A stretch of DNA of 34,920 bases, taken from Flavobacteriales bacterium (lineage in GTDB: Bacteria; Bacteroidota; Bacteroidia; Flavobacteriales_F; PHOS-HE28). The stretch covers positions 1-34,920 of the forward strand of contig JABWBQ010000032.1 of assembly GCA_013360395.1 (NCBI GenBank). The letters run 5' to 3'. The notes under the pieces are model-generated. The model did no database searches and was not told the origin of the DNA. It saw only the letters and a list, made by a program, of their open reading frames with translations. A program made the position numbers and the translations under genes. Below, piece after piece: positions 1 through 34,920 of this stretch; the first letter of the stretch is position 1, and each line of letters starts with the position of its first letter.

Positions 1-1662
1 CTCGGCCCGGCCCCTGCCGGGCAGGGCAGGGCGGCGCCGCCACTGTCGTTCGATCGGTACCACGGCTACGAGGAGACGGCGAACCTCCTCCGCGCGTGGG
101 CCTCGGCTCATCCGACACTCGCCCGCGTGTACTCGATCGGCAAGGACTTCAAGGGCTACGACACCTGGCTGATCGAGATCACCAACCAGCGCCTCGGCCA
201 GGCCGACGGGAAGCCGGCCTTCTGGGCGGACGGCAACATCGACGCCGACGAGCCGTCGTCGACCGAAGTCATTCTGCATCTCGCCGAGCGCCTGCTCTCG
301 CGCTACGGCACGGACCCCGAGATCACCCGACTCGTCGACACGACCACGTTCTACCTCGTCCCGATCTCCAACCCGTACATGGCCGATCTCTACGTCTCCA
401 CCCCGATGACGGGCATCGTCTCGAGCATCAACGCGCGCCCGCGCGACGACGACGGCGACGGCCGCCTGGACGAGGATCCGCCGGACGACGTGGACGGGGA
501 CGGGCAGATCCTGCAGATGCGCGTGCGCGATCCGCGCGGCACCTTCCGCGTGCATGCGAGGGATCCGCGGTTGCTGATGCGGGTCCGGGCCGACGAGACC
601 GGCGAGTGGACCGTGCACACCGAAGGCCTGGACAACGACGGCGACGGCCAGTTCAACGAGGACTGGATTGGCGGCGTCGATCTCAACCGGAACTTCCCGT
701 TCGACTGGCAGCCCGAGTGGATCCAGGAGGGCTCCGGCCAGTATCCGCTGTCGGAGCCCGAGTCGCGCAACATCGTCGAATTCATCGTCGGACACCCGAA
801 CATCGGGTTCGTCGTCAACGGGCACTCGGGCCCGGACGACGGGCTCCTGTATCGGCCGTACGGGTCGCGGCCGGACACGGCGATTCCGCGACAGGACTTC
901 CTCACGATGGCGACGTTCGGAGAGAAGTTCGCGAGCCTGAGCGGCGGGCTGCGGCCCCCCGCCGACTGCGTGGCCGTCATCAACTCCCCGGAGGGCAACC
1001 GCGACGGCGTGGCCGAGCACACCGTGCTGCTGGTGCTGGCCCTGCTGCGGCATCTGCCCCGCGCCGACCGGCAGGTGCGCAACGGCCTGTGGTCCCGCGA
1101 GGAGAACCGCGGCACCGACCTGCACGGCCTCACCGTCGGCATCATCGGCCTGGGCCACATGGGCCTCGCGTTCGCCGAGCGGCTCCGGGGCTTCGGGGTG
1201 CGCGTGCTGGGCCACGACAAGTACCGCTGCGGCCATGCCCCGCCCCACGTGGAGGAGTGCGACCTGGCGACGGTGCAGCGCGAAAGCGACATCGTGAGCC
1301 TGCACCTGCCCCTCACGGCCGAGACCCGCCACTATGCCGACGCCCGTTTCCTGGCCGGCTTCGCCAAGCCTGTGTGCCTGGTGAACACTTCGCGCGGCCC
1401 GGTGCTGCACACCGCCGCCCTGCTCGATGCGCTCGACAGCGGCCGTGTCCTTGCCGCCGGGCTCGACGTGCTGGAGTTCGAGCGTCCCGACCTTTCCGGC
1501 CTGGACCCCGGTGCAGAGGCCCACGTGCTGGAACGCCTGCTGCGCGACGATCGTGTGATCCTCACCCCGCACATCGCCGGCGTCACCCGGGAGGGCCGCC
1601 TCAAGATGGCCGTCGTGCTCGCCGAAAAGATCCTCACCCGCTTCCCCCATGCCGCACCTTAG
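1..1662 (+). CDS. Chimeric open frame: M14 zinc carboxypeptidase N-part joined to D-2-hydroxyacid dehydrogenase C-part
   Basis: The frame is open from base 1, so it is 5' partial; an ATG at 127 is internal, because the codons before it already read like the peptidase N-terminus (FDRYHGYEE..., AHPTLARVYSIG). Up to about base 955 it is an M14 metallocarboxypeptidase of the family with calcium-loop-like DGDG inserts: DDDGDGRLDEDPPDD, then GGVDLNRNFPFDW, then NGHSG. The expected first zinc-site motif HxxE reads DADE at 241-252. After about 955 the frame becomes a D-2-hydroxyacid dehydrogenase (phosphoglycerate dehydrogenase-like): INSPEGNRDGVAEH, the NAD-binding GLGHMG, TSRGPV with the substrate arginine, and LTPHIAG with the catalytic histidine. 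The peptidase C-terminus and about 90 N-terminal dehydrogenase residues are missing. Serine codons are mostly TCG before the join and mostly TCC/AGC after it. Neither half should be functional as drawn. The dehydrogenase part overlaps the next gene by 14 bases, so it belongs with the downstream genome. Confidence 0.8.
   Translation, partial: LGPAPAGQGRAAPPLSFDRYHGYEETANLLRAWASAHPTLARVYSIGKDFKGYDTWLIEITNQRLGQADGKPAFWADGNIDADEPSSTEVILHLAERLLSRYGTDPEITRLVDTTTFYLVPISNPYMADLYVSTPMTGIVSSINARPRDDDGDGRLDEDPPDDVDGDGQILQMRVRDPRGTFRVHARDPRLLMRVRADETGEWTVHTEGLDNDGDGQFNEDWIGGVDLNRNFPFDWQPEWIQEGSGQYPLSEPESRNIVEFIVGHPNIGFVVNGHSGPDDGLLYRPYGSRPDTAIPRQDFLTMATFGEKFASLSGGLRPPADCVAVINSPEGNRDGVAEHTVLLVLALLRHLPRADRQVRNGLWSREENRGTDLHGLTVGIIGLGHMGLAFAERLRGFGVRVLGHDKYRCGHAPPHVEECDLATVQRESDIVSLHLPLTAETRHYADARFLAGFAKPVCLVNTSRGPVLHTAALLDALDSGRVLAAGLDVLEFERPDLSGLDPGAEAHVLERLLRDDRVILTPHIAGVTREGRLKMAVVLAEKILTRFPHAAP
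945..975. other. Junction between two unrelated protein families
   Basis: Peptidase sequence (ending ...GEKFASLSGGL) changes to dehydrogenase sequence (VAVINSPEGN...) within about ten codons here, across a run of six C at 955-960. No linker, terminal repeat or recombinase site is visible. A chimeric contig join is the simplest explanation; an illegitimate recombination event is possible. Confidence 0.65.
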
Positions 1663-2545
1663 GGCCCTCCCCGCCTTCGCCCTCCTGCTCCCCGCCTGCA
1701 TGACCACCGCCCCCGAACCGCCCGAAGTGTACGGCCACCGCGGTTGCCGCGGCCTGGAGCCCGAGAACACCATCGCCGCCTTCCAGCATGCGGCGCGCCT
1801 GGGATGCAGCTGGCTGGAGCTCGATGTGGTCCTCACCGGCGATGGGCATGTGCTGGTGAGCCATGAGCCCTGGATGGACCACCGGATCTGCACCGGCCCC
1901 GACGGTGAGGCCCTCACCGAGGAGCAGGGCAGGGCCCTCAACATCCACCGCATGACCCTGTCCCAGGCACAGGACTGCGATTGCGGTTCGCTCGTTCACC
2001 CCGACTTCCCCGACCAGGAGAGCCGTCGTGCCCGCAAGCCCACCCTGGCCGAGGTGGTGGAGGCCATGGAGGAGCTCACGCTGGCCGAAGGGGTGGGGCC
2101 GCTCGCATACAACATCGAGATCAAGAGCGATCCGGCCTGGTACGGCATCTACCAGCCCGCACCGGACACGCTGGCCGCCGCCGTCGTGGCGACCCTCACC
2201 GACCTCCATCTGGGCGCCAACTGCATGCTGCAGAGCTTCGACCCCGCCGTGCTGGAGGCCGTCCACGCCCTGGACCCCGGCCTGCGCACCGCCCTGCTGG
2301 TGGAGTCGGGCACCGACCCTGCGGCGGAACTGGCGCGGCTCAGCTACACCCCCGAGGTGTACAGCCCCCATTTCTCCCTGGTGAATGCCGAAGTGGTGCG
2401 CTCGCTCCAGCAGCGAAATATCGCCGTGGTGGTCTGGACCGTGAACGAAGAGGCCGATATCCGGCGCATGATCGCCCTGGGCGTCAACGGCATCATCACC
2501 GATTTCCCGGACCGAGCGCTGCGCGTGCTGGAGGAGCAGGGCTGA
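1649..2545 (+). CDS. Glycerophosphodiester phosphodiesterase, lipoprotein
   Basis: 298 residues. It hydrolyses glycerophosphodiesters to glycerol-3-phosphate and an alcohol. The GDPD fold signature is clear: GHRG at residues 29-32, PENT at 38-41, an ELDV strand end carrying the metal-binding acidic pair, and SHEPWMD supplying the second catalytic histidine. Later come NIEIKSD, the SFDP motif and a C-terminal VWTVNEEADIRRMIALGVNGIITDFPD stretch typical of the TIM barrel (given here in overview). The N-terminus is a short hydrophobic leader ending LLLPAC, with Cys17 as the likely lipidation site, so the enzyme probably sits in the periplasm or outer membrane. The start overlaps the upstream dehydrogenase frame by 14 bases, suggesting co-transcription. 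The stop codon abuts the stop of the convergent aspartate kinase with no spacer. Confidence 0.9.
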   Translation: MPHLRALPAFALLLPACMTTAPEPPEVYGHRGCRGLEPENTIAAFQHAARLGCSWLELDVVLTGDGHVLVSHEPWMDHRICTGPDGEALTEEQGRALNIHRMTLSQAQDCDCGSLVHPDFPDQESRRARKPTLAEVVEAMEELTLAEGVGPLAYNIEIKSDPAWYGIYQPAPDTLAAAVVATLTDLHLGANCMLQSFDPAVLEAVHALDPGLRTALLVESGTDPAAELARLSYTPEVYSPHFSLVNAEVVRSLQQRNIAVVVWTVNEEADIRRMIALGVNGIITDFPDRALRVLEEQG

Positions 2546-3805
2546 TCAGGGCTTCAGCACGAAGCGGGCGGTGGTGCGGCTGCGTTGCTCCAGCAGCACC
2601 TCCTTGCCCGCGGTGAGCGCGCTGAGCGTGGCCTCGTCGTGGTGGCGCACCGTCACCAGCTCGCAACCCTCGTTGTACCGCACCTCATAGCCCTTGCCTA
2701 GCTCGGCGATCAGTTGCCGGCTGCGCGGCGTGTCGTCCACCACCACACTGAAGGCGACCGCGCTGTTCTGCATCAGGTCGATGCGCACGTTGTGCCGGGC
2801 GAAAAGCCAAAAGATGCCGCTGAGGTTCTCCTCCACGATGAAGCTGAGGTCGCGCGGGGTGATGCTGATGAGCAGCTGCTGCGGCTTCACGATGAACGAG
2901 GGCACCAGCGCATCGTTCGCGCCGCGGTCGTCGATGGTGCTGCCCGCTGCGTCCAGGTCCAGGAAGGAACGCACGTACAGCGGGATGTGCTTCTGCTGCA
3001 ACGGTTGCAGGGTGCGCGGATGGATCACGCTCGCGCCGAAGTAGCTGAGCTCGATCGCCTCGCGATAGCTGATGTGCTTAAGGAGCTTGGTATCCGGGAA
3101 GCGTTTCGGATCGGCGTTGAACATGCCGGGCACGTCCTTCCAGATGGTGACGCTTTCCGCGTCGAGCAGCCAGGCGAAGATGGCGGCGCTGAAATCGGAC
3201 CCCTCGCGGCCCAGGGTGGTGCTGCGCCCGTCGGCCGTGCGGCCGATGAAGCCCTGGGTGAGCACCCGTCCCGGATGCGCGTTGAACAGGGGCTTCAGGT
3301 AGCGTATGGCCAGGTTCTCGCAGGCCTGCCACTCCACCTTGGCCGCCCGGAAGCTCGCATCGGTGCGCACCACGGTGCGTGCGTCCAGCCAGGTGTTGGC
3401 GATGCCGGCTTGCTTCAGGTGCGCGCTCACCACCAGGCTGCTCCACATCTCGCCCAGCGACACGATCCGGTCGTACTCCTCGTCCGCCCGGTTGCCCGGG
3501 CGATGGGCCAGTATGCGCTGGAGTTCGCGGAAGGAGGCCTCCAAGGCGCCGACCGCCGCGGCATCGCCGGGGGCGACCTCTTCGAGCACCTCAAGATGCG
3601 CGGTGCGAAGCCCCTCCACCGGGGCCCTGGTATCCCGCCCCGTCCCATGGGCCGACACCACCTCCTCGAGAGCGTTGGTGGTCTTGCCCATGGCGCTCAC
3701 CACGATCAGCAGGTCGTCGTCGGGGAAGTGCGTGAGCACACGCGCCATGTTCCGTACACCGGCCGCGTCCTTCACGCTGGCCCCGCCGAACTTGAAGACT
3801 TTCAT
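2546..3805 (-). CDS. lysC: Aspartate kinase
   Basis: 419 residues, the usual size of a monofunctional aspartokinase. It phosphorylates aspartate, the first step to lysine, threonine, methionine and (in most bacteria) diaminopimelate. The N-terminal KFGGASV motif binds ATP; TTLGREGSDFSAA in the middle is the conserved aspartate/ATP loop of the amino-acid kinase fold. The last about 130 residues contain two ACT-type regulatory segments (LLISITPRDLSFI..., FSVVVDD...), so feedback inhibition by an end product is likely. Start chosen at the ATG directly preceding KVFKFGG. No recognisable TAnnTTTG box lies close upstream; a 69-base gap separates it from the four-helix-bundle gene, from which it could be transcribed. 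In many Bacteroidota, from memory, lysC, a GNAT gene and fbp sit together, as here. Confidence 0.95.
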   Translation of the reverse strand: MKVFKFGGASVKDAAGVRNMARVLTHFPDDDLLIVVSAMGKTTNALEEVVSAHGTGRDTRAPVEGLRTAHLEVLEEVAPGDAAAVGALEASFRELQRILAHRPGNRADEEYDRIVSLGEMWSSLVVSAHLKQAGIANTWLDARTVVRTDASFRAAKVEWQACENLAIRYLKPLFNAHPGRVLTQGFIGRTADGRSTTLGREGSDFSAAIFAWLLDAESVTIWKDVPGMFNADPKRFPDTKLLKHISYREAIELSYFGASVIHPRTLQPLQQKHIPLYVRSFLDLDAAGSTIDDRGANDALVPSFIVKPQQLLISITPRDLSFIVEENLSGIFWLFARHNVRIDLMQNSAVAFSVVVDDTPRSRQLIAELGKGYEVRYNEGCELVTVRHHDEATLSALTAGKEVLLEQRSRTTARFVLKP

Positions 3806-3874
3806 GGTTGAATGCGTCGTGGGTCGGAGATCATCTGAGTCCGCAAGTCCGTCCGCAGCCTGTTGACCAAGCTG

Positions 3875-4237
3875 CTAAAGGAACTTCTTGGGGTTATTGG
3901 CCATGAAGTTGAGCAGGCTTCCCACCTCCTCGGCAAGGCTGTAAAGACCTTCATACTCCTTCTCCGTGATGTACTCGCAGGCAAGTGCAAAGTCCAGCCA
4001 GACCTGTGTCTCGCACAGTTCGGTCTCACAGTCGTTCAGCTTCGCCTCGAAGTACTTCTGCGAGCGACGGCGACGGTAGGCCTCAGCAAGATTCGTTACC
4101 ACCGACCGTGAGCTGCGGCGGATCTGATCCGTCATACTGTATTGCTCCTCCTTCGGGAACTTCTTCGTTCGGTGGAAGATGGCCATCGAAAGCTTGAAGC
4201 CCTTCTGATAGGCGAACAGGTCCTGCACTTTGCCCAT
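3875..4237 (-). CDS. Four-helix-bundle protein of the 23S rRNA intervening-sequence (S23) family
   Basis: 120 residues, the family's normal length. The pattern is diagnostic: LFAYQKGFKLSMAIF near the N-terminus, FPKEEQYSMTDQIRRSSRSV in the first third, NLAEAYRRR, then KFLAKL-like FEAKLNDCETELCETQVWLDFA and a C-terminal helix ending NFMANNPKKF. Members were first found encoded in insertions of 23S rRNA in Leptospira and similar bacteria but are also common as stand-alone genes in Bacteroidota; their function is not established. Here it is stand-alone, with no rRNA sequence around it, and sits between lysC and the GNAT gene next to a tandem-repeat array. Confidence 0.88.
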   Translation of the reverse strand: MGKVQDLFAYQKGFKLSMAIFHRTKKFPKEEQYSMTDQIRRSSRSVVTNLAEAYRRRRSQKYFEAKLNDCETELCETQVWLDFALACEYITEKEYEGLYSLAEEVGSLLNFMANNPKKFL

Positions 4238-4288
4238 GGGTAGTTGTGTTTGTGGTTATCGCGAACCTACCAAGGAACCTGACTCACG

Positions 4289-4392
4289 ACTCAGCAGACT
4301 CACGACTCATCCGACTCCCGACTCAGCGGACTCCCGACTCATCCGACTCCCGACTCATCCGACTCCCAACTCATCCGACTCCCAACTCATCC
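4289..4392. repeat. 16-base tandem repeat array, about 6.5 copies
   Basis: Six tandem 16-base units plus a half unit. The consensus is ACTCATCCGACTCCCG, with variants ACTCAGCAGACTCACG (first unit) and ACTCAGCGGACTCCCG (third); the last two full units end CCCA. Each unit divides into a 9-mer (ACTCATCCG) and a 7-mer (ACTCCCG). There are no spacers, so this is not CRISPR. The array fills the gap between the four-helix-bundle start and the GNAT stop and overlaps the GNAT stop codon. Related 9-base units recur inside the GNAT gene at about 4701-4748. Confidence 0.9.
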
Positions 4393-4926
4393 CCCACTGT
4401 CAACCAACCGCTCCAGTTGCTCCCGCGTCATCCGTCCGTTCACCCATTTCGGGTCGAAGGTCGAGCCCAAGCGCGCATAGAATCGCATGGCATCCGTGTT
4501 CCAATCAAGCACCTGCCAGAGCATGTGGTGGTGCCCCTGCTCCAGCGCGAACGCCGCACAGGCCTTGAACAGCTTCTCCCCCAAACGCCTCCCGCGCGCC
4601 TTCTCCGTCACCACGATGTCCTCCAGGTACAGGCAGCGGCCCCGCCAGGTGGAGTACCGTTCGTAGCAAACCGCCATGCCCAGAAGACCCGATGGGGCTC
4701 CCGGCTCAGCGGACTCAGTGGACTCATTCGACTCCGTGGACTCCCGACCCCTCTCCTCCGCCACCCAGCCCACCCACACCGGCCGCGGACCGAACCCCGC
4801 GTCACGCATGTGCTCCAGCGATACCGTGACCTCTTCCGGCGCACGCTCGAAAAGGGCGAGCTCCCGCACCAGTTCCAGCATGCGCGGCACGTCACGCGCC
4901 TCGGCCTTGCGAACGACGGGGTTCAT
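4387..4926 (-). CDS. GNAT family N-acetyltransferase (spermidine/diamine acetyltransferase-like) with a repeat-encoded insert
   Basis: 179 residues from the ATG at 4926, chosen because the family begins at [14 protein letters not shown] and a promoter-like box lies just upstream; an in-frame extension to 4992 would run into fbp. The acetyl-CoA loop is at residues 101-120 ([20 protein letters not shown]), followed by [19 protein letters not shown], typical of polyamine-acetyltransferase-like GNATs. The substrate cannot be fixed from sequence. Residues about 59-80 ([15 protein letters not shown]) interrupt the strand just before [18 protein letters not shown]; this acidic Ser/Thr/Glu stretch is encoded by 9-base ACTC-type repeats related to the array downstream of the gene, and ordinary family members lack it. 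The gene diverges from fbp with only 34 bases between start codons. Confidence 0.88.
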
Positions 4927-4931
4927 GCGTG

Positions 4932-4939
4932 CAAAGAAA
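4932..4939 (-). promoter_or_regulatory. Putative -7 promoter box for the GNAT gene
   Basis: On the minus strand the box reads TTTCTTTG, one base off the Bacteroidota TAnnTTTG consensus. It ends 5 bases before the ATG at 4926. It lies back to back with the fbp box (arms GCAAAG and CTTTGC, 15 bases apart). Confidence 0.5.
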
Positions 4940-4948
4940 GCAGCACCG

Positions 4949-4956
4949 CATCTTTG
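4949..4956 (+). promoter_or_regulatory. Putative -7 promoter box for fbp
   Basis: The box reads CATCTTTG, close to TAnnTTTG, and ends 4 bases before the fbp ATG at 4961. A start site at the usual distance downstream of the box would fall on or next to the ATG, so the message may be leaderless. Confidence 0.5.
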
Positions 4957-4960
4957 CACC

Positions 4961-5923
4961 ATGTCCGAGATCAAGACCCTCTCCGAGTTCATCGTGGAAC
5001 GTCAGGCCGACTTCCCGGGGTCCACGGGTGAACTGAGCAGCCTGCTCACCGCCTTCCGCCTGGCCGCCAAGATCGTGAACCGCGAGGTGAACAAGGCCGG
5101 GTTGATGGCCGACATCCTTGGCGCGGAGGGCACCGAGAACGTGCAGGGCGAGGCCCAACAGAAGCTTGATGTGTACGCGAACAACCTCTTCATCCGCATG
5201 ATGCGGACCCAGGGTGCGGTATGCGCGGTGGCCAGCGAGGAGAACGACGACATCGTGCACTTCGACAACGGCGGCAAGTACGTGGTGACAATGGACCCGC
5301 TCGATGGCAGCAGCAACATCGACGTGAACGTGAGCATCGGCACCATCTTCAGCATCTATAAGCGGATCAGCACCGGACCCAAGGCAACGCTGGAGGATTT
5401 CCTGCAACCCGGGAGCGCACAGGTGGCTGCCGGCTACATCGTGTACGGCAGCAGCACCATGCTCGTGTACACTACGGGCCACGGGGTGAACGGCTTCACG
5501 CTCGATCCCAGCATCGGCACCTTCTGCCTCAGCTACCCGGACATGACGACGGCCGCTGATGGCAAGATCTACTCCATCAATGAGGGCAACTGGTACGAGT
5601 TCAGCGAGGGCGTGCGCAACTACATCGATGCGTGCAAGCAGAAGAAGATGAGCGCCCGCTACATCGGCAGCCTGGTGGCCGACTTCCACCGCAACCTGCT
5701 CAAGGGCGGCATCTACCTCTACCCCGGCACGCAGAAGGCCCCGAAAGGCAAGCTGCGCCTCCTGTACGAGGCGAATCCGCTGGCTTTCATCGTGGAGCAG
5801 GCGGGCGGCATGGCCACCGACGGCACCACCCGGATCCTGGACCTGAAACCGACCGAGCTGCATCAGCGCTGTCCGCTCTTCATCGGCAGCAAGGCCATGG
5901 TGGAGCAGGCGATGAAGGCATGA
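4961..5923 (+). CDS. fbp: Fructose-1,6-bisphosphatase class I
   Basis: 320 residues, near the normal class I size. It removes the 1-phosphate of fructose-1,6-bisphosphate in gluconeogenesis. The metal/phosphate motif [10 protein letters not shown] lies at residues 112-121, preceded by the conserved EENDD acidic pair (93-97) and KLDVYANN; the C-terminal half carries [29 protein letters not shown] and the DL.PTELHQR tail of the family. Start chosen at the ATG in front of [10 protein letters not shown], placed 4 bases after a promoter-like box; longer upstream frames overlap the divergent GNAT gene. The stop overlaps the start of the DUF1697 gene (ATGA), so the two are translationally coupled. 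The gene is complete, with host-like codon use. Confidence 0.96.
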
Positions 5924-6492
5924 CCACCGGGCAGGGCACCACCACCTTCCTCCTCCTTTTCCGCGGCGTGGGCGGTCCTGTGCAGCTGCCCGTGGCCGAA
6001 CTGCGCGCGGCGCTCACCAAGGCCGGGTTCAAGCAGGCCACCACCTACATCAACAGCGGCAACGCCCTGGTGCGCAGCGCGCGCTCGCGCGAGGAGACCC
6101 TGGCTAAAGTGGCCGAGCTGTGCAAGAAGAAGTTCAACTACGATCGGCCCATCTTTATTCCCACGGCAGCGGAATGGGCCGAGGTGATGAAGCTGGACCC
6201 CTTCCCGCAAAAGGCCGAGGGCAAGCACGTGCATGCCGTGCTGTTATCGGCGATGCCCAAGCCGGAAGCTGTGAAAGCCCTGCATGCCTTGGCCGTTGGT
6301 GAGGAGGAATTACAGGTGATGAAGCAGGCGGTCGGTCCCTATCACCTGTGCTACCTGCACACCCCGCACGGCTTCGGCACCAGCAAGCTGGCCGAGAAGT
6401 TCGACAAGGGCATCGGCGTGGTGAACACCGCCCGCAACTGGAACACCGTGCTCAAGATGCACGAGCTGGCGCAGGGGCTGGAAGCAGGGTGA
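5920..6492 (+). CDS. DUF1697 family protein
   Basis: 190 residues. It matches the DUF1697 family: an N-terminal [10 protein letters not shown] strand-loop (others have LLRGINVGG), the [12 protein letters not shown] helix, [10 protein letters not shown], then the central [22 protein letters not shown] region and a C-terminal [10 protein letters not shown] / [11 protein letters not shown] segment. The function of this family is unknown and no catalytic residues can be named. The start overlaps the fbp stop by four bases, so it is the second gene of an fbp operon. It converges on pirin with a 14-base gap; I see no strong terminator there. Confidence 0.85.
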
Positions 6493-6506
6493 GCGGCTCG
6501 CCGCCT

Positions 6507-7379
6507 TCAATCCTCCAGCACACCGAACTTGCCCCGGGCGAATTCATCCATCGCCTCATGGATCTCGTCGTACGTGTTCATCACGAAGGGACCGTACGCG
6601 GCGATGGGCTCTTCGATCGGTTCACCGCTCATCACCAGCACCACGGCGTCGGTGGCGGCCTTGATGGTGAAGTCGGTGCCGTCGTTGGCCATCAGCGCGA
6701 AGTGGTCCGTGGGCACGGGCTTGCCATTAACCTCCACTTGGCCCTCGATCACCAGCAATGCCGTGTGCCAGTTGGCCGGGCGCTGCAGCGCCACTTCCGC
6801 ACCCGCCTTCACGCGGATGTTCAGCAGGTCCAGCGGTGTGAAGGTGCTGGCGCCACCCTGGGTGCCCGCGTACTCACCGGCGATCACGTCCACTTCGCCC
6901 AGGCCATCGGCCAATGCGTGGCGCGGCATGGCATCCTTGGTGATCGCCTGGTACTTCGGCGCGCTCTTCTTGTCCTTGGCGGGCAGGTTCACCCAAAGCT
7001 GCACCATGTGGAAGTCGCCGCCCGCGCGGCTGAAACCTTCCTCGTGGTACTCCTTGTGCAGCACGCCGCTGGCCGCGGTCATCCATTGCACCTCGCCCTC
7101 GCCGATCACGCCGCCTGCACCGCTGCTGTCGTGGTGTGCCACGCGGCCCTTGTAGGCGATGGTCACCGTTTCGAAGCCCTTGTGCGGGTGCACGCCCACG
7201 CCACGCGGTGTTTCCGAGGGGCTGAACGCGATGGGTGCGTTGTAGTCCAGCAGGATGAACGGGCTCATGCGGCGCATGGTGACCCCGCTGCCGGGGATGA
7301 AGTTGTGTACGCGGAAGCCGTTGCCCACCATGTGGGGTGCTGGCGGCGCGATGATCCGTTCGATGCTTCTCGTTTTCAT
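6507..7379 (-). CDS. Pirin family protein
   Basis: 290 residues, a normal bacterial pirin. Pirins are double cupins that bind one metal; some have quercetin 2,3-dioxygenase activity, but the physiological role in most bacteria is unknown. The four metal ligands are present with family spacing: His64 and His66 in GVGVHPHKGFET, His108 and Glu110 in SGVLHKEYHE. The second half is the pirin C-terminal cupin (LDLLNIRVKAG..., ending EPIAAYGPFVMNT...). The start at 7379 is chosen because MKTRSIERI begins the conserved region; the frame stays open further upstream but has no family similarity. It diverges from mfd across a 219-base gap. Confidence 0.92.
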   Translation of the reverse strand: MKTRSIERIIAPPAPHMVGNGFRVHNFIPGSGVTMRRMSPFILLDYNAPIAFSPSETPRGVGVHPHKGFETVTIAYKGRVAHHDSSGAGGVIGEGEVQWMTAASGVLHKEYHEEGFSRAGGDFHMVQLWVNLPAKDKKSAPKYQAITKDAMPRHALADGLGEVDVIAGEYAGTQGGASTFTPLDLLNIRVKAGAEVALQRPANWHTALLVIEGQVEVNGKPVPTDHFALMANDGTDFTIKAATDAVVLVMSGEPIEEPIAAYGPFVMNTYDEIHEAMDEFARGKFGVLED

Positions 7380-7531
7380 GGTCGTGCTGTTTTCCGGTGA
7401 ACCGGTTGCTTGCCGTTGGCAAACGCCGTGCCTGATATTTTCCATGGCAAATATCTGCCGGAAAGTGGAGAATGGCGGGAAGTACTGCCGATCTGGCGGG
7501 GGCAAGTGCCAGGTGCCTTTCTGCAGTGCCC

Positions 7532-7539
7532 TACTTTTG
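7532..7539 (+). promoter_or_regulatory. Putative -7 promoter box for mfd
   Basis: TACTTTTG followed by C matches TAnnTTTG exactly. It lies 59 bases before the chosen mfd ATG, giving a leader of about 50 bases. It is the best promoter candidate in the pirin-mfd gap. Confidence 0.55.
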
Positions 7540-7598
7540 CACGACCCGAACCCGATGCCCGCATAGTGCGGCACCGGGTTTCGGGCTTTTCGGCGTCC

Positions 7599-10500
7599 AT
7601 GACCTCCCTCCCCGACCTCCTTTCCCTCTACCGCACCGATGCGCGTGTCGCACGGATCTCCGACGGCTTGAACGAGCGCGCCGCCCGTGTGCAGATCAGC
7701 GGCACCATCGGCTCGGCACAAGCGCTCATCTCGAATGCGGTGATCGAGCAGCGCGGTGGTGTACATGTGTTCGTGCTCACCGATCGTGAAGAGGCGGCGT
7801 ATTTCCTGAATGATATGGAGGCGTTGAGGAATGCGGGTGGGAGTAGTGAGAAGGGTGAAAGAGGTGAGAAGGGTGAAAGGAGTGAGGAAGGTGAAAGGGG
7901 TGGGAAAGGAAGGAAGGCCCGGGAGCAGGACATGTTCTTCTTCCCCGCGCCGTCACGATCGCCGTACGACCCCGAAGGACACCATGATGGGGAGCGTGTG
8001 AACAGGACCGAGGTGTTGGAGGCATTGATGAAGGTGAATCGTGAATGGCGAATGGCGAATGGTGCGGATGCGCATTCACCAGTCACCAACTCCCATTCAC
8101 CATTCACCAACAAACTCATCCTCATCACCTACCCCGACGCCCTCATCCCCCTCGTGATGGGCAAGGAGGAAATGGCGAAGAACACGCTCACCGTGAAACG
8201 TCACGAGGAGCTGCCGATCGACACGCTGGAGGAATGGTTGCACAGCACCGGCTTCACCCGCGTGGAGTTCGTGTACGAGCCGGGGCAGTTCAGCATACGC
8301 GGTGGCATCGTGGACGTGTTCAGCTACGGCAGCGACAAGCCCTACCGGATCGAGCTGTTTGGCGATACCGTCGAGAGCGTACGCCGCTTCGATCCGCAGG
8401 ACCAGCTCACCGTGGAGTTCCTGGCCGAGGCCGTGATCGTGCCCGATCTGCAGGACGAGGACATCGCGCGGCAGCAGAACTTCTTCGCACAACTACCGGA
8501 GGATGCGGTGCTCTGGCTGCGCGACCTGCAGGCCATCGGCGATGCGGCCAAGAAACAGCTGAAGCTACTGGGTGAGGCCTATGAGAAGCTCACCGACCGC
8601 GACAAGCATCCCACGCCGGAAGAGCTGCTCGCCACGGACACGGACCTGATCAAGGGGACGCTGGGGTTCAGAAAGGTGTTCTGGGGGAGTGCAGTTCACC
8701 ACAGAGGCACAGAGGGCACGGAAAATGCGAAGGGTGAATGGTCAATGGCGAATGGTGAACAGGAGAATGCACGCGACGTATCAGGTCCATTCACCAACTC
8801 CCATTCACCATTCACCAAACCAAGTGAGCAGACACGCACACCAGACCACCATGCTCAGACTTCGGTTGACTTCTCCCTCCGCCCCCAACCCGTCTTTGCC
8901 AAGGAGTTCAAGGTCCTCTCCGGCGACCTGCACAACAAGCAGAACGCGGGCTATACCAACCTCATCGCCTGCAACAGCGCCAAGCAGAGCGAGCGCCTCT
9001 ACGCCATCTTCAACGACATGGAGCATGAGGTGGCCTTCACGCCGCTGGTGCTCGACCTGCACGAGGGCTTCATCGACCCCGAGCTGAAGCTGGCGCTTTA
9101 CACCGACCACCAGATCTTCGAGCGCTACCACCGCTTCCGGCTGAAGGAGGGTTTCCGCAGGAACGCACAGGCCCTCACGCTGAAGGAACTCACCCAGCTG
9201 AAGCCCGGCGACCTGGTGGTGCACATCGACCACGGCGTGGGCGTCTTCAGCGGGCTGGAGAAGATCGATGCCGGCGGATCCATGCAAGAAGCGATCCGCT
9301 TGATCTACCGCGACAACGACGTGCTGTACGTGGGCATCCACAGCCTGCACCGTGTAAGCAAGTACAGCGGCGAGGAAGGTGGCAAGGCACCGAACATCAG
9401 CAAGCTCGGCAGTCCCGCGTGGAAGAACCTGAAGGAGAAGACCAAGGCGAAGGTCAAAGCGTTGGCCTTCGACCTGATCAAGCTCTACGCACAACGCAAG
9501 AGCAAACCGGGCTTCGCCTACCAGCCGGACAACTACCTGCAACATGAGCTGGAGGCCAGCTTCATCTACGAGGACACGCCCGACCAGCTCAAGGCCACGC
9601 AGGACGTGAAGCGCGACATGGAAAAAGCCACGCCCATGGACCGCCTGGTCTGCGGCGACGTGGGTTTCGGCAAGACGGAAGTGGCCATCCGCGCCGCGTT
9701 CAAGGCGGCCTGCGACGGCAAGCAGGTGGCCGTGCTGGTGCCCACCACCATCCTCGCCTTGCAGCACTGGAAGAGTTTCTCGGCGCGCATGAAAGGCCTG
9801 CCCGTGCGTGTGGACTACATCAACCGCTTCCGCACATCCGCGCAGCAGACGCAGATCCTCAAGGACCTCAAGGAAGGCAAGATCGACATCCTCATCGGCA
9901 CGCACCGGCTGGTGAGCAAGGACGTGGTGTGGAAGGACCTCGGCCTGATGATCATCGACGAGGAGCAGAAGTTCGGGGTGAACGTGAAGGATAAGCTGAA
10001 GACCATCCGCGCCAACATCGACACGCTCACGCTCACCGCCACGCCCATCCCGCGCACCCTGCAGTTCAGCCTCATGGGCGCGCGCGACCTCAGCATCATC
10101 AGCACGCCGCCGCCCAACCGCTATCCGGTGAGCACCATGCTGCAACCGTACGACGAGGTGACCATCCGTGGTGCGATCGAATACGAACTCTCGCGCGGTG
10201 GACAGGTGTACTTCCTGCACGACAAGGTGAAGAACATCGAGTTCATCGCCGACATGATCCGCAAGCTGGTGCCCGGTGCGCGCGTCGGCGTGGGCCACGG
10301 TCAGCTCGAAGGCCACAAGCTGGAGGAAGTGATGCTCGATTTCATCGAGGGCAACACCGACGTGCTCGTGTGTACCACCATCGTGGAGAACGGCCTGGAC
10401 ATCCCCAACGCGAACACGATCATCGTGAACGAGGCGCAGAACTTCGGCCTCAGCGATCTGCACCAGCTGCGCGGTCGCGTGGGACGCAGCAACAAGAAGG

Positions 10501-11285
10501 CCTATTGCTACCTGCTCGCACCCAGCCCGCACCTGTTGCCCGACCTCTCGCGCAAGCGCCTGCAGGCCATCGAGCAGTTCAGCGACCTGGGCAGCGGCAT
10601 CCACATCGCCATGAAGGACCTCGACATCCGCGGCGCGGGCGACCTGCTCGGCGCGGAGCAGAGCGGCTTCATCAACGACATCGGCTTCGAGACCTACCAC
10701 AAGATCCTGGAAGAGGCCGTGCGCGAGCTGAAGGACGAGCACTTCAAGGAGCTCTTCGCCGACGCGCAGGACCACTCCCTGGCCCGCGGTTCACGACGCG
10801 ACCAGAGCGACGATTGCATCATCGAGACCGACCTCACCATGCTGATCCCCAACAGCTACGTGAGCGAAACCGCCGAACGCCTCGCGCTCTACCGCCGCCT
10901 GGACGATATCAAGGACGAGGCCGAGCTGCAGAAGTTCTCGGCCGAGGTCACGGATCGTTTCGGCCCCATACCGCCATTGGTGAATGAACTACTGGAAGCG
11001 ATCCGCCTGCGCTGGCTGGGGCAACGCATGGGCCTGGAGAAGATGGTGCTGAAAAAAGGCACGCTCATCGGCACCTTCATCGCGGACCAGAAGCATGGCT
11101 TCTTCGAGAGCGATGCGTTCAACGCCGTGTTACGGGCGGTGCAAGCGCAGCCGAGACGCTTCAAGGTGTACGAGAAGGCGGGGACCTTGCGGATCAGCGT
11201 GCAGGATGTGAAGAACGTGCACGCGGCGAAGGAGGCGATGGAGGGGGTGGTGGGAGGCCCTGTTGTTACTGACGCGATACGTTAG
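7599..11285 (+). CDS. mfd: Transcription-repair coupling factor with three repeat-derived inserts and an altered C-terminus
   Basis: 1228 residues from the ATG before TSLPDLLSLYR; upstream extension is not family-like. Mfd is a DNA translocase that removes stalled RNA polymerase and recruits UvrA. Order seen: UvrB-like N-terminal module (about 1-360), RNA-polymerase-interaction domain (PGDLVVHIDHGVGVF, about 536-590), helicase motor with Walker A GDVGFGKTE (686-694) and DEEQ box (787-790), TRG-type DLHQLRGRVGRS, and a C-terminal D7 domain. Length exceeds the usual (about 1110-1150 in relatives) because of inserts at residues 80-107, 146-171 and about 365-420, all encoded by short-repeat DNA and all outside the motor. 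The last residues GGPVVTDAIR replace the presumed native VGVKAEV, which survives downstream after the HigBA insertion. All motor motifs are intact, so the protein is probably functional. Confidence 0.95.
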   Translation: MTSLPDLLSLYRTDARVARISDGLNERAARVQISGTIGSAQALISNAVIEQRGGVHVFVLTDREEAAYFLNDMEALRNAGGSSEKGERGEKGERSEEGERGGKGRKAREQDMFFFPAPSRSPYDPEGHHDGERVNRTEVLEALMKVNREWRMANGADAHSPVTNSHSPFTNKLILITYPDALIPLVMGKEEMAKNTLTVKRHEELPIDTLEEWLHSTGFTRVEFVYEPGQFSIRGGIVDVFSYGSDKPYRIELFGDTVESVRRFDPQDQLTVEFLAEAVIVPDLQDEDIARQQNFFAQLPEDAVLWLRDLQAIGDAAKKQLKLLGEAYEKLTDRDKHPTPEELLATDTDLIKGTLGFRKVFWGSAVHHRGTEGTENAKGEWSMANGEQENARDVSGPFTNSHSPFTKPSEQTRTPDHHAQTSVDFSLRPQPVFAKEFKVLSGDLHNKQNAGYTNLIACNSAKQSERLYAIFNDMEHEVAFTPLVLDLHEGFIDPELKLALYTDHQIFERYHRFRLKEGFRRNAQALTLKELTQLKPGDLVVHIDHGVGVFSGLEKIDAGGSMQEAIRLIYRDNDVLYVGIHSLHRVSKYSGEEGGKAPNISKLGSPAWKNLKEKTKAKVKALAFDLIKLYAQRKSKPGFAYQPDNYLQHELEASFIYEDTPDQLKATQDVKRDMEKATPMDRLVCGDVGFGKTEVAIRAAFKAACDGKQVAVLVPTTILALQHWKSFSARMKGLPVRVDYINRFRTSAQQTQILKDLKEGKIDILIGTHRLVSKDVVWKDLGLMIIDEEQKFGVNVKDKLKTIRANIDTLTLTATPIPRTLQFSLMGARDLSIISTPPPNRYPVSTMLQPYDEVTIRGAIEYELSRGGQVYFLHDKVKNIEFIADMIRKLVPGARVGVGHGQLEGHKLEEVMLDFIEGNTDVLVCTTIVENGLDIPNANTIIVNEAQNFGLSDLHQLRGRVGRSNKKAYCYLLAPSPHLLPDLSRKRLQAIEQFSDLGSGIHIAMKDLDIRGAGDLLGAEQSGFINDIGFETYHKILEEAVRELKDEHFKELFADAQDHSLARGSRRDQSDDCIIETDLTMLIPNSYVSETAERLALYRRLDDIKDEAELQKFSAEVTDRFGPIPPLVNELLEAIRLRWLGQRMGLEKMVLKKGTLIGTFIADQKHGFFESDAFNAVLRAVQAQPRRFKVYEKAGTLRISVQDVKNVHAAKEAMEGVVGGPVVTDAIR
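7846..7916 (+). repeat. 9-base repeat tract inside mfd
   Basis: 18-base units (two 9-mers, GTGAGAAGG + GTGAAAGGA and variants) start at 7846, 7864, 7882 and 7900. They encode SEKGER / GEKGER / SEEGER / GGKGRK in the mfd frame. The reverse complement of the same 9-mer forms the intergenic array at 21551-21600. Confidence 0.85.
8034..8110 (+). repeat. Palindromic heptamer-repeat element inside mfd (copy 1)
   Basis: The left arm is built of GTGAATG-type heptamers (GTGAATC GTGAATG GCGAATG GCGAATG), the right arm of the reverse complement (CATTCAC CAGTCAC CAACTCC CATTCAC CATTCAC CAA). The element could fold into a long hairpin. It is translated in frame as REWRMANGADAHSPVTNSHSPFTN. Confidence 0.8.
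8695..8820 (+). repeat. Composite repeat insertion inside mfd: CACAGAGG-type tract plus heptamer palindrome (copy 2)
   Basis: Bases 8695-8721 are a TTCACCACAGAGGCACAG-type tract, a sequence style I recognise from intergenic repeats of several environmental bacteria. Bases 8732-8818 are a second heptamer palindrome (GTGAATG GTCAATG GCGAATG ... CATTCAC CAACTCC CATTCAC CATTCAC CAA), sharing its right arm with copy 1. The whole is translated in frame (HHRGTEGTENAKGEW...FTNSHSPFTK). Confidence 0.8.
11091..11254 (+). repeat. Direct repeat, left copy: 3' end of mfd
   Basis: 164 bases matching 11904-12067 at a constant offset of 813 with three mismatches (11180 G/T, 11244 G/A, 11246 G/C) and no gaps. 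The copies flank the HigBA pair. Similarity stops at 11255, just before the higB promoter. Confidence 0.95.
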
Positions 11286-11293
11286 TATATTTG
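11263..11293 (+). promoter_or_regulatory. Promoter of the higBA cassette
   Basis: TTG at 11263-11265, a 20-base spacer, then TATATTTG at 11286-11293. This fits the Bacteroidota TTG / TAnnTTTG promoter exactly. The box ends 6 bases before the higB ATG and immediately follows the new mfd stop codon (11283-11285). It begins 9 bases after the duplicated mfd segment ends, so the cassette carries its own promoter. Confidence 0.7.
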
Positions 11294-11299
11294 CCCAAC

Positions 11300-11581
11300 A
11301 TGATCAGGTCGTTCGGGTCGAAGGAGACCGAGAGGATATGGAACGGCGAGGTCGTGCGCAAGCTGCCCTCAACGATCCAAGAGACCGCCAGAAGGAAGCT
11401 CAGAATGCTCAACAACTCACAGGACATCGCCGACCTGCGCATACCGCCAGCGAACCGATTGGAAAAGCTGGCGGGGAAGCTGAAGGACTACCACAGCATT
11501 CGGATCAACGACCAGTGGCGCATCATCTTCAAATGGCAAAGCGGCAACGCCTACGAGGTAGAGATCGTCGATTACCACTGA
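11300..11581 (+). CDS. higB: HigB-type toxin (RelE/ParE superfamily mRNA interferase)
   Basis: 93 residues. HigB toxins cut mRNA at the ribosome and are neutralised by HigA. The family pattern is clear: N-terminal MIRSFGSKETERIWNGE, helix LPSTIQETARRKLRML, DLRIPPANRLEKL, then SIRINDQWRIIFKW with the basic/aromatic active-surface residues, and the C-terminal VEIVDYH. The start is the ATG at 11300; a TTG nine bases earlier lies inside the promoter box and is unlikely. It precedes the antitoxin gene by 10 bases, in the toxin-first order typical of higBA. It lies between the two copies of the mfd 3' end. Confidence 0.93.
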   Translation: MIRSFGSKETERIWNGEVVRKLPSTIQETARRKLRMLNNSQDIADLRIPPANRLEKLAGKLKDYHSIRINDQWRIIFKWQSGNAYEVEIVDYH

Positions 11582-11591
11582 ACCAGCACCC

Positions 11592-11891
11592 ATGAAGAAG
11601 CTCCCGAACATCCACCCCGGCACCGTGCTCCAAGCGGAGTTCCTCGTTCCCATGGGCATCAGTGCGTACCGCCTGGCCAAGGACATCGGCATTCCGCAGA
11701 CGCGGGTTTCGCAGATCATCAAGGGTGAACGCCGCATTACGGCCGATACCGCCCTGCGACTCGCGAAGTATTTTGGCAACTCCGCCAAGTTCTGGCTGGG
11801 CCTGCAGGATGATTTCGATCTCGAGGAGGAGTTGAAGGACAAGCAAAAGGAGCTGGCCGGAATCCCGGCGGCTCAGAACCTGGCAGCATAG
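11592..11891 (+). CDS. higA: HigA-type antitoxin, helix-turn-helix protein
   Basis: 99 residues. It begins [25 protein letters not shown], the standard HigA opening, followed by an XRE-type helix-turn-helix ([29 protein letters not shown]) and the family's closing [17 protein letters not shown]. HigA binds HigB and represses the shared promoter, so autoregulation at 11263-11293 is expected. The gene is complete and of normal length. Twelve bases after its stop the second copy of the mfd 3' end begins. Confidence 0.93.
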
Positions 11892-11903
11892 GCACATTCT
11901 CCC

Positions 11904-12067
11904 AAGCATGGCTTCTTCGAGAGCGATGCGTTCAACGCCGTGTTACGGGCGGTGCAAGCGCAGCCGAGACGCTTCAAGGTGTACGAGAAGGCTGGGACCT
12001 TGCGGATCAGCGTGCAGGATGTGAAGAACGTGCACGCGGCGAAGGAGGCGATGGAGAGCGTGGTGGG
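11904..12067 (+). repeat. Direct repeat, right copy: 3' end of mfd
   Basis: Right-hand partner of 11091-11254 (161 of 164 bases identical). Identity starts abruptly at AAGCATGG, directly after the short spacer behind higA. Confidence 0.95.
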
Positions 12068-12086
12068 CGTGAAGGCGGAGGTGTAG
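11904..12086 (+). pseudogene. mfd: Detached 3' end of mfd
   Basis: The frame [13 protein letters not shown]... repeats the last about 55 residues of Mfd and continues to [13 protein letters not shown] with a TAG at 12084-12086. It is in the same phase as mfd (offset 813 = 271 codons) but has no start of its own. Its ending is the more likely original Mfd C-terminus. It shows that the HigBA pair interrupted, or was joined to, mfd here. Confidence 0.85.
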
Positions 12087-12127
12087 GTTACTGGCCCGTG
12101 TTACTTTGGATCCGCAAGCACATCCCC

Positions 12128-13537
12128 ATGAACGAGATCATCTGCCCGCATTGCCACAAGGCCTTCAAGGTCGATGAGGCGGGCTACGCCGACATCCTGA
12201 AGCAGGTGCGCGACCGCGAGTTCGAGAGAACGCTGCACGAGCGGTTGGAACTCGCCGAGAAGGAGAAGAAGACGGCCATCGCGCTCGCCGAGGCCCGGGT
12301 GAGCGGCCAGTTGGAGAAGGAGGCCTCCCGGAAGGATGCCGAGATCGAACGATTGAAGGCCGAGCTGAGCGCCGCCGGAACGAACAGCCAACTGGCGCTG
12401 AAGGAGGCGCTCGGTGCGGTGGAGAAGGAGCGCGACGGCCTGGCCAACGAGGTGCAGCGGATGAAGGAGGCCCGGGACGCCGCCATGAAACTGGCCGAGG
12501 AGGCGCGCACGAACGAGGTGCAGCGGATGGCCGCGAGCAAGGATGCGGAGATCAACGCGCTGAAGGCGAAGCTGAACGAGGCGGCCGTGGCGCAGAAGCT
12601 CGCGGTGACCGAGGCCGTGAACGCCGTGGAGAAGGAACGCAACGAGCTGCGCAGCGGACTGGAACGCGCGGCGCTGGAGAAGGAGCTCGCGGAAAAAGCG
12701 CTCAAGGACAAGTACGAAACGCGGATCAAGGACCGCGAGGACACCATCGAGCGCCTGAAGGACATGAAGGCGAAGCTCTCCACGAAGATGGTGGGCGAAA
12801 CGCTGGAGCAGCACTGCGAGGTGGAGTTCAACCGGATCCGCGCCACCGCCTTCCCGCGCGCCTACTTCGAGAAGGACAACGACGCACGCACCGGCAGCAA
12901 GGGCGACTTCATCTTCCGCGACACCGACGAGGCGGGCACCGAGAGCGTCTCGATCATGTTCGAGATGAAGAACGAGAGCGACGCCACCGCCACCAAGAAG
13001 CGGAACGAGGATTTCCTGAAGGAACTGGACAAGGACCGCACCGAGAAGGGCTGCGAGTACGCGGTGCTGGTCTCGCTGCTGGAGCCGGAGAGCGAGCTGT
13101 ACAACGGCGGCATCGTGGACGTGTCGCACCGCTTCCCGAAGATGTACGTGGTGCGGCCGCAGTTCTTCATCCCCATCATCACGCTGCTGCGCAACGCCGC
13201 CCAGAACGCACTGCAGTACAAGAACGAGCTGGCCCTGGTGAAGGCGCAGAACATCGACATCACCAATTTCGAGGAGCAGTTGGAGTCGTTCAAGAGCGCC
13301 TTTGGGAACAACTACCGCCTCGCCTCTGAGAAGTTCCAAAAAGCGATCGCGGAGATCGACAAGTCGATCGAACACCTGCAGAAGACCAAGGAGGCGCTGC
13401 TGGGCACGGACCGCAACCTGCGCCTGGCGAACGACAAGGCCCAGGACGTGACGATCAAGAAGCTCACGCGCAAGAACCCCACCATGGCCGCGAAGTTCGC
13501 GGAGCTGAAGAGGGCGGGCATGAGCGATCCGGAGTGA
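12128..13537 (+). CDS. DUF2130 family coiled-coil protein with a PD-(D/E)XK-like motif
   Basis: 469 residues from the ATG before [12 protein letters not shown]. The N-terminus has a CPHC knuckle (6-9) that could be half a zinc site. Residues about 30-220 are a long, charged coiled coil with internal repetition ([24 protein letters not shown]). The C-terminal half is the DUF2130 domain: [12 protein letters not shown], then SKGDFIFRD with Asp260 and IMFEMK with Glu279 and Lys281, an arrangement resembling the D...ExK nuclease active site. A further helical region ([24 protein letters not shown]) ends the protein. The function is unknown; a DNA-acting nuclease or structural role is inference. 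It lies 41 bases after the detached mfd end, so before the HigBA event it would have followed mfd directly. Confidence 0.85.
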
Positions 13538-13715
13538 GCGCCCCGCCCGGTCCGGCACGGCGAAGCGGCATCCGGTATGGACAGGAGGGACCCTGAACTC
13601 CTTGGACCCCGGCCGGTCCAAAGGCGGGAGAGGGGAACGGTGGTTCCGGAACGAGGACCGGCGCTACGACCTGGCGGGGTGGGTAGGAGATTAGCGGCAT
13701 TCAATTCCCGTTCGC

Positions 13716-15800
13716 ATGCTGCGCACCCTACTGTTCCTGCTGTTGGGCTTGGCCGCCGGGGTGGCCGAGGCCCAGTTCACCTGCGGCACCGATGACCGGA
13801 TGGCGCGCGCGCGCGCGGTCGATCCCGGCGTGCGGCTCCAGGAGGATCTGCTGGAGGACTTCACCCGGACCTGGATCGCCGACCAGCGGTCCGGTGCGCG
13901 GGAGCTGGACACCGCCGTGCTGGTGATCCCGGTGGTCTTCCACATCATCCACATGGAAGGCCCGGAGAACATCAGCAACGCCCAGGTGCAGAGCGCCATC
14001 GACATCCTGAACCGCGACTTCCGCAAGCGCAACGCGGACACCATCACCATCGTCAACGGGTTCGACACGCTGGCGAGCGATGTGCGCTTGGAGTTCCGCC
14101 TGGCCACCAAGGACCCCATGGGCAACTGCACCAACGGCATCGAGCGCATCCGGTCCGTCGAGACGCTGGTGGGTGACAACGGGTCCAAGCTGAATTATTG
14201 GTGGCGCCACCAGTACCTGAACATCTGGGTGGTGGCCGACATGGAGAACGGCGTGGCGGGCTATTCGCAGTACCCGAGCGCGGTGGTGGCCGGCACGAGC
14301 GTGCTGGGTGACGGGGTCATCATCCGGCACAATTACGTGGGCGCCATAGGCACCTCGAACCCCAACAACAGCCGGTCCCTGACGCACGAGGTGGGCCACT
14401 ACCTCAACCTGCAGCACACCTGGGGCGACACCAACGACCCCGGCGTGGCCTGTGGCGAGGACCTGGTGGAGGACACGCCCATCACCCGCGGGTGGACCAC
14501 CTGCGACCTGAACGCATCGTATTGCGTGCCCGGGGTGATCGAGAACGTGCAGAACTTCATGGAGTATGCCTACTGCAGCCGCATGTTCAGCCGTGGCCAG
14601 GCCGAACGGATGCGTGCGGCGCTGGCCAGCCCGGTGGCGAGCCGCAACCAGCTCTGGCTGCCCACCACCCTGGCGGCGGCGGGCGTGGACGGCCTGAACG
14701 GCGCGGTGTGCGGGCCCCTGGCCGGCCTCTACGCCGACGACCGTTTCGTGTGCGTGGGCGCCACCACCCGCTTCTTCGACAACAGCACCCGGGCCCTGGT
14801 GACCGACCGGGCGTGGACCTTCCAGGACGGTGTGCCGGCCACCTCCACCGACGAGCAGCCGCTGGTGAGCTTCACCAGCCCGGGCTGGAAGACGGTGACC
14901 CTGACGGTGAGCAACGCCGACGGAACGGACACCAAGGTGGACGAACACGCGATCCTGGTGGGCTCCGATTGGTCGGAGGTGCCCGGCGCGCTCGCCGAGC
15001 CCTTCCCCACGGCGGAAGCCGCCTGGAGCTGGCCGGTGATGAACTGGGATGACAACGGGACGAGCTGGGCATGGACCGACGCCGCAGGGGCCGATGCGCC
15101 CGGTTGCATGCGCATGAACGGGTCGGATTCGCGCTCGCCCCTGGACCTGATCGATGTGGGCGACAACGACCTGGACGACCTGCTGAGCCCCACCCTTGAT
15201 CTGCGCTGGCTGGACAATGCCCAGCTCGCGTTCAAATACGCCTACGCCACCCAGACCACGGACCTGGCCCAGGTGACCGAGGTGCTGGAGGTCACCTCCA
15301 GCAAGGACTGCGGCAAGACCTGGCAGCCCCTGGCCACCATCGCCGGGCAGGACCTGATCACCGGCGGCGCCACCAGCGGCCCCTTCGACCCGGGCCCCGG
15401 CGATTGGGTGCAGCACACGGTGAACCTGCCGGTGAGCCTGCTGAGCACCAAGGTGCGCTTCCGTTTCCGCTACGTGTCCAGCCCGTTCAGCAGCGACCTC
15501 TACATCGACGATGTGAACATCCTCGGCAGCGTCGGCCTGGACGAGCCCGGCGGCGTGCAGGGCCTGGCGGTGGTGCCCAACCCGAACGAAGGACTGTTCG
15601 TGCTGCGCTGCGATGACGCGTGGTCGGGCCCGGTGGACGTGACCATCACCGATGCCAGCGGGCGGGTGGTCCGCAGCGAGCGGGCACGGGCCGGTGACGG
15701 CCGTATCGGGCTGCACAGTGCCGCGCTGGCCCGCGGGGTCTATGCCGCCACCGTGGAGTACGAAGGCGTGCACCGGTCGGTGCGGTTCGTGGTGCGCTGA
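13716..15800 (+). CDS. Secreted M43-type zinc metalloprotease with PKD-like and T9SS sorting domains
   Basis: 694 residues. The signal peptide is about 1-19 (LLFLLLGLAAGVAEA). The pappalysin/cytophagalysin (M43) catalytic domain follows: HEVGHYLNLQH at 224-234 supplies three zinc histidines and the catalytic Glu225, and NFMEYAYC is the Met-turn. A PKD-like domain (FVCVGATTRFFDNST...GWKTVTLTVSNADG) comes next, then a jelly-roll-like segment typical of T9SS proteases, then a C-terminal sorting domain from about residue 605 (VVPNPNEGLFVL...GVYAATVEY...VRFVVR). It should be exported through Sec and then T9SS and either released or attached to the cell surface. The N-terminal region contains a (GC)7 tract at 13803-13816. 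The 178 bases upstream hold no gene; I could not find a good promoter box. Confidence 0.92.
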   Translation: MLRTLLFLLLGLAAGVAEAQFTCGTDDRMARARAVDPGVRLQEDLLEDFTRTWIADQRSGARELDTAVLVIPVVFHIIHMEGPENISNAQVQSAIDILNRDFRKRNADTITIVNGFDTLASDVRLEFRLATKDPMGNCTNGIERIRSVETLVGDNGSKLNYWWRHQYLNIWVVADMENGVAGYSQYPSAVVAGTSVLGDGVIIRHNYVGAIGTSNPNNSRSLTHEVGHYLNLQHTWGDTNDPGVACGEDLVEDTPITRGWTTCDLNASYCVPGVIENVQNFMEYAYCSRMFSRGQAERMRAALASPVASRNQLWLPTTLAAAGVDGLNGAVCGPLAGLYADDRFVCVGATTRFFDNSTRALVTDRAWTFQDGVPATSTDEQPLVSFTSPGWKTVTLTVSNADGTDTKVDEHAILVGSDWSEVPGALAEPFPTAEAAWSWPVMNWDDNGTSWAWTDAAGADAPGCMRMNGSDSRSPLDLIDVGDNDLDDLLSPTLDLRWLDNAQLAFKYAYATQTTDLAQVTEVLEVTSSKDCGKTWQPLATIAGQDLITGGATSGPFDPGPGDWVQHTVNLPVSLLSTKVRFRFRYVSSPFSSDLYIDDVNILGSVGLDEPGGVQGLAVVPNPNEGLFVLRCDDAWSGPVDVTITDASGRVVRSERARAGDGRIGLHSAALARGVYAATVEYEGVHRSVRFVVR

Positions 15801-15832
15801 GGGCGCCGGCCGGGTGCGGTAACGAAAGTTAG

Positions 15833-15864
15833 TTGCACCGCGGGCCGCGATCGGGGTAGGTTTG
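15833..15864 (+). promoter_or_regulatory. Promoter of the second T9SS-substrate gene
   Basis: TTG at 15833-15835, a 21-base spacer and TAGGTTTG at 15857-15864 fit the phylum's promoter pattern. The ATG follows 20 bases later at 15885. Confidence 0.6.
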
Positions 15865-15884
15865 GTCTTCCAAGACCCGACGCC

Positions 15885-17207
15885 ATGCGCCACCGCCCCA
15901 CCCTCGCCGCTGCCCTGCTGGTGGCGCCCGCCCTGCTCAGCGCCCAGAGCTTCGATGCCACCATCCTCAGCTACGAGGGCCTGGATCGCACCTGCGATGG
16001 AAGCATCACCCCGGTGCTGCGCATCCAGAACACGGGTGGGGAAACGATGACCAGTTGCGACATCGACATTCTTCGGAACGGGCTTGCCGATAACACCTTC
16101 AACTGGGTACTGGGCGTTCCAGCGCTCACCGGTGAAGTGCGCCAGCCGGCGCTGCCCACCATCAGCGGCCTTCAGCCGGGCGATGTGCTGGAGTTCCACA
16201 TCACCACCGTGAACGCACAGCCCGACGAGGTGGCGGCCGGCAACGACCTCTCGCGCACCGTGCAGGGCGAAAGCGTGGAGGGCGACAGCTACCGGGTGCT
16301 GGTGGAGGTGCGCACCGATGCCGATCCGCAGGAGACCACCTGGAGCCTGAAGGACGCCACGGGCGTGGCCGTGGCCACGGGCGGACCGTACACGAACGCC
16401 GAGACCGTGGAGCGCAGCTGGGTGGACCTCGACCCCGCCGCGTGTTATGCGCTGCGCGTGGAGGACAGCGGCGGCAACGGCATGGATGCGCGTGGCCTGC
16501 CCGGCTATGTGAAGGTCATCGCGCTGGGGGAGGAGCTGATCGCCCTGGACGGGGCCGCCTTCACCAGCAGCTACGAGGATGGGGTGCGTGCGGGCAGCGA
16601 CGGCTGTGCGGTGACGCAGCTCACCGATGCGGATGATGCGGTGCCCAGCTGCGGAAGGCAGGTCTTCCTGGACGGCAGCAGTTCCCTGCAGGCGCGGGAG
16701 GTGCCCGGTGCCACGCACTACCAGTTCCAGTTCAGCCGCGGGAACTACCTGCGCCGCATCGCCACTCCCACGCCGGTGCTGACGCTGATGCCGTGGGCCA
16801 CGCTGCCGCTGAAACCCGGGCGCTACTACGACGTGAACGTGCGGGTGAGCTTCGACGGTGCCGCGACCTATTGCCCCTTCGGCCCCACCTGCAGCATCCG
16901 CACCCGCTATCCGCTCGGCCAAGGGCGTGGCCTGGACGACCTCACCGAAGGTGATGACGCGGGCTTCACCCTCTTCCCCAACCCGGCCGATGGTGCCGGG
17001 GTGAGCGTGGTCGCGACGGGCATCGAGGGGCCGGCGACCGTGGAGCTGCTCGACCTCACGGGCCGCGTGTTGGGGCAGCACCAGGTGGTGCTCACCGACG
17101 GGGAGCCGTTGCCGCTGACCTGGGACGGGCCGGTCGCGAGCGGGCTGTACACCGTGCGCCTCACGGCGGGCGGCAGGGCCTGGACCGGGCGGCTGGTGCT
17201 GCGCTGA
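15885..17207 (+). CDS. Secreted protein with T9SS type A sorting domain, function unknown
   Basis: 440 residues. The signal peptide ends near ALLSAQ (about residue 21). Residues about 22-130 look like a CARDB-type adhesion domain (IQNTGGETMTSCDIDI...LQPGDVLEFHI). Residues about 137-215 match the beta domain often seen in T9SS proteins (LVEVRTDADPQETTWSLKD...SWVDLDPAACYALRVEDSGGNG). A region with YQFQFSR...YYDVNVRVSFDG resembles surface proteins of Bacteroidota. The C-terminus is a sorting domain (FTLFPNPADG...VELLDLTGRVL...SGLYTVRLTAGG...GRLVLR). No catalytic motif is visible; an adhesion or matrix role is inference. It has its own promoter and converges tightly (8 bases) on the cyclase gene. 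Confidence 0.85.
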   Translation: MRHRPTLAAALLVAPALLSAQSFDATILSYEGLDRTCDGSITPVLRIQNTGGETMTSCDIDILRNGLADNTFNWVLGVPALTGEVRQPALPTISGLQPGDVLEFHITTVNAQPDEVAAGNDLSRTVQGESVEGDSYRVLVEVRTDADPQETTWSLKDATGVAVATGGPYTNAETVERSWVDLDPAACYALRVEDSGGNGMDARGLPGYVKVIALGEELIALDGAAFTSSYEDGVRAGSDGCAVTQLTDADDAVPSCGRQVFLDGSSSLQAREVPGATHYQFQFSRGNYLRRIATPTPVLTLMPWATLPLKPGRYYDVNVRVSFDGAATYCPFGPTCSIRTRYPLGQGRGLDDLTEGDDAGFTLFPNPADGAGVSVVATGIEGPATVELLDLTGRVLGQHQVVLTDGEPLPLTWDGPVASGLYTVRLTAGGRAWTGRLVLR

Positions 17208-17215
17208 GGCGTGGC

Positions 17216-19165
17216 TCAGGCCCGTTCCACGTAGTACATCCGCAGTTCGCCCTTGCCCTTGGCCTGCACCAGGCCGCGCGGCTCGAAACGCAGTCCTGGT
17301 GCGGCCTTCACCAGGTCGTAGGTGGTGGCGCTGATGTTCACCCGGCCGGGTTCGCCGCTGCTCTCCATGCGTGCGGCCGTGTTCACCGTATCGCCCCAGA
17401 TGTCGAAGGCGAACTTCTTCACGCCCACGATGCCCGCGATCACCGGTCCGCTGTGCAGGCCGATACGCATCTCGAAGGCGGGCAGGCCGTCGCGCAGGCG
17501 TTCAGTGCGGCGCCGGGCGATGAGGTCGCGCATCTCGAGCGCGGCCAGCACGATGTCCAACGCGGTGGAGGCCTTCGGGTCGGGCAGCCCGGCGGCCGCC
17601 ATGTACGCATCGCCGATGGTCTTGATCTTCTCCACGCGGTGCTTCTCCACGATGGCATCCAGGCCCTTGAAGCAGTGGTCGATCTCGGCCACGAGCTCGG
17701 CGGCGGACAATTGTTCGCTCAGTGCGGTGAACCCCTTGAAGTCGGTGAACAGCACCGTGGTCCGCTCGTAGACACGCGCCTCGGCGCGTCCCTTCGCCTT
17801 CAGTTCAGCGGCCACCTCCTCGGGCAGGATGTTGTGCAGGAGCTCGTCGCTGCGCTCCTTCTCGCGTTCGATGGCGCGTTTGGTGCGCTGGATGTGGCGC
17901 AGGCGGCCCAGCAGTGCCCCGGCCAGCACCAGGGCCACCACGATGGCGAAGAGCAGCATGTTGCGGCGGTCGCGTGCCTGGGCGATGCGCCTGTCGAAGG
18001 CCAGTTGCTGTTGAAAGGCCTCCCGGACACGCACCAGGCTGTCGGCCACCTGCTGTTGTTCGAAGGCGCGCAGCAGTTCCAGGCGCAGCACCTCCTTGCC
18101 GTTGTTCAGTTCGTCCAGCGTGTCGTCCAGGTCCAGCAGGGAGCGCTGGGCGGCATACGCCCCGCGGAAGTCGCCGGCGCGGGCCAGCGCACGCGTCATG
18201 CAGTCGGTGCATTCCTTGCGTTGGGCCAGCAGCCCCAGGCTGTCGGCCAGGGCGAGCCCCTGCCGGCATGCCCGCAGGGCTGCGGCGGTATTCCCTTCGG
18301 CCAGGAAGGCCTCGCCGGTGTAGTACAGGTTCCGGGCCAGCGGATCCCTGGCGTCCAGTTCCCGGAACACCGCACGCGCGGTGTCGAAGTGGGCATGGGC
18401 TTCGCGGTAGCGGCCCATCCGGGAGAGCACCTGGCCCAGGTTGTTGTGCGCCTTGCCCCGGTCGAGCCGGTTGCCCAGGCCGCGGTACAGTGCGATCGCC
18501 TGCCCGAGCTCGTCCACCGCCCGGTCGCGGTCGCCCAGGTCGCTGTGCGTGGTGCCGATGCTCACCAGGGCGCTGGCGCGGCCTTTGGCGTGGCCCAGGG
18601 CGTTGTACAGGGCGGCGCTCCGCTCGTAGTTCTCCAGGGCCTTGTCGAACTCGTTCAGCCGCTTGTACGTGTTGCCGATGTTGTTGTAGGTGGCGGCGAC
18701 CCCTTCGCGGTTGCCCAGCTCCTGGTCGATGCGCAGGCTCTGGTGCAGCAGGTCCAGCGCCCGGGGCAGGTCGCCCAGGTCCTTGTAGGCCGTGCTCATG
18801 TTGCTCAGGGCGGCGGCCGTGCGGCCCTGGTCCTTCGCGGCCCGGGCCACTTCGAGCGCCCGGTTGAAATGATCGAGCGCGGCGGGCAGGTCGCTGCGCA
18901 TCTTGTGGCCCACGGCCAGGGTGTTGTACGCCGTGTACAGCGCTTTGGGGTCGCCCTTGCGCCGGGCGAGCTCCAGTTGCAGGCGGGCCAGTGCGATGCC
19001 GCTGTCGGGCTTCTCGAAAACCATCCTCCAGGAGATCGCTGCGATGGCCTTCAGGCGGGCGCTGTCGGGGAGCGTCGTGTTCCGCCACACCGTCCACAGG
19101 GAGTCGCTCTGCGCCCCACAGGACAGGCACAGGAGCAGGAGCGGAAGGAGCAGCGGGCGGCGCAT
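17216..19165 (-). CDS. Adenylate cyclase class III with N-terminal TPR sensor region and one membrane segment
   Basis: 649 residues. A hydrophobic leader (PLLLPLLLLCLSC) precedes TPR-type repeats (about 75-345, e.g. ALSNMSTAYKDLGDLPRALDLLHQSL). One transmembrane helix (about 402-422, MLLFAIVVALVLAGALLG) is followed by a short coiled linker (ERSDELLHNILPEEVAAEL) and the cyclase domain (about 465-645). Metal aspartates are Asp475 (TDFKGF) and Asp519 (IGDAYM). Lys515 and Asp588 (FDIWGDTVN) are the adenine-selecting pair, and Asn595 and Arg599 are the transition-state residues, so cAMP rather than cGMP is predicted. The TPRs should lie in the periplasm and the catalytic domain in the cytoplasm. 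The ligand or partner is unknown. Confidence 0.92.
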   Translation of the reverse strand: MRRPLLLPLLLLCLSCGAQSDSLWTVWRNTTLPDSARLKAIAAISWRMVFEKPDSGIALARLQLELARRKGDPKALYTAYNTLAVGHKMRSDLPAALDHFNRALEVARAAKDQGRTAAALSNMSTAYKDLGDLPRALDLLHQSLRIDQELGNREGVAATYNNIGNTYKRLNEFDKALENYERSAALYNALGHAKGRASALVSIGTTHSDLGDRDRAVDELGQAIALYRGLGNRLDRGKAHNNLGQVLSRMGRYREAHAHFDTARAVFRELDARDPLARNLYYTGEAFLAEGNTAAALRACRQGLALADSLGLLAQRKECTDCMTRALARAGDFRGAYAAQRSLLDLDDTLDELNNGKEVLRLELLRAFEQQQVADSLVRVREAFQQQLAFDRRIAQARDRRNMLLFAIVVALVLAGALLGRLRHIQRTKRAIEREKERSDELLHNILPEEVAAELKAKGRAEARVYERTTVLFTDFKGFTALSEQLSAAELVAEIDHCFKGLDAIVEKHRVEKIKTIGDAYMAAAGLPDPKASTALDIVLAALEMRDLIARRRTERLRDGLPAFEMRIGLHSGPVIAGIVGVKKFAFDIWGDTVNTAARMESSGEPGRVNISATTYDLVKAAPGLRFEPRGLVQAKGKGELRMYYVERA

Positions 19166-19228
19166 GCGGGACGGGGAAGATAGGCCCGATCTTACGTCGG
19201 TGGGGCCTGGGTGGATGAGCGTGTGGTC

Positions 19229-20011
19229 CTACCCGTGCACCGCTTCGCTCAGGGCGAAGATGAGCTCGGGGTCCTGCTCGAAGGCCGTGCCGACGACGAT
19301 CACGTCCGCTCCGGCCTCGCACAGCTCCCGTGCCACCGCCCCATCGCGGATGCCACCACCCACGATGATGGGCAGGTCCACCGCCTTGCGGACGGCGGCG
19401 ATCATCGTCGGGCTCACGGTGCGCCGTGCGCCGCTGCCGGTGTCCAGGTAGATGGTGCGCAGGCCCAGCAGTTCTCCCGCGATGGCCGTGGCTGCTGCGA
19501 TACCGGGTTTATCGTGCGGGATCGGCACGGTCTGGCTCACGTAGCTCACGGTGGTGGGAGCGCCGCCGTCCACCAGCATGTAGCCGGTGGGGATGGCCTC
19601 CAGGCCCAGGGCCCTGACGGTGGGAGCGGCGGTCACGTGGTGGCCGATGAGCAGCTCCGGGTTGCGGCCGCTGATGAGCGCGAGGAAGAGCACCGCATCG
19701 GCATGGCCGCTCAGTTGGGCGGGGCTGCCGGGGAAGAGCACCACGGGCCGGTCGCTCAGGGCCTTCACGCGGGCCACGCACCGGTCGAACGAGGTGGTGG
19801 TGAGCAGGCTGCCGCCCACGAACAGCAGATCGGCCCGGGCCATGCAGGCGTTCTGCACGGTGCGCTCCAGCAGCGCATCATCCTGCCCGAAGTCGGGGTC
19901 GATGAGCACGGCCAGCAGTTTGCGGCCACGGTCCCTGGCCTCCACGAGTCGGTCCTGTACGGCGCCCATCGGTGCGAACATACTGAACACGGGGCTGGCA
20001 CCCTGCCGCAT
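19229..20011 (-). CDS. Geranylgeranylglyceryl phosphate synthase family protein
   Basis: 260 residues. This TIM-barrel family joins a polyprenyl diphosphate to glycerol-1-phosphate; archaea use it for membrane lipids, and Bacteroidota carry a group II version whose product role is not settled. Visible motifs: [41 protein letters not shown], the YLDTGSGA phosphate/prenyl-site segment, and [10 protein letters not shown] with [11 protein letters not shown] (the C-terminal phosphate-binding loops). The start could be the first ATG (20011) or the MFAPMG methionine ten codons later; the family resemblance begins at about residue 17, so both are allowed. It diverges from ahcY across a palindromic promoter region. 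Confidence 0.88.
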
Positions 20012-20018
20012 GAACCGC

Positions 20019-20038
20019 TACCTTTGCCGCCGCAAAGG
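20019..20038. promoter_or_regulatory. Palindromic divergent promoter element between the GGGP-synthase gene and ahcY
   Basis: CCTTTGC-CGCC-GCAAAGG at 20021-20038 is a perfect 7-base inverted repeat. On the plus strand it forms TACCTTTG (20019-20026), a full TAnnTTTG box for ahcY. On the minus strand the mirrored arm gives TTTGC, but the TA is replaced by GG. The two boxes face each other. Confidence 0.5.
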
Positions 20039-20095
20039 GCCAAGCCCTGCGCACCACCGCACCCACGCCTACGCCGGGCTTACGGCGAGCAACGC

Positions 20096-21412
<1,317 letters not shown>

Positions 21413-21426
21413 TCTTCGGGATCATT

Positions 21427-21463
21427 GCGAAGCCCCGGATCCGCCAGGATGCCGGGGCTTCGT
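21427..21463 (+). terminator. Intrinsic-type terminator after ahcY
   Basis: GAAGCCCCGG (21429-21438) and CCGGGGCTTC (21452-21461) form a perfect 10-bp stem with a 13-base loop, extendable by a C-G and a G-U pair. The following bases (GTTCTTGTT) are moderately T-rich. It sits 16 bases after the ahcY stop. Confidence 0.75.
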
Positions 21464-21550
21464 GTTCTTGTTGGGAAGGGATCGGCGGCCGCACCGCGAC
21501 CACGACCTCAACCTGTGAACTTTTTCCGGACGAGACTCATTTACCCATTT

Positions 21551-21600
21551 ACCCTTCTCACCCTTCTCACCCTTCTCTCCACCCTCACCCTTCTCTCCAC
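21551..21600. repeat. 9-base tandem repeat array
   Basis: Three perfect ACCCTTCTC units (21551-21577), then TCCACCCTC, another ACCCTTCTC and TCCAC. Preceded by two TTTACCC motifs. On the minus strand the unit reads GAGAAGGGT, i.e. the GTGAGAAGG tract found inside mfd. The array ends three bases before the stop codon of the minus-strand lipoprotein gene. Confidence 0.85.
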
Positions 21601-21603
21601 GCC

Positions 21604-22044
21604 TCAGTTGTAGATCCTGAGGATACTGCCGTTGAACGACGTGTTATAGCGCTGCAGGCCCAGTGCGGCGGGGCCCTGGGTGACGCTGCCGTCCATGATC
21701 AGGAAGGCGCTGCCGCAGCAGGTGGTGTCGCGTGCCAGCACCTCGGTATCGTCCACGTGCACGCGGCAGAGCTCGGCGGGTTGGTAGGGGCAGTGGCGGT
21801 CCAGGGCCACGAACTCCTCCAGGCTCTTGCGGTACACGATGATGCCCAGCGAGCCGCCGGTGAGGTAGAGCCAGCCACCCGGCACGGCCAGGTCGTTGTA
21901 GGCCGGGTTGTTCACGTTGATCTGGAAGTCGACCTGGGTGAGCGGCACCCCGCTGTTGTTCTCCTTGCGGCAGCCGGTGCCGCACCACAGCAGGCCCGTA
22001 AGGGCCGCACCGAGGAAGGTACGGTACCACCGGCGCAGGCGCAT
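21604..22044 (-). CDS. Rieske-fold-like lipoprotein lacking canonical [2Fe-2S] ligands
   Basis: 146 residues. It has an N-terminal hydrophobic segment ending CGTGC (Cys25 a possible lipid site), then NVNNPAYNDLAVPGGWLYLTGG, ALDRHCPYQP and CCGSAFLIMDGSVTQGPAALGLQRYNTSFNGSILRIY. The layout (second half CCGSxF...G....GPA...L..Y......L.I) is that of a Rieske domain in which CxH and CxxH have decayed to HCPYQ and TCCGS. Cys85, Cys93, Cys109 and Cys110 remain and might form disulfides or an atypical site. Similar ligand-poor Rieske-like lipoproteins occur in Bacteroidota, from memory; their function is unknown. A perfect promoter box ends 4 bases before the ATG. Confidence 0.7.
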   Translation of the reverse strand: MRLRRWYRTFLGAALTGLLWCGTGCRKENNSGVPLTQVDFQINVNNPAYNDLAVPGGWLYLTGGSLGIIVYRKSLEEFVALDRHCPYQPAELCRVHVDDTEVLARDTTCCGSAFLIMDGSVTQGPAALGLQRYNTSFNGSILRIYN

Positions 22045-22048
22045 GGTC

Positions 22049-22056
22049 CAAAGGTA
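22049..22056 (-). promoter_or_regulatory. Promoter box of the Rieske-like lipoprotein gene
   Basis: The minus strand reads TACCTTTG, a perfect TAnnTTTG match, followed by GACC and the ATG at 22044. With a start site at the usual distance the message would be leaderless. I see no TTG at the expected upstream distance. Confidence 0.6.
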
Positions 22057-22077
22057 CGTTCGAGGCCGGGTCGGTCG

Positions 22078-22085
22078 TATCCTTG
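22078..22085 (+). promoter_or_regulatory. Promoter box of the small basic secreted protein gene
   Basis: TATCCTTG, one base off TAnnTTTG, followed by CGGC and the ATG at 22090. Same 4-base spacing to the ATG as fbp and the divergent lipoprotein gene. Confidence 0.45.
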
Positions 22086-22089
22086 CGGC

Positions 22090-22374
22090 ATGCGGCTCCC
22101 CGCCTGGACGTTGCTGTTGCTGCTGGCCCTGGCCCCCGCGGCCGTTCGGGCGCAGGAGGGCATCGGGCAGAAGGAGGCCGAGCGCATGCAGGCCCGCAAG
22201 GAGAAGGAGGAGCGCAAACAGCTGGCACGCCAGAAGCGTGAGGACCTGCGGCACCACCTGAAGATCCAGGACAAGGCCACGCGAAAGCGCCTGAAGCGGC
22301 ACACCCGGCGTGCGGACCGGCGCGGCAGCGGCCTGCATCGCGACAGCTGGTTCCGGCGCACCTTCACCCGGTGA
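22090..22374 (+). CDS. Small basic secreted protein, function unknown
   Basis: 94 residues. It has a clear signal peptide (LPAWTLLLLLALAPAAVRA, cut near residue 20-21) and a mature part that is almost entirely charged and helical: KEAERMQARKEKEERKQLAR, then HHLKIQDKATRKRLKRH, ending DSWFRRTFTR. Small exported proteins with a similar HLKxQxKxTRKRMK segment followed by a Trp/Arg-rich tail recur in Bacteroidota, from memory, without known function. The basic helix could bind nucleic acid, lipid A or polyanionic glycans; this is inference. Its start codon lies 45 bases from that of the divergent lipoprotein gene. Confidence 0.7.
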   Translation: MRLPAWTLLLLLALAPAAVRAQEGIGQKEAERMQARKEKEERKQLARQKREDLRHHLKIQDKATRKRLKRHTRRADRRGSGLHRDSWFRRTFTR

Positions 22375-22547
22375 GGCTTCGCGGACCGGTATATCCCGGC
22401 CAGGATTCGGCAGGGCGCGGATCGCCTGCAGGGGATACCTTGCCCCCGGAAAGCGACCCGCATGCACGCTCCCCGCACACCGGCCCCTGGCGCACCCCTC
22501 CACCCCGGAAGCGCTGAAATGCAAGCTGGGCGCGGCTTTGCGCGGAT

Positions 22548-22576
22548 TTGGGGGAAAGCGGATCTTTCTATCTTTA
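22548..22576 (+). promoter_or_regulatory. Promoter of the TonB receptor / surface protein / PorV-like operon
   Basis: TTG at 22548-22550, an 18-base spacer and TATCTTTA at 22569-22576 (one base off TAnnTTTG). It leaves a leader of about 40 bases before the ATG at 22623. The rest of the 248-base gap upstream shows no convincing gene. Confidence 0.5.
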
Positions 22577-22622
22577 CGCCCCCTCGTTGCGTAGTCGTTC
22601 CAAACGCTAATCCTGCTCGTTC

Positions 22623-25600
22623 ATGGTGAGAAGGGTATTCTCCTCGATCGCCCTTGGTCTGTTCGCTGCTCTGTCCGCCACCGCACAGGTGGGCTCCGGC
22701 AGCCTCAAGGGTAAAGTGGCTGACAAGGTCTCCAAGGAGCCGCTCCCGTTCGTCAACGTCGCCGTGGAGAATCGCGGCACCGTGGTGGCTTCGGGCACCA
22801 CGGACTTCGACGGCAACTACTTCATCAAGCCCATCGACCCGGGCACCTACGATGTGATCGTCACCTACGTGGGCTACCAGCCGCTGAAGCAGACCGGCGT
22901 GGTGGTGAGCGGCAACCAGATCACCTTCCTGGACCTCGGCCTTTCGCAGGGCTTGGAGCTCAAGGAGTTCGAGGTGGTGCAGTACCAGGTGCCGCTGATC
23001 CAGAAGGACGGCGGGGCCTCCGGCGGCACGATCACCCGCGAGGACATCGCACGCATGCCCCAGCGTTCGGCGGCGGCCATCGCCACCACGGTGGCCGGCA
23101 CCAGTACGGCGGGCACCGGCGGGGGCATCAGCATCCGCGGCGCACGTACCGAGAACACCTATTACTACATCGACGGGGTGAAGGTGCCTGCGGGTGCGGG
23201 TACCGGCCTGCCCAAGAGCGCCATCGAGGAGGTGCAGGTGATCACCGGCGGGGTGCCCGCCAACTACGGCGACGTGTCCGGCGGGGTGATCAACATCACC
23301 ACGCGCGGCCCCAGCCGCAGCTTCTTCGGCGGGGTGGAATACCTCACCTCGGGCTTCAAGGTGGGCAGCGACATCACCGACATCGTGGGCCTGGACAAGT
23401 ACGCCTTCAACCAGGTGGAGGCCAGCATCAGCGGCCCGCTCTTCTTCAAGAAGGACAGCGCCGGCAACAAGACCCGCCCCCTGCTGGGCTTCTTCCTCAG
23501 CGGCCAGTACAGCAACATCGTGGACAACGACCCCAGCTTCGTGGGCGATTGGCGTGTGCGCCCCGAGAAGCGCGACGAACTGCTGGCCAACCCGCTTTCC
23601 ATCCGCGACATCGCCGGCTCCAATGCGGTGGTGTACAACTCGGACTACCTGCGCGACTCGGACATCGAAAGGCTCAAGACCCGCCAGAACGCGGGACGGG
23701 TGGGGTACGTCGCCTCGGGCAAGATCGACATCGCCACCACCGAGCACATCAACCTCACCCTGGGCGGCAGCGTGGATTACCTGGACCGCCAGAACTTCAG
23801 CCGGGACAACTCCCTGTTGAACGCCGACAACAACTTCCGCTACCGGGACCTCACCTGGCGCGGTTTCCTGCGCTTCGTGCAGCGTTTCCCCAACCGCACC
23901 GGGGAGAACGGGGAGGAGGTCAGCAAGATCAAGAACGCCTTCTACAGCATCCAGTTGGACTATTCGCGCTTCACCCAGCGTGTGGAGGACCAGGAGCATG
24001 GCGACAAGTTCTTCGACTACGGCTACGTGGGCCGCTTCAACACCTACCGCGCCCCCACCTACGAGTTCGTGGACACCCTCGGGGCCTTCGTGCACACGGG
24101 CTTCCGCGACACGCTGGTGACCTTCGTGCCCAGCGAGACCAATGCGGACGTGGCCTCCATCACCTCGCAGTACTTCAACCTCTTCCCCTACGAGCCCTTC
24201 AACATCGCCAACCTGTTCGGCGCACAGGGCCCCGCCGGTCCCTACGAGGACTTCAACGCCATCCGCACGGGCAACGGCCTGCTGAACGGCGAGCGCCCGC
24301 GCAACCTGTACAACCTGTGGAACAACATCGGCTTCATCGACGACCCGAACGGTGGGGAGTACCGGCGGCGACAGACCGACCAGTTCCGCCTGACGGCCAT
24401 GGGTTCGGCCGACATCGGCCAGCACGCCTTGAGCGTGGGGGTGGAATATGAGCAACTGGTGGATCGCCGATACAGCCTGGGTCCCATCGGTCTTTGGACC
24501 CGTGCCCGCGAACTGGCCAACTTCCACATCCGCAACCTCAACGACGGCTCGCTGTCCAACGCCACCATCACCTACCCGCTGGGCACCGTGCCCTTCTACA
24601 CCTACGACCGCCTGGTGGGCACGGACCAGCCTTTCTTCGACCGCAGCCTCCGGGAGGCCCTCGGTCTGGACCCCAACGGCACGGACTACATCGATGTGGA
24701 CGCCCTGGACCCCTCGGTGTTCTCCCTGGACATGTTCAGCGCCGAGGAGCTGATCAACGACGGGAACTCCTACGTCAACTTCAGCGGCTACGACCACCTG
24801 GGCAACCGCATCAACGGGCGGCCGGCCTTCGAGGACTTCTTCGACAAGCGGGACGCCAACGGCAACTTCACCCGGGTGCAGGCGCCCTTTGCGCCCATTT
24901 ACATGGCGGGCTACCTGATGGACAAGTTCGCCTTCGACGACATCATCTTCAACGTGGGGGTGCGCGTGGACCGCTTCGATGCCAACCAGAACACCCTGAA
25001 GGACAAGTTCCTGTGGCGGCCGGCCTACACCGCCGGCACCGAGGTGCCCGACAGCGACATCCGGGAGGAGCTGGCCAACGGCCGCCCGAGCAACATCGGC
25101 GACGATTATGTGATCTATGTGGACCGCCTGGTGGACCCCACCCGCATCGTGGGCTATCGCGACGGCAACGTGTGGTACAGCGCCACCGGCGAGGAGCTGG
25201 CCGACCCCAGCGTGCTGCGCAGCGCCGAAGGCATCGCCCCCTACCTCATCGGCTACGACTCGGACCCCAACGGCGACCTGCCCGGCAGCCGCTTGAAGAA
25301 GAGCGCCTTCGAGGACTACAAGCCCACGGTGAACGTCATGCCCCGCATCGCCTTCAGCTTCCCGATCAGCGACGAGGCCCTCTTCTTCGCCCACTACGAC
25401 ATCCTCACCCAGCGGCCCACCAGCGCCGTGCGGCTGGACCTGCCGGGCCTGGCCTACATCGAGACCACGGGCGACATCATGAACAACCCCTCGCTGAAGC
25501 CCAGCAAGACCATCGACTATGAACTGGGCTTCCAGCAGGTGCTCAGCAAGAGCAGCTCCCTGAAGATCGCGGCCTTCTACCGCGAACTGCGTGACATGAT

Positions 25601-26399
25601 CCAGGTGCGCAACGTGCAGGAGGCCTGGCCGCGCACCTACCGCACTTACGACAACATCGACTTCGGCACGGTCAAGGGCCTGAGCCTCACCTTCGACCTG
25701 CGGCGCACGGGCAACATCTGGATGCGTGCCAACTACACCCTGCAGTTCGCCGACGGCACGGGCAGCGATCCCAACACCTCGCTGGCGCTGATCAACAGCG
25801 GGCAGAGCAACCTGCGGGTGATCAACTCCCTGAACTTCGACCAGCGCCACCGGATCCAGGTCACCACCGACTTCCGCTACGGCGCAGGCAAGGACTACAA
25901 CGGTCCGATGCTCTTCGGCAAGCCCATCCTGCAGCGCACCGGGTTGAACCTGGTGACCATTTTCGGCAGCGGCACGCCCTACAGCAACTCGGCCCAGATC
26001 GTGCAGGAGGGGGCCATCTCCGGAGGCCAGGGCTCCTACCGTCTGGATGGCGGGGTGAACGGCGCCCGCCTGCCCTGGCAGTTCACGGCCGACATGCAGC
26101 TGGACCGCGACATCCCCCTGAGCATGGGCAAGAAGGAGGGTGACAAGGCCAAGGCGGTGGACCTCAACATCTACCTGCTGGTCACCAACCTGTTCAACAC
26201 GCGCAACATCACCGGGGTGTACCGCGCCACCGGCAGCCCCACGGACGATGGCTACCTGGCCGCCGCCCAGTACCAGAACGACATCGCCCTGCAGACCGAT
26301 CCGCAGAGCTATGCCGACCTGTACAACATCAAGGTGAACAACCCCGGCAATTTCGGCTCCCCGCGGACCATCCGCCTGGGCCTGCGCCTCAGCTTCTGA
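22623..26399 (+). CDS. TonB-dependent receptor with carboxypeptidase-like N-terminal domain
   Basis: 1258 residues. Signal peptide about 1-21 (FSSIALGLFAALSATAQ). Residues about 27-110 are the CarboxypepD-reg-like domain (GSLKGKVADKVSKEPLPFVNVAVEN...DFDGNYFIKPIDPGTYDVIVTYVGYQ). A TonB-box-like stretch (EFEVVQYQVPLI) is followed by the plug (GGTITREDIARMPQRS, ISIRGARTENTYYYIDGVKV, SAIEEVQVITGGVPANYGDVSGGVINI). The rest is the outer-membrane beta barrel with many aromatic strand ends, closing RTIRLGLRLSF. It should take up, or move, a ligand across the outer membrane using TonB-ExbBD energy. There is no SusD partner; instead the next gene, 19 bases on, encodes a giant T9SS-targeted surface protein. 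The substrate is unknown. Confidence 0.93.
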   Translation: MVRRVFSSIALGLFAALSATAQVGSGSLKGKVADKVSKEPLPFVNVAVENRGTVVASGTTDFDGNYFIKPIDPGTYDVIVTYVGYQPLKQTGVVVSGNQITFLDLGLSQGLELKEFEVVQYQVPLIQKDGGASGGTITREDIARMPQRSAAAIATTVAGTSTAGTGGGISIRGARTENTYYYIDGVKVPAGAGTGLPKSAIEEVQVITGGVPANYGDVSGGVINITTRGPSRSFFGGVEYLTSGFKVGSDITDIVGLDKYAFNQVEASISGPLFFKKDSAGNKTRPLLGFFLSGQYSNIVDNDPSFVGDWRVRPEKRDELLANPLSIRDIAGSNAVVYNSDYLRDSDIERLKTRQNAGRVGYVASGKIDIATTEHINLTLGGSVDYLDRQNFSRDNSLLNADNNFRYRDLTWRGFLRFVQRFPNRTGENGEEVSKIKNAFYSIQLDYSRFTQRVEDQEHGDKFFDYGYVGRFNTYRAPTYEFVDTLGAFVHTGFRDTLVTFVPSETNADVASITSQYFNLFPYEPFNIANLFGAQGPAGPYEDFNAIRTGNGLLNGERPRNLYNLWNNIGFIDDPNGGEYRRRQTDQFRLTAMGSADIGQHALSVGVEYEQLVDRRYSLGPIGLWTRARELANFHIRNLNDGSLSNATITYPLGTVPFYTYDRLVGTDQPFFDRSLREALGLDPNGTDYIDVDALDPSVFSLDMFSAEELINDGNSYVNFSGYDHLGNRINGRPAFEDFFDKRDANGNFTRVQAPFAPIYMAGYLMDKFAFDDIIFNVGVRVDRFDANQNTLKDKFLWRPAYTAGTEVPDSDIREELANGRPSNIGDDYVIYVDRLVDPTRIVGYRDGNVWYSATGEELADPSVLRSAEGIAPYLIGYDSDPNGDLPGSRLKKSAFEDYKPTVNVMPRIAFSFPISDEALFFAHYDILTQRPTSAVRLDLPGLAYIETTGDIMNNPSLKPSKTIDYELGFQQVLSKSSSLKIAAFYRELRDMIQVRNVQEAWPRTYRTYDNIDFGTVKGLSLTFDLRRTGNIWMRANYTLQFADGTGSDPNTSLALINSGQSNLRVINSLNFDQRHRIQVTTDFRYGAGKDYNGPMLFGKPILQRTGLNLVTIFGSGTPYSNSAQIVQEGAISGGQGSYRLDGGVNGARLPWQFTADMQLDRDIPLSMGKKEGDKAKAVDLNIYLLVTNLFNTRNITGVYRATGSPTDDGYLAAAQYQNDIALQTDPQSYADLYNIKVNNPGNFGSPRTIRLGLRLSF

Positions 26400-26418
26400 A
26401 CCGAATTCCTTTCCGCTC

Positions 26419-29400
26419 ATGAACCGTACGGACCGCATGACCCCCACCAGGATCCTCGCGCTCGCGTCCCTCTTCCTGCTCGGCACGCTGGTCGCCACGG
26501 CCCGCGAGTCGCAGGACCGTGGCCCCCAGCAGGGCCGCAGCAACGGCCCGGCCGCCCAGCCCAAGGCCGCCGGCTGCTCCCCGTCCACCGCACGGGACGA
26601 ACTGGACCTGAACAACGTCCGCGCCCTGATCGAGACCGGCGGCAACATGTGGCAGCGCCGCGACGGTGCCGGTGGACCCGCCTACGAGGTGCCCAAGACG
26701 GCCGACCGCTCCGGCCCCGACGCGCTCTTTGCCGGTTCGCTCTGGCTGGGCGGGGTGTCGCCGGACAACCAGCTGAAGCTCGCCGCCGTGCGTTTCCGCC
26801 AGGTGGGAAACGACTACTGGCCCGGGCCCCTCACCAACACCGGCGATGCCTCGGTGACACCCGACGTATGCACCCAGTACGACAAGACCTGGAAGACCCT
26901 GCGCCAGGATGCGGAACTGCACCGCGCGTACCACCGCTGCCGCTTGGACCCCGAGTGCGACGAAAGCACCGAGTACCCCAACTACACCATGCCCTCCATC
27001 TACGAGGAGTGGCCCGCCCACGGCAACATCGATCTGAACCAGGACTATAACCTGGCCCCTTACGCCGATGAGGACGGCAGCGACGACTACAACCCCGAGG
27101 AGGGCGACTATCCCGGATATGACCTGGACGGGGAGATCGACTGCACCTCCCGCAAGCGTGAGGACGCCATCCCCCTGTTCGGCGACCAGAACATCTGGTG
27201 GGTGTTCAACGACAAGGGCAATGCCCACACCGAGACCGGCGGCCTGCCCATCGGCATGGAGATCCGTGCCCAGGCCTTCGCCTTCGCCACCAACGACGCG
27301 GTGAACAACATGACCTTCTACAACTACGTGCTCATCAACCAGGGCACGCAGACCCTGCTGAACACCTATTTCGGCCAGTGGGCCGACGTGGACCTGGGCT
27401 GCGCCGACGATGACTACGTGGGCTGCGACGTGCAGCGCGGGCTGGGCTACGCCTACAACGGCGACAACAACGATGAGAACTGCAACGGCCACCCGGGCTA
27501 CGGGGTGCAGCCGCCCGCCATCGGCATCGACTTCTTCGAGGGCCCCTTCCAGGACTACGACGACCTGGACAACCCCGGTCCGGCCACCTCGGCCGAGGTG
27601 TACGACTGCCAGAACGCACGTGATTCGCTCGGTATCCCCTACAAGGGCATCGGCATCGGGTACGGCGACGGCCATGCGGACAATGAGCGCTACGGCATGC
27701 GCGCCTACCTGTACCACGACAACAACTCCACGGTGCGCGGCGATCCCACCATCGCCATCCAGTACTACAACTACCTGCAAGCCATCTGGCGCGACAACTC
27801 GCCCAACCTGTATGGCGGCACCGGTCACCAGGCCGATCCCGAGGCCGATCCCAACACCCCGGCGCGCTACATGTTCCCCGGCGACAGCGACCCGGTGGGC
27901 TGGGGAACGAGCTGTGTGCCGCAGGCGCCCTGGACCGAGGAGAGCTCGGGCAACCAGCCCTTCGACCGCCGCTTCATCCAGAGCGCGGGCCCCTTCACCC
28001 TGGAGCCGGGCGCGTACAACAACGTGACGGTGGGTGTGGTCTGGGCGCGCGCCACCGGTGGCGGGCCCTTCGAGAGCGTGCGTGAGGTGCGCCGTGCCGA
28101 CGACAAGGCCCAGGCCCTCTTCGACAACTGCTTCCGCATCCTCAACGGCCCCGACGCCCCCGAGCTGGGCATCGTGGAGCTGGACCGCCAGCTGATCCTC
28201 ACCATCGAGAACCTCGATCTGGGCAACAACTTCAACGAGAGCTATGAGGAGCTCGACCCCACCATCCCGGAGGACGCCACCGACCGTGAGTACCACTTCC
28301 AGGGGTACCAGGTGTACCAGCTCCGCGATGCCGACGTGAGCGTGGCCGATCTGGGCGACGTGAACATGGCCCGCCTGGTGTTCCAGTGCGACGTGAAGGA
28401 CGGGGTGAAGAACATCGTCAACTACATCGAGGACCCGGCCATCGCGCTCTCGGTGCCCACGTTGATGGTGGAGGCCGCCGACGACGGCATCTCGCATTCC
28501 TTCGCGATCACCGAGGACAAGTTCGCGCAAGGCGATCCGCGTCTGATCAACTTCAAGACGTACTACTTCATGGCGATCGCCTACGCCTACAACAACTACC
28601 AGCCCTTCAACCCCGACCCGCAGGTGCTCACCGGGCAGGCACTGCCTTACCTGGCCGGCCGCAAGTCGGCCACGGGCGCGATCCGGGCCTTCGCCGGCAT
28701 CCCGCACAAGAACACCCCGGAGAACGGTGGCACCGTGCTGCATGCCGAGTACGGCGATCAGTTCACCCTCACCCGCCTGGAGGGCGTGGGCAACAACGAC
28801 CAGCCCGTGATGCTGAGCACCGGCACCATCGACCTGATCATGAACGGCCAGCCCTGGCGCCAGGACCAGCTCACCTACGAGCAGGACATGGGCCCGGTGA
28901 ACATCAAGGTCATCGATCCCCTGGCCGTGAAACCTGGCAACTTCGAACTGTGGTTCACCGATTCGATCACCGACGGCAACCTGGACGATGCCAGCTGGAA
29001 GCTGATCTATGTGGACGGGCAGGACACCATCCTGAGCGACCGGACCATCACGGCCCGCAACGAGCAACTGATCCCCGAGTACGGCTTGTCGGTCACGATC
29101 CAGCAGGGCTTCTTCAGCGGCCAGGGTTCGGTGTTCACCGATTTCCTGGAGGCCGAGATCACCTACGCCGACCCGAACCTGCCCTGGCTGAGCGGCATCC
29201 CCGACGGGGAGGGCGAGGACGCCATGAACTGGATCCGCGCGGGTCTGGCCGAGGGCGATGAAGTGCTCTATCCGGACCGGGTGGGCAAAGGCGACATCAA
29301 CGAACAGTACGAGGGTGTGCTGGTGCAGGAGTTCGACGGGTTCAGCGGCGGCACCTGGGCACCGTTCGCCCTGGTGGGCGACACCGCCTTCCAACCCGCA

Positions 29401-30522
29401 GGCCCCAACATCGCCGCTTCGATCAGCTTCGCCCAGATCCGCCAGTTGGGCAACACCCTGGTGGTGCTGACCCCCGACCGGAACAAGTGGACGCGCTGCG
29501 CGGTGATCGAGATGGAGGACAACCCCGGCCTGGCCGTGGGCGGTGCGCAGAAGCACGCCATGCGTTCGAGCCCCAGCGTGGACAAATACGGCCGCCGCAG
29601 CGGCACCCCCGGCTGCAACGAGGACGAGGCCACCCTGTGGGGCGCCCAGCCCAACGGCATGGGCTGGTTCCCGGGCTATGCCATCGACATGCTGTCCGGG
29701 GAGCGCCTCAACATGGCCTTCGGCGAGGCCAGCTTCTGGGGCGGTCAGGGCGGCCGCGACATGGTGTGGAACCCCAGCGATACGCTGGTCACCGCCCTGG
29801 GCTCCCCGGTCTTCGGGGGCCAGCACTGGATCTTCGTGTTCCGCAACGCTCAACGCGAAGAGGCCAACCCGAGCTTCATGCCGCAGTATGACAATGGCCA
29901 GTTCATGTACGAGAAGCTCACCTCCGGCACCGTGGCCGACCGCAACCGGGTGTACCGTGCGTGCTCGTGGGTGGGTTCGGCCCTGCGCAACCACGGCTTC
30001 GCGTTCCGTTCCATGGAGGATGGCCTGATCCCCACGGAGACGCGCATCCGCCTGAACGTGGTGAAGCCCTACCAGCCGTACCGCGAGCCCTTCGCGGGCT
30101 ACACGCCCACCATCGCACCGCAGTTCAACAACGGCCTGCCGCTGTACCGTTTCAACACGGGTGAGCGTGCGCCGGTGGTGCAGGATGCCGAAGCGGCGCA
30201 GACCGCCTGCGACATGATCGACGTGGTGCCCAACCCCTACTACGGGTTCAGCAGCTACGAGACCAGCCGCCTGGACAACCGGGTGAAGTTCATCAACCTG
30301 CCGCAGCGCTGCGACATCTCCATCTACAACGTGAGCGGCACCTTGGTGCGCCGCTTCAAGAAGGACAATGCGCTCACCTTCCTGGATTGGGACCTGCGCA
30401 ACCAGCTCAACGTGCCGGTGGCGAGCGGGGTGTACATCTGCCACATCAACGTGCCGGGCGTGTGCGAACGCGTGGTGAAGTGGTTCGGGGTGATGCGCCC
30501 GGTGGACCTGCAGAATTTCTGA
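26419..30522 (+). CDS. Giant T9SS-targeted surface protein of unknown function
   Basis: 1367 residues. Signal peptide within 1-28 (ILALASLFLLGTLVATA; the second Met at residue 7 is an alternative start). The body is rich in Asp, Asn, Tyr and Trp with recognisable family blocks: DYNPEEGDYPGYDLDG (about 216-236), GDQNIWWVFNDKGNAH (about 255-270), FYNYVLINQGTQTLLNTYFG, DDYVGCDVQRGLGYAYNGD (about 332-350) and GIDFFEGP. I recognise this pattern from large uncharacterised Bacteroidota proteins but know of no assigned activity. A C-terminal T9SS-type domain starts near residue 1268 (VVPNPYYGFSSYE, ISIYNVSGTLVRRF, VASGVYICHI) and ends with an unusual tail VVKWFGVMRPVDLQNF. It sits between the receptor (19-base gap) and the PorV-like gene (31-base gap), so the three are very likely one operon and one surface assembly. 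Confidence 0.85.
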   Translation: MNRTDRMTPTRILALASLFLLGTLVATARESQDRGPQQGRSNGPAAQPKAAGCSPSTARDELDLNNVRALIETGGNMWQRRDGAGGPAYEVPKTADRSGPDALFAGSLWLGGVSPDNQLKLAAVRFRQVGNDYWPGPLTNTGDASVTPDVCTQYDKTWKTLRQDAELHRAYHRCRLDPECDESTEYPNYTMPSIYEEWPAHGNIDLNQDYNLAPYADEDGSDDYNPEEGDYPGYDLDGEIDCTSRKREDAIPLFGDQNIWWVFNDKGNAHTETGGLPIGMEIRAQAFAFATNDAVNNMTFYNYVLINQGTQTLLNTYFGQWADVDLGCADDDYVGCDVQRGLGYAYNGDNNDENCNGHPGYGVQPPAIGIDFFEGPFQDYDDLDNPGPATSAEVYDCQNARDSLGIPYKGIGIGYGDGHADNERYGMRAYLYHDNNSTVRGDPTIAIQYYNYLQAIWRDNSPNLYGGTGHQADPEADPNTPARYMFPGDSDPVGWGTSCVPQAPWTEESSGNQPFDRRFIQSAGPFTLEPGAYNNVTVGVVWARATGGGPFESVREVRRADDKAQALFDNCFRILNGPDAPELGIVELDRQLILTIENLDLGNNFNESYEELDPTIPEDATDREYHFQGYQVYQLRDADVSVADLGDVNMARLVFQCDVKDGVKNIVNYIEDPAIALSVPTLMVEAADDGISHSFAITEDKFAQGDPRLINFKTYYFMAIAYAYNNYQPFNPDPQVLTGQALPYLAGRKSATGAIRAFAGIPHKNTPENGGTVLHAEYGDQFTLTRLEGVGNNDQPVMLSTGTIDLIMNGQPWRQDQLTYEQDMGPVNIKVIDPLAVKPGNFELWFTDSITDGNLDDASWKLIYVDGQDTILSDRTITARNEQLIPEYGLSVTIQQGFFSGQGSVFTDFLEAEITYADPNLPWLSGIPDGEGEDAMNWIRAGLAEGDEVLYPDRVGKGDINEQYEGVLVQEFDGFSGGTWAPFALVGDTAFQPAGPNIAASISFAQIRQLGNTLVVLTPDRNKWTRCAVIEMEDNPGLAVGGAQKHAMRSSPSVDKYGRRSGTPGCNEDEATLWGAQPNGMGWFPGYAIDMLSGERLNMAFGEASFWGGQGGRDMVWNPSDTLVTALGSPVFGGQHWIFVFRNAQREEANPSFMPQYDNGQFMYEKLTSGTVADRNRVYRACSWVGSALRNHGFAFRSMEDGLIPTETRIRLNVVKPYQPYREPFAGYTPTIAPQFNNGLPLYRFNTGERAPVVQDAEAAQTACDMIDVVPNPYYGFSSYETSRLDNRVKFINLPQRCDISIYNVSGTLVRRFKKDNALTFLDWDLRNQLNVPVASGVYICHINVPGVCERVVKWFGVMRPVDLQNF

Positions 30523-30553
30523 TCGGCCCTGCCAACGAAGCGACGAGAACGAC

Positions 30554-31627
30554 ATGAAGACGATGAAGCAACGAGGAACGCCGGTGTTCCGGCATGGGGT
30601 GGGCGCCGCGGTGCTGTGCGCCCTGGTGGCGATGCCCGCCCTGGCGGGCAACCCGGACCGTGCCGGCTCGGCGGGCGCGGCACAGCTGCTGATCAACCCC
30701 TGGGCGCGGAGCGCGGGATGGGGCCTGGCCAATACGGCGGCGCTGCGCGGCGTGGAAAGCATGTTCGGCAACGTGGCCGGGCTGGCGCACACCCGCAAGA
30801 CCGAGGTGGCCTTCGCCACCAGCCGCTGGCTGGAGGGTTCCGGCGTCACGGTCAACAGCTTCGGCTTCGGCCAGCGTGTGGGCAGCAGTGGCGCGCTGGG
30901 CATCAGCGTCATGTCCATGGGCTTCGGCGAACTGCCGGTCACCACCACCGACCAGCCCGAGGGCGGTCTGGGCAACTTCCGCGTGAGCTACGCCAACATC
31001 GGGGTGGCCTACGCCAAGGGCTTCTCCAACAGCATCTACGGCGGCATGCTGGTGCGCGTGATCTCGGAGTCCATCGCCGATGTGCGCGCCTCCGGCGTGT
31101 GCTTCGACGCGGGCATCAACTACATCACCGGCGAGCGCGACCAGGTGCGCTTCGCCATCGCCCTCAAGAACGTGGGGCCCACCATGCGCTTCGACGGCGA
31201 CGGCATGGCCGTGCAGGGCCTGCTGGTGAGCGGCAGCGACCAGCTCACCCTGGCCAACCGCTCCCAGAAGTTCGAGCTGCCCTCCATGCTGTCCATCGGG
31301 GGTTCGTACGACTTCAAGCTCGGGGAGATGCACCGCCTGACCCCGGCGCTGACCTTCTTCTCCCACTCCTTCACGCGCGACCAGTTCGTCGTGGGGCTGG
31401 AGTACGCCTTCCGGCGCATCTTCCACCTGCGTGGCGGCTACCTGTGGGAGGAGGACATCACCAGCAACGAGGACCGTGCCACGGTCTTCACCGGTCCCTC
31501 CGGTGGCCTGAGCGTGGACCTGCCCTTCGGCAAGGAGAAGCAGAGCGCCATCGCGGTGGACTACGCCTACCGTGCCACCAACCCCTTCAGCGGGGTGCAT
31601 CAGATCGGCATCCGCGTGAGCCTCTGA
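30554..31627 (+). CDS. PorV/PorQ-family outer-membrane protein
   Basis: 357 residues. Signal peptide about 1-31 (GVGAAVLCALVAMPALA). The mature protein starts with the family signature AAQLLINPWARSAGWGLANTAALRGVESMFGNVAGLAH, here in overview, and goes on as a FadL-like 14-strand barrel (GALGISVMSMGFGELPVTTTD, SYANIGVAYAKGF, FDAGINYITG, LKNVGPTMRFDG, ELPSMLSIGGSYDF, VGLEYAFRRIFHLRGGY, IAVDYAYRATNPFSGVHQIGIRVSL). PorV is the T9SS shuttle that binds substrate C-terminal domains in the outer membrane. This copy lies directly behind a T9SS-targeted giant and not with core T9SS genes, so it may be a cargo-specific paralogue; that role is inference. Confidence 0.88.
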   Translation: MKTMKQRGTPVFRHGVGAAVLCALVAMPALAGNPDRAGSAGAAQLLINPWARSAGWGLANTAALRGVESMFGNVAGLAHTRKTEVAFATSRWLEGSGVTVNSFGFGQRVGSSGALGISVMSMGFGELPVTTTDQPEGGLGNFRVSYANIGVAYAKGFSNSIYGGMLVRVISESIADVRASGVCFDAGINYITGERDQVRFAIALKNVGPTMRFDGDGMAVQGLLVSGSDQLTLANRSQKFELPSMLSIGGSYDFKLGEMHRLTPALTFFSHSFTRDQFVVGLEYAFRRIFHLRGGYLWEEDITSNEDRATVFTGPSGGLSVDLPFGKEKQSAIAVDYAYRATNPFSGVHQIGIRVSL

Positions 31628-31638
31628 GGCCGATCGCA

Positions 31639-31646
31639 TACCTTTG
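31639..31646 (+). promoter_or_regulatory. Promoter box of greA-HIT
   Basis: TACCTTTG is a perfect TAnnTTTG match, 51 bases before the greA ATG. I see no good TTG at the expected distance upstream. Confidence 0.55.
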
Positions 31647-31648
31647 AT

Positions 31649-31676
31649 GGAAGGGGACCTCTCGGGGTCCTCTTCC
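31649..31676 (+). terminator. Hairpin between the PorV-like gene and greA
   Basis: GGAAGGGGACC (31649-31659) pairs with GGTCCTCTTCC (31666-31676): 11 pairs including one G-U, with a 6-base loop. The T-run behind it is weak. It could end the receptor operon, or act in the greA leader, since the predicted greA start site lies at its 5' edge. Confidence 0.45.
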
Positions 31677-31697
31677 GTTCTCCATACCTCACCGATC

Positions 31698-32171
31698 ATG
31701 TCCGCTCCCGCCTACTACACCGAGGAGGGCCTCCGCAAGCTCCAAGAGGAGCTGCACCACATGCGCACCGTGGAGCGCCCCCACATCAGCCAGCAGATCG
31801 CCGACGCCCGCGACAAGGGCGACCTGAGCGAGAACGCCGAGTACCACGCCGCCAAGGAGGAACAGGGCCTGCTGGAGGCCCGCATCGCCAAGCTGGAGGA
31901 AGTGCTCGCCAACGCCCGCATCATCGATGCCTCCCAGCTCGATGCCAGCCGGGTGTACATCCACTGCAAGGTGGTGGTGCGGCACGTGGACAACGACACG
32001 CGGCGCGAGTTCATCCTGGTGGCCGAGAGCGAGGCCGACATCAAGGTGGGCAAGATCAGCGTGAGCTCCCCCATCGGCAAGGGCTTGTTAGGCAAGAGCA
32101 AGGGCGAGGTGGCCGAGATCGCCACCCCGGCCGGAAGCACACGGTTCGAGATCGTGGAGATCAGCCGCTGA
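31698..32171 (+). CDS. greA: Transcription elongation factor GreA
   Basis: 157 residues, standard length. GreA inserts its coiled-coil tip into the RNA polymerase channel and triggers cleavage of backtracked RNA. The coiled coil carries the catalytic tip GDLSENAEYHAAKEEQ with Asp42 and Glu45. The C-terminal domain has the conserved FILVAESEADIKVGKISVSSPIGKGLLGK stretch (given in overview) and GDxVEI-like GEVAEIATPAG. The start is the ATG before SAPAYYTEEGLRKLQEEL; a longer frame upstream lies in the leader hairpin. The HIT gene follows after 26 bases, a pairing that, from memory, is common in Bacteroidota. Confidence 0.96.
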   Translation: MSAPAYYTEEGLRKLQEELHHMRTVERPHISQQIADARDKGDLSENAEYHAAKEEQGLLEARIAKLEEVLANARIIDASQLDASRVYIHCKVVVRHVDNDTRREFILVAESEADIKVGKISVSSPIGKGLLGKSKGEVAEIATPAGSTRFEIVEISR

Positions 32172-32197
32172 TCCCGGGGCCGCATCGAACACGCACC

Positions 32198-32587
32198 ATG
32201 CCCAGCATCTTCACCCGCATCATCCAGGGCGAGATCCCCTGCCACAAGGTGGGGGAGGACGAGCGGTTCCTGGCCTTCCTGGACATCAACCCGCTGCGCG
32301 ACGGGCACACCCTGGTGATCCCCAAGCTTGAGGTGGACCGCTTCCTGGAGCTGCCCGACGAGCTGCTGGCGGGCATCCTGCCCTTCGCGCGGGAGGTGGG
32401 CGACCGCATCCGGCGTGTGGTGCCCTGCGACCGCATCGGGCTGTGCGTCATCGGCCTGGAGGTGCCGCATGCGCACCTGCACCTGGTGCCCATCGACCGC
32501 ATGGCGGACATGGACTTCACCCGTCCGAAGCTGCAGCGTACGCAGGACGAGCTGGCCGACCTCGCCCGGCGGATCCGCCAGGCCTGA
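32198..32587 (+). CDS. HIT family (histidine triad) nucleotide hydrolase
   Basis: 129 residues. The N-terminal FTRIIQGEIPCHKVGEDERFLAFLDINP is the family opening (purine-binding), followed by HTLVIPKLEV and the triad VPHAHLHLVP with His91, His93 and His95; the usual HxHxHxx motif is complete. Such proteins hydrolyse nucleoside phosphoramidates or dinucleoside polyphosphates (Hint/Fhit-like); the exact substrate is not predictable. It follows greA closely and very probably shares its promoter. It converges on ruvC with a 29-base gap. Confidence 0.94.
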   Translation: MPSIFTRIIQGEIPCHKVGEDERFLAFLDINPLRDGHTLVIPKLEVDRFLELPDELLAGILPFAREVGDRIRRVVPCDRIGLCVIGLEVPHAHLHLVPIDRMADMDFTRPKLQRTQDELADLARRIRQA

Positions 32588-32616
32588 TCACCCGCACCGC
32601 GGACACGGAGGGCCGC

Positions 32617-33195
32617 TCAGGGTTTCACCCGGCCCGGGTTGTTGCGCACGAACTGCGCCCATCCGCCACCGCTCCGCGCGCCCCGGGCCTGTGCCGGCAC
32701 GGGAGCGGCATGCCCCAGGTTGAACTGATGGCACACGGCCACGGCCAGGGCGTCGGTGGCATCCGTGCTGGGCGGCAGCTGGGCCACCCCGAGGATGCTG
32801 AGCAGCATGGCCGCCACCTGCTCCTTGCTGGCCCCGCCATGGCCGGTGATGCTCTGCTTGATCCGCGTCGGCGCGTACTCGCGCACGGCCACCTCGCGCT
32901 GGATGGCGGCGGCGATGGCCACCCCTTGGGCCCTGCCGAGCTTCAGCATGCTCTGCACGTTCTTGCCGAAGAACTGCGCTTCGATGGCCAGGTCGTCCGG
33001 CAGGTGCCGCTCGATCAGTTCGGTGGTGTGGCGGTGGATGGCGCGCAGCTTGAGCGTATGGTCCTCGCCGGCGCTGAAGCGGATGCTGCCGGCCTCCACC
33101 AGGGTGATCCGGGGGCCTTCGGCCCGGATCACGCCGTAGCCCATCACCGTGGTCCCGGGGTCGATCCCGAGGATGATGCGCTCGGGCCGGGCCAC
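32617..33195 (-). CDS. ruvC: Crossover junction endodeoxyribonuclease RuvC
   Basis: 192 residues if translation starts at the GTG at 33195 (ARPERIILGIDPGT), which fits family starts and avoids overlap with the divergent gene. An ATG at 33246 would add 17 residues (PNDREVHGLKTAKNSG) but overlap that gene by 24 bases. RuvC resolves Holliday junctions. All four acidic catalytic residues are present: Asp12 (GIDPGT), Glu72 (IEAQFFGKN), and Asp145 and Asp148 (TDATDAL); KLGRAQGVAI and APTRIKQSITGHG are also family-typical. The tail after FNLGH is a basic, glycine-rich extension. There are no ruvA/ruvB genes in the window. Confidence 0.93.
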   Translation of the reverse strand: MARPERIILGIDPGTTVMGYGVIRAEGPRITLVEAGSIRFSAGEDHTLKLRAIHRHTTELIERHLPDDLAIEAQFFGKNVQSMLKLGRAQGVAIAAAIQREVAVREYAPTRIKQSITGHGGASKEQVAAMLLSILGVAQLPPSTDATDALAVAVCHQFNLGHAAPVPAQARGARSGGGWAQFVRNNPGRVKP

Positions 33196-33200
33196 CCCGC

Positions 33201-33208
33201 TATTTTTG
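33201..33208 (+). promoter_or_regulatory. Promoter box of the flippase-like / glycosyltransferase operon
   Basis: TATTTTTG, a perfect TAnnTTTG match, 14 bases before the ATG at 33223. Confidence 0.55.
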
Positions 33209-33222
33209 GCCGTCTTAAGGCC

Positions 33223-34182
33223 ATGGACTTCGCGATCGTTCGGCATGCGTGGTGGCGGGCTGGGGCCCGGTGGGCGGTTTTCGCGGCGGCCGTGGCCTGG
33301 GCGCTGTATGCCGCCAGCGGTGCCCAAGGTACGCCCTGGCCGGTGGCGGTGGCCGGCCCGCTGGCCGGGTTGGTGTTGCCGGTGGTGGCCGCCTTGGCCG
33401 TGGTCAATTGGTGGCTGGAATCCGTGAAGTGGCGCCTGCTGGTCCGTCCGCTGGTGCCCCTTACGGGCCCGGCGGCGTTCCGCGCCACGCTGAGCGGCAC
33501 CACCCTGGGCCTGGTGACGCCCAACCGCACCGGGGAGTTCCTGGGGCGCATCGCCCACCTGCCGGCCCCTTTGCGCACGGGTGCCGCGCTGGCATCCCTG
33601 CCCGGCAGCATCGCCCAGTTCGCCGTCACCATGGTGGCGGGTGCCGTGGGGCTGGTGGCCTTGGGCAGCCTGGCCGCGCGCGAACTGCCCGTGCCTTCCG
33701 TGCTGCTGACGACCTTGGCCATCGGCATCGCCGTGCCGTCCGTGTGGCTGGTGCGCCCGGCCCGCCTCGGAGCGCTGCTGCAGCGTTTGCCGCTGCCCCG
33801 GTCCTTCCGCCCGGCCGTACGCGCCCTGGCCGAAGGGAAGGGACGCCCCGCCCCGGCCATCCTGGCCTTGAGCGCCCTGCGCTACCTGGTCTTCACCCTG
33901 CAGTTCGTGCTGCTGCTGTTGCTCTTCGCCCCGGAGGTGGCCTGGCCCCATGCCTGCGGCGCTGTGCCGGTCATCTTCCTCATCACCACCCTGGTGCCCA
34001 CGGCCGTGCTCACCGAGCTGGGGGTGCGCGGCTCGGTGGCCGTGGCCGTGCTGGCCCCCCTGAAGGTGGGTGCCCTGCCCGTGCTGTCGGCCACCTTCAC
34101 GCTGTGGCTCGCGAACCTGGCCCTGCCGGCCATCGTGGGCGGGGTGATGCTGGTGATGGCCCGTCGCGGCCCCCGGGCATGA
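33223..34182 (+). CDS. Flippase-like (lysylphosphatidylglycerol synthase transmembrane-domain family) membrane protein
   Basis: 319 residues with about eight hydrophobic segments. The pattern matches the UPF0104/YbhN family, related to the flippase half of MprF: WWLESVKWRLLVRPLVPLTG, FRATLSGTTLGLVTPNRTGEFLGR (the conserved TPxRxGE loop), and a C-terminal FLITTLVPTAVLTELGVRGS loop. Members are thought to flip or transport lipid-linked molecules, but this one has no MprF synthase domain. It overlaps the following glycosyltransferase start by four bases (ATGA), so the pair probably acts on the same glycolipid or lipid carrier; that is inference. The start codon overlaps the possible long form of ruvC on the other strand. 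Confidence 0.85.
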   Translation: MDFAIVRHAWWRAGARWAVFAAAVAWALYAASGAQGTPWPVAVAGPLAGLVLPVVAALAVVNWWLESVKWRLLVRPLVPLTGPAAFRATLSGTTLGLVTPNRTGEFLGRIAHLPAPLRTGAALASLPGSIAQFAVTMVAGAVGLVALGSLAARELPVPSVLLTTLAIGIAVPSVWLVRPARLGALLQRLPLPRSFRPAVRALAEGKGRPAPAILALSALRYLVFTLQFVLLLLLFAPEVAWPHACGAVPVIFLITTLVPTAVLTELGVRGSVAVAVLAPLKVGALPVLSATFTLWLANLALPAIVGGVMLVMARRGPRA

Positions 34183-34920
34183 GCGGCTGGTTCCTCTGGC
34201 TGTTGACGGTCCTCGGCCTGGCCCTGGTCTTTGCGGCCCTGGTGCGGCAGTGGACGGCCTCCTTCGGCGCGGCCCTTCGCGCCGGCGTGCCGACGGCCGA
34301 GGCCGTGCCGCTGACCGTGCTCATCCCGGCGCGCAACGAGGCCGAACGCATCACGCCCCTGCTGCAGGACCTGGCGTCGCAGCGCCCCGTAGCCCCGCCG
34401 GAGGTGATCGTGGTGGACGATGCCTCGGAGGACGGCACCTTGGAACGGGCGAGGTCCATGGCGGAACGTTGGCCGGTGCTGCGTGTGATCGCCCTGCAGG
34501 GCACCACGGGCAAGAAGGCGGCTCTGGAGGCGGGCATGGCCGCCGCCACGCACCCCGTGGCGCTCTTCACCGATGCCGACGTGCGCTGCGGGCCGGGCCG
34601 CAGTGATGCCTTCGGACGCACTTGGAAAGCCCTGGCGCCGGACCTGCTGCTGGGACCGGTGTTCCTACGGGAAGCGCACGGCCTGTGGGGCCGGTACCAG
34701 CGCGAGGAACAGGCGGTGCTGCTGGGCGTGGCCGCGGGCAGCGCCCTCTCGGGGACCGCCCTGTTGGCCAATGGCGCCAACCTGGCCGTGCGCCGTGCCC
34801 TGTTCACTGCCATGGGCGGCTATGCCGCCGACCGCCACTGGGCTTCCGGCGACGACATGTTCCTGCTGCGGCGGGTGCAAAGGGCCGGCGGGCGCGTGGC
34901 CTTCGTGGCCGATCCGACGC
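34179..34920 (+). CDS. Family 2 glycosyltransferase, 3' truncated by the window
   Basis: At least 247 residues, still open at the right edge. It begins with a membrane helix (WFLWLLTVLGLALVFAALV), followed by the GT-A domain: VLIPARNEAERI, EVIVVDDASEDGT (nucleotide-sugar binding), FTDADV (the DxD motif that holds the metal and sugar nucleotide), NGANLAVRR and SGDDMFLLRRV (the ED-type acceptor base region). This is the processive-looking GT2 arrangement seen in membrane glycosyltransferases. The donor and acceptor cannot be named. It is translationally coupled to the flippase-like gene upstream. Confidence 0.9.
   Translation, partial: MSGWFLWLLTVLGLALVFAALVRQWTASFGAALRAGVPTAEAVPLTVLIPARNEAERITPLLQDLASQRPVAPPEVIVVDDASEDGTLERARSMAERWPVLRVIALQGTTGKKAALEAGMAAATHPVALFTDADVRCGPGRSDAFGRTWKALAPDLLLGPVFLREAHGLWGRYQREEQAVLLGVAAGSALSGTALLANGANLAVRRALFTAMGGYAADRHWASGDDMFLLRRVQRAGGRVAFVADPT

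Follow-up and report, generated by a model that had tools for sequence, protein, structure and literature searches.

A GACTC repeat array at the end of a GNAT gene as a probable arm of a PF05635 gene cassette with gene-less relatives in coding DNA

The GACTC array at the 3′ end of a GNAT acetyltransferase gene in a Flavobacteriales bacterium is probably one arm of a cassette, consisting of arm, PF05635 gene and arm, that lies between the GNAT gene and an AA_kinase gene. The general reading that we favour is a small selfish cassette. It would comprise a short-unit array, a PF05635 gene and a second, usually inverted array, and its arms would also spread without the gene. A repeat in a gene beside the same repeat outside it would be what shows locally of a genus-wide element. 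The window is the whole stretch of 34,920 nucleotides that was analysed (contig C5; JABWBQ010000032.1 of assembly GCA_013360395.1). It belongs to a 3.68-Mb genome of a Bacteroidota lineage in 139 contigs. The features of the window are collected in Table 1.

Table 1. Positions of the cassette, its neighbours and the related repeat tracts in the window
Feature	Position	Strand	Remarks
AA_kinase gene (PF00696), downstream neighbour	2546..3805	-	Profile match; abuts GNAT in 20/40 genomes
Presumed right arm, decayed	3814..3843	.	One GACTC and GACTC-like words, by eye; weak alone
PF05635 (23S_rRNA_IVP / S23) four-helix-bundle gene	3875..4237	-	120 aa; also a bAvd (PF22296) match
Putative left cassette arm (read on the minus strand)	4281..4392	.	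GAGTC units at steps of 7 and 9 bases in alternation; extends over the final GNAT codons and the stop
GNAT acetyltransferase gene (PF00583)	4387..4926	-	Carries the insert in an inter-strand turn
In-gene GNAT repeat tract	4694..4746 (core)	-	Encodes a 17-residue region; one-armed, no hairpin
18-bp (2 × 9) array in mfd	7846..7906	+	GGTGAGAAG type; similar arrays outside genes
mfd site 1 two-armed insert	8029..8109	+	GAATGGN units and inverted CATTCAC units; hairpin
GAATGGT array	8729..8759	+	Part of a larger insert at mfd site 2

The array was characterized by tandem-repeat analysis of the window. It has a period of 16 bp (7+9), with 7.0 copies and 91% matches, in agreement with the 16-base (9+7) period of the original prediction. 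The array had been placed in intergenic DNA downstream of GNAT; it does adjoin the gene, but it begins within the end of GNAT, and its first unit contains the stop codon (TGA, 4387-4389, minus strand). The related tract inside GNAT, with GACTC at 9-base steps, was confirmed by a pattern search of the genome and by shuffles. The 9-step pattern, allowing up to two mismatches, gave three matches in the window against 0.12 expected, and none of 100 shuffles reached three. The pattern GACTC-N2..4-GACTC-N2..4-GACTC was matched 11 times in the 3.68-Mb genome, nine times in the array and twice in the GNAT gene, with no match elsewhere in the genome and 0 for the backward-read control. Because this three-unit pattern is confined to the two places genome-wide, the array and the tract are related, and a chance likeness was rejected on these counts and shuffles. 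A genome-wide GACTC family in this genome was rejected as well, since the array and the GNAT tract are its only two places. Across the genus, GACTC-type arrays were present in 14 of 45 genomes, this one included.

The GNAT tract had been described as built of 9-base units only and as spanning about 4701-4748. Its steps are in fact 9, 9, 9, 9 and 7 in this genome (G000) and 7, 9, 9, 9, 9 and 7 in the nearest relative (G005), and the span given started eight bases too late. The 53-nt core is identical in the two genomes, although elsewhere in the gene they differ at 79 of 474 sites (Fisher p = 1.6 × 10−4, in a test picked post hoc, with the sequences already seen). Such identity fits recent copying, homogenisation or constraint alike. 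The tract is probably a one-armed, gene-less copy seeded from the adjoining cassette.

The junction between GNAT and the AA_kinase gene, which we take from its sequence to be aspartokinase (lysC), was compared by eye among the genomes. An empty junction, with the GNAT stop running into the AA_kinase start, was seen in 20 of 40 genomes, and a filled one, with an array, a PF05635 gene and a second array, in four (G000, G005, G041 and G027). The lysC positions in G004, G006, G017 and G042 were ignored as apparent false matches, and 13 bases beyond the GNAT stop were covered in G014. Both inverted arms are clear in G027, where the right arm abuts the start of the next gene. The inverted score of the window cassette is 9.5, which equals the control median and is no better than that of control genes. 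In G041 the cassette adjoins a GNAT gene without an insert. The length of the array differs between the close relatives G000 and G005.

The protein encoded by the cassette was identified by profile search. It scored 105.3 bits against PF05635, for which the curated cut-off is 33.8, and 42 bits against the bAvd profile. The predicted model has a pLDDT of 96.2, and its closest solved folds are 2gsc and 2rld of the S23 family. Weaker fold matches were Avd (4dwl, TM 0.79) and a chain of a diversity-generating retroelement (DGR) ribonucleoprotein (8ube, TM 0.77). The solved PF05635 structures are titled as conserved hypothetical or of unknown function.

The GNAT protein, whose nearest named relative comes from the MAG Bacteroidetes bacterium BJ7 (87% identical), was aligned with its relatives, and the alignment bore out the proposed insertion. 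Among the 40 genus genomes with a readable GNAT, the turn has 7 residues in 25, 8 residues in one and 10-39 residues in 14. Seven further relatives from beyond the genus share the short turn in this alignment. The repeat families of the GNAT and mfd inserts were assigned by eye. In the GNAT turn, GAGTC units were found in G000, G005 and G027, GATCAGA units in G021 and G022, AGTTGTC units in G016, G017 and G033, and a GGCCAGT type in G044; G001, G002, G024, G037 and G042 are weaker repeat-like cases. The site therefore took up several unrelated repeat families. The original prediction held that homologues with inserts of unrelated sequence would mark the repeat likeness as chance. Unrelated inserts were indeed found, but many of them belong to further repeat families of this kind, and the likeness is therefore not due to chance. 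In the AlphaFold model of GNAT, residues 61-78 (pLDDT < 50) lie between the strands 52-57 and 81-92. Residues 96-106 form the LYLEDIVV strand, presumably the acetyl-CoA strand as judged from GNAT folds. The insert thus does not immediately precede the acetyl-CoA strand, and the suggested acidic linker was assigned to the wrong strand.

The profile search found PF05635 in 44 of 45 genus genomes and in none of 14 control genomes. The genome of the window has seven PF05635 genes. By eye, each of the other six is likewise flanked on either side by short arrays of its own motif; GGTGAATGG, GTGTTGCG and GGAAAGC are among the motifs of these six. Among the matches listed, 136 PF05635 loci were analysed; about 14 listed places, mostly contig ends or weak matches, were left out, and L012-L015 were taken as the same records as contigs of G005, G044, G041 and G017 and counted once. 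After removal of one locus with short flanks, 135 loci from 42 genomes remained. For each of them, 280 bp upstream were compared with the reverse complement of 310 bp downstream. The median inverted flank score was 18 for the 135 loci. It was 9 for mismatched loci, and a control set of 147 other genes from the window's genome, 27 of them short, gave 9.5. The 95th percentile of the controls was exceeded at 40 of 47 independent sites (collapsed by flank homology) and at five of the seven loci of the window's genome; 28 of the 135 loci were not above it. The self-identity of the flanks peaked at lags 7, 14 and 21, with 0.342, 0.326 and 0.331, compared with 0.277, 0.276 and 0.316 for the controls. 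The motifs of these ~7-bp arrays vary among cassettes. Strong direct similarity of the flanks was observed at 33 of 135 loci, exemplified by the GAGTC cassettes of G033, G042 and G016, and therefore the arms can be direct and are not always inverted. Downstream of one cassette of G016 (L144), about 60 direct GAGTC-type units were seen.

Cassettes tend to sit within transcription units, because both neighbours were co-directional at 71 of 90 classifiable cassette loci and for 61 of 139 control genes, as determined by frame scoring for the cassettes (38 of 128 unclear) and by codon-model gene calls for the controls. The cassette L102 (contig C51) apparently lies between succinate dehydrogenase-like subunit genes and L104 (contig C24) between sulfate-activation genes. 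The arm motif of L102 also occurs at L165, L166, L169 and L176 of other species.

Comparison of the arms showed that their motif tracks the protein family, also where the cassettes lie at unrelated positions in the genome. Between proteins sharing 60% identity or more whose flanks are not homologous, the mean arm similarity was 8.20 against 4.47 after permutation (maximum 4.96 in 1000). With one locus per site, it was 9.23 against 4.69 (maximum 6.70; 35 pairs). The GAGTC clade illustrates this relation. Its seven proteins are 66-94% identical within the clade, and all seven are accompanied by GAGTC-type repeats, at the GNAT-lysC junction in four genomes and elsewhere in three; the next protein outside the clade is 50% identical to the G027 member. 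The motif thus co-varies with the protein, and therefore the arms and the gene travel or descend together. We infer that the protein reads its own arm repeat; the covariation could also be explained by joint descent without recognition. The repeat motif co-varies with the partner protein in RAYTs too, where the REPIN motif fits the single-copy-like partner gene RAYT. Motif-partner covariation as in REPIN/RAYT was thus found for the PF05635 arms.

Gene-less arms were found in the mfd gene (window 7410-11285), which encodes the transcription-repair factor Mfd and carries repeat inserts at three places; relatives are without them or have others. The insert at site 1 has the motif of the L102 cassette of the same genome. 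Site 2 was read in 25 of 30 fetched loci. Inverted-arm inserts, which fall by eye into eight motif families, were found there in nineteen genomes, and G014, G015 and G039 have a 19-residue stretch without arrays; G004, G009 and G022, with other or unclear states, were not counted. A CACAGAGGCACAGAGGGCACAGAG-like run, a further repeat family, lies beside GAATGGT repeats in the window (8689-8760) and at mfd site 2 of G004 and G005. Inserts were counted from 15 (GNAT), 28 (mfd site 1) and 25 (mfd site 2) residues. The repeat family changed on the tree at least 6 times among 34 genomes with clear states for GNAT and at least 11 times among the nineteen for mfd site 2. These conservative counts were made after removal of ambiguous genomes, leaving 34 and 19, respectively, on a quick tree with 10 of 40 inner branches starred; with all labels retained, the changes numbered 10 and 15.

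Folding of the inserts revealed strong hairpins in 9 of 11 hand-picked cases (z from -3.7 to -8.0). No hairpin was found by folding in the GAGTC inserts of GNAT in G000 (z +0.94) and G027 (z -0.45), both of which are one-armed. The inserts were also compared with the cassette arms of their own genome. For 43 inserts the score was 18.49, against 12.80 ± 0.70 for shuffled labels, and none of 2000 shuffles reached it; for only 22 of the 43 was the source genome within the top 3 of 42. Common descent contributes to this match. In the genomes where a GAGTC insert of GNAT lies beside a cassette (G000/G005 and G027), insert and cassette have the motif in common.

The original prediction explained the GNAT tract differently, in that, once a repeat enters a gene, selection would favour a period that keeps the frame (9 in place of 16), and an acidic linker would result. 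That the same repeat is present and arrived in the gene as an insertion holds true, but selection on the period is very improbable. The GNAT tracts of G000 and G005 do consist mostly of 9-base steps. Nevertheless, among 44 in-gene inserts of GNAT and the two mfd sites, the best lag was 7 in 33, 8 in six, 9 in four and 5 in one, and G027 retains 7, with steps of 14, 7 and 7 in a GAGTC insert of the same GNAT turn. Half of the steps of the intergenic array are of 9 bases, as frequent as those of 7. Period-7 arrays lie within mfd (8029-8064, 8073-8109 and 8729-8759), and 18-bp (2 × 9) arrays lie outside genes predicted with a codon-model script in a 317-kb sample (282 kb in 20 stretches and the window), namely at 21551-21606 and at L241:1770-1891. 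These two are of the GGTGAGAAG type, like the array at 7846-7906 in mfd. Period selection as a general rule was ruled out by the lag counts, the G027 steps and the arrays in mfd and outside predicted genes. The frame is preserved through the total length of the insert, not through the length of the unit.

Two further explanations concern the origin of the arms. The arrays might be ordinary repeats grown by slippage, or regulatory sites located at the borders of genes, with the PF05635 genes as passengers or merely regulated. The difference in array length between G000 and G005 is what slippage would give, and the available text of PMC4679880 treats TAACTGA heptamers near start codons of Beggiatoaceae as possible regulator-binding sites. 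We consider this explanation rather improbable, as two inverted arms surround the gene with scores well above those of the 147 controls, the short genes included, the motif tracks the protein at unrelated sites, and two-armed hairpin inserts inside genes show element-like turnover. It is also unlikely, though somewhat conceivable, that a Y1/RAYT-type transposase or some reverse transcriptase moves the arms and cassettes, which would leave the PF05635 protein no more than an accessory role in binding RNA or DNA. Y1_Tnp matches were found in 33 of 45 genus genomes, and the genome of the window has two, one of them above the cut-off; the resemblance of the PF05635 model to Avd and the DGR chain and the bAvd match point in the same direction. 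On the other hand, Y1_Tnp was not found in 12 of 45 genomes, including 5 of the 30 best-quality ones, RVT_1 profile matches were found in 6 of 45 genus genomes and none in the window's own, and in the cassettes inspected by eye the arms enclose the PF05635 gene alone. Neither a Y1 transposase nor a reverse transcriptase is therefore supported as the general mover.

According to the selfish-cassette reading, which we prefer, we infer that the cassette is mobile and would move as one unit. The PF05635 protein would recognise its own arm repeat, in the form of either DNA or a folded transcript. Arms lacking the gene would spread in trans, rather like REPINs relying on RAYT, and copies inside genes would persist only where a loop tolerates the insert and the total length preserves the frame.

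Several known systems resemble the cassettes in part. The 23S rRNA intervening sequence (IVS) of Coxiella burnetii has an S23p ORF with tandem GACAGAT heptamers just upstream, strain-variable in number; in the available text of PMC4990558, this IVS is termed a selfish element and is excised from RNA by RNase III. It shares with our cassettes the PF05635 family protein and the tandem heptamers beside the ORF. The cassettes here, however, lie between or near protein genes, have arrays on both sides and leave gene-less arms in protein genes. Identity with an rRNA IVS was rejected by location, as the window gene lies between GNAT and AA_kinase and not in a 23S rRNA helix. REPIN/RAYT likewise has short dispersed hairpin-forming elements with a motif fitting a partner gene, whereas the partner here is a four-helix bundle instead of a Y1 transposase and the arms are arrays of ~7-bp units. 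The gene within the arms is PF05635, not a Y1 (HUH) transposase, and 12 of 45 genomes gave no Y1_Tnp match; identity with REPIN/RAYT (PMC3116915) was rejected. Rickettsia palindromic elements of ~150 bp form ten families and lie in frame in protein genes (PMC10969869, available text). In-frame insertion of palindromic DNA in protein genes was found here too; as far as that text describes them, the elements differ from the short arrays of many motifs tied to a gene cassette seen here. The Avd protein of diversity-generating retroelements has a similar fold (4dwl and 8ube, as above) and shares the PF22296 match, but the identity is 14% and the genome of the window has no reverse transcriptase match. 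A diversity-generating retroelement was accordingly rejected, with no RVT_1 match in this genome. By analogy, the cassettes appear to work like REPIN/RAYT or Rickettsia palindromic elements, yet by the features tested they are neither REPIN/RAYT nor a DGR nor an rRNA IVS.

Dispersed heptamers are also described elsewhere. The available passages of two papers report TAACTGA repeats in Beggiatoaceae (PMC4679880) and mostly intergenic GGGAATC repeats in Xanthomonas and GGGGA(C/T)T repeats in Nostoc (PMC4692102), with 70 and 75 pairs of GGGAATC in convergent orientation in Xanthomonas. In these passages, heptamer arrays occur in several phyla with no evident mechanism; they resemble ours as heptamer arrays, and differ in that no partner gene is named there. 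We predict that the heptamers of Beggiatoaceae, Xanthomonas and Nostoc are candidates for the same PF05635-linked class. In the literature covered by our search, with most subscription journals and bioRxiv outside its scope, the Coxiella IVS heptamers were the only link found between PF05635, S23 or four-helix-bundle genes and flanking arrays.

We put forward as a tentative, though quite possible, proposal that S23/IVP genes are the missing partners of dispersed ~7-bp repeats in many bacteria. Each protein would recognise its own repeat, the genes with their arrays would form self-spreading cassettes, gene-less arms would invade intergenic and coding DNA, and the motif at a fixed site would be swapped between species. 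The 23S rRNA IVS would then represent a single, specialised form within a much broader group of elements. PF05635 is common in Bacteroidota, yet its solved structures are without an assigned function. Linking it to the arrays would give the protein a testable function, the repeats an origin, and conserved enzymes a source of new disordered loops.

The architecture of the cassette recurs in other Bacteroidota and in plasmids of cyanobacteria and Azospirillum. PF05635 matches were found in 90 of 118 Bacteroidota genomes sampled. At the best-ranked 30 Bacteroidota loci, the median inverted score was 14.25 against 8.9 for shuffled sequences, and 17 of 30 scored at least 14. For 12 of 33 plasmid records with a PF05635 match, eleven cyanobacterial and one from Azospirillum, the median was 23.25 against 8.7, with 9 of 12 at 14 or above. 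Both sets were ranked by match score and are not random, and the null is a single-base shuffle. The flank score found no inverted arms at L327, a locus of a Pseudanabaena galeata plasmid (NZ_CP112878.1). At this locus, a PF05635-like four-helix-bundle gene is placed directly after cas1 and cas2.
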